In this document: positions 1 through 48,285 of the stretch, piece by piece
Numbering within the stretch: the first letter of the stretch is position 1
How the letters are laid out: each line of letters starts with the position of its first letter
Origin: Thermoproteota archaeon
Lineage (GTDB): Archaea > Asgardarchaeota > Njordarchaeia > Njordarchaeales > Njordarchaeaceae
Direction: 5' to 3'
DNA: 48,285 nt
Assembly: GCA_021163045.1 (NCBI GenBank)
Contig: JAGGXM010000065.1
Location: forward strand, 1-48,285
The notes under the pieces: model-generated
The model's input: the letters and a program-made list of their open reading frames with translations, nothing else
What the model was told of the DNA's origin: nothing
Databases searched by the model: none
Made by a program: the position numbers and the translations under genes

Positions 1-99
1 GTATATTCCTTAAGGTTAATATTGGTAACTTCTAAGAGATAAATATAGAATTCAGGAATCAAAGGTTTAACCTCTGCGAATTAGTAATTACAAGGATAC

Positions 100-1260
100 T
101 CATTCTATGTTTGCATGTAAGTTTTGCATGTATTCTTCTCCTATATCATGATTTTTAGCTATCTGAGCTACAATGCTCTCGAACGTTATTAAGACAGCAT
201 ATTCAAATGCCGGAACGTAATTTATCTGATCATCCCATACCCTGATTTTTTCATACAATTCTCTTTTTATTATATCTGTAAAGAGCAATCTATTATCAGA
301 AATTCTATATAAGACAGAATTTTGATTTGCTGTAAAGGCCAAGACATACATATTAGATCTCTTAGCTTCCTCAGCATATATTACTGGAATAGTACTTTCG
401 CCTGAGCCAGAGATAGCTATGAGAACATCCCCGGAGGATCTGAATCTCCAATCATCCAAACCTAAGACATTTAAGGATAGATGTTGAAACCTTATTGCCG
501 TAAAATCACCAGCTATCTTACTAATTCCCGTGCCCACAAAGTAGTATCTTGGTGTTTCCCTTCCAAAACCCTTCGAAAAACGTTCTATTATTTGTATTAG
601 CTCATCTTTATTTTCCATAATGTTTCTAAAGCTATTCTCTGCGTTATTAAGCATGAGATCTAGACTTTTAGAGAATGTTTTGAGATCCTCTTTCTTTTCT
701 CTTAATGCTGCAGTAATTCCAACTCCAACAAGTACTGAATTTGTTTCCGGTACCGTTCCCATTGGGGTTAGTGGAGTCTTATGCTGGCCCATTAATTGCC
801 TAACTATGTACGGCGCCTCGGAAATCGCGGATTTTCCTGGGACATATATGGATAAATCGGCTAGGCGGTCTAGTTTAGATCCAGGAGTTGCTGTAAGAGC
901 AAGAACATGAGCACCAACTCTTAAAGCTTCCTCGGTTACCGTACATGTTGTATTCGTCCAACCACTTGAAGAAACGGCGATTAAGAGATCTCCTTTTCTA
1001 ACAGGCTTACTTAGAGTTGCACCAATAACTGATACTTTAAAGCCGATATTCTTTAATAACTCACCAAAAGTTATTGCAACGAGCTTAGATCTACCCATAC
1101 CAAATACATGTATATATTTGTTCTCCTCCTTAATTTTTCTTATCATTTCCATAGCGGTAATAATATTTTCCTCTTGCAGGGGCACTTTGTTTTTAACAAA
1201 ATCCCTACTTATCTCAATTAATGTCTTAAATGCATCCTGAAACGCGCTAATATCACTCAA
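100..1260 (-). CDS. Double-SIS-domain protein, 6-phospho-3-hexuloisomerase-like
   Basis: Two SIS (sugar isomerase) domains lie in tandem in 386 residues. Domain 1 (about residues 1-195) reads like 6-phospho-3-hexuloisomerase: GMGRSKLV near residue 54, a VSSSGWTN phosphosugar loop, and a PMGTVPE stretch matching the PMGTLFE region of PHI. Domain 2 (about 205-386) has its own GTGISK and ISGSGEST loops but is more divergent. PHI normally is one SIS domain of 180-200 residues, so this is an internal fusion or duplication. PHI converts hexulose-6-phosphate to fructose-6-phosphate in the cytoplasm. The partner enzyme, hexulose-6-phosphate synthase, is encoded 5.4 kb away at 6701-7360, which supports a ribulose monophosphate route used for pentose synthesis. 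The family is sure; the exact substrate of each domain is inferred. Confidence 0.8.
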   Translation of the reverse strand: MSDISAFQDAFKTLIEISRDFVKNKVPLQEENIITAMEMIRKIKEENKYIHVFGMGRSKLVAITFGELLKNIGFKVSVIGATLSKPVRKGDLLIAVSSSGWTNTTCTVTEEALRVGAHVLALTATPGSKLDRLADLSIYVPGKSAISEAPYIVRQLMGQHKTPLTPMGTVPETNSVLVGVGITAALREKKEDLKTFSKSLDLMLNNAENSFRNIMENKDELIQIIERFSKGFGRETPRYYFVGTGISKIAGDFTAIRFQHLSLNVLGLDDWRFRSSGDVLIAISGSGESTIPVIYAEEAKRSNMYVLAFTANQNSVLYRISDNRLLFTDIIKRELYEKIRVWDDQINYVPAFEYAVLITFESIVAQIAKNHDIGEEYMQNLHANIE

Positions 1261-1343
1261 TATCGGATCCCCAGATTAATCTAACTACCAAGTAATTATT
1301 TAAGACAATACCTACGAATTTTTTAATTAGATAAATTTTTGGG

Positions 1344-2087
1344 ATGCTCCAAATGTTCGGTTACAAATGCCCAGTTTGTGGTAAGGAAACTCAATACATC
1401 CCCAAATTTCAGGGCTTATGTCTAGATTGCTTCATCAAGACGAGACTAGGAGAATCCTTAAACGGAATTGAAAGTATTAAAATCGATGGAAAAATCTGCC
1501 CTATCTGTGGAAGAATCTCCTTTAACGGTTCATGGTATTTTTTATCAAAAAAACTTATTGAAAAAAGAATTTTAGGTTACCTTAAAGATCGAGTAAATCT
1601 AAAATCTTTGGGAAAAATTTCAATTGAAGTCGTTCTTAATGACGATAACATACTAGATATTATTGAAACAGAAGAAATTAATGGTAATTTTGCTCTGAGA
1701 TTAGAGGAAAATATATTAAAGCAAGGTATATTCACCATTAAACTGAAAAAGAAAATTTGTCCCTCTTGCACAAGCAAGGCTGCTGGAAAATATTTCGAGT
1801 CTATAATTCATATTAGGCTAAATGTCAAAACGAAAGATGAGCTAAGAATGAAAAAGAAGTTAATAAGAGAAATAATATTATCTAAGGTGAACGATCCTTT
1901 CGTTAATATAAAGACTCTCAGAAATGGCTTTGATGTTCGCCTTAGCGATAAAGTATTCGAGTCCGAATTGTTAAAGCTCCTCTCAAAGAATTTCACAAAT
2001 ATTAAAATCAATCGCTACTCTACAAAGAAAAAGACACCCGATAAGAAGAAGATTATAACAATAAACCACCTTAGCATAACTTTATAA
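1344..2087 (+). CDS. nmd3: NMD3-like ribosome biogenesis protein
   Basis: The 247-residue protein has an N-terminal set of CxxC pairs (CPVCGKET, CLDC, CPICGR) and a third zinc pair, CPSCTSKAAGKYFESIIHIR, in the position and style typical of NMD3. Eukaryotic NMD3 is a 60S subunit export adaptor; archaeal homologues keep only the zinc-ribbon and following domains and presumably act in large-subunit maturation. An ATG at 1344 is used; a second in-frame ATG at 1353 is possible. The 3' end overlaps the convergent beta-CASP nuclease gene by six bases. The lysine-rich C-terminus fits RNA binding. Confidence 0.8.
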   Translation: MLQMFGYKCPVCGKETQYIPKFQGLCLDCFIKTRLGESLNGIESIKIDGKICPICGRISFNGSWYFLSKKLIEKRILGYLKDRVNLKSLGKISIEVVLNDDNILDIIETEEINGNFALRLEENILKQGIFTIKLKKKICPSCTSKAAGKYFESIIHIRLNVKTKDELRMKKKLIREIILSKVNDPFVNIKTLRNGFDVRLSDKVFESELLKLLSKNFTNIKINRYSTKKKTPDKKKIITINHLSITL

Positions 2088-3167
2088 TACTTCTAAATTA
2101 TCTTCGTTGTAGAAATCTAATGTGACTTTTTTTCCTTTACGCTGTTTTAAAATCAGATTCTTTCCATCATCACTAAATGGCAGCCCTTTTGATGGAATCT
2201 CTAACTCGTCCCTTAGAAATTCTGCAAAGCTTCTTTCATAACCAAAAATAGTAAAAACCTTCTCAGGTTGAACTTTAGCCACGAATTCTAACAGCTTAAT
2301 AAAGCTACTATGTGAAGATAAAGGGATCCCAAAACCTGACTTGAAATTTGACCGCATAGCCCATCCTGTAAAAAACAAATGTATCTTATTAGATCCCTCG
2401 ATTTTTCCTTTCGATCTCATACTTCGTATTTCTATCCTGTTGCCATCTTTTATACTATATTTACCTAACCGGATATTACTGGATTTCTCCACAATTCTAT
2501 TAATTTGAGCAATTTTCTCTGTCACCTTTGGTACCTGATTCGTGTAATCAAAGACCAGCTTTGTAAGTTCCTGTGCCTTACCAAAGGGATAGCCATGAAG
2601 TACTATTGTTTTATTCTCGATATTATCTTTGATTAACTTTATTGTTTCCTCATATATTTTCTTCCTAGGCGGAAAAATATAATATGGATGACCATATGTG
2701 GTATCGATAACTAAAATATCTGCATCAGGTATATCCGCGGGTTTTGTTATATTGGAACCTTCAACGTTTAGATCGCCCGTATACGTTATCTTTAGTTTAC
2801 CTAAATCGATCTCGAACTGTAGAGATCCAGGAACATGACCTGCATCTTTAGCTGTAATCTCAACACCCTTAATAATTACTTTATCACCTGGTTTCATTAA
2901 GATAATTCTTTTTGAGTCAGAGATTTTCCCTTGTATATTAAGCATAGAATATGTTTCCTTTGACATTACTAACTTTATGTCTTTATTTACGATTGACTTA
3001 TTGATTCCCGAGACGTGATCAGAGTGCGCATGTGAAATTAAAATAACATCAAATGTCTCTGAAATCGTACCGATACCGCCAGGATCCATTAGGATGCCTA
3101 TGTCATTACTTTTTAGCAGGATTCCATTTCTTGTTCTATATAGTCTTAATCGCAAGTTAATTCCCAT
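2082..3167 (-). CDS. Metallo-beta-lactamase/beta-CASP family RNase-like protein
   Basis: The MBL-fold motifs are all visible in order: SHAHSDH (motif 2, about residues 45-51), DAGHVPGS (motif 3), YTGD (motif 4), a central inserted region of beta-CASP type beginning after TTYGHPYY, and a C-terminal SSHSS histidine. This is the layout of CPSF73/RNase J-type processing nucleases, but at 361 residues it is shorter than archaeal aCPSF1 and lacks KH domains, resembling the predicted 'mRNA 3'-end processing factor-like' exonucleases. It likely acts on RNA ends in the cytoplasm with two zinc ions. Its stop overlaps NMD3. The substrate is unknown. Confidence 0.8.
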   Translation of the reverse strand: MGINLRLRLYRTRNGILLKSNDIGILMDPGGIGTISETFDVILISHAHSDHVSGINKSIVNKDIKLVMSKETYSMLNIQGKISDSKRIILMKPGDKVIIKGVEITAKDAGHVPGSLQFEIDLGKLKITYTGDLNVEGSNITKPADIPDADILVIDTTYGHPYYIFPPRKKIYEETIKLIKDNIENKTIVLHGYPFGKAQELTKLVFDYTNQVPKVTEKIAQINRIVEKSSNIRLGKYSIKDGNRIEIRSMRSKGKIEGSNKIHLFFTGWAMRSNFKSGFGIPLSSHSSFIKLLEFVAKVQPEKVFTIFGYERSFAEFLRDELEIPSKGLPFSDDGKNLILKQRKGKKVTLDFYNEDNLEVL

Positions 3168-3263
3168 CTCTGAAAGAATCCTTATGACCTAACATTAAAT
3201 TGATAAAGCTTAAAAATTGACTTGATATTTGAATGATAAGAGTGTTGTCATTAAAGTGTATAA

Positions 3264-3366
3264 GGGCGGGTAGTCTAGTGGTATGACGCCGCACTTAGAG
3301 CCGTTTTAGACTCTAAGGGCGAGGCTGACAACGCGGAGGACGGCGGTTCGATTCCGCCCCCGCCCA
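3264..3366 (+). tRNA. tRNA-Val(GAC), intron at 30/31
   Basis: The acceptor stem GGGCGGG (3264-3270) pairs with CCCGCCC (3359-3365), with discriminator A3366 and an encoded CCA at 3367-3369. The T-arm is GGCGG-TTCGATT-CCGCC. After removal of 3293-3323 the anticodon arm is CCGCG-CTGACAA-CGCGG with anticodon GAC at 3327-3329. The spliced tRNA is 72 nt. The intron lies between positions 30 and 31, inside the anticodon stem, not at the usual 37/38. Confidence 0.92.
3293..3323 (+). other. tRNA-Val intron (31 nt), bulge-helix-bulge
   Basis: A strict bulge-helix-bulge can be drawn. The intron-internal helix is CTTAGAG (3294-3300) with CTCTAAG (3311-3317). The central 4-bp helix is CGCC (3287-3290) with GGCG (3318-3321). 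The two 3-nt bulges, GC^A and AG^G, are both cut after the second base. This fixes the splice sites. Confidence 0.88.
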
Positions 3367-3489
3367 CCAAAATAATTCTTTCTGAAATTAGAATGAATAC
3401 ATATTCTTTTCCAGCTTTTAAATAACATAGGACGCCTAAATTAATATTTGTGTAGCTCATAAAAAATTGATAGTGGTGTGTGACTAGCA

Positions 3490-4797
3490 ATGTCAGGTGG
3501 ACTCAAAGAGGCTAACAAAATTTTCATAATATCGTATGGTTGTGCAATAAACCAAGCACATACTGAAATAATGAAAGGCCTACTAAAGAATGAAGGCTTC
3601 ATTTTAGTCGATAATGAAAGCTCTGCAGATCTAATTATTATGAACACATGTTCCATAAAGAAGCCAACAGAGGAAAAAATATTAGCTAGAGCGGCTTCTT
3701 TGATAAGAAATGGAAAAAAATTAATTATTGCAGGATGCTTACCAATTTCGGATCCTGCGAGGATCCATAAACTACATCCGAACATTTCTATAGTAGGCCC
3801 TTACGACTTCCTAAAAATAGCAGATGTAGTGAAAGCTACGCTATCTGATAAAAATGAAGTAATTGTTTCTCGCTCGGACTTTAACCCTTTACTTAAGCCA
3901 AGAGTTTTAAATAACTCCTTGATCGCTGTTATTCCTATTGCTCGAGGATGCCTTGGTGCATGTACGTATTGTATTGACAAACTGATTTGGGGACGCCTTA
4001 AATCATATCCTAAAGAAGATATTGTGAAAACTGTTCAGAACTTTGTGAAAAATGGTGTAAAAGAGATTAGACTATCAGGTCAAGATACTGGGCCTTACGG
4101 ATGGGATTTAGGGTACTCCTTAATTGAACTACTAGATGATATTCTTGAAATACCCGATTTCTTTAAGATCAGAATTGGAATGGCTAGTCCAGATACTATT
4201 ATGAAAATAATTGATGATTTAGTTAAAACAATGTCACGAGATAACAGGATCTATAGATATCTTCATATACCTGTTCAGTCGGGTTCTGATAGGATCCTCC
4301 AATTAATGAACCGAAAATATTCCGTTGACGACTTTAAAAACCTAATCAAATTTATAAGAAATAAGTTAGGAAATAATGTAACAATAGCTACTGATATAAT
4401 AACCGCGTTTCCTACCGAACGCGAGGAAGACCATCAAGCTACATTAGCACTTTTAAATGAATTAAAGTTCGATATCGTAAACTTGTCCCGCTATGGAGAT
4501 CGCCCTGGAGTACCAGCATCAAAAATTTATCCTAAAGTTCACTCTAAAATTGCAAAAAGAAGAAGCCAAGAGATTCATCAAACAATTAAAAAAATAAGTT
4601 TAGATAAAAACAAAAGTTACCTTAACAAAACCTTACCCGCACTAATTCTCGAACATGATAATGGTTCCTTAATAGGTAGGTTGGATAATTACAAGCTTAT
4701 AATAGTCCCATATGAACAGTCGGTACTAGGATCCGAGACATATATAAGAATTACAGATGTGACCTGGAAAACCCTTTATGGAAGAGTCATTCATTAG
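3490..4797 (+). CDS. MtaB/CDKAL1-type tRNA methylthiotransferase
   Basis: This is a radical-SAM methylthiotransferase of the MiaB family. The N-terminal UPF0004 domain has YGCAINQAH and two further cysteines (NTCS, AGCLP) for the second cluster. The radical-SAM motif CLGACTYC, of CxxxCxxC type, lies near residue 157. A C-terminal TRAM-like segment follows. Length (435 residues) and the Y-G-C-x-x-N-Q motif fit the archaeal/eukaryotic e-MtaB (CDKAL1) group, which converts t6A37 to ms2t6A37 in tRNAs reading ANN codons. It sits 120 bases after tRNA-Val and ends convergently on endA, sharing a 4-base stop overlap. The subfamily assignment is likely but not proved. Confidence 0.85.
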   Translation: MSGGLKEANKIFIISYGCAINQAHTEIMKGLLKNEGFILVDNESSADLIIMNTCSIKKPTEEKILARAASLIRNGKKLIIAGCLPISDPARIHKLHPNISIVGPYDFLKIADVVKATLSDKNEVIVSRSDFNPLLKPRVLNNSLIAVIPIARGCLGACTYCIDKLIWGRLKSYPKEDIVKTVQNFVKNGVKEIRLSGQDTGPYGWDLGYSLIELLDDILEIPDFFKIRIGMASPDTIMKIIDDLVKTMSRDNRIYRYLHIPVQSGSDRILQLMNRKYSVDDFKNLIKFIRNKLGNNVTIATDIITAFPTEREEDHQATLALLNELKFDIVNLSRYGDRPGVPASKIYPKVHSKIAKRRSQEIHQTIKKISLDKNKSYLNKTLPALILEHDNGSLIGRLDNYKLIIVPYEQSVLGSETYIRITDVTWKTLYGRVIH

Positions 4798-5438
4798 GCT
4801 TTAAACCAACTAAAAACAAAGTATTTTATTCCCCTCTCATGCGTAATTGTTGCAATGACCCATTTCTTCCTTACAGATGTAGCAAGTCTTCCGGCACGAA
4901 CAAGATCTATTCCTAGTAGTTTTGTATCACTTGGATAAACTGTTACAAGAAAGGGCGCATGATCTATTCCTGGACCATACCTATAAACAGCAAAGTCGCT
5001 TCCAAATTTTAAACCTGGCCTAACTACGAATCCTTTTTCTCTTAAATCTCGATACACCTGATACTTAGACTCGAAATCATGTATGTAAGAATTTGCAAGT
5101 TCTATTAGCTTATTCTGCGACAGATCAGTACCTTGTACATCCTTTACCTTAAGAACTTTCTTTTCCATTAGATAGAGTGCCTCAAAGAAGGATATCTCCA
5201 AAGGTCTTTTAAACGGCTCTATCCTTGGCTTAGGGATCCCTATCGGCTTACCAAAGAATCCAGCGGCAAATACTTTAAAACCCTTATCAGGATCCCATAT
5301 AATGATTCTATTGCCAACAAGTTCAGCTATAATCCCTTCTTTTTTAAGATTATCTAACAGAGACTTCCTTTTATTAAGTTCCTGTGATTCCAACGCTTCT
5401 ATCTTATGCTCTTCTAACTTAGAACTATTTTTTTCCAA
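4794..5438 (-). CDS. endA: tRNA-splicing endonuclease
   Basis: The C-terminal catalytic domain carries the family's DFAVYRYGPGIDHAPFLV block, with catalytic Tyr about residue 152 and His about 160, and the SVRKKW lysine about 191. It cleaves bulge-helix-bulge introns in pre-tRNA, and three such introns are encoded in this window. The reading frame stays open upstream to 5543, but that part is a translation through tRNA-Leu(GAG) and cannot be protein. The likely start is TTG at 5438, spaced five bases after GGTG; GTG at 5444 is the alternative. This gives about 214 residues, slightly longer than the 180-residue homotetrameric type. Only 20 bases separate it from the tRNA gene, so the two may share a transcript. 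Confidence 0.9.
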   Translation of the reverse strand: MEKNSSKLEEHKIEALESQELNKRKSLLDNLKKEGIIAELVGNRIIIWDPDKGFKVFAAGFFGKPIGIPKPRIEPFKRPLEISFFEALYLMEKKVLKVKDVQGTDLSQNKLIELANSYIHDFESKYQVYRDLREKGFVVRPGLKFGSDFAVYRYGPGIDHAPFLVTVYPSDTKLLGIDLVRAGRLATSVRKKWVIATITHERGIKYFVFSWFKA

Positions 5439-5458
5439 GAACACACCCTTAAAAATAG

Positions 5459-5541
5459 TGCGGGGGACGGGATTCGAACCCGCGTAGGCCTGCGCCACCA
5501 GCGCCTCAGGCTGGCCCCTTTGACCACTCGGGAACCCCCGC
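5459..5541 (-). tRNA. tRNA-Leu(GAG)
   Basis: Read on the minus strand, the acceptor GCGGGGG (5541-5535) pairs with CCCCCGC (5466-5460), with discriminator A. The anticodon arm is CCAGC-CTGAGGC-GCTGG with anticodon GAG, followed by a long class-II variable arm and a T-arm with TTCGAAT. There is no intron and no encoded CCA (the trailer is CTATTTTT). A TATA-like stretch lies near 5571-5580 upstream. endA follows 20 bases downstream on the same strand. Confidence 0.95.
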
Positions 5542-5705
5542 ATTCAAAATCATAATCCTTTGTTAAACGAATATAAAATTTATCACTTACATTCACTAAT
5601 AGCATGAAAGAATACTTTCACGATGCTCACGTGATGTTATTGCGAATACAAGAAATAACATTATTTAGCCTCTGTTTTGAAGCTTATTTCATCAGCTAAT
5701 GCTAT

Positions 5706-5730
5706 TTCACAAATTTTTATCACTTGTGAA
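5706..5730. repeat. Inverted repeat TTCACAA-N11-TTGTGAA
   Basis: The arms at 5706-5712 and 5724-5730 are perfect 7-mers. The same arm sequence recurs at 5783-5806, on the other side of the first ORB-like element, which suggests a specific protein site. Confidence 0.7.
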
Positions 5731-5753
5731 TATAATGAGTTATAATTTGTTAG

Positions 5754-5773
5754 TTCCAGTGGAAATGAGGGGT
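5754..5773 (+). repeat. ORB-like element, copy 1
   Basis: The sequence is TTCCAGTGGAAATGAGGGGT: an 11-base dyad (TTCCA-G-TGGAA), then AATGA, then a GGGG string. It is identical over all 20 bases to the copy at 6141-6160. It matches the dyad-plus-G-string plan of archaeal origin recognition boxes. Confidence 0.75.
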
Positions 5774-5782
5774 CCAAATTCA

Positions 5783-5806
5783 TTCACAAATAGCTTATTT
5801 TGTGAA
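5783..5806. repeat. Inverted repeat TTCACAAA-N8-TTTGTGAA
   Basis: This is a perfect 8-bp dyad (5783-5790 and 5799-5806) with an 8-base spacer. It is the second occurrence of the TTCACAA/TTGTGAA pair flanking ORB-like copy 1. Confidence 0.7.
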
Positions 5807-5889
5807 CTAAATCAACCAAACCATGAGATGTGCTCTTTCTGCTGAGAAAATAAATCTAATTTAGTATTTATAATGTGAAAAAAAACAGT

Positions 5890-5909
5890 ACCCCATATTT
5901 CTACTGGAA
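5890..5909 (-). repeat. ORB-like element, copy 2 (inverted)
   Basis: Read on the minus strand it is TTCCAGTAGAAATATGGGGT, 17 of 20 identical to the other copies, with its G-string pointing left. Opposed ORB elements flanking an AT-rich stretch are typical of archaeal origins. Confidence 0.7.
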
Positions 5910-6140
5910 TTCATATTATAGGATTTGTCATATATAGAATAAATTTTCAATATTTTTCAATCAATACAAGCTCAAAGATATATAGCACAAAAAGCTATAG
6001 ATTATAGGATTGAAATCATAATCATTAATAGCAATTTTTTAGTTATACCCGTATTCGGAAGTAAAAATACTTGTGATCTAACCGTACTAGAAGTAGAGTT
6101 GATATGATTTAGTGAACCTTTCTTTACTTTCACTACCACT

Positions 6141-6160
6141 TTCCAGTGGAAATGAGGGGT
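6141..6160 (+). repeat. ORB-like element, copy 3
   Basis: The sequence is TTCCAGTGGAAATGAGGGGT, a perfect repeat of copy 1 at a distance of 387 bases. It lies 127 bases upstream of the winged-helix gene start, so an operator role for that gene is a lesser alternative. Confidence 0.75.
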
Positions 6161-6205
6161 TGATGGCAAAAAAATCCTTTTATCTATTCCTAGGATATTC
6201 TATTC

Positions 6206-6218
6206 TTTTATATAGTTC
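6206..6218 (+). promoter_or_regulatory. TATA box of the winged-helix gene
   Basis: CTTTTATATAG is a fair archaeal TATA box. A start point about 25 bases on, near 6237, would leave a leader of about 30 bases that contains the perfect palindrome TATGGGCCCATA (6241-6252), a possible operator. Confidence 0.45.
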
Positions 6219-6267
6219 CTTATAATACTTGAATAGTGACTATGGGCCCATAGGATGAGTGAGTTTT

Positions 6268-6720
6268 ATGAGTGATAATCCCGGTGTTAAAATACGCGTG
6301 AAAAAAGGGGATCTTGAGCTAGAGGTTACCATCGACAAGTCAGTAAGCAAAGAACAACTTCGGGAGATTCAGAAGTTACTCATGCCCCTGAATCTAGGCT
6401 TGGGCTTAATTCCGGGATCCCCTAATAAAAGTGAGAAAAAACAACAAAAAAGGAGATCTATCTATAAGGAGCTAAAGGAAGTTATAAGTACCGTTTTTAA
6501 GTATGGTCAATGGTTCACTAGTTTAGATGTCATTGAGGCCTATGAGGAAGTTAAAGGGAAATCGCTTAGGCAATCTACATGTTCTACATACCTAAGAAGA
6601 ATGGAGGAAGAGGGATACCTAGAGTCGCGTCGTAGCAGAAAACTAATTGAATATAGAATTACCGAAGAAGTCTTGGGTAGCAGCGTGAAACCAAGCATAG
6701 CTAGTGATGAAAAATATTGA
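6268..6720 (+). CDS. Winged-helix DNA-binding protein beside candidate origin
   Basis: The roughly 150-residue protein has a small N-terminal beta region (KIRVKKGDLELEVTI), a Lys/Gln-rich linker, and a C-terminal winged-helix fold (about residues 70-135: YKELKEVISTVF, WFTSLDVIEAYEEVKGKSLRQSTCSTYLRRMEEEGYLESRR). The frame opens at GTG 6259, but ATG 6268 has the better spaced GGATGAGTGAG site. The 3' end overlaps the opposite-strand hps gene by 20 bases. No specific target is known. Its place next to the ORB-like cluster recalls winged-helix initiator-associated proteins such as WhiP of Sulfolobus, but this is only positional. Autoregulation through the leader palindrome is equally possible. 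Confidence 0.75.
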   Translation: MSDNPGVKIRVKKGDLELEVTIDKSVSKEQLREIQKLLMPLNLGLGLIPGSPNKSEKKQQKRRSIYKELKEVISTVFKYGQWFTSLDVIEAYEEVKGKSLRQSTCSTYLRRMEEEGYLESRRSRKLIEYRITEEVLGSSVKPSIASDEKY

Positions 6721-7360
6721 TTTTCTCTTTCAGTTCTTTAGTAGCTTTAAATGGATCCCTAGCTTTAGTTATAGCCCCGCCAACGATTATAACAGCTGGA
6801 TTAAATTCTAGAATTAAATCGATATTGTTAATATTTATACCCCCAGCAACGCACAACATTTCAGGTTTAATTGACTCTGAAATCTTAGAAATAGCATCTA
6901 ACGCGGAGAAGCCTTTGGATTGCATATCAAGTCCTGTATGAGCAATAATGTAATTTGCACCAGTACTTATCGCCTTCTCAATATCATATCGCGGATCCAT
7001 TGAGTTAATCAAATCGACAGCAACTTTACCTCCATATTTTCGAGCTACATTCACAGCCTTCCTTATAGTTTCTTTAGATGCCACACCGAGCACAGTAATT
7101 ATATCTGCACCAGCTGAAAAGGCAATTTCAGCAGAGATATCACCAGCATCAGCGATTTTTAGATCTGCGACAATAGGGAGATCGCCAGATACTGCACGTA
7201 ATTCTCGAATTGCAAAATCAACACCATATTTTTCCAGCAAAGGAGTACCAGCTTCAATGATATCAACGCCTCCTTTTATAGCATAGAGGGCAACTTTTAT
7301 AGCTTTTCCAAAGCTTATGAGATCCAAAGCAACTTGGAGTTTAGAGGCCACAAGCATCAC
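6701..7360 (-). CDS. 3-hexulose-6-phosphate synthase
   Basis: This is an OMP-decarboxylase-superfamily barrel of 219 residues. DLKIADAG carries the Asp-x-Lys-x-x-Asp signature of the superfamily; the following ADIITVLG, a GxxxxxAHTGLD stretch and the C-terminal VAGGI / VIVGGAITKA phosphate-binding loop fit the HPS branch. HPS condenses formaldehyde with ribulose-5-phosphate, or runs backwards to make ribulose-5-phosphate in archaea lacking the oxidative pentose pathway. It overlaps pelA (ATGA overlap at 7357-7360), so the two are translationally coupled. The isomerase partner is the double-SIS protein at 100-1260. Confusion with OMP decarboxylase (PyrF) is possible but less likely given sequence style. 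Confidence 0.85.
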   Translation of the reverse strand: MMLVASKLQVALDLISFGKAIKVALYAIKGGVDIIEAGTPLLEKYGVDFAIRELRAVSGDLPIVADLKIADAGDISAEIAFSAGADIITVLGVASKETIRKAVNVARKYGGKVAVDLINSMDPRYDIEKAISTGANYIIAHTGLDMQSKGFSALDAISKISESIKPEMLCVAGGININNIDLILEFNPAVIIVGGAITKARDPFKATKELKEKINIFHH

Positions 7361-8427
7361 CCTTTTAATGGATATCTTAAAATAGCAGCAATGCCACCTA
7401 TTCTTTCAAATTGCTTGCCAGCAGGGTGGAGATTACTAATTATCAAAATTTTACTTCTAGTATTTTTTGCTAATTTAATTAAATGCATTATTTTATTTCT
7501 TTGATCTATGTTATATGTACTTATCAGAGACATACTTACTAGCAGAGTATCAACAGCACCATATTCAATAGCTTTTTTTACATCTTCATAACCATAAACC
7601 GCCAGCTTGTCATCCCTACCGATGTGCATTAAAAATTCCTCTATTTTCATGGTTTCCAGTGTTACTCTGTGGTCCTGTACGGCTTTTTGAGGTGTTCCTC
7701 TTTTTAACATTTCATGGATCCCAGATACAGTACCACTTGTAACAGTATCGGTAATTATTCTCACATTCCTAAATTCTGGTTGCTTCTTTAAATATTCAGA
7801 GAATTGTTCTTTTATAAAGCCTGGACCAGCAATTATTATATAATTCGCCGAATATTTTGATTGAATCTCAATTAATACCTTATAAATATTCGAGAAAAAT
7901 CTCTTAATCAAAGAGCTTCTTTCATCCGATATTCCTTTCGTTGCTGTATTTTCCCGGATGGTAGCTACTATTTTGAGACCATAGTTACTGAGGATCCCGA
8001 TAGTAGCTTCCCCTTCTTCTATGGCTACTAAGAGTAGTACTCTAAATGACATTTTTTCTGCTTCTTTTAATGGTTCCAAATCTTCGTCCGTAAAGCCTTC
8101 AGGACGTTCAATAATCAAGGAATCTCCTAGATTAATATTTATTGTGTGGTACGAACCGAAAGAAACATATTTTTCAGGTCCTGATAAAATACGACCCCTA
8201 ATTCTAATTCTTTCAGCAAATTCTTGGAAAGAAACGTTTTGAACTTCTATTGTTAAAATCATTGGAACTCGTGCAGATTCTTTCTCAGTAAACTTAACTT
8301 TTCGGGATGTTTTAGCGGTCACCATGTCTCCTGGTTTTATAAATGAATAAAGGACATATAAATCATCTACTGAATGAACTCTAACAGTAATTTTATTATG
8401 TTTTGGGTCAAATTCTTCTATTAGCAA
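7357..8427 (-). CDS. pelA: Pelota/Dom34 ribosome rescue factor
   Basis: The 356-residue length and three-domain layout of archaeal Pelota are present: an Sm-like N-terminal domain (DDLYVLYSFIKPGDMVTAKTSRKVK), a central eRF1-like domain starting near residue 130 (VALLLVAI-style GEATIGIL), and a C-terminal domain (DDKLAVYGYEDVKKAIEYGAVDTLLVS). It rescues stalled ribosomes together with aEF1A, and ABCE1, also encoded in this window (11845-13650), then splits the subunits. The GGQ motif of eRF1 is absent, as expected. It is the first gene of an overlapping pair with hexulose-6-phosphate synthase. Confidence 0.93.
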   Translation of the reverse strand: MLIEEFDPKHNKITVRVHSVDDLYVLYSFIKPGDMVTAKTSRKVKFTEKESARVPMILTIEVQNVSFQEFAERIRIRGRILSGPEKYVSFGSYHTININLGDSLIIERPEGFTDEDLEPLKEAEKMSFRVLLLVAIEEGEATIGILSNYGLKIVATIRENTATKGISDERSSLIKRFFSNIYKVLIEIQSKYSANYIIIAGPGFIKEQFSEYLKKQPEFRNVRIITDTVTSGTVSGIHEMLKRGTPQKAVQDHRVTLETMKIEEFLMHIGRDDKLAVYGYEDVKKAIEYGAVDTLLVSMSLISTYNIDQRNKIMHLIKLAKNTRSKILIISNLHPAGKQFERIGGIAAILRYPLKG

Positions 8428-8539
8428 TAATATAACACTCCTAGACCAAATGGTTAATTTTATCTTTATCGGGAACTTAATATTTTAAATCTAAATCATA
8501 AGTCCCTATCTCTATAGGGTGATATAGCGCAATATCTAT

Positions 8540-8645
8540 GCGGGGGTTCCCGAGCGGCTAAAGGGGCCGGTCATATCTTAAGATATGGGCTAGACTCAAG
8601 ATCCGGTGGCGCAGGCCTACGAGGGTTCGAATCCCTCCCCCCGCA
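8540..8645 (+). tRNA. tRNA-Leu(CAA), intron at 30/31
   Basis: The acceptor GCGGGGG (8540-8546) pairs with CCCCCGC (8638-8644); the discriminator is A8645 and CCA is encoded at 8646-8648. The T-arm is GAGGG-TTCGAAT-CCCTC with the long variable arm of class II. After removal of 8571-8593 the anticodon arm is CCGGA-CTCAAGA-TCCGG, anticodon CAA at 8597-8599. The intron sits between positions 30 and 31. The leader contains a small GATAT/ATATC hairpin. Confidence 0.93.
8571..8593 (+). other. tRNA-Leu(CAA) intron (23 nt), bulge-helix-bulge
   Basis: The internal helix is CATATC (8572-8577) with GATATG (8582-8587) around TTAA. The 4-bp central helix is GGCC (8565-8568) with GGCT (8588-8591). The bulges GG^T and AG^A are each cut after the second base. 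Confidence 0.88.
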
Positions 8646-8787
8646 CCAGCGAGTAATATAGATAGATTCCTTTAACTAAAAATTAACTCAGCATAGACTT
8701 CTTTGAAATCATTTTTATTTCGAATTAGAATACTTTAGGAATATAGATGAGTATGTAATTCTTTATTCTCAATGGAGGGGCTCGATT

Positions 8788-9675
8788 TTGCCAAAAGAGG
8801 ACTATAAGTTAAAAGAAGTATTAGAGACTTTCCTTAGCGATCTCTTGAATGTTGGGGTAAGAGCAGCTATAATATCTGGCCCGGATGGTTTTCCAGTGTA
8901 TGGCATCGGAAAGTTTGATGATGTTGATGAGAAAGTTTCATCATTTGTATCAGGGATCCCACCAGTTATTAAACGTGAAGTCAATAAGGGTTTTTCTCTT
9001 GTTATCAGCGGCCTTACTGGTAAGCATATGTCAATAAATGATATTGTAATAACAGAGTTTGTATTATCGCATGGTGATCGTAAGTATATTGTTGCCTATG
9101 TAGAAGGCTACACGATAGTATCTCCTCTTGATGATTCTGTGGATCTTAGTCGAGTAAGGGACACAATAACCCAAGTATCTGCGAAAGTGATATCCTTCTT
9201 CAGAGAACTCCGAGAAAAAGCAGGATGGGAGGTTAAAATCGAGGAGAAACCATCAGAACCGACTATTACAAGAGAAGAAATAGCAATGATTCGAGGTGAG
9301 AGATTAAAAGAGGAGATAAAGGAGGAGTCGGTAGAGGTTATTGAGAGACTGAAGGATCCTAGGTATGTATATCAAAAAGTACGGGAACTTGTTTTAGAAA
9401 TTCGAGAATCATTACTTCAGAAGGGAGATTGGGCAAGTATCATTGATGATTTTAGAACACTTGCAAATATGTTAAACTCCTTTATAGAATTAAACGAAGA
9501 ATATGCGGATAGTCCAATTATAACTACGATAGTAAATTGGGTAAATAAGACAAAAGATAGAATTGAAGTCATATATAGTAAGAAAGGTAATTCGCAGATA
9601 GATGCTAATAAAAAAGAAACTCTTAAAAGAGGACTCATGCAGTTAATAACATATCTAAGAAGGGCTCTCTTTTAA
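8788..9675 (+). CDS. Roadblock/LC7-like N-domain protein with helical C-domain
   Basis: A TTG start follows GGAGGGG at a standard distance. Residues 8-125 look like a roadblock/LC7 (longin-related) domain: LLNVGVRAAIISGPDGFPVYGIG is the usual first strand pair, followed by an amphipathic helix and further strands. Residues 150-295 are charged and mainly helical. Roadblock proteins bind small Ras-like GTPases as MglB-type regulators, and Asgard genomes are rich in both. Two GTPases are encoded in this window (38860-39474 and 47516-48121), but neither is adjacent. It is followed after 18 bases by the KH protein, probably as an operon. The assignment rests on fold-like patterns only. Confidence 0.6.
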   Translation: MPKEDYKLKEVLETFLSDLLNVGVRAAIISGPDGFPVYGIGKFDDVDEKVSSFVSGIPPVIKREVNKGFSLVISGLTGKHMSINDIVITEFVLSHGDRKYIVAYVEGYTIVSPLDDSVDLSRVRDTITQVSAKVISFFRELREKAGWEVKIEEKPSEPTITREEIAMIRGERLKEEIKEESVEVIERLKDPRYVYQKVRELVLEIRESLLQKGDWASIIDDFRTLANMLNSFIELNEEYADSPIITTIVNWVNKTKDRIEVIYSKKGNSQIDANKKETLKRGLMQLITYLRRALF

Positions 9676-9693
9676 TTGCAAAGGTGTCTATAA

Positions 9694-10284
9694 TTGAAGG
9701 ACAATGAAGATGCTGAAGTTAGTATTCGTATAATAATACCACAAGAGAGAGTACCTGTCCTAATCGGTAAAGGTGGAAGTGTAAGAAAAGAGATTGAAGA
9801 AAAATTCAAAGTTAAGATATCTATAGATAGTACTACTGGTAATATTGTAGTAAAGGCGAATCAGGAGAATGCTGATGCTTTGCTTAAAGTGCAACAGGTT
9901 ATTACGGCTATAGGAAGAGGATTTTCTCCTGAGAATGCTTTCTTGCTTGCGAATGATGAGTATACTCTATCAATCATTAACTTATCGGAGTTTGGGAGGA
10001 CGGAAAATTCCCTGAGACGTATTCGGGGGAGAATTATTGGCAGGAAAGGGAAATCCAGATTACTTCTCGAGGAACTAACTAATACAAAGATAGTGGTATA
10101 CGGAAAAACGGTAGGTATAATTGGCCCTATGGATAAAGTCGGCCTAGCAGAAGAGGCCATCAGAAAGCTTGCAGAAGGCATGAAGCACTCAACAGTTTTT
10201 GATTGGTTATATGAACAGAAGAGACTTGAAAAGATGATGAGCTTAGATCGCGCATTAAGAAAACCTTATGAGGAGGGTCTCTAG
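9694..10284 (+). CDS. KH-domain protein, Dim2/Pno1-like
   Basis: Two KH domains are visible: residues about 8-75 with VLIGKGGSVRKEIEEKF (GxxG loop GKGG), and about 100-170 with IRGRIIGRKGKSRLLLEELT (loop GRKG). The C-terminal helix (FDWLYEQKRLEKMM) is typical of archaeal Pno1/Dim2 homologues of about 190 residues. In eukaryotes Dim2 works in small-subunit pre-rRNA maturation with Nob1 and Rio kinases; an equivalent archaeal role is inferred. The start is TTG 9694 behind AAAGGTG. It follows the roadblock-like gene closely. Confidence 0.85.
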   Translation: MKDNEDAEVSIRIIIPQERVPVLIGKGGSVRKEIEEKFKVKISIDSTTGNIVVKANQENADALLKVQQVITAIGRGFSPENAFLLANDEYTLSIINLSEFGRTENSLRRIRGRIIGRKGKSRLLLEELTNTKIVVYGKTVGIIGPMDKVGLAEEAIRKLAEGMKHSTVFDWLYEQKRLEKMMSLDRALRKPYEEGL

Positions 10285-10328
10285 AAGATTAAGAGTAAAT
10301 TTCAAAAGTCTTATAAAATCTTAAGAAT

Positions 10329-11186
10329 CTAGACCATAATACTCCATATATCAGGAGCATCATCAGGATAGAAGCTTTCAAGATCCTTTACTTCGGTAAC
10401 TATTTTTCCGGTAGCGTTATGTACGGATCCAGGAATTCTTAGCAGCCGTACACGGTCAATGGTCACTTTTTTATCAATTCTTGGTAGCTTATTCATTAAT
10501 TCGGACCAAATTTTCTCGATTTCGCTCTTAAACTGTTTTCTAAGCATAGTATCCGTTAACTTTGTTTTTGTATAAATTTTTAAAGCTCTTTTTTGGTAAG
10601 CTAAGGGAAGAACATTTTTTTCATGTTCTTCGGGCGATATATATGATACTATTGCCTCTCGTACTTCTTCATCAAAGGTTCTTGTTATATCATCGGCAAC
10701 CCATGCATGAAAACCTCTTCTGCCAGAAAAGAACCAATAAATTTTTTTGAATCCAAAATCATCCTTCAGCGTTTCATCTAAAAACATAGCAGCATTAGCA
10801 ACGAGTGGCCAGCATTTTGGGCACACATGATCTTTTCCTTTTCCACAAGTTCGTATATCATCATAGTCTGTAAGGTCAAGATCGAAAATAAGTTCTCTTC
10901 CAATCCATTTCAGCTTAGTTACTGACAGAGAAGGCCTAGGCGGTGGGTCATACATTGCACCGACGTAAGCTCCTTTTACTCCAGTTAGTGCCATGAATTT
11001 AACTAGCTCACTAGGTGTTTTAAAGGACATATTCCTTATAAAACGTTCATTTCCGTTGTCGATTAATAAGAAACCGAATTCTCTATTTTGAAACTTACTA
11101 ATGCCAATTACTTTGATCAGTGGTTCTAGAGAAAAGTAACTAGAGTAATATTTCTGCAATATTTCCTTTGTTAAAATACGCTTCAA
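10329..11186 (-). CDS. priS: DNA primase catalytic subunit PriS
   Basis: Hallmarks of the archaeo-eukaryotic primase small subunit are present: the catalytic FDLDLTDYDD (metal-binding Asp pair near residue 97), a zinc knuckle CGKGKDHVCPKCW, SGRRGFHAWVAD, and the C-terminal DRVRLLRIPGSVH block. At 285 residues it is at the short end for the family (usually 320-350). PriS with PriL makes RNA/DNA primers for replication. The zinc-ribbon gene 11229-11417 lies 42 bases upstream on the same strand. priL is not in the window. Confidence 0.93.
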   Translation of the reverse strand: MKRILTKEILQKYYSSYFSLEPLIKVIGISKFQNREFGFLLIDNGNERFIRNMSFKTPSELVKFMALTGVKGAYVGAMYDPPPRPSLSVTKLKWIGRELIFDLDLTDYDDIRTCGKGKDHVCPKCWPLVANAAMFLDETLKDDFGFKKIYWFFSGRRGFHAWVADDITRTFDEEVREAIVSYISPEEHEKNVLPLAYQKRALKIYTKTKLTDTMLRKQFKSEIEKIWSELMNKLPRIDKKVTIDRVRLLRIPGSVHNATGKIVTEVKDLESFYPDDAPDIWSIMV

Positions 11187-11228
11187 ATAAATCCCTTTTT
11201 GGATGTATTAAGTAGTAGAAGAAATAAC

Positions 11229-11417
11229 TTATACACCAATTATGATTTTCCTTGTTTTCTGTTTTAATTTTATTACTGTTGGCCAACCGCATCGGGGACA
11301 CATAACAAGGTCCATTTCGCTGAGTAGCTCTTCTGATAGCTCGAATACATGGCCGCATTTTAAGCACATATATTTAGACCGCGCCTTTTTTGGTATATTT
11401 CTGGTTTCTCGAACCAA
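11229..11417 (-). CDS. Zinc-ribbon protein, RpoP/RPB12-like
   Basis: This is a small protein of about 62 residues with one zinc ribbon, CLKCGHVF...CPRCGWPTVIK, followed by a basic strand-forming tail. This is the pattern of RNA polymerase subunit P (RPB12), though the family usually has Arg just before the second CxxC pair, and here it is Met. The start is probably TTG 11417, six bases behind GAGGTG; the frame is open to a GTG at 11426 that lies within that site. It is cotranscribed with priS. The other candidate is an uncharacterised zinc ribbon. Confidence 0.5.
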   Translation of the reverse strand: MVRETRNIPKKARSKYMCLKCGHVFELSEELLSEMDLVMCPRCGWPTVIKLKQKTRKIIIGV

Positions 11418-11426
11418 TTTATTCAC

Positions 11427-11720
11427 CTCACTTTATCAGTATCATGAATCAGAGATATATAGCTTTTATGGAAATCTCTAATAATGATTGACCTCTATGT
11501 TATCAACTATTTTAGAGAAAGGAGAAACTTAAGTTTCTCGAATGCTTAACGAGTAAAAAACTTTATTATCAACTAAAATATCATTAACAGATGATTGTAC
11601 TTCAAAATTTATTTTTAAATATTAAAGATCTAAACTTGCACTGCATAAGGGAAAAAAATAAAAAGCATTCTTAATTTAGCAAAATCCTAGGGTAATTTCA
11701 ACATGGATATAACCAAAGGC
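11427..11720. other. Intergenic region with one perfect palindrome
   Basis: The 294 bases between the RpoP-like gene and tRNA-Glu are AT-rich and hold no gene or convincing RNA. The only clear structure is the 18-bp palindrome at 11522-11539. Confidence 0.7.
11522..11539. repeat. Perfect 18-bp palindrome GAGAAACTTAAGTTTCTC
   Basis: The two 9-base arms are perfectly complementary with no spacer. It lies about 100 bases upstream of the RpoP-like/priS operon and 180 bases upstream of tRNA-Glu. An operator is more likely than a hairpin because there is no loop. Confidence 0.65.
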
Positions 11721-11818
11721 GCCCCGATGGTGTAGCCCGGTCAAGCATGCGAGCCTTTCAGCTCGCATAATACTGAGAAAGAGAGCTCGCGACGCGGGTT
11801 CAAATCCCGCTCGGGGCA
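11721..11818 (+). tRNA. tRNA-Glu(TTC), intron at 37/38
   Basis: The acceptor GCCCCGA (11721-11727) pairs with TCGGGGC (11811-11817), discriminator A11818, CCA encoded at 11819-11821. The T-arm is GCGGG-TTCAAAT-CCCGC. With 11761-11783 removed, the anticodon arm is CGAGC-CTTTCAA-GCTCG, anticodon TTC at 11757-11759. The intron is in the canonical 37/38 place. Confidence 0.93.
11761..11783 (+). other. tRNA-Glu intron (23 nt), bulge-helix-bulge
   Basis: The central helix is CTTT (11755-11758) with AAAG (11778-11781), an internal CTC/GAG helix follows, and the bulges CA^G and AG^A are both cut after their second base. The intron begins with GCTCG, a copy of the 3' anticodon-stem strand. Confidence 0.87.
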
Positions 11819-11844
11819 CCACTATATTTCTTTTCTCATAAAGA

Positions 11845-13650
11845 TTATGAGATATAATAGTATTCGCCCATTTCTTTTTGTTTCTTATCTAATACGCTTC
11901 CAGGTTTGTTAATTCTAGGTCTACCACTATGCTTATCTCGTCGGAATGTTACACCCAATTTTTCAAGGAATTTATTCATGCCAGTTCTCATATCGAAAGG
12001 ACCCTTCACATGCCCATAAACGCCCGGATTTCCATCAAAGACGAGCAATCTTTCTGAAATATAATCAATAATTAATAAATCGTGATCTACAACAAGTACT
12101 GATTTCTCGCCCACATCAGTTAATGAACGAATTGTTTTAGCTACCCAGAATCTATCTTCTGCTGAGATATAAGCGCTAGGTTCATCTAGTAAATAGATAT
12201 CTGCTTTCTTTGCTAGCGTACAAGCAATTGCAACCTTTTGTAATTGACCACCACTTAATTCATCAAGCGGAGTATCAATTATACGATTTATTCGAAGCGG
12301 TTTAGCAACATAAGTTATAAACCACTGATCCGAGAAAATATTTTTGCGTATGCTTCTTAATTTCTCACCTACTGTTAACCAACCCGAATCACGAATAAAT
12401 TCACCCAAATATTGCGGCTTGTATGAAATTGTTATCTCTTTCTCTAAGTTTATTTCATATCCTGGATCTGGTTTAAGGATTCCTGCTAGTAGTTTAATAA
12501 ATGTAGTCTTACCAATTCCATTAGGTCCTAAGATTCCTATTATCTCACGTTTTCTAATGGTACCCTCAGTAACTCTAAGTTTGAAATTACCGAGAGTTTT
12601 TATCATGTCCGGATAATTTAGCAAAATCTCTTTTGTAACATCGGCAGAGGAAGGTGCCATCACGTTGAATCTGATACTAGATTCCCTAAATCTTACATTC
12701 TCATCTGGGAGATATCCATCCAAGAATATGTTAATGCCTTCTCTTACGCTTCTTGGTTTGGATACAATACCATATGCTTCGGGTTCTCCATAATAAATGG
12801 TAATCTTATCGCTAATATAATCCAAAATTGCTAAGTCATGTTCAGCTACAAGTACATATTTTTTATTTTTTTCTGCTAATCTTCTTATTATACGAGCTAT
12901 GCGCATTCTCTCAGAAACATCAAGATAAGAGCTAGGTTCGTCGAATAAATAGACATCGGCGTCCTTGATAATTGTAACGCCAATAGCAAGCTTTTGTAAT
13001 TCCCCTCCACTTAAGTTTTTTATTTCTCTATCTGCAACTTTAGTTAATCCTAGTTCGTAAATTATCTTATCTGCTAATCCTACTTCGTCTCTCTCCTTCA
13101 GAATCGAAAGAACAGTACCTTTGATAACTTTCGGTATTAGATCAATATACTGCGGTTTATATACAACTTTGAGTTTTTTATCTGCAAGCTTTTTTAGATA
13201 TTCTTGCAGTAATGTACCCCTAAACCGTATAACAATTTCATCCCAGTCTGGGGGGTTATTGTACATTCCAAGGTTTGGTTTTAGTAGACCCGAGAGAATT
13301 TTAAGACTCGTTGTTTTTCCTGTCGCGTTTTGTCCTAGGAGTCCAACTACTTGAGCCTCCATTGGAAATGGTAATCTATACAGAGAAAAAGCGTTCGGTC
13401 CATATCGATGTACTAAATCAGCTTCAATAGGCCGTGGTAGATTTACAATTATTATAGCATGGAAAGGACAATGTTTTACACAAAGGCCACAACCAATACA
13501 TGTTGTTTCATCAATAATAGGAAACCCCTCTTCATCCTTTGAAAAAACCTTAATACCAGCTCTTTGAGGTGGACAAACTCTAATGCATGCGTAATTACTT
13601 TTTTCAGGCTTGCACTTATCTCTATTGATAATAGCAATTCTCTTAGCCAT
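11845..13650 (-). CDS. ABCE1/Rli1 ribosome recycling ATPase
   Basis: All parts of ABCE1 are present in about 601 residues: two N-terminal 4Fe-4S clusters (CKPEKSNYACIRVCPP and CIGCGLCVKHCPFHA), two ABC ATPase domains with Walker A GQNATGKTT and GPNGIGKTT, signature motifs LSGGELQK and LSGGQLQK, Walker B ADVYLFDEPSSYLD and ADIYLLDEPSAYIS, and the hinge. It splits ribosomes after termination or Pelota-mediated rescue. The start is ATG 13650 behind GGTGAT, rather than the TTG 12 bases earlier. The JAMM-protein gene ends five bases upstream, so they are in one operon. Confidence 0.96.
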   Translation of the reverse strand: MAKRIAIINRDKCKPEKSNYACIRVCPPQRAGIKVFSKDEEGFPIIDETTCIGCGLCVKHCPFHAIIIVNLPRPIEADLVHRYGPNAFSLYRLPFPMEAQVVGLLGQNATGKTTSLKILSGLLKPNLGMYNNPPDWDEIVIRFRGTLLQEYLKKLADKKLKVVYKPQYIDLIPKVIKGTVLSILKERDEVGLADKIIYELGLTKVADREIKNLSGGELQKLAIGVTIIKDADVYLFDEPSSYLDVSERMRIARIIRRLAEKNKKYVLVAEHDLAILDYISDKITIYYGEPEAYGIVSKPRSVREGINIFLDGYLPDENVRFRESSIRFNVMAPSSADVTKEILLNYPDMIKTLGNFKLRVTEGTIRKREIIGILGPNGIGKTTFIKLLAGILKPDPGYEINLEKEITISYKPQYLGEFIRDSGWLTVGEKLRSIRKNIFSDQWFITYVAKPLRINRIIDTPLDELSGGQLQKVAIACTLAKKADIYLLDEPSAYISAEDRFWVAKTIRSLTDVGEKSVLVVDHDLLIIDYISERLLVFDGNPGVYGHVKGPFDMRTGMNKFLEKLGVTFRRDKHSGRPRINKPGSVLDKKQKEMGEYYYIS

Positions 13651-13655
13651 AAAAA

Positions 13656-14093
13656 TCACCAACGTATCTCTACGGGAATCTTATAGATATTTCCTCTCTT
13701 GGAACTAACATAAGCTGCGATTTTATTTTTAATATCTTGCTGAAGGGGATCTAAGATAATCATTACGGCATTAGGCGATATATCCCATATAATCTTCATT
13801 GTTTTTAGATCAATTGAAGATGGCGTAACACCAAAATCTGGATGGGTGTGGTAAATTCCTACAAGTTTCGTACCTAAAATCTCACTTTTAATGTATGATC
13901 TTAGAATATCAGTTGGTTCTAATTCAACAAAAGCGTGTTCTCCTATTTTAAGATATTCAGCATAATAAATTTTTATGTACTCATGCGTTGGTTCCCCGAA
14001 GAGTACCCCCGCAGATTCTTTTTGAGGTCTACTGAGCTCTGTTCCGTATCGTATCATAGTTCTATAGGCTCTACGGTAAAGAATTATTCTCAT
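13656..14093 (-). CDS. JAMM/MPN+ metalloprotease (Rpn11-like deubiquitinase candidate)
   Basis: The 145-residue single-domain protein has a complete JAMM zinc site: Glu26 (KESAGVLFGE), His82 and His84 in HTHP, then Ser92 and Asp95 in PSSID (HxHP-x6-SxxD). Such enzymes remove ubiquitin or ubiquitin-like proteins, or cleave SAMP conjugates in archaea. An E2-like gene lies at 20790-21269, so a ubiquitin-like pathway is plausible; E1 and the modifier are not in the window. The start is taken as ATG 14093 behind GAGGT; upstream codons extend the frame by 20 residues but overlap the acetyltransferase gene. It is in an operon with ABCE1 and the GNAT gene. Confidence 0.85.
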   Translation of the reverse strand: MRIILYRRAYRTMIRYGTELSRPQKESAGVLFGEPTHEYIKIYYAEYLKIGEHAFVELEPTDILRSYIKSEILGTKLVGIYHTHPDFGVTPSSIDLKTMKIIWDISPNAVMIILDPLQQDIKNKIAAYVSSKRGNIYKIPVEIRW

Positions 14094-14118
14094 AAGCGAA
14101 AACCTCAGAATAAATGGT

Positions 14119-14691
14119 TTATTTAATCTTATGATTATTTTGTAAAAATTCAAAAATATTAGTTACTTTATCGATCAGATCACTTTTTTTGGCAGCCATG
14201 ATATACGCGTTTTCACCATCGGCATAATAATTAGGTATTTCGCCCACGATTTTCATTTTAAAGCCTTTATATAAGGTTATAGCAGGCATATTGCTTACAC
14301 GGACTTCTAGGAAGACTTCCTTAATGCCATCATCAATCATTTTTTTAGTTGATATTGCAAATAGAGCACTTGCAATTCCTCTTCTTCGGTATTTTGCGAG
14401 TACGCCTAAGGAGAAGATATGGCCCTTCTTGATATAGTGCTCATCTTCACATAATAATGGGCGTCCTTTATCTATTTTATTCATGATATAGCCAATAACA
14501 TCATCAATTGTATCATCAATTGCAACCCAAAAGTAATCCTTAAACAATCTCCATATGGATAAGAATGTGTATCTAGAGTAATTTTCAGGAAGAGTTTCTC
14601 TATTTACGTATATTACGGATGGAATTTCCCTGAAATCGCACCTTTTGAAGAAAATATTTTCTAAACGAAAGTTCAAATTATATTTATCCAT
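14119..14691 (-). CDS. GNAT N-acetyltransferase, Ard1/RimI-like
   Basis: The GNAT core is clear: a strand ending in HIFSLGVLAKYRRRGIASALF with the acetyl-CoA pyrophosphate loop (R-R-x-G-x-A), then EVFLEVRVSNMPAITLYKGFKMK, the usual motif B with Asn and Tyr. This is the pattern of N-terminal alpha-acetyltransferases of the archaeal Ard1/NatA type, with a somewhat longer C-terminus (190 residues). It is the first gene of the apparent GNAT-JAMM-ABCE1 operon. Confidence 0.85.
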   Translation of the reverse strand: MDKYNLNFRLENIFFKRCDFREIPSVIYVNRETLPENYSRYTFLSIWRLFKDYFWVAIDDTIDDVIGYIMNKIDKGRPLLCEDEHYIKKGHIFSLGVLAKYRRRGIASALFAISTKKMIDDGIKEVFLEVRVSNMPAITLYKGFKMKIVGEIPNYYADGENAYIMAAKKSDLIDKVTNIFEFLQNNHKIK

Positions 14692-14737
14692 TAAATCTCA
14701 CCACGGATTGATCTTTAGTGTATAGTCTGGTGTTACT

Positions 14738-15022
14738 ATGCCATTCACATTATATCAAATATTCAGAACACCTACACAGGTTAAAATTATTGAGGAATTA
14801 TTAAAACGTCCAGATGAATACTTTACATTAAGCCGTATGTCAAAGATAGTTCAGGCATCGCCAAGTGCGGTTTCTACAAAACTTATGGAATTAAAGAAAT
14901 TGAACATTATTCATTTCATGAAATCAAGCGAGAAAGCTAAAATTTTTAGGCTTAATAAGGAAAACAGAGTCGTGAGGTTGCTTCTTGAATTTTATAAGGA
15001 ACTTAATAAGATTAACTCATAA
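14738..15022 (+). CDS. Small winged-helix transcriptional regulator
   Basis: This is a 94-residue ArsR/MarR-like winged helix: TPTQVKIIEELLKRPDEYFTLSRMSKIVQASPSAVSTKLMELKKLNIIHF is helix-turn-helix followed by the wing (KSSEKAKIFRLNKENRVV) and a C-terminal helix likely for dimerisation. It is divergent from the GNAT operon and could regulate it. It overlaps the convergent pyrH gene by 11 bases. No ligand-binding cysteines are seen. Confidence 0.75.
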   Translation: MPFTLYQIFRTPTQVKIIEELLKRPDEYFTLSRMSKIVQASPSAVSTKLMELKKLNIIHFMKSSEKAKIFRLNKENRVVRLLLEFYKELNKINS

Positions 15023-15743
15023 TTAGGGTTCCTATTTCAGTCAACTTCTCCATGTCTCTATTTACCAGGTGCTCTACTATAGAGCATAAGTTAAATGGAT
15101 TTCTACCGTCAAAAATTACTGCTGGTATGCCAGATCGCTCCATAATTTTAATCGCCACAAAATCGATTAGCTTATACATACCAGCTTTTGCGGACTGTTC
15201 TACTAAAATTTTTCTCATATCTACGACTGTTATTTTCGCGAATTTTTTGGCATCAGAATGAATTTTAGGATCCTTATCGTAGACGCCGTCAACGTTGGTA
15301 GCGAGCAATATTGCATCAGCGTTTATAGCCTCAGCAATTATGGATGCTACGGCTACAGTGGATTGCCCGGGATAGAATCCACCACTAAAGCATATATCAT
15401 TGTTTTTTAGCTCTCTTAAAACCTCTAAAGCATTCTCGCATACGTGATCAGATACGTGTATTCCCTGATTTAATGCAATTTTTTTGGTATAATAAGCCAT
15501 TAATTGGGCATGTATTTTAGTTATATTGATCCCTATAATATCACTTTCAAACGAGGATAATCCCAAATTTTCGAGAATTCTTATGTAGAATCTAGCTGGA
15601 GCGCCCCCACCAGCGACTACAGCAATCTTATGTCCCTTTTTTGCGAGATCTACAATTATTTTACAGAAATCTTTGAGAATTTTTGTATTTTCCTCGATTG
15701 CCGGAAAGAGTATTGAGCCTCCAATTTTTAGGACAAATAGCAT
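15012..15743 (-). CDS. pyrH: UMP kinase
   Basis: The amino-acid-kinase fold of archaeal UMP kinase is present: VLKIGGSIL at the N-terminus, AVVAGGGAPARFYI, the GGFYPGQSTVAVA loop, ATNVDGVYDKDPK, and the closing GTLI. The length of 243 residues is a little over the usual 225-230. It phosphorylates UMP to UDP in pyrimidine nucleotide synthesis. Pairing with a convergent winged-helix gene gives no obvious regulatory meaning. Confidence 0.92.
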   Translation of the reverse strand: MLFVLKIGGSILFPAIEENTKILKDFCKIIVDLAKKGHKIAVVAGGGAPARFYIRILENLGLSSFESDIIGINITKIHAQLMAYYTKKIALNQGIHVSDHVCENALEVLRELKNNDICFSGGFYPGQSTVAVASIIAEAINADAILLATNVDGVYDKDPKIHSDAKKFAKITVVDMRKILVEQSAKAGMYKLIDFVAIKIMERSGIPAVIFDGRNPFNLCSIVEHLVNRDMEKLTEIGTLIMS

Positions 15744-15850
15744 ATTAAAATCCCCCTTCGATTTTTACATTTTTAATCTGATTAAGAAATTAATGTTTTG
15801 ACGAGGATCAAAAGAATTCTTGCTTAAAAAATTATAAAAGGATGATCTCT

Positions 15851-16150
15851 TTGCCATCTAAAATGGTAGAACGAGCTCTAGGACTTGGTTTTCAAATGCT
15901 ATTACAGATAATGATATATGAGGAAAGAGTAAGAGCTGGAGATTCTTTTGCCCTTCTATTCTTAACATTAAATATAATGATTATTTTATCATTATCCCCT
16001 GTCATGTTAGTGGTAAGTACAACAATTACACAAAATATTCTAATATATCTAGCTAAAATACTCGATAGCAATATGTTTAATGCTATGTTTATTGATCTTG
16101 TAGTCACGCTGATAACGATAAATTCACAAGCAATAATTCTAATATTGTAG
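15851..16150 (+). CDS. Small hydrophobic membrane protein, unknown
   Basis: I do not recognise this protein. It has about 99 residues from a TTG start six bases behind AGGATGAT; an ATG at 15842 lies in that site. After an N-terminal amphipathic part (MVERALGLGFQMLLQIMIYEERVRAGDS), two hydrophobic stretches (FALLFLTLNIMIILSLSPVMLVV and MFIDLVVTLITINSQAIILIL) suggest two membrane segments. It lies just before eS1. In other archaea Pcc1 often precedes eS1, but this sequence has no Pcc1 motif. Codon use is like the neighbours. Confidence 0.5.
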   Translation: MPSKMVERALGLGFQMLLQIMIYEERVRAGDSFALLFLTLNIMIILSLSPVMLVVSTTITQNILIYLAKILDSNMFNAMFIDLVVTLITINSQAIILIL

Positions 16151-16223
16151 ATTGTTCAAAATTTTCAAATACTTAACACAAATAATCTAATTAGAATCAA
16201 ACCACTGAAAAATGGTGTTCATT

Positions 16224-16889
16224 ATGGTTCGTGTAAAAGCGAAAGGAAAGCAGAGGAAGTATTGGATAATAGCATACGCTCCAGAATTGCTCGGGGGAAC
16301 AAACAAACCACTAGCCAAGATCCTATATTTTGAGCCTGAAGAGCTAATTAATAAGATTGTTATAGTAAAGGGATTAGAATTCACTAGAAGTTTCGAGGAT
16401 CGCGCAATGAATCTCTATTTTCGAATTGTAAAAGTTACACCAGCAGGCGCTTACACCACATTGATAGGACACGATTATGCTCGGGAGATAATAACATCAA
16501 AAGTAAGGAGGAGAATGTCTAAAGTAGAACTCATAACGAGAGTTTACACTAAAGATGGTCACAGAGTTAAGGTGAGCATTCTAGCTATGACAACAAGCCG
16601 TTGCGATAGAATTCATAAGAAGAAAATAAGAAGAATATTAAATGAATTTGTAAATGAAAAGGCTAAAGACTACACTTATGAGGAGCTAATCTATAATCTA
16701 TCGATCAGAAAAACGTGGCATAATGAGATAGTAAGTATGATTAGTAAAGTATATCCAATACGTGAATTCCTTATTTATAAAACAAGGGCCGAAACGGTAA
16801 TAATACCAACAGATCAGATAAAGAATAGCGTAGAGAATAAAGAAGAAATTTTAAAAAGTGCTGAGACATTTTCTAAGAAAGCCGTATAG
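16224..16889 (+). CDS. rps3ae: Ribosomal protein eS1 (S3Ae)
   Basis: The 221 residues match eS1: KAKGKQRKYWIIAYAPELLGG near the start, the long central VRRRMSKVELITRVYTKDGHRVKVSILAMTTSR block, and a helical C-terminus with KVYPIREFLIYKTRAETV. It is a small-subunit protein near the mRNA exit, found only in archaea and eukaryotes. The ATG at 16224 is preferred over 16212 because an ATGGTG site sits at the right distance. Confidence 0.92.
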   Translation: MVRVKAKGKQRKYWIIAYAPELLGGTNKPLAKILYFEPEELINKIVIVKGLEFTRSFEDRAMNLYFRIVKVTPAGAYTTLIGHDYAREIITSKVRRRMSKVELITRVYTKDGHRVKVSILAMTTSRCDRIHKKKIRRILNEFVNEKAKDYTYEELIYNLSIRKTWHNEIVSMISKVYPIREFLIYKTRAETVIIPTDQIKNSVENKEEILKSAETFSKKAV

Positions 16890-16910
16890 CTTCTTAATTC
16901 ACATAAATTA

Positions 16911-17180
16911 TTAATCAGAAGCTCCCGCCAACCGATCTCGAGCCTCCTTTAGGAGATCTTCATCAATTGATATTTTCTTTCTTACACTTTTATCTTTTAT
17001 AACTCTACTACTTGTGTTAGAAGCTATAGAAATCTCAGCAGGAGGGACCTCCCTGGTATTCTCCTTTATAGGCCTTGCTAATTTTACTCGAAATTTGCAA
17101 ACCGTACACACTAGAAATTCCTCGTTATTAATTTTTCTGTACACTAATATATTACCACACTTTGGACAGAATTCAGGCAT
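16911..17180 (-). CDS. Single zinc-ribbon protein, TFS/RPB9 N-ribbon-like
   Basis: The first 45 residues form an RpoM/TFS-type zinc ribbon: FCPKCGNILVY...LVCTVCKFRVKL. The next 45 are low-complexity and end in a short helix (SIDEDLLKEARDRLAGA). True TFS or RPB9 has a second, C-terminal zinc ribbon; it is absent here and no frameshift is visible. It may therefore be an N-ribbon-only polymerase-binding protein. It is convergent with eS1. Confidence 0.65.
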   Translation of the reverse strand: MPEFCPKCGNILVYRKINNEEFLVCTVCKFRVKLARPIKENTREVPPAEISIASNTSSRVIKDKSVRKKISIDEDLLKEARDRLAGASD

Positions 17181-17428
17181 ATATATTGGCCTCCAAACTC
17201 AAGTCTAATATTGGGCTTAAATTTGGGAATCGATATATAAATCTTATTGATGGGCTAACTAAATATTTATAATTACACATGAGTAGTTTAAATCCAAAAA
17301 GCTTAAAGGTTCCTTAGTAATTCAGAAATAACTAAGAAAGATTTATAATGATCGAGGATGAAGAAGAGGTGATCCTCGGATAAGATTAATGAAGAGAAGG
17401 GAAAACTGACTCGCAGAGGTGTAGCAAA

Positions 17429-17638
17429 ATGACACGAAAAGACAAATTATTAAGGCTAAATCCGCAACCGAGGTCTAACTTCCTCTTAGTTCAATGCCCA
17501 GAATGCTCGTCTAAGCAGATAATATTCTCACATGCATCAATAGAAGTTAAATGCTTTGTTTGTGGAAAAACCTTAGCTAAGCCGACTGGTGGTAAAGCAA
17601 AAATTTTGGGTAAAATTCTAAAGAAATATTATGAATAA
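17429..17638 (+). CDS. rps27e: Ribosomal protein eS27
   Basis: The 69 residues carry the eS27 zinc finger CPEC...CFVCGKTLAKPTGGKAKI and conserved flanks. GAGGTG precedes the ATG. A TATA-like AGATTTATAATG lies at about 17339-17350. The usual partner eL42 (rpl44e) is not next to it; a surface-protein gene follows after 25 bases, which is unusual company. Confidence 0.95.
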   Translation: MTRKDKLLRLNPQPRSNFLLVQCPECSSKQIIFSHASIEVKCFVCGKTLAKPTGGKAKILGKILKKYYE

Positions 17639-17663
17639 ATATTATGAATGAGGACGACGTATT

Positions 17664-18716
17664 ATGCCAAAGAAAATAAGCCTCGTAATTATTTGTTTGT
17701 TTCTTTTATCAACCAGTACGATGATCTATGGTCTAAAGGCTAATGATGAACAAGGAAAACTTGTACGTGAAATTTTTAATATACTTATAGATGAAGGGCA
17801 TGGACCTATATTTGGACATCGTGAGTTAATGGACGCCTTAAATTATTTAAACAAAACCCTTAAGGTACGAGTGTACGTAAATACCGAGAGCATCGATTAC
17901 ACGAAGCTTGCTGGTATAGATCTTGTAATAATCCCACCATCCAATGGATCGATAGCTTATACACAACAAGAGAGAAAAGCTTTTAAAAGCTACACAATGT
18001 ATGGCGGAGCAATTCTTTTACTAGGTATTCCTTTAAGGAATGATGGAACTAATATGAATCCCCTAGAATTTAATTCGATAATAAGAACGATCTTTGACAG
18101 TTCGCCATTTATGTATTATGAAAAGGATGGTATGGGAGATATTATTTACGATGATATACATGCCTCCGGAGAGATCCTAAACTTGTCTGTGGAGATGCTC
18201 CATACAAATATAACAGAACTTTTTGAGAATATTACAACGATAAATATACGTTCAACATCTATTAGAATTCTAGACGATAAAAATGTTAAAATGATAAATT
18301 TACAAGCATCAGCATATAGTGTGAGCAAAGATGGAACAATAAATTATAACAACGGAACAATCACTATAATGGCATCAAAAGAGATTTCTAGGGGGATCTT
18401 GACAGCCATAGGCTTCGGAGAAGCATTTACAAATATAAAGTCCCCCTATGGTTCTCCTTGGATAGATCTCGAAGGAAATAAAAACCTATTTAAAAATATA
18501 ATACTTTGGATATTAAGATTAAATCGCTGGTTTAAGGAGGATATAAAACCAGCACAGGATATCTATCTGTACTATATTATCACATCTGGGATCTCATTCA
18601 GTTTATATTATATAATGTTCAAAAGAGAACAACGAGAGGAAATATTAAAGAGAAAAGCAAAGGAGACGATAAAGCCCTCCGAAATTATCAAAAAAATCAG
18701 AGAGAAAAAAGAGTAA
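17664..18716 (+). CDS. Secreted/membrane GATase-like protein, short OST48-like paralogue
   Basis: The N-terminal signal sequence (KKISLVIICLFLLSTSTMIYG) is followed by an outside domain of glutamine-amidotransferase-like fold (about residues 30-285). Visible elements are IDEGHGPIF, DLVIIPPSNGS, GGAILLLGIPL, and a final strand-helix GILTAIGFGEAFTN...NLFKNIILWILRLN. A single membrane helix (about 303-322) and a basic cytoplasmic tail follow. The order matches the N-domain and membrane anchor of OST48/WBP1 of oligosaccharyltransferase and of DUF4350-like archaeal proteins. It lacks the beta-sandwich domain found in the convergent neighbour 18718-20058. Several N-x-S/T sites suggest glycosylation. 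The function is unproven. Confidence 0.6.
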   Translation: MPKKISLVIICLFLLSTSTMIYGLKANDEQGKLVREIFNILIDEGHGPIFGHRELMDALNYLNKTLKVRVYVNTESIDYTKLAGIDLVIIPPSNGSIAYTQQERKAFKSYTMYGGAILLLGIPLRNDGTNMNPLEFNSIIRTIFDSSPFMYYEKDGMGDIIYDDIHASGEILNLSVEMLHTNITELFENITTINIRSTSIRILDDKNVKMINLQASAYSVSKDGTINYNNGTITIMASKEISRGILTAIGFGEAFTNIKSPYGSPWIDLEGNKNLFKNIILWILRLNRWFKEDIKPAQDIYLYYIITSGISFSLYYIMFKREQREEILKRKAKETIKPSEIIKKIREKKE

Positions 18717-18717
18717 A

Positions 18718-20058
18718 TCACTCTTTCTTAATTTTTTCTACGGTTTTACTAATCAGCTCCTTATTCTTCTTATAGTATGGAAATAGAGCTACAATGAGAC
18801 CTATTAAAAGTAGCCCAGGAATACCCAGTCCAATTACAGATACTATGAAAGAATAAACAGTCTCAACGTTTTTTGGGATTAGTATAACAGTAACCTCTTG
18901 ATCTGACCAGAAGAATCCAAAATATTTCTTATATGCAACAACATAAATATTTGTTAGACCCTTCGAAAGATTAGAAACATCAATTTGCAGGAAATATACA
19001 TTTGTATCGTTAACTCTTGAGGCATTTTCTTTGAGTATTATAATTGAGCCCCTAGCCAAAACTACTGTAAATATAGTTTCATTTAATACACTATTATCCG
19101 GCACATCAGCAACAAACGAGACATTTAGTACCGCTGGTTGTATGTTTATATAGACAGTAGAGGGTGTAGCTTTAAGATCACCGATATTTATATATGCGGT
19201 TTGCTTTCCGATCCAGTTAATCAATCCTCTGAAGAGCAATATATTATCAAATTCACTATTTGATAAGTATTTATTTGTAAAAGCCAAATCTGAGCCAAGT
19301 AAGAAAACTTTACCACCTGTCCATAGCTCTATTAAATGGCACAATGAAACATTTCTCCCATACAGTTCGTTAGGATCTCTTGTTTGATTATTATTCTCAT
19401 CTACAAAAGTAGAGTTTAATCCCCATATTAGGCTATAATCCACAAACTTTACTGATATGGTTGCATTTCTCCCTGACTTAATAAAAGCACCACTATTTGG
19501 TATGGAAATCTCTCTGAAATCGTAGTAGGTAAATATCGGATGATTTCTTATCCAAGTGTTCTGCACTAAGGGTATTCGTGAATCGTTTCCAAAATTAGAG
19601 CTATTATCTAGGATCGGTCCAATAACATCTAGACCGAATAAATCCAAGAAATAACCATATGTAGAGATATTTTCGAAAGGAATTCCTAGAATGACAGAGC
19701 CTCCTTCTAAAAGAAAAGTTTCTATAAGTTTCCAAGTATCGTTACTTACATAGGTTTGGCCTATAAGTATTAGGACATCTAGATCGGCTATTTGAACATA
19801 TTGGGTAATGGAAGTAAGCTCTGTGTAGTAAAACCCATCTTCGGTGATAATATTAATGAAAAGCGATAATTGTGTCTTGCTAAACGTGGGTGAACCGCCG
19901 ATATATAACCCAAAAGAAATACTAGATGCGGGTGGTGCGGATTTAATCGGTGATGGATTTAGGATCTTACCATTAATAGCGCCATTAATAGGCACTAGAA
20001 GAATTACTAATACAATAAGCAGATTTAGATATTTTTGGCTATTACTGGATATGCCCAT
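18718..20058 (-). CDS. OST48/WBP1-like type I membrane protein (candidate)
   Basis: A signal peptide (about 1-28) leads into a GATase-like domain (about 48-285) with the same landmarks as its neighbour: SLFINIITEDGFYYTEL, LDVLILIGQ, LLEGGSVILGIPF, and GGKVFLLGSDLAFTNKYL...LLFRGLINWI. A predicted beta-sandwich (about 290-400, ending in TNIYVVAYKK), a membrane helix (about 403-429) and a Lys-rich tail follow. Eukaryotic OST48 has exactly this series: a 'GGGSVL' strand, an 'RVIFSGSLDFFSD' strand followed by a 'RWVF' helix, a beta domain and one C-terminal membrane helix. Many N-x-S/T sequons are present. Identity is low, so the call is an architectural one. Generic DUF4350-type surface protein is the alternative. 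Confidence 0.55.
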   Translation of the reverse strand: MGISSNSQKYLNLLIVLVILLVPINGAINGKILNPSPIKSAPPASSISFGLYIGGSPTFSKTQLSLFINIITEDGFYYTELTSITQYVQIADLDVLILIGQTYVSNDTWKLIETFLLEGGSVILGIPFENISTYGYFLDLFGLDVIGPILDNSSNFGNDSRIPLVQNTWIRNHPIFTYYDFREISIPNSGAFIKSGRNATISVKFVDYSLIWGLNSTFVDENNNQTRDPNELYGRNVSLCHLIELWTGGKVFLLGSDLAFTNKYLSNSEFDNILLFRGLINWIGKQTAYINIGDLKATPSTVYINIQPAVLNVSFVADVPDNSVLNETIFTVVLARGSIIILKENASRVNDTNVYFLQIDVSNLSKGLTNIYVVAYKKYFGFFWSDQEVTVILIPKNVETVYSFIVSVIGLGIPGLLLIGLIVALFPYYKKNKELISKTVEKIKKE

Positions 20059-20143
20059 GAATATCCCTCCAAAGATTCTAAGTTTACTTTCATAAGATTG
20101 ATATTATGAACCATTACCACATTTTAATTGTTTGGTGGTTGTA

Positions 20144-20779
20144 ATGAGTCTTGAAAAATTTTGGGAAAACATTAAAAAAATATGGATAGATGGTAGGGGT
20201 TATCAACTATTAGAAATTTTGGATGAAAATGAAGAATCACGAGAAGCCATATTCAAGAAGAAGAAATCTAGAGCGTATGTATTAGTAACATCGAAACAAA
20301 TTTCAGTTCAATTAGTTCGTAGAACTATTGAAAAAATTAAGGAACTTGGATGCAACGAGGCTATGATGGCTACACTCGGAAAGCTTACAACACAAGCAAA
20401 GGTTCTGGGAGAACAAGAAAATATTGAGTTTGTTCATAGGAAGGAACCATTAGTATATGCATTCGACCATTGGTTGGTACCAAAACATAGAATTCTAAGT
20501 TCTAAAGAGGCGAAAGAAATAATACAAAAATACACAAATGGAAAACCCGAGCAACTGCCAAAAATATCTGTATTAGATCCGACTGTTCGGATATTAAGAG
20601 CAAAACCGGGAGATATAATAGAGGTAATACGAGAGATACCAGAGAAAGAGAAGCTTATTGAAAAATACGGGGAAAAATTTGGATCTATGGTCTATGAACT
20701 TCTGAGAGAACTCACTCCTGCAGGACGAGAGATATCATATAGATTAGTTGTAGAAGAACCTGAGGAATTTTTATTTTAG
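20144..20779 (+). CDS. rpoH: RNA polymerase subunit H with RPB5-like N-terminal domain
   Basis: Residues 108-211 are the archaeal RpoH/RPB5 assembly domain: FDHWLVPKHRILSSKEAKEI, EQLPKISVLDPTVR, AKPGDIIEVIR and ISYRLVVEE. Archaeal RpoH is normally about 80 residues. Here about 107 extra N-terminal residues (LEKFWENIKKIWIDGRGYQL..., then ...LTTQAKVLGEQENIEFVHRKEPLVY) line up in order with the jaw domain of eukaryotic RPB5, which also runs through 'ITPSAMK' and 'IETF' into 'HHELVPKH'. A further 25-30 residue insertion sits at about 165-195. The start is ATG 20144 behind GGTGGT. It precedes the E2 gene by 10 bases, not rpoB as is usual. Confidence 0.9.
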   Translation: MSLEKFWENIKKIWIDGRGYQLLEILDENEESREAIFKKKKSRAYVLVTSKQISVQLVRRTIEKIKELGCNEAMMATLGKLTTQAKVLGEQENIEFVHRKEPLVYAFDHWLVPKHRILSSKEAKEIIQKYTNGKPEQLPKISVLDPTVRILRAKPGDIIEVIREIPEKEKLIEKYGEKFGSMVYELLRELTPAGREISYRLVVEEPEEFLF

Positions 20780-20789
20780 GTGATCTATC

Positions 20790-21269
20790 TTGCAACTAGA
20801 TGAAAAAGCATTTCAAAAACGTTTACTTTTTGAGTTAAATCAAGTACGCCGAGAAGCACCAACCTTTCGCCCGCGTAATGATCTAACAGAATGGATTGGA
20901 TATATAATGGGTACAGGGCCTTACGAGGGTGGAATATTTGTATTTAGAATAAAAATTCCAAGGACGTATCCATTTACGCCTCCGATCGTGGAAGCTTTAA
21001 CACCAATCTTTCATCCAAACATTTCTGAAAGCGGGAAGGTTTGCCTTGATGTTTTTCAAAAAAAATGGCTCACATCGATGTCCTTAGTAGATGTGATCAA
21101 CTCTCTTAGATTAATTTTTGATATAGAACTAGCAAATCCAGATAACTACTTTAATTTTAGAGCAGCAACGACGTTAAAACGTTCCAAACAAGAATTTATT
21201 AAAATTGCTCAAGAATGGACTAAAAAATTTGCAACATGGGAGAAAGCCAGAGAGTTAGGAATTAAATAA
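20790..21269 (+). CDS. Ubiquitin-conjugating E2-like enzyme
   Basis: The UBC fold is complete in 159 residues: IPRTYPFTPPIVEALTPIFHPN with the HPN tripeptide at 75-77, the catalytic cysteine Cys85 in SGKVCLDVF, then KKWLTSMSLVDVINSLRLIF as in eukaryotic E2s (where Trp and LTI follow), and a C-terminal helical part with NPDNYFN. E2 enzymes carry activated ubiquitin-like proteins. The TTG start follows AGGTGAT at normal spacing. It is in one operon with RpoH; the JAMM protein is at 13656-14093. No E1, RING or ubiquitin gene is in the window. Confidence 0.9.
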   Translation: MQLDEKAFQKRLLFELNQVRREAPTFRPRNDLTEWIGYIMGTGPYEGGIFVFRIKIPRTYPFTPPIVEALTPIFHPNISESGKVCLDVFQKKWLTSMSLVDVINSLRLIFDIELANPDNYFNFRAATTLKRSKQEFIKIAQEWTKKFATWEKARELGIK

Positions 21270-21304
21270 AAAGGACTTAGATAGTAGAAGTCTAATCCCC
21301 TTTT
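21269..21304 (+). terminator. Terminator-like hairpin after E2
   Basis: AAAAGG (21269-21274) can pair with CCTTTT (21299-21304), with an inner GACTT/AAGTC helix. It is followed by an AT-rich run. It lies at the stop of the RpoH-E2 operon. Confidence 0.4.
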
Positions 21305-21430
21305 ATAATAAACATTTCTACTCAAATTAAGTCTTACTAAATCCCGATGAAGCGTTTTATATCAATATGATAATAGATGTTTCTATTAATATATTGGAGA
21401 GCATTATTTCTATCTTGTAAAAAGTTTTTA

Positions 21431-22138
21431 TTAATGATTTAAGATTATATTATAGGTCCCTTGAATCGCTATGACCGGTACACAATTACCTGTGCTATTT
21501 CCTTTATTCGTATCCCATAAGACTACATCATTATCATGTTCACATAAATATGATATTCCATTAATATTTCTATGCGCTTCCCTATAGAGAAAAATGCTAA
21601 TAAGTTTCTTTTCTCTCTTTTTTAGTTTCCCTACAGTAAAGAAGTTTCTTCCATTTACAATAAAGATCACGCTATAAAATCTTCTATTAAGGCTGATTCT
21701 TAATAGATCTTTGAGCGATGATACTTCAAATACCTCTCCGTGAAGGATTGATTGGAGTACTGAATTACTTGGCTCAATTGCTAGGGGTTCATTCTTTTTT
21801 CTAACTAATTTAACTATTGGTAAATATATACCAGACGGCTCTTTGGTATCATTACGTAGCTCGATCTCTCCAGAATCAAAGTCTAATCGAATGTAATTCT
21901 TTGGTATCTCTTCTGAGAAACAAAAAGCTCCCATAACCTTCTTGTGATATAATGGTGTACGAATAATAGCTAGATATACTTGGCCATGTGCTTCATTTTC
22001 AAATGTATAAATTGGCGGTGGAATTTCATGTTCCCTAAAAATGCTCAAAAAAAATGCTAATGACCTAAGATTGTCTAATTTTAAATACTCAGCGTTGCCA
22101 TTTTTAAACCAAAAAATCTGCACCACCCAAAAAAGCAA
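21431..22138 (-). CDS. Uncharacterised protein
   Basis: I do not recognise this 235-residue protein. It looks soluble and mixed alpha/beta, with alternating strands (GQVYLAIIRTPLY, IRLDFDSGEIEL, FYSVIFIVNGRNFFTVGKL, VVLWDTNKG) and no cysteine pairs, P-loop or membrane helix. Codon use is like its neighbours. The TTG at 22138 opens the frame; GTG codons four and five residues in, next to a GGGTGG site, leave the start uncertain. It is divergent from the BFN gene with a 75-base gap. Confidence 0.6.
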   Translation of the reverse strand: MLFWVVQIFWFKNGNAEYLKLDNLRSLAFFLSIFREHEIPPPIYTFENEAHGQVYLAIIRTPLYHKKVMGAFCFSEEIPKNYIRLDFDSGEIELRNDTKEPSGIYLPIVKLVRKKNEPLAIEPSNSVLQSILHGEVFEVSSLKDLLRISLNRRFYSVIFIVNGRNFFTVGKLKKREKKLISIFLYREAHRNINGISYLCEHDNDVVLWDTNKGNSTGNCVPVIAIQGTYNIILNH

Positions 22139-22213
22139 TCTTTCTATATCTTTCGAATTAGAAAGTGTTATTAACTTAATGTTATAAGTAATATTAATAT
22201 TGAGGTGCCCTAA

Positions 22214-22783
22214 GTGGTAAAAAAAGATATTGAAGATGTTTCCGACGAATATTTCGATAGATCATTGTATCTTAAGGTAGCTAAAATCAGACCGCTCTTT
22301 CCTCTTCCACTTACAACAATGCCCCCGACCTCCGTTATGATGAATCCAACCATACTAGCAAATTTAACGAAACCCGTTTTAGAAATGCGACTGGAGGATG
22401 GTAAACTATTTAGAATGGGAGGAATCCCACCAACTATAGCGATTGAGATATGGGAAGTTCTTGAAAGCAGAAAAAACACAGCATTAGACCTTGAACGTAG
22501 GGATCCAAGACTCACTTTATCCCAAGCAATAATTGAGATGGCTGAGGTTAAACGAGCTAAAATCACAGACATCCTCCCCAAATTCAATGTATATGTAGCA
22601 GAAATAGATCTTATCCCCGAAGGCTTTGGTAAACCAATTACACTTAGGATGATACCTTCTCATGCAATATTGATTGCACTTAGAGCTGGTGCTTCTATCT
22701 TTGTGTCGAAAGATCTTGTTGAAAATAATGGTAGCGAAAGTAGTGAGGATATGGAAACTACGGGGAATTTTTACGATGTCTGA
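22214..22783 (+). CDS. Bifunctional nuclease (BFN/DUF151) family protein
   Basis: Residues about 45-165 follow the BFN family: KPVLEMRLEDGKLFRMGGIPPTIAIEIWEVLE, a middle stretch DPRLTLSQAIIEMAEV, then FNVYVAEIDL and TLRMIPSHAILIALRAGASIFVSKDLVE, the conserved 'SDAIALALR.PIYV' segment. Members have nuclease activity in plants and Thermotoga and often accompany DNA-repair genes. The GTG start is behind GAGGTG. The 3' end overlaps the Rad51-paralogue start by 8 bases, which suggests coupled translation and a role with it. Confidence 0.8.
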   Translation: MVKKDIEDVSDEYFDRSLYLKVAKIRPLFPLPLTTMPPTSVMMNPTILANLTKPVLEMRLEDGKLFRMGGIPPTIAIEIWEVLESRKNTALDLERRDPRLTLSQAIIEMAEVKRAKITDILPKFNVYVAEIDLIPEGFGKPITLRMIPSHAILIALRAGASIFVSKDLVENNGSESSEDMETTGNFYDV

Positions 22784-23582
22784 TCTCCAGATTAATCAAA
22801 AATATTTTTACTCTTTAAAAGAAATAAGATCCCAAATTCATCTCGATGAAAATTTCCGTATTGGTATACGATTTATTGATAAACAAGGTGGACTTCCTCT
22901 CTATGAAATAACCGAGATATTCGGGCCTGCCGGTAGTGGAAAAACCATCTTTCTACATCAATGTTTATCGTATTTTCTCCTTGAAGATGATAATCGCACG
23001 GCTATTTTTATGGATCCTGATGGAACCTTTGACCCTAAAAAGATAATTTATTGTCTGAAAGAAGAATCAGTTGACATAGATAGTATTCTTAGAAGAGTTT
23101 ACGTTTGGCGTCCTACCTTTTCTAGCAATTTTGCTGAAAAAATAAAAACACAGATAGATTTCATCTTAGACCGAAATCTTAGTTCTTCAATTCTAATATT
23201 AATCGATTCCCTCCCCAATCTGCTTTTCATGGATTATATGGATAGAATTAAATTTAATGAGAAGTATCTAAGATCTAAGGCACGGTTTATTATACGTCTA
23301 GGCATGACCCTTAGGTATCTTATTGATAATTTTAAAACAACCGTCTTGGTTTCAAACCATATTAGAAGCTATATTAGCTTATCAAAGACGTCTTTAACGA
23401 AGGTTCGTTCTCAGACCACAATAAACTTACCAGCATTGGGTGATTTATGGGATTTCTTTGTTGATAATAGAATTTATTTACGAAAAACAGGAAAACAGAA
23501 GAGGGTCATACATATTGTTTTCTCATCAATATTAAAAGAAACCTTTAGTTTAATCGATTTTGCTAATGGTAGATTTTACTAA
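22776..23582 (+). CDS. Rad51/RadA-superfamily paralogue
   Basis: The RecA-type ATPase core has Walker A GPAGSGKT (residues 50-57), a first strand ending FMDPDGTFDPKKI, Walker B ILILIDSLPNLLF, and a VLVSNHIR strand in place of the usual VVVTNQ. The 268-residue length without an N-terminal helix-hairpin-helix domain fits RadB-like or Rad51-paralogue proteins rather than the recombinase RadA. ATG 22776 lies inside the end of the BFN gene. It runs convergently into the SWIM gene, sharing the 4-base stop overlap CTAA. It is probably a recombination mediator. Confidence 0.85.
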   Translation: MSDLQINQKYFYSLKEIRSQIHLDENFRIGIRFIDKQGGLPLYEITEIFGPAGSGKTIFLHQCLSYFLLEDDNRTAIFMDPDGTFDPKKIIYCLKEESVDIDSILRRVYVWRPTFSSNFAEKIKTQIDFILDRNLSSSILILIDSLPNLLFMDYMDRIKFNEKYLRSKARFIIRLGMTLRYLIDNFKTTVLVSNHIRSYISLSKTSLTKVRSQTTINLPALGDLWDFFVDNRIYLRKTGKQKRVIHIVFSSILKETFSLIDFANGRFY

Positions 23583-24013
23583 ATAGGGTGAGCCTCTGCT
23601 ATTATCTCCGATATTAACTCATGAAAAACAGCATCTTCCTCTATTATCTCATCCACAAACTTACTATAATTGTCCCCTCCCAAACTTCCAAGTTCTGCAA
23701 GCATCCTCGCTACGATGTGATAGCAATATTTTCTTCGCCTGATAATACCCTTTTTTCCAGTCTTAAACAGTGAATGAAACAAATAGTCTGGACATGAGCA
23801 TGCAAAGCTTATTTCGCCGTTATGTTCATAATCCACAACTAAGTACTCGCCTTCTTTTCCCACAACGAGCCAAATTTCGTTGTTACTTGGTTTAAATATA
23901 TATTTTTTGACGTTATGATCTTTTAGGGCTCTTATTGCTTCCATATAGATTTCAGGCGTTTGTTTCTTAATATACTCTATTTTTCTAGACAGCATCTCTT
24001 TACTTATCTGCAA
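23579..24013 (-). CDS. SWIM zinc-finger protein, SWS1/Shu2-like
   Basis: The 144-residue protein has a SWIM motif, CxC-xn-CxH: FACSCPDYLFHSL...RRRKYCYHIVARMLAEL. SWIM proteins of this size (SWS1/ZSWIM7, yeast Shu2) act with Rad51 paralogues in the Shu complex that helps Rad51 load on DNA. The gene directly faces a Rad51 paralogue here, matching that partnership. The N-terminal region (IWLVVGKEGEYLVVDYEHNGE) forms the usual strand pair before the finger. Confidence 0.85.
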   Translation of the reverse strand: MQISKEMLSRKIEYIKKQTPEIYMEAIRALKDHNVKKYIFKPSNNEIWLVVGKEGEYLVVDYEHNGEISFACSCPDYLFHSLFKTGKKGIIRRRKYCYHIVARMLAELGSLGGDNYSKFVDEIIEEDAVFHELISEIIAEAHPI

Positions 24014-24042
24014 ATATCATTCACCATAATGAAGCTCACTAC

Positions 24043-24645
24043 TTAACCACGCTCTCGTCTTCTTTTAGCCAAAGTTTCCTTTAATTGGGCTAGTATTTCA
24101 GCTCTTGGACTAATACTTGGACCAGAAGGAGTCGGTGTACTTGATTGTGTTCCCCTTGGTGTTGGAATCGGCGTGGAACTCGATTGTGTTGGAGGTCTTG
24201 ATAAAGGAATTGGCGGGGGGATCGGTGGTGGTACATTCTCGGGTTTGGCAGGAGGTGCAGAGGTCATTGGAGTGGTCTCTTTCGCTTGTTGTGTTAAATT
24301 ACTCTGTTGTGCTACAGATTGTTCTGGAGTTTGTGTCTGCTGTTGGGTGGAAATTGACTGTATCTTTTGAGAACTTGGTATTTGTTGCATTGGTGTCTGT
24401 TGCACTAATTTTCCTCCTTTTATTTGTTCTAGTTCATTTGCTTTTTGTTCTAGTTGGGAAATTGCTTCGTGAAACTCTTGTAATAGTATAATTGTTTGGT
24501 TAACTATTTCGCGAAGAAAGAGATCCAGGTCATTTACTGATTCTCGGATCTCATTATATTCCTTAGTCACATGCTCTAGCTCCCTCTTAATTTCATTCCA
24601 GAGATCTTCAGATTCTTTTTTAATATTCTTACCCACGAGAGGCAC
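24043..24645 (-). CDS. Coiled-coil, Gln/Pro-rich protein with basic C-terminal helix
   Basis: Residues 8-77 form a coiled coil (WNEIKRELEHVTKEYNEI to ISQLEQKANELEQIKGG). Residues 80-130 are Gln/Thr-rich and probably disordered. Residues 131-180 are Pro-rich, including PPPIPPPIPLSRPP at 139-152. The last 20 residues form a helix, RAEILAQLKETLAKRRRERG. Polyproline followed by a short basic LLxxI-like helix recalls profilin-binding and WH2 elements of actin regulators, but the terminal LKK spacing does not match WH2 exactly. No function is assigned. It lies 30 bases upstream of the SWIM gene on the same strand. Confidence 0.7.
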   Translation of the reverse strand: MPLVGKNIKKESEDLWNEIKRELEHVTKEYNEIRESVNDLDLFLREIVNQTIILLQEFHEAISQLEQKANELEQIKGGKLVQQTPMQQIPSSQKIQSISTQQQTQTPEQSVAQQSNLTQQAKETTPMTSAPPAKPENVPPPIPPPIPLSRPPTQSSSTPIPTPRGTQSSTPTPSGPSISPRAEILAQLKETLAKRRRERG

Positions 24646-24868
24646 CCCAAAGGATTATATATTCTCTTATTTATTATTTCAATATTGACCTTTCTTGCAC
24701 TCATAACACTATAAAACTAGCTTAAAAATATACACTATTATAAGTCATACATGTGAAATCTCTACCACGGGATTAAATTTAACATTAAAGTTTTATGTAT
24801 ACCTGACTCCGTAATTTCTGATATTTCAAAAATCAGTAATAAGAACTTTAATTAACTGGGTGTTGTGC

Positions 24869-25249
24869 TTACCTATCAGCGTAAATATAAAATTCCATAA
24901 TAGAGCCATCCTTTAATCCTAGTAGTTCTCGAAGATTGTATCTAGAAACAATTTCTACTACGTCGTCAGGATGTCTTGTTTTATCAGGCCTTAAGACAAC
25001 GATTTTTCCCACATTATCGATGTATCCTAAAGTATAACGTATGGCCCCAAAACCACGAGGTCTATAGACATGCGGGAATGAAAAAAGCAAGTACCATGGT
25101 TTCTCTAGTATCACATTTAATGTTCCGGGAAAGGGCGCGCCTTCTAGTAAGGCCCTAAATAAGCTATGATATGGATTCTTTGTTACATAGATTTTACCTT
25201 CACCGATGCCCGAGAAAACATGGCCTCTTAATTCAACTTTTCTGTTCAT
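24869..25249 (-). CDS. ribK: CTP-dependent riboflavin kinase
   Basis: The 126-residue protein matches archaeal RibK (DUF120): LRGHVFSGIGEGKIYV, YHSLFRALLEGAPFPGTLNVIL with the PGTLN motif, and a closing LREL-LGLKDGSIMEFYI. RibK makes FMN from riboflavin using CTP. The FAD synthetase RibL is at 34770-35219. ATG 25249 is chosen because GGTGAT lies at the right distance; an upstream GTG is in that site. Confidence 0.92.
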   Translation of the reverse strand: MNRKVELRGHVFSGIGEGKIYVTKNPYHSLFRALLEGAPFPGTLNVILEKPWYLLFSFPHVYRPRGFGAIRYTLGYIDNVGKIVVLRPDKTRHPDDVVEIVSRYNLRELLGLKDGSIMEFYIYADR

Positions 25250-25342
25250 TAGTATCACCGAATATCAGATTTTGCTCTATAAACCCTTCCAGATTTTTGT
25301 GCTCTAAAAGTTCTTAGTATTCTACTCTATTGTGGTAGGATA

Positions 25343-25678
25343 TTATAGCCCTGATAATTTAAATAATGAAGAGATCTCTTTGCGAATATTCTCCAGGATC
25401 ATTAATACCTCGTGTATAGCGATTTCATCTTTAGTTATGCTTGTCTTAAGCTTTATTATAGTTCCAATTTTATCAATACTATCAAAGGGTATATTTTCCT
25501 CGGAGTCTTTCCCTCTCACGACTAGAAAAAGCTTTAAAGGTGGATATTTTAGTCTGATTCCTTTAACAATGCCTAGCCTTCTAGCGTTATTATCGATTAC
25601 TTCTTTACCAATCAACGTGCCGGGAATAATAGGCTCAAAAAGAACAATATCGATCTCATTAATGTCCGCTTTTTTCAA
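25343..25678 (-). CDS. PRC-barrel domain protein
   Basis: Residues 15-75 show a PRC barrel: PGTLIGKEVIDNNARRLGIVKGIRL...KLFLVVRGK...IPFDSIDKIGTIIKLK. A charged C-terminal helix follows (111 residues in all). TTG 25678 follows GGAGGTC. PRC-barrel proteins serve in RNA processing and, in archaea, in division complexes (for example the N-domain of CdvA); nothing here decides which. Confidence 0.75.
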   Translation of the reverse strand: MKKADINEIDIVLFEPIIPGTLIGKEVIDNNARRLGIVKGIRLKYPPLKLFLVVRGKDSEENIPFDSIDKIGTIIKLKTSITKDEIAIHEVLMILENIRKEISSLFKLSGL

Positions 25679-25880
25679 AAACTAGACCTCCATCGAATAC
25701 AGCCCCAGACCAAAAATATTTTGGCAATAATAAAAAAATTGATGGTAGATATCTTTAATAAGCAACATAACATATGTGTAAATATATTGATTCCTAGGTG
25801 TTATTTTAAATTATTAGACAGTGATACATAATGCTATGTAGAAATAAAGTTGTTCTACTAAATATAACCTGGTGATTGTT

Positions 25881-26876
25881 TTGTCGACGACGGAGTTAGA
25901 AGAAGTTCTTTGGGTTGAGAAATATAGACCAAAAACGTTAACAGAAATGATTAATCAAGAGGAAGTAGTCGCAGCACTAAAAAGATTTGTAGAAACTAAG
26001 AACGTACCAAATATGCTATTCGCTGGCCCCCCGGGTACTGGGAAAACAACAGCAGCATTAGCTCTTGCGCACGATCTCTATGGATCTAATTGGAGAAATT
26101 ATGTTCTAGAGCTTAATGCCTCAGATGAGCGCGGAATTGATATGGTTAGAACGAAGTTAAAAGACTTTGCAAGAACGCGAGTATCCGGGGAAATCCCATA
26201 CAAGATTCTAATCTTAGACGAGGCAGATTCTATGACACGCGAAGCACAGCATGCCTTAAGAAGAACAATGGAAAAATATGCCGATATAACGAGATTTATT
26301 CTAATTTGTAATTATTCCTCCAAGATAATAGAACCAATTCAATCTAGAACTGCGGTTTTTAAGTTTAGAAAATTATCTGATAAAGATGTTGCAGAGAGAA
26401 TAAGATATATCGCAGAGAAAGAAGGCGTAAATGTATCTGAAGACGGAATTTTAGCAATTATTGAGGTATGTGGTGGCGATCTCCGAAAAGCCATAAATTT
26501 GCTCCAGAGTGTAGCATATATGAATGAAAAAATCGATAGATCAATTGTATATAAGACGGCTGGTCTTGTGTATCCCGAAACTGTAGTGGAAATGATTAAA
26601 GATGCGTTCAAAGGAGATTTTGAAAAGGCTAGAAAAGAATTAATAAGAGCGCTCGTGGAGGAGGGGGTAACAGGAGGCGATCTCTTACAGGAATTTTACA
26701 GAATTTTAAACTCGGATAAAGTTATCACATTGAATTTGGATGATAAAATAGATCTACTAAAATTCATTAGTGATCTCGATTTTAGAATCTCTCAGGGAGC
26801 TACAGATTATCTTCAGTTGACAGCATTACTAGCATATATTGCAGATTTAGGTAATAAATATCGCAACAAAGCATAA
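25881..26876 (+). CDS. rfcS: Replication factor C small subunit
   Basis: A clamp-loader ATPase of 331 residues with WVEKYRPKTL, Walker A FAGPPGTGKTT, Walker B LILDEADSMT, the SRC-box region LICNYSSKIIEPIQSRTAVFKF (here Ser-Arg-Thr instead of Ser-Arg-Cys) and sensor 2 GGDLRKAINLLQ. The TTG start at 25881 follows GGTGAT. It loads PCNA (46546-47349) with RfcL, whose gene follows after 16 bases in an operon. Confidence 0.96.
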   Translation: MSTTELEEVLWVEKYRPKTLTEMINQEEVVAALKRFVETKNVPNMLFAGPPGTGKTTAALALAHDLYGSNWRNYVLELNASDERGIDMVRTKLKDFARTRVSGEIPYKILILDEADSMTREAQHALRRTMEKYADITRFILICNYSSKIIEPIQSRTAVFKFRKLSDKDVAERIRYIAEKEGVNVSEDGILAIIEVCGGDLRKAINLLQSVAYMNEKIDRSIVYKTAGLVYPETVVEMIKDAFKGDFEKARKELIRALVEEGVTGGDLLQEFYRILNSDKVITLNLDDKIDLLKFISDLDFRISQGATDYLQLTALLAYIADLGNKYRNKA

Positions 26877-26892
26877 TCTCTACCATTTTTAT

Positions 26893-28692
26893 ATGGGATA
26901 CTCTATGTCTGTAGCAAGTAGTAAGCGGCTGCCGTGGACCGAGCAGTTTAGACCAAGATCCCTAGATGAAGTAATATTAACAAGAAAACAAAGAGAACAG
27001 ATTCTTGGTTGGTGGAGGGCATGGATTGTTCTATGGAACATGAATAAATTTTGGTTAAATACATACTTTACTGCATGGCGAAAATTTATAGTGACTGATG
27101 TGGGTAGATATTGGTACAGAAAATACATATCAAAGTGGAAAACTTTTTTTAGAAGTAAATTTGATTCTTGGATCTCGATAATGTCTGCTAAAGGTAAGGA
27201 AAATCAAGCTAAATTATTCGAGCCTGTAGGAAGGGGAAAAGAGATATCAACAGATTTAAAGAAGAATGCTGAGGCTGAGATTAAAAACAAGCTAGAAGAA
27301 ATATGGAATAAATTCTTAGATGAAATAAAGGAGCAAGCGCCAGCAATACCCCCATTAACTCCATATAAACCGCTCCTGTTAGTAGGCCCTCCAGGAACTG
27401 GCAAAACTTCAACAGCATATGCTTTGGGGTGGCAAGAAGGTGTCGTTATTGTAGAATTTAATGCTAGTGATCGCAGAAATGCAGCGGTAATGAAAGATGT
27501 TGTAAATGAAGCACTAAAGAGTGTGGGGTTTATTTTTAATCATGGAAGTAAGCCCTCACGAATTGTTCTTCTAGATGAAGTCGATGGTTTATCGTCTATC
27601 GACGATCGTGGCGGTTTTTCTGCGCTTTTAAAGCTAATTGAAGAAACAAAAATTCCAATTATTCTTACTGCAAATATAATACATGACAGAAAAGTTCGAT
27701 TTTTAATGCGGCTATGCATTAACGTTTTTTTGGATAGACCTCAGGAGTATCAAGCAATAAAGCTAATTAATCGTATAATAAAGGCAAAGAAAATAGAGAT
27801 GTCTGAGGAAAATATTAAAAAATTAGCTAAATATGCTCCAGATTTTAGGACTATAATAGAGGCTCTTGAGGTTTATTATTATACAGGAGTATTACCTACA
27901 CTATTTAGAGATGAAATGCTAAGTTTGCAGGATGCAATAAGGTATGCATTTAGTATGAAAGCAGAGAATGAGGTTTCTACGTTTTTAAATGTGATCAGAA
28001 ATTTAAGCGCAATTACCGATATGGACCTTGGTACAATAATACTTTGGATCTGGGAAAACGCGTACAAGTTCTTGGATCGAAAGAAAGGTCTATCGGCTTT
28101 TTACGACTTACTAGCATATGCAGATTATTTATATAAGGTAGGATCTAGAAACCAGCTCTGGAGAATTGCTTACCGTGACGCCTCTAATATATTAGCATAT
28201 GCCTTAACAAAATATGGCAAAAAAGTTAATAATATATGGGCTCTCCGAAGAATCCGTGTAGAAAAACCGACTATTATGGAAGGTCTTATGAAGCTAAAGA
28301 CTCTTATTGAGGGTGAAGGTGAGAGTAAGGGACTCCGACCGTTGCTTGAAAAATATGCTAAGTATACACATATTTCCAGAAAAGATGCATGGTATGAGTT
28401 GAAGTTTTTATCACTAATTGCTAAAGAAAAACCAGAAAACATTGGTAAATTCTTTGCCAAACTTGATCTTTCTAAAGATTCTCTAGAAATTTTTTGTAAA
28501 AACTTTATTAAGAAAGATAGTATCTGTAAAAAGCTGCTTAAGGCATTCGAAGATTCAAAAGGAAAAATAAGATTAGAGGAACATTTAGCGGAATTTAGCA
28601 AACGCGGAAAAAGTGTGAGTAATAGAGAAGCCTCCTTTAAAAAAGGAGAACAAAAGGGAAGAAAAGGAACTTTAGATGACTTCTTTGGATAA
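26893..28692 (+). CDS. rfcL: Replication factor C large subunit with N-terminal insertion
   Basis: The AAA+ core is clear: LPWTEQFRPRSLDEV, Walker A LVGPPGTGKTS (165-172), Walker B IVLLDEVDGL, and a C-terminal PCNA-binding peptide KGTLDDFFG. In other RfcL proteins Walker A lies near residue 45-55; here about 110 residues are inserted (about 45-155). The first part is Trp-rich (nine Trp in residues 40-93) and the second is charged and helical. No intein motifs are seen. The start could be ATG 26893 or 26905. It pairs with rfcS. Confidence 0.94.
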   Translation: MGYSMSVASSKRLPWTEQFRPRSLDEVILTRKQREQILGWWRAWIVLWNMNKFWLNTYFTAWRKFIVTDVGRYWYRKYISKWKTFFRSKFDSWISIMSAKGKENQAKLFEPVGRGKEISTDLKKNAEAEIKNKLEEIWNKFLDEIKEQAPAIPPLTPYKPLLLVGPPGTGKTSTAYALGWQEGVVIVEFNASDRRNAAVMKDVVNEALKSVGFIFNHGSKPSRIVLLDEVDGLSSIDDRGGFSALLKLIEETKIPIILTANIIHDRKVRFLMRLCINVFLDRPQEYQAIKLINRIIKAKKIEMSEENIKKLAKYAPDFRTIIEALEVYYYTGVLPTLFRDEMLSLQDAIRYAFSMKAENEVSTFLNVIRNLSAITDMDLGTIILWIWENAYKFLDRKKGLSAFYDLLAYADYLYKVGSRNQLWRIAYRDASNILAYALTKYGKKVNNIWALRRIRVEKPTIMEGLMKLKTLIEGEGESKGLRPLLEKYAKYTHISRKDAWYELKFLSLIAKEKPENIGKFFAKLDLSKDSLEIFCKNFIKKDSICKKLLKAFEDSKGKIRLEEHLAEFSKRGKSVSNREASFKKGEQKGRKGTLDDFFG

Positions 28693-28708
28693 AGTAGTAC
28701 TTCAATTA

Positions 28709-30388
28709 CTATAGTCCTAATTTTTTTCGTAGATTATCCATATCTTGCTTTGAAATTTTCTGGAATAGCGGTTTAGTAAATCCTTTTTCTCTAAATAGTG
28801 TAATTTTATCAGCAATAATTTCTTCGCTGGGTGTTATATCCAAGAATGTGCCAACTTGATATTCATCCAACCCCAACATCTTAGATAACTTAATTGTCGA
28901 TTCCGGTAAGTACGGTGCCAACAGAGGTAAAATAGTATAGACAATTGCGAATGTTGTTACAAGCGTATCTGACGCTTTAGTAGACTTCAGATCCTTCCAA
29001 GGCTCATTTTGGCTCAAATACTTGTTTCCTATATCTGCCATCTCTAGAATAACTTTTATGCCAATATCGAGCTGATTGTCTTCAACTTTTTCTAGAAAAG
29101 TTTTTTTAAGATTTAATATTCGAGATAGAATATTTTGATCAATTACCCCGCGGCTTATCTTTCCCTTTCTAATCAATATTAGAACTCTATTAATGAAATT
29201 ACCTAAAACGCCAATTAATAATTTATTTATCCTCTCTTCGAATTCTCTGAGAGAGAAATCCCCATCGTTTAAACTTTCAGTTGTAGAACTGCTCCAATAG
29301 AATCTTAGATATTCTGCTGGCCACATATTAATAAATTCTTCTAAACTAATGTAAAGGCCTCTACTTTTACTCATCTTCTTACCTTCTAGAGTTGCGAACC
29401 CTCGAACTCGTATTTCATCGGGCAATGTAAATCCCACACTCATTAGCATTGCTGGCCAGAATAGTACATGGTGATAGATTATATCTTTGCCAATGAAATG
29501 AGTAATCTTACCTGTTCCATCGATCCAAATATCTTCCCATCTTTCACCGATTTTATTAAAGAGTTCGGATGTGAATGTTATATAACCAATTGGAGCATCC
29601 CACCACACATAAAAGACCTGATCAGGGATGTCTGGTACAGGTACACCCCAGGAGATATCTCTTGTAATGTCCCAATCTCTTAAACCGTCCTTTATCCAAT
29701 GTAGAACATGTTCTCTTGCCCCTTTAGTTAATTTTAGTTTCTCTTTAACCCATTTTGAAAGCTTATCAGTAAACGCGCTTAGATTGAAAAATGCATGCTT
29801 GCTATACTTAACCACTGGCGTTGCACCACAAATCGAACATTTCGGATCCTTTAATTGAAAAGCATTATATGTTCTACCACAGACTTCGCAATAATCACCA
29901 TATTGATCCGGTGCCCCACAGAAGGGACAGGTTCCCTTTACCAACCTGTCTGGCAATGCAATTTTATCGACTTCACAATAAAGAATTTTGACTTCCTTCT
30001 TGTATATGTATCCTGCTTTTTTTGCCTCTGCATAGAACCATTGTGTGAGTTTTTCGTGATTAGAAATTGTAGTTCTTGAAAAAATATCAAAATGAATAAG
30101 AGCGCCATTTAACGCGTGTAAAATTAGGCTGTGATAATAGTCAGTAATTTCTTTAGGAGATTTTTTTTCTCTTAGAGCTCGTGCTAGGATTGGTGTTCCA
30201 TGTTCATCGGTACCACATACATGGTATGCTCGAATTCCCTTTAACTTCAAAAATCTAGTAAAAATATCAGCAGGGAGATAAGTAGAGCGAATATGACCAA
30301 TATGCATTTCTCCATTAGCATAGGGTAATGCTGAAGTTACAATCCACTGTTTGAATATGTCCACCCCCTTAATGGAAAACTTTCGCAT
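28709..30388 (-). CDS. metG: Methionyl-tRNA synthetase
   Basis: A class Ia synthetase with the HIGH-like MHIGHIRSTY, four-cysteine zinc knuckles (CPFCG...CEVCG and CSICG), and KMSKS in LEGKKMSKSRG. The 559 residues end after the anticodon-binding helical domain, so the C-terminal EMAP-like tRNA-binding domain is missing, as in many archaea with a separate protein. The ATG at 30388 gives a slightly long N-terminus before QWIVTSALPYANG; a GTG eight codons in is an alternative. Confidence 0.96.
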   Translation of the reverse strand: MRKFSIKGVDIFKQWIVTSALPYANGEMHIGHIRSTYLPADIFTRFLKLKGIRAYHVCGTDEHGTPILARALREKKSPKEITDYYHSLILHALNGALIHFDIFSRTTISNHEKLTQWFYAEAKKAGYIYKKEVKILYCEVDKIALPDRLVKGTCPFCGAPDQYGDYCEVCGRTYNAFQLKDPKCSICGATPVVKYSKHAFFNLSAFTDKLSKWVKEKLKLTKGAREHVLHWIKDGLRDWDITRDISWGVPVPDIPDQVFYVWWDAPIGYITFTSELFNKIGERWEDIWIDGTGKITHFIGKDIIYHHVLFWPAMLMSVGFTLPDEIRVRGFATLEGKKMSKSRGLYISLEEFINMWPAEYLRFYWSSSTTESLNDGDFSLREFEERINKLLIGVLGNFINRVLILIRKGKISRGVIDQNILSRILNLKKTFLEKVEDNQLDIGIKVILEMADIGNKYLSQNEPWKDLKSTKASDTLVTTFAIVYTILPLLAPYLPESTIKLSKMLGLDEYQVGTFLDITPSEEIIADKITLFREKGFTKPLFQKISKQDMDNLRKKLGL

Positions 30389-30429
30389 TTATGCAACTAA
30401 TTAATGCTATAAAATAAAAGACAACCATA

Positions 30430-30993
30430 TTAAGTATTAGAAGACTTCGAATTTTTAACAACAACTTTTTTTCCTCTTGCTGAGGGAATAATTCTAATCT
30501 TAGCATTATTAAATGTTTTCAAAAGTTCTTTTCCTTCAAATAACCAATCTAAAAAAACAGCAAGTGCTGCGATTTCGCTGTGAGGCTGATTTCCAATGGC
30601 GACATTATAATCTGCAATTTCATATAGATCTCTTGGAACTTTTTCACTTCCGACAACAACAACTAAATTTTTCTTTTTATCAAAAAATTCGGATTTTATG
30701 GAGTCAATTACATCAGGAAGATTAATGCCATACATTGTAAGATGAATTATAACAAAACCCTTATCGCGTAAATTTTTTATTTCTCTCTTCCAATCAGGAG
30801 TATAGGATACAAGAAAAGGACCTCCCCATTTTTCTATAACTTTTTTAATACTATTAATAAGATTATTATCGAACTCTCCAGAATATATAATCCCATCGGC
30901 ATTAAAAGCTCTAGCTACCAACCCGACATGGGTTGACACACGTTTATCGCGCTCAATGCGATGACCTAATCGTAGTACCAAAATCTTATTCAC
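30430..30993 (-). CDS. tRNA (cytidine(56)-2'-O)-methyltransferase Trm56
   Basis: This is a SPOUT-fold methyltransferase of about 187 residues: [30 protein letters not shown] at the start and the knot region [41 protein letters not shown], typical of aTrm56. It methylates C56 of tRNAs. The GTG at 30993 is used, since GGTGAT precedes it by five bases. It is divergent from the phosphohexomutase with only 20 bases between start codons. Confidence 0.92.
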
Positions 30994-30998
30994 GAATA

Positions 30999-31008
30999 TC
31001 ACCGGTGA
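30999..31008. promoter_or_regulatory. Palindromic shared ribosome binding site TCACCGGTGA
   Basis: This 10-bp palindrome supplies a GGTGA ribosome-binding site to both divergent genes: Trm56 (GTG at 30993, minus) and the phosphohexomutase (ATG at 31014, plus). The spacing is five bases to each start. Confidence 0.7.
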
Positions 31009-31013
31009 AATAA

Positions 31014-32411
31014 ATGACTCTAATACACGATAAAGATATAGAACATATATTTAGAGCTTATGATATAAGAGGTATTGTGGGTGAAAACTTATTTCCAGAT
31101 GTTATATCAAAAGCGTCAGCAATATTTGCTAATATAATCGAGGAATATGGTGGAAAAAACATAGCTGTCTCCGGAGATGGACGTATATCTACTCCAATGT
31201 TAATTAATTCGATTAGCGCAGGGGTTACAGGAGCCGGCTTAGATGTATTTCTTTTAAATACATTACCGATAACGGTGTTTTATTATTCTCTATGGGCAAA
31301 CAAGGAATTTGGTGGTGGTGCATATGTTACAGCGTCACATAATCCTCCTCAATGGAATGGTGTTCGTTTTAGAAAGAGTGATGGAACTGGATTCTCCAAG
31401 GAGAATACCGAAGTTAAAAAAAGATTTTTCAGCGGAAAAATTAAGTGGGCTGAATGGAATAATATCGGAAGAATTATTCATTTAGATGAGTCTAAAATAA
31501 TACAGGATTACATAAACTTTGTAATGGAAAAAGCGCCACCGCAAGAGAGACAACTAGAGATCATACTAGACACAAAAAATGGTATTGCAGGAAAAGTAGC
31601 TCCTTATCTTCTATCGGCAGGTAATAGAGTTATGACATTAAATGCAAACATTGATGGAACCTTTCCATCAGGATCCCCAGATCCTGTTGATGGGGATATA
31701 AGTAAAACTATTGCGGTGGTAAAAGAAAATAAAAACGCAATAGGCATGGTATTCGACGGAGATGGGGACAGAGTTGTAATTCTCGATGAGCGTGGAAGAA
31801 GAGTGCCGCCAGAAATAGTAGGAATTTTCCTAGCAAAAGAGCTTCTTAAATCAGGAGACATTGTTGTTTATAATGCAGAGTGCGCATCGATCATTAGAAA
31901 TAAACTAGAAGAAATGGGAATCAAGGCTGTGGAGACAAGAGTAGGCGACGTGTTTGTCGCTGAATCGGCCAAAAAGAACAATGCTAAATTAGGAATTGAA
32001 GGAAGTTATCATATATTTCTGCCACTGTATGGCTTCTATTATGATGATGCGATATTTGCAGCTTATCTATTTTCAGTGCTTGTTGCAAATAAGAGAAAAA
32101 AAGTTAGTGAAATTTATGATGAAATAGGTCATTTTTATGTTAAGAGAGAGAATTTCGATGTTCCGGACAAGATTAAATGGATTGTTGTATCTAAGCTCGC
32201 AGAACTTTATGAGAAAAAGTATGAAACAAGTACTATTGATGGTGTAAAGATATACCTTCAACATGGATCTGTGCTTATAAGACCTAGTAATACAGAGCCG
32301 GTTATTAGGATGATGACCGAAGCAGATGATGAAGAGGAGCTAATAAAACTTCATAAGAAATTTAAAGCTGAGCTCCTAAATGTAATAAGCGATATTAAAG
32401 CTGGCAGCTAA
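31014..32411 (+). CDS. Phosphomannomutase/phosphoglucomutase family enzyme
   Basis: An alpha-D-phosphohexomutase of 465 residues with FRAYDIRG at the N-terminus, the phosphoserine loop TASHNP, the metal loop DGDGDR and the C-terminal phosphate loop [10 protein letters not shown]. It interconverts 1- and 6-phosphates of mannose, glucose or glucosamine for glycan precursors; which sugar cannot be read from sequence. It shares a CTAA stop overlap with the convergent tatD gene. Confidence 0.94.
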
Positions 32412-33232
32412 GGAGGAGAAATTCTAAAGAGCTCTAGTGCATTTTTAGCTGTTATGTTAATAACTTCGGTAATGTCAAGATTTTTTAACTCACTAATCTT
32501 TTTTGCCGACAAGAAAACATTCCATGGATAATTTAGAGTCTCTTTGTTTGGAGACATTACCGGTGAGTCTGTCTCTAATAGTATATTTTCTATGGGTATT
32601 GCTCGAACCAAATTCTGTTTCTGCTTACTAAAAATCACAGTTGGTGGTATACTGAAATAGAACCCAGCCTCGACGGCTTTCTTTGCGTATTTAGCATTTC
32701 CGCTAAAGCCGTGCATCAGAACATTTTCCGCCTGATTTTTAATCAATGTTTCAATAGCGTATTTCCCCGCGCTTCTGGAGTGCACAACTAGCGGTAATGA
32801 TAGGTCTTTAGCTAGTTTTATAAAGATTTCAAAAATCTCGAGCTGTCGTAAACGAACTTCTAATGCATTATTTGGAGGCTTGAAATCAAGTCCTACTTCT
32901 CCGATACCCACTATATTATCACGATTTCTCTTAATAAATTCTATTACTAATTGAATATCTTCATTCGATAGAGGATAATACCCAGTAACTACATATATAT
33001 TCTTTGGATAAAGGGATCTTAATTCAAAAGCAAGAGTTCTTTCAGAAGGGCTTAACGGAGTTGTAATCATTACTATATTTAATCCCACAGCTTTGTTTAT
33101 AACTTCGTACCTGATTTTATCTGGATATAACTCGGATTCTAGGTGGCAATGTGCGTCGACAATATAGTTATATCTTATACTATGTATTAGGTTTAAAAGG
33201 TCTTGATCTAATAGCTTTCTGCAGAAAGACAT
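32408..33232 (-). CDS. TatD-family metal-dependent hydrolase
   Basis: Amidohydrolase-fold TatD motifs: VDAHCHLE near residue 26, GIGEVGLDF, LVVHSRSA, LMHGFSGN and LLETDSPVM. The family acts as a 3'-5' exonuclease or DNase. Length is 274 residues. The ATG 33232 gives a 24-residue N-terminal part before the first metal motif, slightly longer than usual. Confidence 0.9.
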   Translation of the reverse strand: MSFCRKLLDQDLLNLIHSIRYNYIVDAHCHLESELYPDKIRYEVINKAVGLNIVMITTPLSPSERTLAFELRSLYPKNIYVVTGYYPLSNEDIQLVIEFIKRNRDNIVGIGEVGLDFKPPNNALEVRLRQLEIFEIFIKLAKDLSLPLVVHSRSAGKYAIETLIKNQAENVLMHGFSGNAKYAKKAVEAGFYFSIPPTVIFSKQKQNLVRAIPIENILLETDSPVMSPNKETLNYPWNVFLSAKKISELKNLDITEVINITAKNALELFRISPP

Positions 33233-33320
33233 AGTAATCAGCCAGATGCATTGATTTTTATTTTTTCTCGACCCGACATAAATTTAAATGTTAATCAAAA
33301 GACAATCATTTAAATTGGTT

Positions 33321-33378
33321 GCTGATGATGATACCTGGCAAAATGGAAACTCATGACATATCACAGTTACTCTGAAGC
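33321..33378 (+). ncRNA. Candidate C/D box sRNA
   Basis: The order is a terminal GCT/AGC stem, box C ATGATGA (33325-33331), a 12-base guide, D' TGGA (33344-33347), a 5-base spacer, C' ATGACA (33353-33358), a 13-base guide, and box D CTGA (33372-33375). The complement of the second guide (AGTAACTGTGATA) resembles the conserved AGUAACUAUGAC segment of domain IV of large-subunit rRNA: seven contiguous pairs, one mismatch, then three more. The 3' end overlaps the stop of the opposite gene. Internal boxes are degenerate, so certainty is moderate. Confidence 0.55.
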
Positions 33379-33825
33379 TCGTTTTTCTCTTATTACATTA
33401 ATAAGCTCTTTAAAATCATCCTTAGAAATTCTTGGAAACGAGGCAAATTTAAAAACTATGTGGATAATATCATCCCCCCAACCGGGGCTTACTTTACCAA
33501 GATAAGCACTTTGTTTATCTAGACGTGCGAAAAAAGACTGACTTTTTTCATCAAAGCGCTCATAGAACCACTCATCATATATAAAACCAGAAATATTTCG
33601 GATGATATGCTCGAAAATTCGTTGAGCATCTTCTCTATTTTCGATTTTTATTTCAAGCCTAATTATAGGATCCCCAAAATGCCCACGGAAAATCTCCCTA
33701 ATTTTAGAATATTTTATTAGTTTCTTTGGAAGTAAATTATAGATAGCATTTAAGACCTTATCTTCATCTTCTGTAGCATGTACATGAGCTGAAATTTTAA
33801 CATAATTGACTTTCTTAGAGATCAT
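33367..33825 (-). CDS. COG1325/DUF54 RNA-binding exosome-associated protein
   Basis: This 152-residue protein begins KISAHVHATEDEDKVLNAIYNLLP and has the GHFGDPIIRLEIKI block typical of COG1325, a family predicted to bind RNA and linked by gene order to the archaeal exosome. No exosome gene is near. The 3' end overlaps the candidate C/D sRNA on the other strand. Confidence 0.8.
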   Translation of the reverse strand: MISKKVNYVKISAHVHATEDEDKVLNAIYNLLPKKLIKYSKIREIFRGHFGDPIIRLEIKIENREDAQRIFEHIIRNISGFIYDEWFYERFDEKSQSFFARLDKQSAYLGKVSPGWGDDIIHIVFKFASFPRISKDDFKELINVIREKRASE

Positions 33826-33911
33826 TTTAACTACCTTACTAATATTCTAGCTCATTTAAATACCGTTAATCGGCTAGTATGTGAATTTATTCATTCAGGA
33901 AAATTTAGAAG

Positions 33912-34649
33912 TTAGAAATTAAAAATTAGCAATAATGCACCTACAGTACTGAATGCGAGAATTGTTGATGCAATCTTATTTATACCGTGGGCATAAGAAA
34001 ACCCCAACGAGAGAAGATATCCAAACCATAGAAGCATTCCTGTAAATATATAACTTGAAATGACAACAGGTGAGCTATTTAGAGCTACATCCAAGTAGTC
34101 GATTAGCGAGGTTCCTGTAAGGTTTGGAACGAAAAATAGAAGATTATTTGATATAAAGAAACCAAGGATTAGTGGCGTTAATGAATACCCCACGATAACG
34201 AGAGTTAAAGAAAAACTACCAATTCCGCCAATTAAGCGAATTATAGCATGCAACAGTAGAGAAAGTAAATACCATATAAATATAAACATCAAACTCGATG
34301 ATATAAACGCGATTAAAAAAATAGCTAGTCCTGACATAAGATCTAGTTGGATATTAGGAATGGCGGAAAGCAACACTATAAGAAATCTCAGAGCTAATAA
34401 TAGAGCACCAGCAATCACGATAAGGAAAGGCCCACTGTATTCCGGTGCTAGAATGATCTCCCTAAAAACAGAACTAGGCTTTATCGATACATATTCGATT
34501 CTTCTAATAATATCTCGAAAAGTTAATTCAGCACTGGCTTTCCTTCTTATCAATGGACGTAAGTCAAAACCACAATAGGGGCAAATTTTGTATCCAATAA
34601 GAACTTTAGATCCACAAGAAGGGCATTTAATATATTGCTCACTGGACAT
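33912..34649 (-). CDS. Zinc-ribbon plus Yip1-like membrane protein
   Basis: An N-terminal zinc ribbon (KCPSCGSKVLIGYKICPYCGFDL) is followed by a Yip1-type membrane domain: the entry motif KPSSVFREIILAPEYSGPFLIVI, then five hydrophobic segments up to the C-terminus (LLLIFNF). Eukaryotic Yip1 proteins bind Rab GTPases in vesicle traffic; in prokaryotes the role is unknown. A Rab-like GTPase is encoded 4 kb away, but no direct link is shown. Confidence 0.75.
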   Translation of the reverse strand: MSSEQYIKCPSCGSKVLIGYKICPYCGFDLRPLIRRKASAELTFRDIIRRIEYVSIKPSSVFREIILAPEYSGPFLIVIAGALLLALRFLIVLLSAIPNIQLDLMSGLAIFLIAFISSSLMFIFIWYLLSLLLHAIIRLIGGIGSFSLTLVIVGYSLTPLILGFFISNNLLFFVPNLTGTSLIDYLDVALNSSPVVISSYIFTGMLLWFGYLLSLGFSYAHGINKIASTILAFSTVGALLLIFNF

Positions 34650-34769
34650 GTTAAACTCCCCGTATGTTAAACTAGGATGTTACCCTCCAAGTATAAAACT
34701 ATTAATAGATGCTTACCTTTCTTAACATTAAAGATTTAACTCTTAAGAACTTTTAATGCGGGAGAAAGT

Positions 34770-35219
34770 ATGGCAAACAAAAAAAGGATTGTTGTTGGAG
34801 GAACTTTTGATATAATTCACTTAGGTCACATAAAATTTTTATGGGCAGCCAAGAGATTATCAAAAAACTCGGAGTTAATTGTTATTGTAGCAAGGGATTC
34901 TACAGTTCATAAGTTGAAAAATCGCCAGCCAATATTTAATGAGCAGGAAAGGCTAGAATTGGTACAAAATCTAAAGCCAGTTGATAGAGCAATACTGGGA
35001 AAAAAAATCAATGACGGAACTATATTCGATATCCTTCTTGAATTAAGGCCCGATATAGTTGCACTTGGATTTGATCAAGTGTTTAGCGAAGAAGAAATTT
35101 TAAAATGGTCGAGAAAGAAAGGATTGAATATCAAAGTCGTTAGATTACCCAAATTCGAGTTTAAAGGAATAAAGAGCTCATCCGAGGCTAGGGAAAAAAT
35201 ATCGATGATGAGTAGGTAA
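34770..35219 (+). CDS. ribL: FAD synthetase
   Basis: A nucleotidyltransferase of 149 residues with VVGGTFDIIHLGHIKFL (HxGH motif), ARDSTVHKLKNR, LGFDQV, and the C-terminal KSSSEAREKI (ISSTxIR equivalent). This is the archaeal RibL pattern, joining AMP to FMN. It complements RibK at 24869-25249. It is convergent with rps11. Confidence 0.9.
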   Translation: MANKKRIVVGGTFDIIHLGHIKFLWAAKRLSKNSELIVIVARDSTVHKLKNRQPIFNEQERLELVQNLKPVDRAILGKKINDGTIFDILLELRPDIVALGFDQVFSEEEILKWSRKKGLNIKVVRLPKFEFKGIKSSSEAREKISMMSR

Positions 35220-35227
35220 AAAAGATT

Positions 35228-35641
35228 CTATACTCTTCTTCCGCGACGTCCACCAGGTTTTCTTATACTGTCATGCGGTATTGGAGTTACATCTTCTATA
35301 GAAATGATTCTAAGACCTGCGCGTACTAACGCTTTTATTGCCGCACTAGCGGCACGATTATTCGGTTGAGGAGATCTGTTACCACCACGACCGCGAACTC
35401 TTACAACCACCTTTGAAATGCCAGCAGTTCGAGCCTCCTCCGCCGCCGCTTTTGCTGCAACCATTGCTGTCCAAGGCGTCGGTTTGTTTCTATCAACATC
35501 GGTGAACATGCCACCGCTTTTCCGAGAAATGGTATGAGAGCCTGTAACATCAGTTATATGAACGATCGTATTGTTTTTACTGGCATAGATATACACGATC
35601 CCTATTTTAAGAGGATCTTCTCTACTTTTACTAGAAGACAT
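35228..35641 (-). CDS. rps11: Ribosomal protein uS11
   Basis: 137 residues: [68 protein letters not shown] and the end [21 protein letters not shown], all typical. GGAGGAAT precedes the ATG. It is last in the uS13-uS4-uS11 operon; rpoD, which usually follows, is absent. Confidence 0.97.
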
Positions 35642-35644
35642 GAT

Positions 35645-36166
35645 TTATTCCTCCTTCTTAAGAGCCTCTTTAGCCTCCTTTTGAAGTCTAATATACGGAG
35701 ATCTCGGGTGAAAATCAATTTTTTCATTTATAGAGACGAGATATCCCGGTGATGTAATAATTCTACCATTAATGGTTATATGCCTGTGCGTAATCATCTG
35801 ACGTGCTTGATAAGGTGTACTTGCTAAACCGGATCTCCAGACAATAGTTTGAAGGCGTCTTTCCAGCAAATCTCGGACGGTTAAGCTAAGAATATCATCG
35901 AGGGTCGAATCAGGACTTAATAGTCCAAGTTTTGCGAGCCTATTTATTAGAGATCGTTCTTGTTTCCTTCTTTCCTCTGGAGCCTCAGCCAACAATTTTC
36001 TAGCTTGGCGTCTTATATGGGATAATTGAGTTTTTAATCGCCATAATTCTCTCTTATTTCTAAGACCGTATTCACCTACAAGCTCAAGCTCTTCTATAAG
36101 CCTCTCACGTTGCCAAGGATGAGATGGTGTTTTATATTTTTTTCTTTGTTTCTTAGGGTCACCCAT
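35645..36166 (-). CDS. rps4: Ribosomal protein uS4
   Basis: 173 residues: HPWQRERLIEELELVGEYGLRNKRELWR at the start and an S4 RNA-binding domain, ERRLQTIVWRSGLASTPYQARQMITHRHITINGRIITSPGYLV. It is three bases from uS11 and 13 bases from uS13. Confidence 0.97.
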   Translation of the reverse strand: MGDPKKQRKKYKTPSHPWQRERLIEELELVGEYGLRNKRELWRLKTQLSHIRRQARKLLAEAPEERRKQERSLINRLAKLGLLSPDSTLDDILSLTVRDLLERRLQTIVWRSGLASTPYQARQMITHRHITINGRIITSPGYLVSINEKIDFHPRSPYIRLQKEAKEALKKEE

Positions 36167-36179
36167 AAAAACTCACCAC

Positions 36180-36671
36180 TTACCTTCTTTTAGAGGCGAT
36201 AAGTCCTTTTCTACCAGTAGTTCTCGTTTTTTGTCCTCTTACTTTCAGACCAAGGGAATGTCTAACTCCTTTCCAACATTTCATACGAATCATAATTTCA
36301 ATATCTCTTCGGGTTCTTAAAATTAGGTCAGATCCTATATAATGTAGGTCCTTACCTGTATCTAAATCTCTCTGTCGATTCAGCATCCATGCAGGGATTC
36401 CATAAGAAACAGGATCAGATAGAATTTTCTCGATTTTTTCTATCTCTTCTTCATCAAGAAAGCCTACAAGTTTATCATTTGGAATATCTGCCCTCTTAAG
36501 AATAACGCGAGCTAAGTTATGGCCTACCCCTTTAATCCTCGATAGTGCAAAAAGTATTGGCTGATCGCCTCTGATATCTATACTAGCGATACGAACAAGA
36601 TCTCTATAATTAGGAGGCTTAGTAAATTCGTTGATAACCTCTTCGGGAATTTTTGATTTGGTCTTTGACAT
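36180..36671 (-). CDS. rps13: Ribosomal protein uS13
   Basis: 163 residues: LVRIASIDIRGDQPILFALSRIKGVGHNLARVIL, PAWMLNRQRDLDTGKDLHYIGSDL and the C-terminal CWKGVRHSLGLKVRGQKTRTTGRKG. It heads the uS13-uS4-uS11 operon and is divergent from the phosphorylase gene. Confidence 0.97.
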   Translation of the reverse strand: MSKTKSKIPEEVINEFTKPPNYRDLVRIASIDIRGDQPILFALSRIKGVGHNLARVILKRADIPNDKLVGFLDEEEIEKIEKILSDPVSYGIPAWMLNRQRDLDTGKDLHYIGSDLILRTRRDIEIMIRMKCWKGVRHSLGLKVRGQKTRTTGRKGLIASKRR

Positions 36672-36724
36672 ACTCTCTTGTCTCCATTCAATCGATATTC
36701 ATATTATTACGAGTGAGATTCTTA

Positions 36725-36735
36725 CTATATAAAAA
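36725..36735 (+). promoter_or_regulatory. TATA box of MTA phosphorylase gene
   Basis: CTATATAAAAA centred at 36730 puts the start point near 36756, four bases before the ATG at 36760. The mRNA would be almost leaderless; no GGTGA site is seen. Confidence 0.55.
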
Positions 36736-36759
36736 TGTTTTATTGTATGTATAGCAAGT

Positions 36760-37545
36760 ATGGTGAGGAACTTGGTTGCAAAAGAGATAGATATTGGAAT
36801 TATAGGAGGCTCTGGTTTTTACAATCTTATAAATATAGCTAATACGACCACATTAAGGGTTAAAACAGCATTTGGTTCTGTTGATGTAATAAAGGGAAAT
36901 CTTGGAGGAAAAAAAATTGGCTTTATTACGAGACATGGTCCAAAACACACAAAACCTCCTCACAAGGTTAATTATCATGCAAATGCTTTAGCACTATTCC
37001 TTCTTGGCGCTAAATATGTTATTGCTACAAACGCTGTTGGATCACTCAAGAAAGAATTTCCGCCAGGATCTATTATAATTGTTGATCAAATAATCGACTT
37101 TACAAAAAACAGAAAAACAACATTTTTTGATGGAGAATTTGGGCTAACAATGCCAGATGGTAGGGTGAAAAAAGGAGTCGTACATACGGATGTTACTGAG
37201 CCGTACTGTTCATATCTTCGTAAGAAAATTATTGAAAGCGCAGAAAAACTAAAATTAAGTGTATTTCCTAGAGGTACATATATTTGTACGGAGGGGCCTA
37301 GGTTTGAAACACCTGCAGAGATCAACTTTTTTAGAATGATTGGCGGGGATGTTGTGGGTATGACGACAGTTCCTGAAGCATTTTTATTCAAGGAATTAGA
37401 AATATGCTATGCATCAATAACAGTTGTAACAAACTATGCTGCTGGGATGCAACAAAGAGTAACTCACAAAGAGGTTATTGAGATATTCAATAAAAGAATT
37501 CCTGATATAGTTAATTTAATCACTGAAGTAATAAAGAACCTTTAA
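36760..37545 (+). CDS. 5'-Methylthioadenosine phosphorylase family enzyme
   Basis: A PNP/MTAP-fold protein of 261 residues: IGIIGGSGFYNL, the phosphate motif FITRHGPKHTKPPHKVNYHANALAL, TNAVGSL, GTYICTEGPRFETPAEI and the base-site GMTTVPEAFLFKELEICYASI. It matches MTAP or the inosine-type MTIP; the substrate (methylthioadenosine, methylthioinosine or purine nucleosides) is not certain. An OB-fold gene follows after 13 bases. Confidence 0.9.
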   Translation: MVRNLVAKEIDIGIIGGSGFYNLINIANTTTLRVKTAFGSVDVIKGNLGGKKIGFITRHGPKHTKPPHKVNYHANALALFLLGAKYVIATNAVGSLKKEFPPGSIIIVDQIIDFTKNRKTTFFDGEFGLTMPDGRVKKGVVHTDVTEPYCSYLRKKIIESAEKLKLSVFPRGTYICTEGPRFETPAEINFFRMIGGDVVGMTTVPEAFLFKELEICYASITVVTNYAAGMQQRVTHKEVIEIFNKRIPDIVNLITEVIKNL

Positions 37546-37558
37546 TCTTGGTGGTCTA

Positions 37559-37990
37559 ATGAACGTTGCACCTTATTTTTTTATTTGGGAGATTTTAAAT
37601 GCAAGGATTGATACGGTGTACGGCATAATATTCAGAGAAAAAACGAACAAAGAAGTTTTTATGGTAAAAGTAGTAGGTGTTGTCATTAATATGATAAAGT
37701 ATGACGAGAATAATTTTGTTGTACTTGAGGTTGACGATGGAACCGGAGTTATACCGATAAAAGTTATAGGCAATAAAGAAAAAATTGCTGATGAGATTAA
37801 TCGAATACAGGTTGGGGACTACGTCTTAATCATTGGTCGAGTCAAGATATGGAAGAAGGAAAGATACATTCTTCCAATTAAAATTTGTAAACTTGTATTT
37901 GAAGAAGCAATTTTTCAAAGGTTCCTAAGAGTTCTCGAATATGTATCAATTTCTGAGCAATATAGAGAAGCTGATTTTAGTAAAGTATGA
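37559..37990 (+). CDS. OB-fold nucleic-acid-binding protein, RPA2/Stn1-like
   Basis: Residues 32-112 show a single OB fold: FMVKVVGVVINMIKYDENNFVVLEVDDGTGVIPIKVIG, QVGDYVLIIGRVKIWKKERYILPIKICKLV. The VDDGTG turn and GDYVLIIGRV strand are those of tRNA-anticodon/RPA2-type OB folds. With 143 residues it could be an RPA accessory or telomere/Stn1-like subunit. The start ATG 37559 follows GGTGG. It is in an operon with the phosphorylase. Confidence 0.75.
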   Translation: MNVAPYFFIWEILNARIDTVYGIIFREKTNKEVFMVKVVGVVINMIKYDENNFVVLEVDDGTGVIPIKVIGNKEKIADEINRIQVGDYVLIIGRVKIWKKERYILPIKICKLVFEEAIFQRFLRVLEYVSISEQYREADFSKV

Positions 37991-38151
37991 TATGCTAAAA
38001 CAGATTTCTGTGATTAGGTGAAAGTAAATCTTTTGAAAATGTAGGATTTATTAAAATATCGAAGATTTTTATATATTTATATTCTGTAGTAAAAATAATT
38101 CGATTTATTCTTAATCCGAATACGAGATAACAATATAGGAGATGATACAAA

Positions 38152-38841
38152 TTGTCAGAAAAAGATGTTAACTTCGTAGAGGAATATAACTTTAAAATAG
38201 AAAACTGTGTCGGTTCGGCGAATCTGGGGGCTCCCCTGAATTTGCAAGAGTTGTATAAGCGTCTTCTAAAACTTCAAAGCGAACTGCAGGATGATTTCTC
38301 TAAAGGCCGAAAAACAGGGGATGACTTAATAGGAACCGGAGAAGATTGGCCATTTATTGTTAGACATCAACCAAGGGAATTTCCAGGATTAATATTAAAA
38401 TTAAGATTAAATGTTCGTGCCAGTTTACTTATATTTAGTTCTGGTAATTTAGTGATAACTGGAGCAAAAAGTAAGGAAGAGCTTGATAAAGTTGCAAAAA
38501 CAGTTGTAGATCTTTTAAATAAATGTGATTTTAAAATAGAGAAAATTCCGGAGATTCAATTACAAAATATTGTAGCTAGCGCAGATTTAGGAAAACCAAT
38601 AAACTTAGAGCTAGTAGCATCTCTTGCTGGGGAGTATGCTCATTACGAACCCGAGATATTTCCCGGTCTTATATTTAAAATGGTAAGACCAAAAGTAGTA
38701 TTATTGTTATTCAGATCAGGGAAAATTGTATGTACTGGTGCTAAATCCCGAGAAATGATAATCGAAGCTTTACGGAAAATCGACGAAATGCTAAGAGATT
38801 TTGATGCATACGTAGAAGGAGAAGGACTAGAGTACTTCTAA
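38152..38841 (+). CDS. tbp: TATA-box-binding protein with inserted segment in repeat 1
   Basis: Two TBP repeats are obvious. Repeat 2 (about 133-215) is normal: IQLQNIVASADLGKPINLELVASLAGEYAHYEPEIFPGLIFK...KIVCTGAKS. Repeat 1 (about 14-125) has the same marks but about 28 extra residues (about 41-70: LQSELQDDFSKGRKTGDDLIGTGEDWPF) between its first helix and the FPGLILKL strand. Archaeal TBPs are about 180-190 residues; this one is 229. It starts with TTG behind GGAGATGAT. A TATA-like run lies near 38068-38085. TFB is 2 kb away. Confidence 0.95.
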   Translation: MSEKDVNFVEEYNFKIENCVGSANLGAPLNLQELYKRLLKLQSELQDDFSKGRKTGDDLIGTGEDWPFIVRHQPREFPGLILKLRLNVRASLLIFSSGNLVITGAKSKEELDKVAKTVVDLLNKCDFKIEKIPEIQLQNIVASADLGKPINLELVASLAGEYAHYEPEIFPGLIFKMVRPKVVLLLFRSGKIVCTGAKSREMIIEALRKIDEMLRDFDAYVEGEGLEYF

Positions 38842-38859
38842 ATAAAGTAATTTATTAAA

Positions 38860-39474
38860 TTATTTTTGAGTTACTTTACGCAACCTAACCTTTGAATACT
38901 CTATTATAACCCTCGCAAGAAAGTCAAAGGCCTGCTCTATATTCTCACCTGTTTTAGCTGAAGTTTCAATATAGGGGATCTGAACACCAACATATTTGCT
39001 TGTAACTCGGGCATACTCAAAACCAACTCTCGAAGGAACAGCGGAATCGGCGAAAGCATCTCTTAGATCCACTTTATTTCCGACCAGAACGAATGGAAAT
39101 ACACCACCACTATGCTTCCAGAATTCATTTATCCACTTTGGAACATTATAGTATGTTTCTGGTCTAGTAATATCAAATACTACCAAAGAAGCTTTTGCGC
39201 CTCTGTAGTATAATGGGCGAACTTGATCAAAAGTTGGTTGGCCTGCAAGATCCCATATTAACCACTCAATCTGGATATCTCCAAGTTCATCATCATGATA
39301 TATGTTTTTCTTTACGTAAAATTCTGCCCCAATAGTCTTCTTGTATTCACCTCTAAAGGCCTCTCCCAGATAACGCCTAGCAATTGACGTCTTTCCAACG
39401 CCGCCATCGCCAACAAGGACAATTTTCACACGAATTTTTCTTAGATTTCTATCTGAGATGTTTTCTTGTGCCAT
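38860..39474 (-). CDS. Rab/Ras-like small GTPase
   Basis: All five G motifs: GDGGVGKTS (22-30), switch I Thr47 in KKTIGAEF, WDLAGQP (74-80), NKVD (133-136) and ETSAKTG (170-176). VRPLYYRGAKASLVVFDIT after switch II is the Rab-type stretch. There is no C-terminal cysteine, so no prenylation. Such GTPases are numerous in Asgard archaea. A TATA-like CATATAAG near 39504-39512 suggests a very short leader. The next gene upstream on the same strand encodes a cytoplasmic FG-GAP propeller. Confidence 0.95.
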   Translation of the reverse strand: MAQENISDRNLRKIRVKIVLVGDGGVGKTSIARRYLGEAFRGEYKKTIGAEFYVKKNIYHDDELGDIQIEWLIWDLAGQPTFDQVRPLYYRGAKASLVVFDITRPETYYNVPKWINEFWKHSGGVFPFVLVGNKVDLRDAFADSAVPSRVGFEYARVTSKYVGVQIPYIETSAKTGENIEQAFDFLARVIIEYSKVRLRKVTQK

Positions 39475-39588
39475 TTAAATCCCCGATTTCCGCCCGTTTT
39501 TTACTTATATGTATTAAATATCCAAAAAAGTTGGAACATCAAATAACATTATACATTTATTTTTTAAGATATTGTAATTTATTTAAAC

Positions 39589-40692
39589 TTACGTTAAGCC
39601 TATTGCCAGTATACCGCTTACAGTTTTTGCTAGAATCTCATCTTTGCCATCCGCATTTATATCCTCAGTGATAATTCTAATGATTGTTTCATTAACCTTT
39701 AGCTCATAAAGCTCCACATTTATGGGATCTAAAGCATAAATATGTGGCCCAAAGTCTGTAAAAATGATCTCAGGCCTCTTATCACCATCGATATCTCCAA
39801 GCTTTGGACGGGATATTTCTCCTTTAAGCTCTTTCATGAAAATTATCCCTCCTCTTTTAGTAGCTATGAATATAACCGATTTACCTTTTCTTGTTCCACT
39901 TATGATGATTTCATTTTCTCCATTTCCATCGATATCTCCTATAGCAAGCGATTTAAGTACCGCTTGCGTCTTAAGAATTCTCTTAAAATTGCCTTCTCTA
40001 AAGTTATATTGAAGAATCTCCCCGATATCTGTAGCAACAAGTAGTTTTTTTCTTTCTTCTCCCTCGAGATCGCACATTGTAGCATATATTATTGAATCCC
40101 TGATGGAAAAATCTCTTAGAACTTTATATTTATTTGGAAGTTCATTTTCATCATAACTGAAAATAGAAAGCCTCTTTTGCGCATAGACTGCCACAATGTC
40201 ATCTTGGCCATCACCATTAGTGTCGATAAGAGAAACATTGATAATTGGGTGCGCAAGAGGAATTCTTAATACGTATGATTCATTTTTAAGGAACTCTACA
40301 GTGCCCATGGCGGTAATTGCACCAATTTCACGGAGATTATCACCATTAATGTCTCCTTCAATTAGCATTAGTGGTATACTTGAAAGTTCGACGCTCCAAA
40401 TAAGTTCCAGATCAGAAGAAACCTTAGAGATTTTATTTGGTTCGTGTGCAATATAGATTTCCTTCCTTCCATTAACAGGGTTACGTCTAATTTTAATATC
40501 CATTGATTTTCTCTCTAGAAGCTTATTTTTTTTAAGAATAGTTCCTGTGTTATCTAGGAGAAAAACATCACCTAGCCCATTGTCGAAAATAACTTCGATC
40601 ATATCGTCGTCATTAACGTCAGAAGCACCTATGCCAAAGGATGCCGGCCCTAGGCCTGAGCGTTCCCATAGTAACGTTAGTTTGGATTTCAA
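39589..40692 (-). CDS. Cytoplasmic FG-GAP/VCBS beta-propeller protein
   Basis: Six or seven blades with calcium-loop-like repeats are visible: DVNDDDMIEVIF, DINGDNLREIGAI, DTNGDGQDDIVAVY, DIDGNGENEIIISG, DIDGDKRPEIIFTD and DINADGKDEILAKT. No signal peptide or membrane segment exists, so the 367-residue propeller is cytoplasmic, unlike most integrin-type FG-GAP proteins. It lies upstream of the Rab-like GTPase gene on the same strand with a 114-base gap. Eukaryotic ITFG2 and Kaptin, which work around Rag GTPases, are similarly built; a shared role is speculation. Confidence 0.8.
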   Translation of the reverse strand: MKSKLTLLWERSGLGPASFGIGASDVNDDDMIEVIFDNGLGDVFLLDNTGTILKKNKLLERKSMDIKIRRNPVNGRKEIYIAHEPNKISKVSSDLELIWSVELSSIPLMLIEGDINGDNLREIGAITAMGTVEFLKNESYVLRIPLAHPIINVSLIDTNGDGQDDIVAVYAQKRLSIFSYDENELPNKYKVLRDFSIRDSIIYATMCDLEGEERKKLLVATDIGEILQYNFREGNFKRILKTQAVLKSLAIGDIDGNGENEIIISGTRKGKSVIFIATKRGGIIFMKELKGEISRPKLGDIDGDKRPEIIFTDFGPHIYALDPINVELYELKVNETIIRIITEDINADGKDEILAKTVSGILAIGLT

Positions 40693-40847
40693 CTAATATG
40701 CACCTCAACTAAGTCGATGATTCATAACTAATTCCTACAGAATATTCATATATTTTGTATGATATTAATTTAATTTATAATAACATGCCAAATCAAATAA
40801 ATCTAGGTAAAATTTTTTAGTTTTCTTAACCTATTTGAGGGGTTTTT

Positions 40848-41741
40848 ATGTTCTATAATAGAGAGGATGATGAAATTCCAAAGCAATGTCCTTATTGTGG
40901 ATCTAAAGAAATTATAGTTTATGATGGTTATATTGTCTGTGGTAATTGCGGTTTTATAATTGATGAAGTTAGAATTACACCAGAAAGAGAATGGAGAATT
41001 TTTAACCCTACGGATATCTCTAGAAAATCTAGAACATCAAAATTAACTATGTTAGAAGCCCCAGAAGATATGTCTAGAACAGCGATAAAGGAAGATAACG
41101 GAAAATATTCAACAGTACCTATAAGCTCGCCTATCGAAAAAAGTTTCGTCCGTATTAAGTATATCTTGGAGGAATTTGCTAATAAATTAAAACTAACTGC
41201 AGTGACCCGTGTAACTGCTATACGTCTATTATCATTATACATCCATAAGAAAAATATTAGAGAAAAAGAAAAAAATGCAATGGTAGCCGCAGCCTTATAT
41301 GCTGCATCTAGAATGACAAATAACCCAAAGCCTCTGGATAAAATAATAAGAGTAACAAAAGTCAGGAAAAAAGCAGTATCTAAAGCATTTAAGATGCTCA
41401 AAGAAATTGTGGGCGTTAGTATTAAGCCTCCAGATCCGGAAAAGTACATAATTTCCTTTGGTAAAGAATTAGGTCTTTCTGGTAAATGCATTAAACTTGC
41501 ACTATTTATATCGCAGAGTGCAAAGGAGCGGGGTCTTGGAATCGGCAAGGATCCTGCAGGTTTAGCTGCAGCGGCCCTTTATTTCGCTTCATTAGAGCTT
41601 GGCGAGAAGAGAACACAAAAAAGAATTGCAGAGGTTGCAGCTATAACGGAAGTAACTGTTAGAAACAGATATAGAGAATTAAGAAAGAAATTAAATGATA
41701 TTTTTTCGCAGCCACACTTACTCTCTAAGGCATTATTATAA
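40848..41741 (+). CDS. tfb: Transcription initiation factor TFB
   Basis: The N-terminal zinc ribbon CPYCGSKEIIVYDGYIVCGNCGFII, a B-finger region (REWRIFN) and two cyclin repeats (about 100-190 and 195-290), the second with AGLAAAALYFASLELGEKRTQKRIAEVAAITEVTVRNRYREL. The 297 residues are typical. It recruits RNA polymerase to TBP-bound promoters. The gene has a long leader after a TATA-like TTAATTTATAATAAC at about 40766-40783. Confidence 0.96.
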   Translation: MFYNREDDEIPKQCPYCGSKEIIVYDGYIVCGNCGFIIDEVRITPEREWRIFNPTDISRKSRTSKLTMLEAPEDMSRTAIKEDNGKYSTVPISSPIEKSFVRIKYILEEFANKLKLTAVTRVTAIRLLSLYIHKKNIREKEKNAMVAAALYAASRMTNNPKPLDKIIRVTKVRKKAVSKAFKMLKEIVGVSIKPPDPEKYIISFGKELGLSGKCIKLALFISQSAKERGLGIGKDPAGLAAAALYFASLELGEKRTQKRIAEVAAITEVTVRNRYRELRKKLNDIFSQPHLLSKALL

Positions 41742-41769
41742 AATTATAGACACCTATTATAAGTCTAAA

Positions 41770-42609
41770 TTAAATTTCAGATGTTTTTATAACATCTATC
41801 CCCAGATATGTACTGATTAAATCTTTAATTCTCATTCTATGCTCTCTGGACATTCCCTTCCAATCTAAAATAGCAATCTCTGGAACAGGATTAGACCGTT
41901 CGAATGCATGTAGTATTATATTCTTATCAATATAATCTAGAACATATTTTGGAGCGATATGACTCAAAGCGAATTTTTTTTGAGTAATGATTTTTACGAA
42001 GTTCGGGGCGTAGTGCGGACCACCAAATCCTAATGCAATCGTATTATTATCTGGTATATTTTTTTCATGCTCAAGTATTGTGCGGGAAATAATTTCACCA
42101 AGCTTTGGATTTTTCCACATTTCTAAGCTACTACCAATTTCTATAAAAACGGATGGAAAATTTAGGTCAGTTGGACCATGGTGAGTTACTTCAATACCAA
42201 CAGTTATACCTTTCAGGTTATATTCATGATGAACATTTAAAAGAGTGATAAAGAGAGCCTTCATTCTTAGCGGATCTGCTATAGATAGGCTCCTCGGTCG
42301 CCCGCCATATGGGGCAGAATCGGTCCAATTTCCGGGAAAATGAACTAGTAAGCAAGGAATTTTGGACTTTGATTCATGTCTGCTTGCAAAAATTAAACCT
42401 GTGATGGGTATAGGCAGATTTTTTAAATAATCAGAAAAAATCAAATCATCCCTTATCGTTATAAGGTAGTATTTTTTAGATTCAAGGATTGGTTCGTCTT
42501 TGAAAGTATACTCAGATAAATACCAATCTTCTAAATCTAACAGCACTTTTCGAATATTCATACTTGCAGGATCTTTCTTAGATGTTACAATCCCAAGCTT
42601 ACTGCACAT
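41770..42609 (-). CDS. dtdA: D-aminoacyl-tRNA deacylase
   Basis: The archaeal/plant DtdA (GEK1) signatures are present: FASRHESKSKIPCLLVHFPGNW, GITVGIEVTHHGPTDL and GFGGPHYAPNFVKI. It removes D-amino acids from mischarged tRNAs using zinc. The 279 residues fit. It is convergent with tfb. Confidence 0.94.
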   Translation of the reverse strand: MCSKLGIVTSKKDPASMNIRKVLLDLEDWYLSEYTFKDEPILESKKYYLITIRDDLIFSDYLKNLPIPITGLIFASRHESKSKIPCLLVHFPGNWTDSAPYGGRPRSLSIADPLRMKALFITLLNVHHEYNLKGITVGIEVTHHGPTDLNFPSVFIEIGSSLEMWKNPKLGEIISRTILEHEKNIPDNNTIALGFGGPHYAPNFVKIITQKKFALSHIAPKYVLDYIDKNIILHAFERSNPVPEIAILDWKGMSREHRMRIKDLISTYLGIDVIKTSEI

Positions 42610-42682
42610 TTCCCAGGCCCCTCTATTTGTGATCGTAACAAACTTAAAAAATTATAGTAAAAGATATGGTAGAAACGCTATA

Positions 42683-43594
42683 TTATTCTAGAAAACGCTT
42701 TATAAACTCCCATTGATTATCAATATATTTCTTTATTAAATTGATTTTCTCTGGCGAGATATCCCTAAATCTTCCTTGTAACATAAGATAATCTTCTAAA
42801 GGCTTCCTGCGAGCTGGGTCAATGTATGGCCTTGATGGACCTGAGATCGAGAAATTAAGTCCATGATCTGTTTGCTCAGCTTCCCATAGAATCCAGTATC
42901 CTGTTTCAACAGCCAACTTGGCAACAGTTACTGTTTTTGAATCATCGAATCGCCATCCTGGCGGACACGGCGCGAAAATATGTAAAAATCGAAAACCATG
43001 GATATTGCGTGCCTTTTTAACTTTCTGATATAAATCTAAAGGATAGCCACTCGATGCAGTTGCTACATAAGGGACACCATGTAATAGCATGAGGTATGGC
43101 ATAGGCTTCTTCTCTTCACTTTTACCAGCGTATGTTGTAGTAGTAATTGCACCAGGAGGTGTGCTCCCTGAGCGTTGAATTCCAGTATTCATATACGCTT
43201 CATTATCATATACTGCTACTATAATATCCTCATTTCTCTCTGCAGCTCCGCTTACTGTTGCGAACCCAATATCAATAAGTCCACCGTCTCCGCCCCAGAC
43301 TAGGACATTAACATCATCATAACCTTTTGCCACTAATGCATGCTTAAGTCCTGATGCTACAGCGGCTGCAGATGCAAAAGCGGTGTTAAATATATGAACT
43401 TTTATAGACGAGTATGGAAATATCGCTTGATAAACACTGGAGCAAGAAGCAGGAATAACTATAATAGTATCCTTACCTAAGGCCTTAAGTACATATCTAA
43501 GTGCAAGTATTGATCCGCATCCAGGGCATGATGTATTTCCTGGAAGGACGAGATCCTCTCGTTCAATTAATTCATCGTATATCGTTTTGGTCAT
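42683..43594 (-). CDS. porB: 2-Oxoacid:ferredoxin oxidoreductase beta subunit
   Basis: Thiamine-diphosphate subunit of 303 residues: NTSCPGCGSILALRYVLK, the ThDP motif WGGDGGLIDIGF...VYDNEAYMNTG, and cysteines for a 4Fe-4S cluster. GSTPPGAITTT follows, as in pyruvate ferredoxin oxidoreductase. It is last in the operon porG-porD-porA-porB, the order of archaeal pyruvate oxidoreductases, which make acetyl-CoA from pyruvate and reduce ferredoxin. The substrate could also be another 2-oxoacid. Confidence 0.92.
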   Translation of the reverse strand: MTKTIYDELIEREDLVLPGNTSCPGCGSILALRYVLKALGKDTIIVIPASCSSVYQAIFPYSSIKVHIFNTAFASAAAVASGLKHALVAKGYDDVNVLVWGGDGGLIDIGFATVSGAAERNEDIIVAVYDNEAYMNTGIQRSGSTPPGAITTTTYAGKSEEKKPMPYLMLLHGVPYVATASSGYPLDLYQKVKKARNIHGFRFLHIFAPCPPGWRFDDSKTVTVAKLAVETGYWILWEAEQTDHGLNFSISGPSRPYIDPARRKPLEDYLMLQGRFRDISPEKINLIKKYIDNQWEFIKRFLE

Positions 43595-43599
43595 TTAAA

Positions 43600-44748
43600 T
43601 CACCTCAGAATCTCATTAAGAGACTTTTCTATATGTTCTGGAAGAATTTCATCTCCTCCAATGCCCATAATTTTACCGTATACCGGAGTATCTACTCTAA
43701 ATTCATGAAGTGTGGCCCGTACTTCTCCTGCTAATATACCGCCCCAACCGAAAGAGATATCTCGATCAATTACAACAATATTACTAACCTTCCTAGCTAT
43801 ATTCGCGATTTCTTCTTTTGGAAATGGTCTAAAGGCTCGAACTTTAACAACGCCAGCTCTTTTTTTGAGTTCTTTGGAAGAATCGATTGTTGCTTCCACC
43901 TGTTCAGCTACATTTCCAAGTGCGATTACTATAGTATCTACACCTTCTGTGTTATAGTAGCTTACTAGATCCCCATGCCATCTACCAAAAAATTCTTTAA
44001 ATTCGGCAGCGACCTTCTTAATAATTTTTTTAGCGTTCTTCATCGCTTTTTCAATAGATAATCGGAATTTTACATAATCTGCAGGCAGAGCAATATTTCC
44101 AAACGTAATCGGTGGTGAAACTTTAGGATTCATTACATAGTGAGGCGGATCATATGGGGGCAAAAATTCATCTACGAGCTCTTGTTTTGGGATCTCGACA
44201 GGCATTGTTGTATGACTAAGTATAAAGCCATCATGCATAACCATTGCCGGAAGTATCACCTCTTTATGTTCAGCAATCTTATATGCTTGGATTACTGAAT
44301 CTAAAACTTCCTGATTATTTGCTGCCCAGAATAGGATCCAGCCAGAATCTCTTAACATTAGAGCATCAGTATGTTCACTCCAGATATTCCATGGTGGTCC
44401 TAGAGCTCTATCAACTACTGACATCACGATAGGAGTTCTTGCACCAGCCGCCCAGCTAATCATTTCAGCCATGTACAATAAGCCTTGACTTGATGTTGCC
44501 GTATATGTACGAGCTCCTGCAGCAGAAGCGCCCATGACTGCTGCCATTGCTGAATGTTCTGATTCAACTCGTATCATATGAGCTTTTAATTCACCAGTAT
44601 CGACCCATCTTGCTAATGTTTCAACAATGGTTGTTTGTGGCGTTATAGGATATGCCGCAATTACATCAGGTCTACTTAATCTAGCGCCCCATGCTGCAGC
44701 TGCATTCCCAGTAATAACTTTAACAGTACCTTTTGACTCGGTTATCAT
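43600..44748 (-). CDS. porA: 2-Oxoacid:ferredoxin oxidoreductase alpha subunit
   Basis: The 382 residues begin with GNAAAAWGARLSRPDVIAAYPITPQTTIVE, the pyruvate-binding loop, followed by ESEHSAMAAVMGASAAGARTYTATSSQGLLYM and the domain II stretch VDTIVIALGNVAEQVE. It lies five bases from porB and one base from porD, so the genes are tightly coupled. Confidence 0.94.
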   Translation of the reverse strand: MITESKGTVKVITGNAAAAWGARLSRPDVIAAYPITPQTTIVETLARWVDTGELKAHMIRVESEHSAMAAVMGASAAGARTYTATSSQGLLYMAEMISWAAGARTPIVMSVVDRALGPPWNIWSEHTDALMLRDSGWILFWAANNQEVLDSVIQAYKIAEHKEVILPAMVMHDGFILSHTTMPVEIPKQELVDEFLPPYDPPHYVMNPKVSPPITFGNIALPADYVKFRLSIEKAMKNAKKIIKKVAAEFKEFFGRWHGDLVSYYNTEGVDTIVIALGNVAEQVEATIDSSKELKKRAGVVKVRAFRPFPKEEIANIARKVSNIVVIDRDISFGWGGILAGEVRATLHEFRVDTPVYGKIMGIGGDEILPEHIEKSLNEILR

Positions 44749-44749
44749 T

Positions 44750-45025
44750 TCAAATCCCCTCTCTTATTTTTTTAATTGCATCTTTAGGGCAGACATCTGC
44801 GCATACGAAACAGCCTTTACAATACTCGTAATCAATTTGCGGAATCTGATCTCTTTGTTTAACTATTATCGCATTTTCTGGGCAATGTATCCAGCACAGA
44901 AGGCATTTAATGCACTTATTTTCATCTATTATCGGTCTAAAAACGCGCCAAGCACCAGTTTTACCACCAGCACCGATTTTTGGGTGTGAAATGGGTAGAA
45001 TTAAATGATCTAGTTCCTGAGTCAT
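44750..45025 (-). CDS. porD: Oxidoreductase delta subunit, 2x4Fe-4S ferredoxin
   Basis: 91 residues with two 4Fe-4S motifs: CIKCLLCWIHCPENA and CKGCFVCADVCPKDA. The N-terminal GAGGKTGAWRVFRPII is typical of PorD. It passes electrons from PorAB to free ferredoxin. Confidence 0.94.
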   Translation of the reverse strand: MTQELDHLILPISHPKIGAGGKTGAWRVFRPIIDENKCIKCLLCWIHCPENAIIVKQRDQIPQIDYEYCKGCFVCADVCPKDAIKKIREGI

Positions 45026-45047
45026 TTCGCATCACCATAAAACAACA

Positions 45048-45620
45048 TTATAACTCGGTTATTTCAATATTATTATAAGCCTTTGTTGCAGCTATTGCGT
45101 TTTTTTCACCTATTTTTCCTGGCCAGTTATTTTTAATAACATATTGAATAGCGTCTATCGAAGGAAGATTTAGAATTCTTGATAGTGCTCCCAACATAGC
45201 AGTATTTATGACATGAAGTCCCGCTATTGTAAGTTCAAGCTCAACAGCAATACCTGTGGCATCCACTATTCCAATTTTTTTAACCTTTTTAGGAATAATA
45301 TTCTTTATTGAGCTCAGAGAACCACTATAATTCAAGAGAATAGAGCCACCATCTTTAAGATTCTGTAAAACCTTTGTTATCTTTAGCAATTCTAAATCGA
45401 AAAATATAGCAATATCGGGACTATTTACGAAATGATGAAATTTAATTACTTTATCTGATAATCGATTATATGCATAGACTGGTGCGCCTCTTCTTTCCGC
45501 TCCAAAAAAAACAATAGATTGAGCCCAATAATTTTCTCTATAGACCGCACTCGCAAAAAGTCTTGACGCGGTAACAGCACCTTGTCCTCCACGACCAACC
45601 CAAGTGATTTCAATCAACAA
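45048..45620 (-). CDS. porG: Oxidoreductase gamma subunit
   Basis: About 190 residues beginning IEITWVGRGGQGAVTASRLFASAV, with SIVFFGAERRGAPVYAYNRLSD and the closing NAIAATKAYNNI, typical of PorG. TTG at 45620 behind GGTGAT is the chosen start. It heads the por operon; the permuted 5S rRNA gene lies 88 bases upstream on the same strand. Confidence 0.92.
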   Translation of the reverse strand: MLIEITWVGRGGQGAVTASRLFASAVYRENYWAQSIVFFGAERRGAPVYAYNRLSDKVIKFHHFVNSPDIAIFFDLELLKITKVLQNLKDGGSILLNYSGSLSSIKNIIPKKVKKIGIVDATGIAVELELTIAGLHVINTAMLGALSRILNLPSIDAIQYVIKNNWPGKIGEKNAIAATKAYNNIEITEL

Positions 45621-45707
45621 GGTAATCACCATGATGATTTCTTTAAGAAGATCAAGAAATTATAAATTAAAACTCTATGAAAATACTATAAGTAGAACTC
45701 AAGTAGA

Positions 45708-45860
45708 TGCCCCTGAGTTTCCGAGTTCGGAATGGGTTCGGGCGTAGCCTCCTCCCTATGGCCGCCTCCCGAAGGAGGCAGCAGAGTCCTTTCCCGTAGA
45801 GTCGCCCACTACGGTACTTGGAACTCCGTGGAGGAGCTTAGCTTCCGGCCCAGGGGCACT
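45708..45860 (-). rRNA. 5S rRNA, circularly permuted gene
   Basis: On the minus strand the 3' half of 5S rRNA comes first (AAGCTAAG...CTCCTCC, helix V GAGTTCC/GGACTC, helix IV CCGTAG/CTACGG around TGGGCGACT, 45844-45774). Then comes a TTCG loop (45773-45770), then the 5' half (GGAGGCGGCCATAG, helix II GGAGGAG, loop C ACCCATTCCGAAC, helix III CCGA/TCGG, 45769-45721). Put back in normal order the halves give 120 nt, the standard length. Helix I (GGAGGCGGC with GCTGCCTCC, 9 bp, one G-U) is capped by CUUCGG instead of carrying the ends. The new ends lie between helices II and III, held by an added 8-bp helix: TGCCCCTG (45858-45851) with CAGGGGCA (45715-45708). CGGAA is present at both borders. 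Confidence 0.92.
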
Positions 45861-45883
45861 AGTCATTCGATTAGTAGTAAAAG

Positions 45884-45892
45884 TATTTTAAA
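45884..45892 (-). promoter_or_regulatory. TATA box of permuted 5S rRNA gene
   Basis: TTTAAAATA preceded by a purine-rich BRE-like GAAAAG. Its centre (45888) is 27 bases upstream of 45861, so transcription would start right at the new 5' end of the permuted RNA. Confidence 0.75.
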
Positions 45893-45978
45893 CTTTTCTT
45901 TTGAGATTATATTTACCAACTAATTGTTAATGATAGCTAAATAGTGGTTTTTTCCTTATTATCTTTTAGAGATATAAG

Positions 45979-46046
45979 AAAAACTCAGACTGCCCATCGT
46001 CGCTCATTTAAAGTGATCGCTCAAGGCTGAAATCATCATCGTTTTT
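45979..46046 (-). ncRNA. C/D box sRNA with 16S rRNA guide
   Basis: Minus strand: a terminal stem AAAAAC (46046-46041) with GTTTTT (45984-45979), box C ATGATGA (46039-46033), guide TTTCAGCCTTGA, D' probably GCGA (46020-46017), C' ATGAGCG (46007-46001), a 12-base second guide, box D CTGA (45988-45985). The complement of guide 1 contains CAAGGCTGAAA, which is the conserved 16S rRNA stretch just before ACUUAAAGGAAUUG. The target of guide 2 (ACTGCCCATCGT) is not recognised. It lies 119 bases upstream of the permuted 5S rRNA. Confidence 0.78.
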
Positions 46047-46070
46047 TTACTAAAAATTTAGGTCCTTAGA

Positions 46071-46080
46071 TTTATATTTT
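46071..46080 (-). promoter_or_regulatory. TATA box of C/D box sRNA
   Basis: AAAATATAAA with a preceding GAAGAAA purine run, centred about 26-29 bases before the start of the sRNA terminal stem. Confidence 0.6.
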
Positions 46081-46135
46081 TTTCTTCATCAAAGAACATA
46101 GTTTAAGACAAATATTATATATCGATGGATTTGAA

Positions 46136-46558
46136 ATGAGTCGATCGGATATTTCCTATAGAGAATTATTATTCGACGAGTTTGTACAATTAATTTCTTC
46201 ACTTAAAGATGAGAGAAAAGAAATAACATTAAGAGTAAGGTTAATTGGAAAAATAGCCTCTATAGAAAGGAACCTTCTAACCTTAGAGGATCCTTTTAAA
46301 GGAGAAGATCGTGGAGTACGATTTGTAGTTGTTCTAAGCTCTTCACATTATAACACTTTAAAGAATTCAAATAGCTTAGTAGGGTCTTTTGTTGATTTTT
46401 GGGGAAGTGTTAAGATATTCTCTGATGGGAACATTATAATACATGCACATATTCTTAGAATAATAGAATCTTTTAATCCAGATATTTATAAATTATTGAT
46501 AAAGTTAGAAAGAAAGTGTCTAAATATTAAAAATGGTGATTTAAAATGGAATGGTTAG
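46136..46558 (+). CDS. Small OB-fold-like protein coupled to PCNA
   Basis: The 140-residue protein has an OB-like strand series: ITLRVRLIGKIASIERNLLTLEDPF, RGVRFVVVLS, GSFVDFWGSVKIFSDGNIIIHAHILRII, with helices at both ends. I do not recognise a named family. Its last 13 bases overlap the PCNA gene, whose GGTGAT site lies within it, so translation is coupled. A replication-linked single-strand-binding role is an inference from the fold and neighbour. Confidence 0.65.
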   Translation: MSRSDISYRELLFDEFVQLISSLKDERKEITLRVRLIGKIASIERNLLTLEDPFKGEDRGVRFVVVLSSSHYNTLKNSNSLVGSFVDFWGSVKIFSDGNIIIHAHILRIIESFNPDIYKLLIKLERKCLNIKNGDLKWNG

Positions 46559-47349
46559 CAGCATATGACGATGCTAAAGTTGCAAAAGAAATTATAATTG
46601 CAATTTCAAATATTGTAGATGAGGGAAATTTTTATGCCAGAGAAGCTGGGCTTGAGTTTATGGCCATGGATGAATCGAGAGTTGCAATGGTTATATTGAA
46701 TATGCCCGCAACACTCTTTCAGAAGTACGATTTTGAACCCCCTGATGGAAAAGAGACTATTGTTATGGGCATTAATTTTTCTGAACTTAAGAAGATCATA
46801 CAAAGAGCAAAATCAAAAGATAGCGTAATATTTTCTCTTAAAAAAGAGAGAGATAGATTCTTTTTTACAGTTACTTTCTATCGGGGAACCCTAGAAGAAA
46901 GAAGTCTGCAAAGATCTTTTGCATTACCATTAATAGAGATTCCCGAGGAGAAAATTCCCATCAAAGAATTACAATATGATGTTTCTATAGAATTTGCTCC
47001 AGCATCAGCATTAGGGGAAATAATCTCCGATGCAAGCGTAATTGGAGAAGATTTAAGAATAATCACAAATGCATCAAAAAAGGAACTTAAATTTGTAGTA
47101 GAAAGCGATACCGGAGGTTTTTATGAATATCTCGCGCCTCTAGATCGCGAAGAAACTATTGTCGAATTTAATGTTAAAAATGATGCGGAATCCTTATATT
47201 CAATAGATTTTCTGAAGAAATTCATGCGTGCTTCGAGAGTTTCTGAAATGGTTCGATTAGAGTATTCTAAGAATATGCCTCTAAAGCTTACATTTATGAT
47301 CGGTGGTGGCGTCGAGTTATCTTATCTACTTGCTCCAAGGATTGTATAA
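46546..47349 (+). CDS. pcn: DNA polymerase sliding clamp PCNA
   Basis: 267 residues with the two-domain PCNA fold: the N-terminal AGLEFMAMDESRVAMVILNMPATLFQKYDF, the connector IPEEKIPIKELQYDVSIEFAPASALGEIISDA, and the C-terminal LKLTFMIGGGVELSYLLAPRIV. It is the clamp loaded by RFC (25881-28692), and RfcL carries a matching PIP peptide. No second PCNA gene is in the window. Confidence 0.96.
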   Translation: MEWLAAYDDAKVAKEIIIAISNIVDEGNFYAREAGLEFMAMDESRVAMVILNMPATLFQKYDFEPPDGKETIVMGINFSELKKIIQRAKSKDSVIFSLKKERDRFFFTVTFYRGTLEERSLQRSFALPLIEIPEEKIPIKELQYDVSIEFAPASALGEIISDASVIGEDLRIITNASKKELKFVVESDTGGFYEYLAPLDREETIVEFNVKNDAESLYSIDFLKKFMRASRVSEMVRLEYSKNMPLKLTFMIGGGVELSYLLAPRIV

Positions 47350-47515
47350 GAAAAATTATTATTAACAAATTACCCTACAATATACAATATTTTAAATTAA
47401 ATTGTTACTAACTTATAGTTGAAGAGATATACCAATCGTTGGGAATACTATTAAATTAAATATTTTTTGTAAATCATATCTTATCGGTTAAAGAGCTTAA
47501 CAGGCGGAGATATAA

Positions 47516-48121
47516 ATGGTCTATCGAGACAAAAATGGCTACTATAGATTCAAAATAGTTTTATATGGTCCATCTCTTGGCGGAAAAACTACAATGGTTA
47601 AAGCATTATACAATAGAATCTTCGGCTTAAAAAAAGGTAAAATAAGATCCATAGAAGATCCCAGTGGAAGAACTCTCTATTTCGATTATATGCCTCTGGG
47701 TACACGTGGCAAGGTGGTTTTTGACATTTATACGGTTCCTGGGCAGAGAAGGCATAAGCATCAAAGGAAAGTTATACTCCAGGGGGCAGATGCTGTCATT
47801 TTTGTTGTAGATAGTGATCCTAATGCATTACAGGAAAACATCTATAGTATAAATGAACTAAAAGATTTTCTTGGGGATCACTTTATAAGAATGCCTGTTA
47901 TAATAGCACTAAACAAAAGAGATCTAGATGATGCGTTACCCGAGCGGGTTCTTTTACGAGCACTTAATATAGAGGGAACGTTCCCCGTGTTTAAAACAGT
48001 AGCTAAGGATGGCTTAGGCGTTAAAAGAGTTTTTCAGGAAGCAGCTAGGCTTGCTATGCTATACCGTGTTTTCCCAGAAGTTTATCGAAAAGAAATGGCA
48101 ACTCTTGGACGTAAGATATAA
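47516..48121 (+). CDS. MglA-like small GTPase
   Basis: 201 residues with P-loop GPSLGGKTT (18-26), switch II region DIYTVPGQRRHKHQRK (70-85), ILQGADAVIFVVDSD and NKRD (133-136). The VPGQ (not DxAGQ) motif and G-x-x-x-G-G-K-T loop fit MglA-type GTPases, which are regulated by roadblock proteins of MglB type; such a domain is encoded at 8788-9675. No lipidation site is visible. GGCGGAG precedes the ATG. Confidence 0.9.
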   Translation: MVYRDKNGYYRFKIVLYGPSLGGKTTMVKALYNRIFGLKKGKIRSIEDPSGRTLYFDYMPLGTRGKVVFDIYTVPGQRRHKHQRKVILQGADAVIFVVDSDPNALQENIYSINELKDFLGDHFIRMPVIIALNKRDLDDALPERVLLRALNIEGTFPVFKTVAKDGLGVKRVFQEAARLAMLYRVFPEVYRKEMATLGRKI

Positions 48122-48285
48122 ACCGAAATAGAACTTATTTTTATAGATACGAGAATACTACGAATGAATATCTGATCTTAATGCCTGATGCACTACATTA
48201 GTACTCAACCTCTAAGTAGAGAAATTATAAATAATAGACTTATTAGAAGATAAGAAAGTTTTTAATCTTGATAAATATAGTATTA

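Follow-up and report, generated by a model that had tools for sequence, protein, structure and literature searches.

A two-domain RNA polymerase subunit H with a probable RPB5-type jaw domain in an archaeon of the Njord order

The rpoH (rpo5) gene at positions 20144..20779 (+) of the window (the whole 48,285-nucleotide stretch of DNA analysed here) encodes a homologue of RNA polymerase subunit H / RPB5 that carries an N-terminal domain (N-domain) ahead of the domain known from other archaeal RpoH proteins. The host is an Asgard archaeon of the Njordarchaeales group, in a phylum that also takes in Borrarchaeum, Sifarchaeum and Jordarchaeia. We consider it likely that the gene product is a normal polymerase subunit of this archaeon and a two-domain homologue of eukaryotic RPB5, and that the N-domain probably lies at the position of the RPB5 jaw. 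The N-domain of RPB5 (RPB5-N) has been stated to be found only in eukaryotes (PMC3906176) and called eukaryote-specific (PMC2675907), and RPB5 is described there as the one among the subunits common to archaea and eukaryotes whose size differs most.

Domain layout and coding status of the rpoH gene

The rpoH frame is open over exactly this interval and gives 211 residues plus the stop codon, which is included in the coordinates (alternative GTG/TTG starts are possible 3–4 codons upstream); the translation and a Pfam Rpb5_C match bear out the original prediction of a long RpoH of this length at this place. The N-domain (residues 1–107; 20144..20464, +) is supported by a profile of archaeal N-domains, Pfam Mrr_cat, an AlphaFold2 (AF2) model and fold searches. 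It is followed, from the H-W-LVPKH junction onward, by the C-terminal assembly domain (C-domain; residues 108–165; 20465..20638, +), for which the Pfam Rpb5_C (PF01191) match covers residues 108–169 at 9.6e-19 and the closest solved relatives found by phmmer are archaeal Rpo5 crystal and cryo-EM chains. The RpoH/RPB5 family residues H.LVP.H and QLP.I..DP are present and are invariant in our alignment. In this family, assembly of the subunit onto the largest subunit of the polymerase is the task of the C-domain. The single-domain RpoH/Rpo5 proteins of Pyrococcus, Sulfolobus and Methanothermobacter are 33–41% (Foldseek) or 41–51% (VIA) identical to the window protein in the C-domain but, unlike it, have no N-domain.

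Alignments and the model place a C-domain insertion of net ~25 residues, absent from RPB5, at about residues 166–192 (20639..20719, +). It is predicted by AF2 to form two helices (168–175 and 177–190) and is limited to families f1 and f2 of the Njord order, the C-domain being otherwise highly conserved; the last Rpb5_C strand follows it at residues 193–205 (AGREISYRLVVEE; 20720..20758, +; alignment and model). The protein had also been said to have the size of eukaryotic RPB5, and the total of 211 residues does agree, but the equality is partly a coincidence of a shorter N-domain and the C-domain insertion: the N-domain has 107 residues, ~35 fewer than the ~142 in yeast (in eukaryotes a long loop follows the RGY strand), and the C-domain has ~104 residues rather than 73 because of the net 25-residue insertion at 167–192. 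Most other archaeal long forms have 179–220 residues.

The source genome is a 1.51 Mb MAG of 187 contigs that is 73% complete, of which the window is contig 180, and rpoH gives its single Rpb5_C match, which marks it as the polymerase subunit of this genome and not an additional paralogue (at this completeness a second copy could be missed). The fragmentation of the assembly lends some colour to the idea that the extension is an artefact, either a chance frame upstream of an ordinary short rpoH or the product of a chimeric contig, as does a genome labelled as the same species (G369) that has short forms only, namely two different short rpoH genes (L125 and L126). However, no DNA in common with the 5 kb around rpoH was detectable in G369, which is more than twice the size of the window genome, is 12% contaminated and is probably a mislabelled or mixed bin. 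Independent assemblies also carry the full-length protein, with 210–211 residues and 57–61% identity in three same-genus genomes and with 48–50% identity in two genomes that belong to the same order but to another family (overall range 209–211 residues); in a fourth same-genus genome rpoH is divided between two contig ends. The N-domain codons of the closest pair (L003/L004) differ by 0.12/0.10/0.49 at positions 1/2/3, the pattern left by purifying selection, and the two membrane-protein genes that neighbour rpoH are kept in three relatives. The N-terminal extension is real coding sequence, and an artefact can for practical purposes be dismissed.

The two neighbouring genes (17664-18716, +, and 18718-20058, −) encode membrane-anchored proteins with no Pfam match at E 0.001, and similar membrane-protein genes flank rpoH in the Njord relatives L091, L093 and L094. 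Immediately downstream, rpoH is followed by a gene for a ubiquitin-conjugating E2-like protein (20790-21269, +; Pfam UQ_con 3e-29), and upstream, both on the reverse strand, lie a JAB/Rpn11-like gene (13656-14153, −; Pfam 9e-10) and a gene for a small zinc-ribbon protein (16911-17180, −); these three may possibly be parts of an archaeal ubiquitin-like system. When rpoB/rpoA were looked for beside the long rpoH genes, no large adjacent ORF fit for rpoB was found at the loci examined; splitting of this gene cluster is known in Asgard genomes (PMC10833476).

Fold and kinship of the N-domain

The whole-protein AF2 model, built on an alignment of 20 locus proteins, has a pLDDT of 90.4 and predicts residues 3–98 to form a helix-strand-strand-strand-helix-strand-helix-strand arrangement; predicted alone, the N-domain has a pLDDT of 90.5. 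RPB5 is the top match of the whole model (Foldseek E 8e-13), with superpositions that take in both domains together at Z 12–15 over ~170 residues and rmsd ~3 Å (VIA Z 15.3, 171 residues, rmsd 2.8, 25% identity), against Z 11.2 for AF1548, 10.3 for EndoMS and ~10 for single-domain archaeal Rpo5. Residues 1–107 thus modelled have the RPB5-jaw fold and not an unrelated one. The claim of an RPB5 jaw agrees with the model as far as the fold goes, but the fold class is Mrr-type PD-(D/E)XK, and AF1548 (Z 11.7) and EndoMS (Z 10.7) match the isolated N-domain as well as RPB5-N does (~Z 10). Structure therefore gives the fold class and not the specific kinship, and the structure of the isolated domain was dropped as proof of a particular relationship to RPB5.

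Profile searches agree with this class: the N-domain alone matches Pfam Mrr_cat at E 1.8e-4 (22.0 bits; cut-off 21), the N-domains of relatives match it at up to 8.6e-12 (45.6 bits), and the corresponding stretch of eukaryotic RPB5s matches it weakly (0.028 and 0.0053). Mrr-type nucleases (Mrr_cat; AF1548, the EndoMS/NucS C-domain, MspJI, EcoT38I) share the fold and profile of the window N-domain, which differs from them in having lost the catalytic residues and in being fused to a polymerase subunit. The Mrr-type fold might suggest that the polymerase carries an active nuclease here, such as one that serves defence or transcription-coupled repair, but the catalytic-strand (D/E/Q)xK motif is absent from 50 of the 52 archaeal N-domains, the matches in the other two do not fall at the expected position, and ~21 of the 52 retain the motif-II acid. 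An Mrr nuclease function was rejected, since the catalytic residues are missing, and we regard an active enzyme as very improbable; the N-domain is, according to the model, a separately folded, inactive Mrr-type PD-(D/E)XK domain. RPB5-N was previously published as an inactive PD-(D/E)XK fold (PMC1185551).

Eukaryotic RPB5 and the window RpoH are alike in their two domains, the order of these, the junction and the folds, but their N-domains are only 14–17% identical. As had been proposed, the ~107 N-terminal residues do align in order with RPB5-N and run into the LVPKH junction, and the features along them follow the RPB5-N sequence: R-G-Y after helix 1, V-G-V..R, T..A, E and the H.LVP.H junction. 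The RGY arginine is invariant in all aligned archaeal long forms and in three fungal RPB5s, and the T, A and E of the later motifs are 92–96% conserved in archaea and common to the three fungal sequences. A profile of 16 Asgard N-domains, from which the C-domain had been removed, was searched against all PDB sequences, and all of its significant matches (11 of 11) are RPB5 subunits, with E-values of 1.2e-7 for Arabidopsis, 4e-7 to 1.4e-6 for animals, 0.0014 for S. pombe and 0.0097 for yeast; nothing besides RPB5 fell below 0.05, and no other PD-(D/E)XK protein was listed to E 10. Together with the superposition of the model, this excludes chance.

In hhalign comparisons, for which the RPB5-N profile consisted of three fungal sequences only (the yeast sequence being identical to 1dzf), the archaeal N-domains match RPB5-N with a probability of 93% (E 2.8e-7, 86 columns), two f18 sequences alone with 77%, six Njord-order sequences with 83%, and three stand-alone Mrr-like paralogues from Bathyarchaeia with 3%. 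The archaeal N-domains match these paralogues with 99%, above the 93% obtained with the three-sequence RPB5-N profile. Stand-alone Bathyarchaeia proteins in which the same N-domain precedes a cysteine-rich stretch (L127, L128 and L129) are the closest non-polymerase relatives of the N-domain that were found.

The Pfam model of the eukaryotic domain, PF03871 (RPB5_N), stops before the best-conserved part and does not match the window protein; a search of its own genome with PF03871 gave no match, the controls being equally silent. Across the Asgard genomes the matches of PF03871 below E 1 are for the most part scattered noise, and at rpoH loci it matches f18 only (23.5–27.1 bits with a cut-off of 27, the upper value being reached when neighbouring pieces in frame are counted; 8.7e-5), plus f17/f22 weakly. 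The family profile, rather than any single sequence, and the two-domain layout support a specific homology of the N-domain to RPB5-N.

Distribution and origin of the fusion

The survey covered 195 Asgard genomes, 300 Thermoproteota genomes, the class Bathyarchaeia and the Thermococci phylum. An RpoH match was obtained in 180 of the 195 Asgard genomes, about 119 of these 180 have the N-domain, and it occurs in 20 of the 27 families that have any match (Asgard counts were read by eye from a table and include genes on truncated contigs); families f5, f7, f9, f10, f15, f19 and f27 have the short form only. Named carriers of the long form are Borrarchaeum, Sifarchaeum, Jordarchaeia, Sigynarchaeota, Njordarchaeota and several Bathyarchaeota. 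The N-domain is present in 39 of the 300 Thermoproteota genomes and in 40 of the 75 Bathyarchaeia genomes with a match, counts that fit the Thermoproteota long forms being those of Bathyarchaeia, and it was found in 0 of 61 genomes of the Thermococci phylum. The starting assumption that archaeal RpoH normally has ~80 residues is right for the Thermococci phylum and most of the Thermoproteota sampled, but the Asgard majority is long and Bathyarchaeia are commonly long, which makes the long form a wider and older phenomenon than a peculiarity of one Asgard archaeon.

Several variants of the long form were seen during the survey. The RpoH frame of L014, L030, L101 and L117 (families f17 and f22) has 440–500 residues, among them several N-domain-like repeats ahead of the C-domain; tandem pairs of long rpoH genes are frequent in family f6 (L041, L045); and the long RpoH of L026, L031 and L035 (f18) ends in a Lys/Ala/Pro-rich tail of 70–170 residues with KKTPSK repeats, histone H1-like in character. 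The 212-residue RpoH of L042 (G007, family f4, of the same order as the window genome) has an N-terminal part too divergent to align.

A tree of both domains, with the short forms included, unites the Bathyarchaeial long forms in one group (support 88), leaves the deep branches unresolved and places fungal RPB5s weakly among the short forms (75). In the tree of the N-domain the eukaryotes fall inside Asgard archaea beside f18 (91/75), the RPB5-N branch is very long (2.9 changes per column), and the AU test does not reject (p 0.2) a tree that has RPB5-N beside the stand-alone Mrr-like paralogues. The placement of eukaryotes with f18 is accordingly a lead only, and neither tree is strong enough to date the fusion.

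The fusion would have taken place once, in archaea and before eukaryotes; the short-form groups would lack it through loss or because they never had it, and eukaryotes would have inherited it as the RPB5 jaw. Since some Asgard families have short forms only, such a single origin, which we infer, needs losses or transfers. In its fuller version, to which we give about an even chance, what has been taken for a eukaryotic addition began in archaea, where an Mrr-type, restriction-endonuclease-like domain was captured ahead of RpoH and inactivated before the split of Asgard archaea and Bathyarchaeia (or with spread between them), and it reached eukaryotes from an Asgard lineage, f18 being the closest form that survives. 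Archaeal RpoH and RPB5 might instead have acquired their Mrr-type PD-(D/E)XK domains separately, each ahead of the same C-domain. The fold is common to many nucleases, Mrr_cat matches archaeal N-domains far better than PF03871 does, and the AU test allows RPB5-N with the stand-alone paralogues, all of which would suit two fusions. However, among the PD-(D/E)XK chains of the PDB the archaeal profile retrieves RPB5 alone, RPB5-N is found by RpoH-N profiles and not by the stand-alone paralogue profile, and the subunit, the side and the junction are all the same, and we judge independent fusion unlikely, although it is the most serious of the alternatives.

Transfer in the opposite direction, of the RPB5 jaw from early eukaryotes to Asgard archaea, might be thought of because exchanges of proto-eukaryotes with Heimdallarchaeia or Njordarchaeales have been proposed (PMC12395588). 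It sits badly with the much deeper diversity on the archaeal side, with the presence of the long form in Bathyarchaeia and with the archaeal forms being nearer to Mrr_cat than the eukaryotic ones are, and it seems to us highly unlikely. Archaeal origin of the fusion remains our preferred reading, and the RPB5 jaw probably arose in archaea from a disarmed Mrr-type DNA-cutting domain.

Proposed role in the polymerase and significance

From the known architecture of the enzymes (PMC3906176, PMC2675907), the N-domain would most likely sit at the RPB5-jaw site, at the outer end of the downstream DNA channel, and contact DNA there. An inert nuclease fold in this position may hold or guide the entering duplex DNA, probably without cutting it, and the domain could also offer a docking surface for initiation factors. 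In Sulfolobales the jaw locus next to Rpo5 is occupied by Rpo13 (PMC2675907).

The accessible part of a survey of archaeal RNA-polymerase subunits that includes Asgard archaea and Bathyarchaeota does not mention the N-domain (PMC13257274), the main text of a 2023 paper on Heimdallarchaeia names RPB8 alone (PMC10307638), and in the open-access literature searched we found no mention of a jaw domain on archaeal RpoH (earlier notice elsewhere, in subscription papers, preprints or supplements, is possible). The long and short forms of RpoH provide a presence/absence character for Asgard phylogeny, long in most families and short in seven. If the jaw was already present in Asgard and Bathyarchaeial polymerases, one visible difference between the archaeal and eukaryotic enzymes predates eukaryotes, the likely source of the jaw would be a disarmed restriction-nuclease domain, and its function would be open to study in simpler enzymes, including thermostable ones from Njordarchaeales.

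Follow-up and report, generated by a model that had tools for sequence, protein, structure and literature searches.

The window, which is the whole 48,285-nucleotide stretch analysed here, is contig 180 of a metagenome-assembled genome (MAG) of 1.51 Mb in 187 contigs that is 73% complete and belongs to an Asgard archaeon of the Njordarchaeota group. Direct reading of its minus strand places a circularly permuted 5S rRNA gene at 45704-45861, in which the 3' half comes first and is followed by UUCG, the 5' half and a closing-helix strand. On this strand, a TATA-box-like element (TTTAAAAT, 45885-45892) lies about 24 nt upstream of the base of a new closing helix, whose 5' strand (UAG UGCCCCUGGG) occupies 45849-45861 and has the predicted RNA 5' end at its base. 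The 3' half of 5S (45774-45847) then supplies a loop B strand, the 3' strand of helix II, helices IV and V with loop E, and the 3' strand of helix I. A UUCG tetraloop (45770-45773, TTCG in the DNA) links the canonical 3' and 5' ends and caps helix I, which pairs 45774-45782 with 45761-45769. The 5' half (45719-45769) contributes the 5' strand of helix I, loop A, the 5' strand of helix II and helix III, after which the 3' strand of the closing helix (CUCAGGGGCA U CUA, 45704-45717) leads to the predicted RNA 3' end.

The initial annotation had described a 3' half joined to a following 5' half through TTCG on the minus strand, and every element lies where it had been placed. CGGAA is present at both borders, as had been noted, and the rejoined core measures the proposed 120 nt when one of the two copies is omitted. 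The annotation was also right about an extra helix closing the new ends, although not about its length of 8 bp: UGCCCCUGGG and CUCAGGGGCA form 10 bp, continued by UAG/CUA past a 1-nt bulge. The TATA-like element is also present; the annotation put it 27 bases before the new 5' end, and it lies about 24 nt from the stem base.

The permuted gene lies between a divergent PCNA gene upstream (46546-47349, plus strand) and a pyruvate:ferredoxin oxidoreductase operon downstream (PorC, D, A and B; 42683-45632, minus strand). Just upstream of it is a possible archaeal C/D box sRNA (45977-46048, minus strand) with C box AUGAUGA and D box CUGA, for which we found weak, sub-threshold matches to SNORD81 and snoZ157. 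A comparable C/D-box-like element precedes the permuted 5S of another genome, G002 (L037, about 1345-1395). Elsewhere in the window, two tRNA genes on the plus strand (3264-3366 and 11721-11818) match Rfam with insertions near the anticodon that are typical of archaeal introns.

A search of the segment with the Rfam 5S covariance model, which had been proposed as a check, returned two disjoint partial matches (18.5 and 17.0 bits against a cut-off of 38) that lie in the wrong order, including one within the 5' half at 45719-45742. Measured by the RF00001 gathering score, the segment yields fragments only, the best at 18.5 bits, as expected for a permuted gene order. When the RNA of this locus was cut within the loop of helix I and rejoined, it gave a single full-length match to the normal-5S profile (42 versus 26 bits). 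The minimum free energy fold of the window RNA includes the 5S arms and the closing stem (z = -3.9), and none of 200 dinucleotide shuffles folded as strongly. Adjacent pairs of partial RF00001 matches recur in congeners of the window's organism and in many other families. Reading these loci revealed the permutation that the initial annotation had suggested seeking in related genomes, with the same breakpoint.

We aligned 22 permuted cores, which posed no difficulty, and built from them a covariance model, R1, that matches the window at 45719-45847 with 111 bits. Over the 35 canonical 5S pairs, 87.7% of the cells in this alignment are paired, compared to 63% in shuffles, and none of 500 shuffles reached the observed value. 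Double changes, affecting both sides of a pair, occur in 29 of the 35. Only the permuted order brings the two strands of helix I next to each other, and this helix is 100% paired across the 22 cores. Compensatory changes across many families extend to all five helices and the closing stem. The sequences have the five canonical helices and conserved loop sequences of 5S rRNA with covariation, in the arrangement of a circularly permuted 5S, with the 3' half first and a hairpin on helix I. Conservation of this arrangement across the phylum excludes chance and upholds the identification made at the single locus.

In all loci read, the breakpoint is identical, between CGGAA and the strand opening the 3' side of helix II (consensus near GAAAGYYAAGC). 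The junction motif is common to all families read, and the CGGAA repeat is exact mainly within the window's own order. When loci were cut at the helix I loop and rejoined at loop B, the median score against the 5S profile rose from 26 to 46 bits, with improvement in 52 of 54 loci; the rejoined matches were full-length and the uncut ones partial. A UNCG tetraloop caps helix I in 33 of these 54 loci. Our scripted rule recognised no simple helix I in eight further loci, and single-sequence folding gave a comparable hairpin in most of them. The closing stem differs in sequence from lineage to lineage. Its score has a median of 26, versus 14 for mismatched partners, and exceeds the 95th percentile of the control in 42 of 62 cases. 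In most families the stem abuts the core, while insertions separate the two in f5 and f18. In several other families, TATA elements (TTTATATT) cluster 29-32 nt upstream of the stem base, which would place the start site near that base.

To determine how widespread the permuted form is, we queried 228 Asgard species genomes with both models, taking E <= 1e-6 as a strong R1 match. Strong matches were found in 140 genomes from 22 family-level groups. There were 171 R1 matches in total, and the remaining 31 were weak and occurred in families that have a normal 5S. RF00001 scored above its cut-off in 63 genomes, of which 59 were left with a normal 5S of their own, all within five families (f6, f11, f12, f16 and f19). 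Permuted-only genomes stay below the Rfam gathering score with RF00001. No genome among the 228 has own copies of both forms, and no family is mixed. Apparent exceptions were rejected: the normal copies in G089, G140 and G162 adjoin bacterial LSU rRNA, and the normal-order copy in G064 is on an archaeal contig that looks foreign and carries a fused RNAP B'/A' gene. Neither form was detected at these thresholds in 29 genomes, most likely due to incompleteness or divergence. The initial annotation, which named no archaeal example, missed this breadth: most Asgard archaea appear to have the permuted gene as their standard 5S, and it is not a peculiarity of one genome.

As a control, we searched 194 genomes of another archaeal phylum, where the best R1 match reached 52 bits and the five best were ordinary 5S rRNAs (RF00001 93-103 bits). 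The assignment of families f20 and f28 to the permuted form is less certain, as their R1 scores of 48-50 bits are within the range of normal 5S in the control phylum. A strict permuted-order pattern searched over GTDB gave 40 matches. Six of these are true permuted 5S with 5S sequence on both sides, all of them Asgard, and the other 34 are without 5S features. Since this pattern covers only some permuted sequences, it limits, rather than excludes, permuted 5S outside Asgards.

Within the window's own MAG, RF00001 detected no other 5S even at E = 10, with the MAG being 73% complete. A normal 5S hidden in its missing part is unlikely given that seven single-contig genomes (G011, G052, G097, G098, G099, G150 and G151) are permuted-only; one of these, G052 (f18), has 3,326,783 bp in one contig and two permuted copies. 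A normal 5S elsewhere in the genome, with expression from it alone, was one of two findings named in advance as fatal to the permuted reading. The other, an assembly chimera, is rejected by the recurrence of the permutation in 140 separate genomes.

We propose that the window gene is the organism's ribosomal 5S in permuted form, transcribed and used as it is, and that this form probably had one early origin and reverted in about three or four lineages (probability about 0.9). The old 5' and 3' ends would be linked by a short hairpin loop on helix I, usually UNCG, and the molecule would be opened between helices III and II, in loop B. Its new ends would pair into an extra helix, variable in sequence and projecting as a third arm, and an archaeal TATA promoter would start transcription near the base of this helix. 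A plausible origin, as the initial annotation had suggested from the sequence, would be that a normal 5S gene was duplicated in tandem early in Asgard evolution and the outer halves were then lost. That the permuted RNA is conserved, covaries and shares no genome with a native normal 5S points to ribosomal function. From sequence data we infer transcription, the RNA ends, incorporation into the 50S subunit, the mechanism and the number of origins.

We also weighed other fates of the transcript. Circular rRNAs are made in archaea, and the products of permuted SRP RNA genes are functional circles (PMC10085705). If the new ends of the 5S transcript, which meet in a helix that would favour ligation, were joined in the same manner, the RNA would work as a circle. 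We consider this improbable. The closing stems are continuous, and inspection by eye showed no bulge-helix-bulge motif at the joined termini, which processing like that of permuted tRNAs would call for. Furthermore, the position of the TATA element fits a linear RNA starting at the stem base, and studies of rRNA processing in archaea are stated to have found circular 16S and 23S forms but none of 5S (PMC12918454). Permuted tRNA genes are processed by circularisation followed by reopening (PMC10085705), and a circular transcript cut at the helix I loop would likewise give a normally ordered mature 5S. This is still harder to accept: the frequent UNCG loop suggests selection for a closed hairpin rather than a cleavage site, the closing stem would need to be removed from the product, and here too a bulge-helix-bulge motif is not visible. 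Finally, the locus could be a 5S pseudogene or a relic of tandem duplication, with the working 5S elsewhere. The incompleteness of the MAG would allow for this, and CGGAA at both borders resembles a duplication scar. This explanation is nonetheless largely refuted by compensatory changes that recur in many families, both in all five canonical helices and in the closing stem, and by single-contig relatives that have no normal 5S.

To our knowledge, permuted 5S rRNA was previously known only from some mitochondria. We found no report of it in archaea in the open PMC literature; subscription papers and preprints were outside the scope of this search, and priority is uncertain. Stramenopile mitochondria have a permuted 5S rRNA (Valach et al. 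2014, cited in PMC11528492 and PMC10085705). This mtPerm-5S (RF02547) resembles the Asgard form in that the gene is permuted and its product is taken to work permuted. The Asgard form differs in that it would belong to cellular archaeal ribosomes and, beyond all five canonical helices, has a further helix that closes it at loop B. A search of seven permuted Asgard genomes with RF02547 gave no hits, even at E = 10. The canonical archaeal 5S (RF00001) shares helices I-V, loop E and conserved sequences with the Asgard form, which matches it over the full length once cut and rejoined, and differs in the order of the halves. Permuted or circular rRNA also occurs in the archaeal ribosome in the cases of the Pyrococcus furiosus permuted 23S (PMC7758197) and circular archaeal 23S (PMC12918454). 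There, however, the gene is normal and RNA processing permutes the product, whereas the Asgard 5S permutation is encoded in the gene, with no bulge-helix-bulge visible by eye. Permuted tRNA and SRP RNA genes likewise have the 3' part ahead of the 5' part, but their transcripts are circularised and the tRNAs then reopened (PMC10085705), and we saw no sign of either step in Asgard 5S.

We investigated the history of the two forms with a tree of 16 ribosomal-protein genes around uL5, in which several rows are under half filled. A second tree omits G188 and G185, whose ribosomal proteins and 5S resemble another lineage, likely through contamination. By parsimony, the permuted or normal state needs four changes on the ribosomal-protein tree, and an AU test rejects trees in which one split separates the permuted from the normal genomes (p about 1e-202). 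The normal family f6 branches first, with one distant and partial outgroup and a weakly placed root. The simplest reading is probably one permutation after f6 with reversions in f19, f12 and f11/f16, about three or four in number. Several independent gains at one breakpoint, about seven, are less favoured because they are costlier on the tree. Such gains would concern the history only and are compatible with our main explanation. The normal 5S of the outgroup and of eukaryotes, the weakly placed root with its single distant outgroup, and the need for a second rearrangement in every reversion all speak for them. Nevertheless, all families read have the breakpoint and junction motif in common and the parsimony total is only four changes, and we regard repeated gain as unlikely.

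Tandem 5S copies in some relatives are consistent with an origin by tandem duplication. In G102, two permuted 5S genes are in tandem 37 nt apart (L138, 479-598 and 636-755, minus strand); a tandem permuted array of this kind spans a normal-order 5S across its spacer and could be a reversion route. The single-contig genome G120 (f19) contains three equal-scoring normal 5S genes in tandem, about 374 nt apart (L164, 493-1359, minus strand), an arrangement that could give rise to a permuted gene. The normal-order 5S on contig G064:C117 (L241, 8277-8414, minus strand) carries an additional hairpin, CAGTCT-ATCG-AGACTG, at precisely the position where Asgard 5S is permuted. The contig is probably from a foreign archaeon; the hairpin suggests that an added helix can be accommodated at this position, and the arrangement may resemble an intermediate.

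Few parts of the ribosome are as conserved as its 5S rRNA, which most members of an archaeal phylum appear to use in permuted form. Asgard archaea are the closest known relatives of eukaryotes, whose own 5S has the normal order. According to the Heimdallarchaeum genome paper, existing HMMs failed to predict 5S genes (PMC8813620), and a permuted 5S would offer an answer to why they were missed in these complete genomes. The permuted order would likewise explain why annotation tools report Asgard 5S as missing, which affects MAG quality grading, as this asks for a 5S gene. In the sampled genomes, the Njord-containing clade of the window's order with f17, f18, f21, f22, f23 and f24 is uniformly permuted. 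If this clade corresponds to Heimdallarchaeia, the 5S is permuted in the lineage proposed as sister to eukaryotes and normal in eukaryotes themselves. On balance, we favour a permuted 5S that became fixed at or near the Asgard root and is used in the ribosomes of most of the phylum, those of the Heimdallarchaeia-like clade among them, in which case the eukaryotic normal 5S would be a reversion or a marker of branching. Because eukaryotic 5S is normal and this clade is permuted throughout, the 5S state is informative on Asgard and eukaryote trees, as a rare genomic character with few changes that is testable against the competing topologies.
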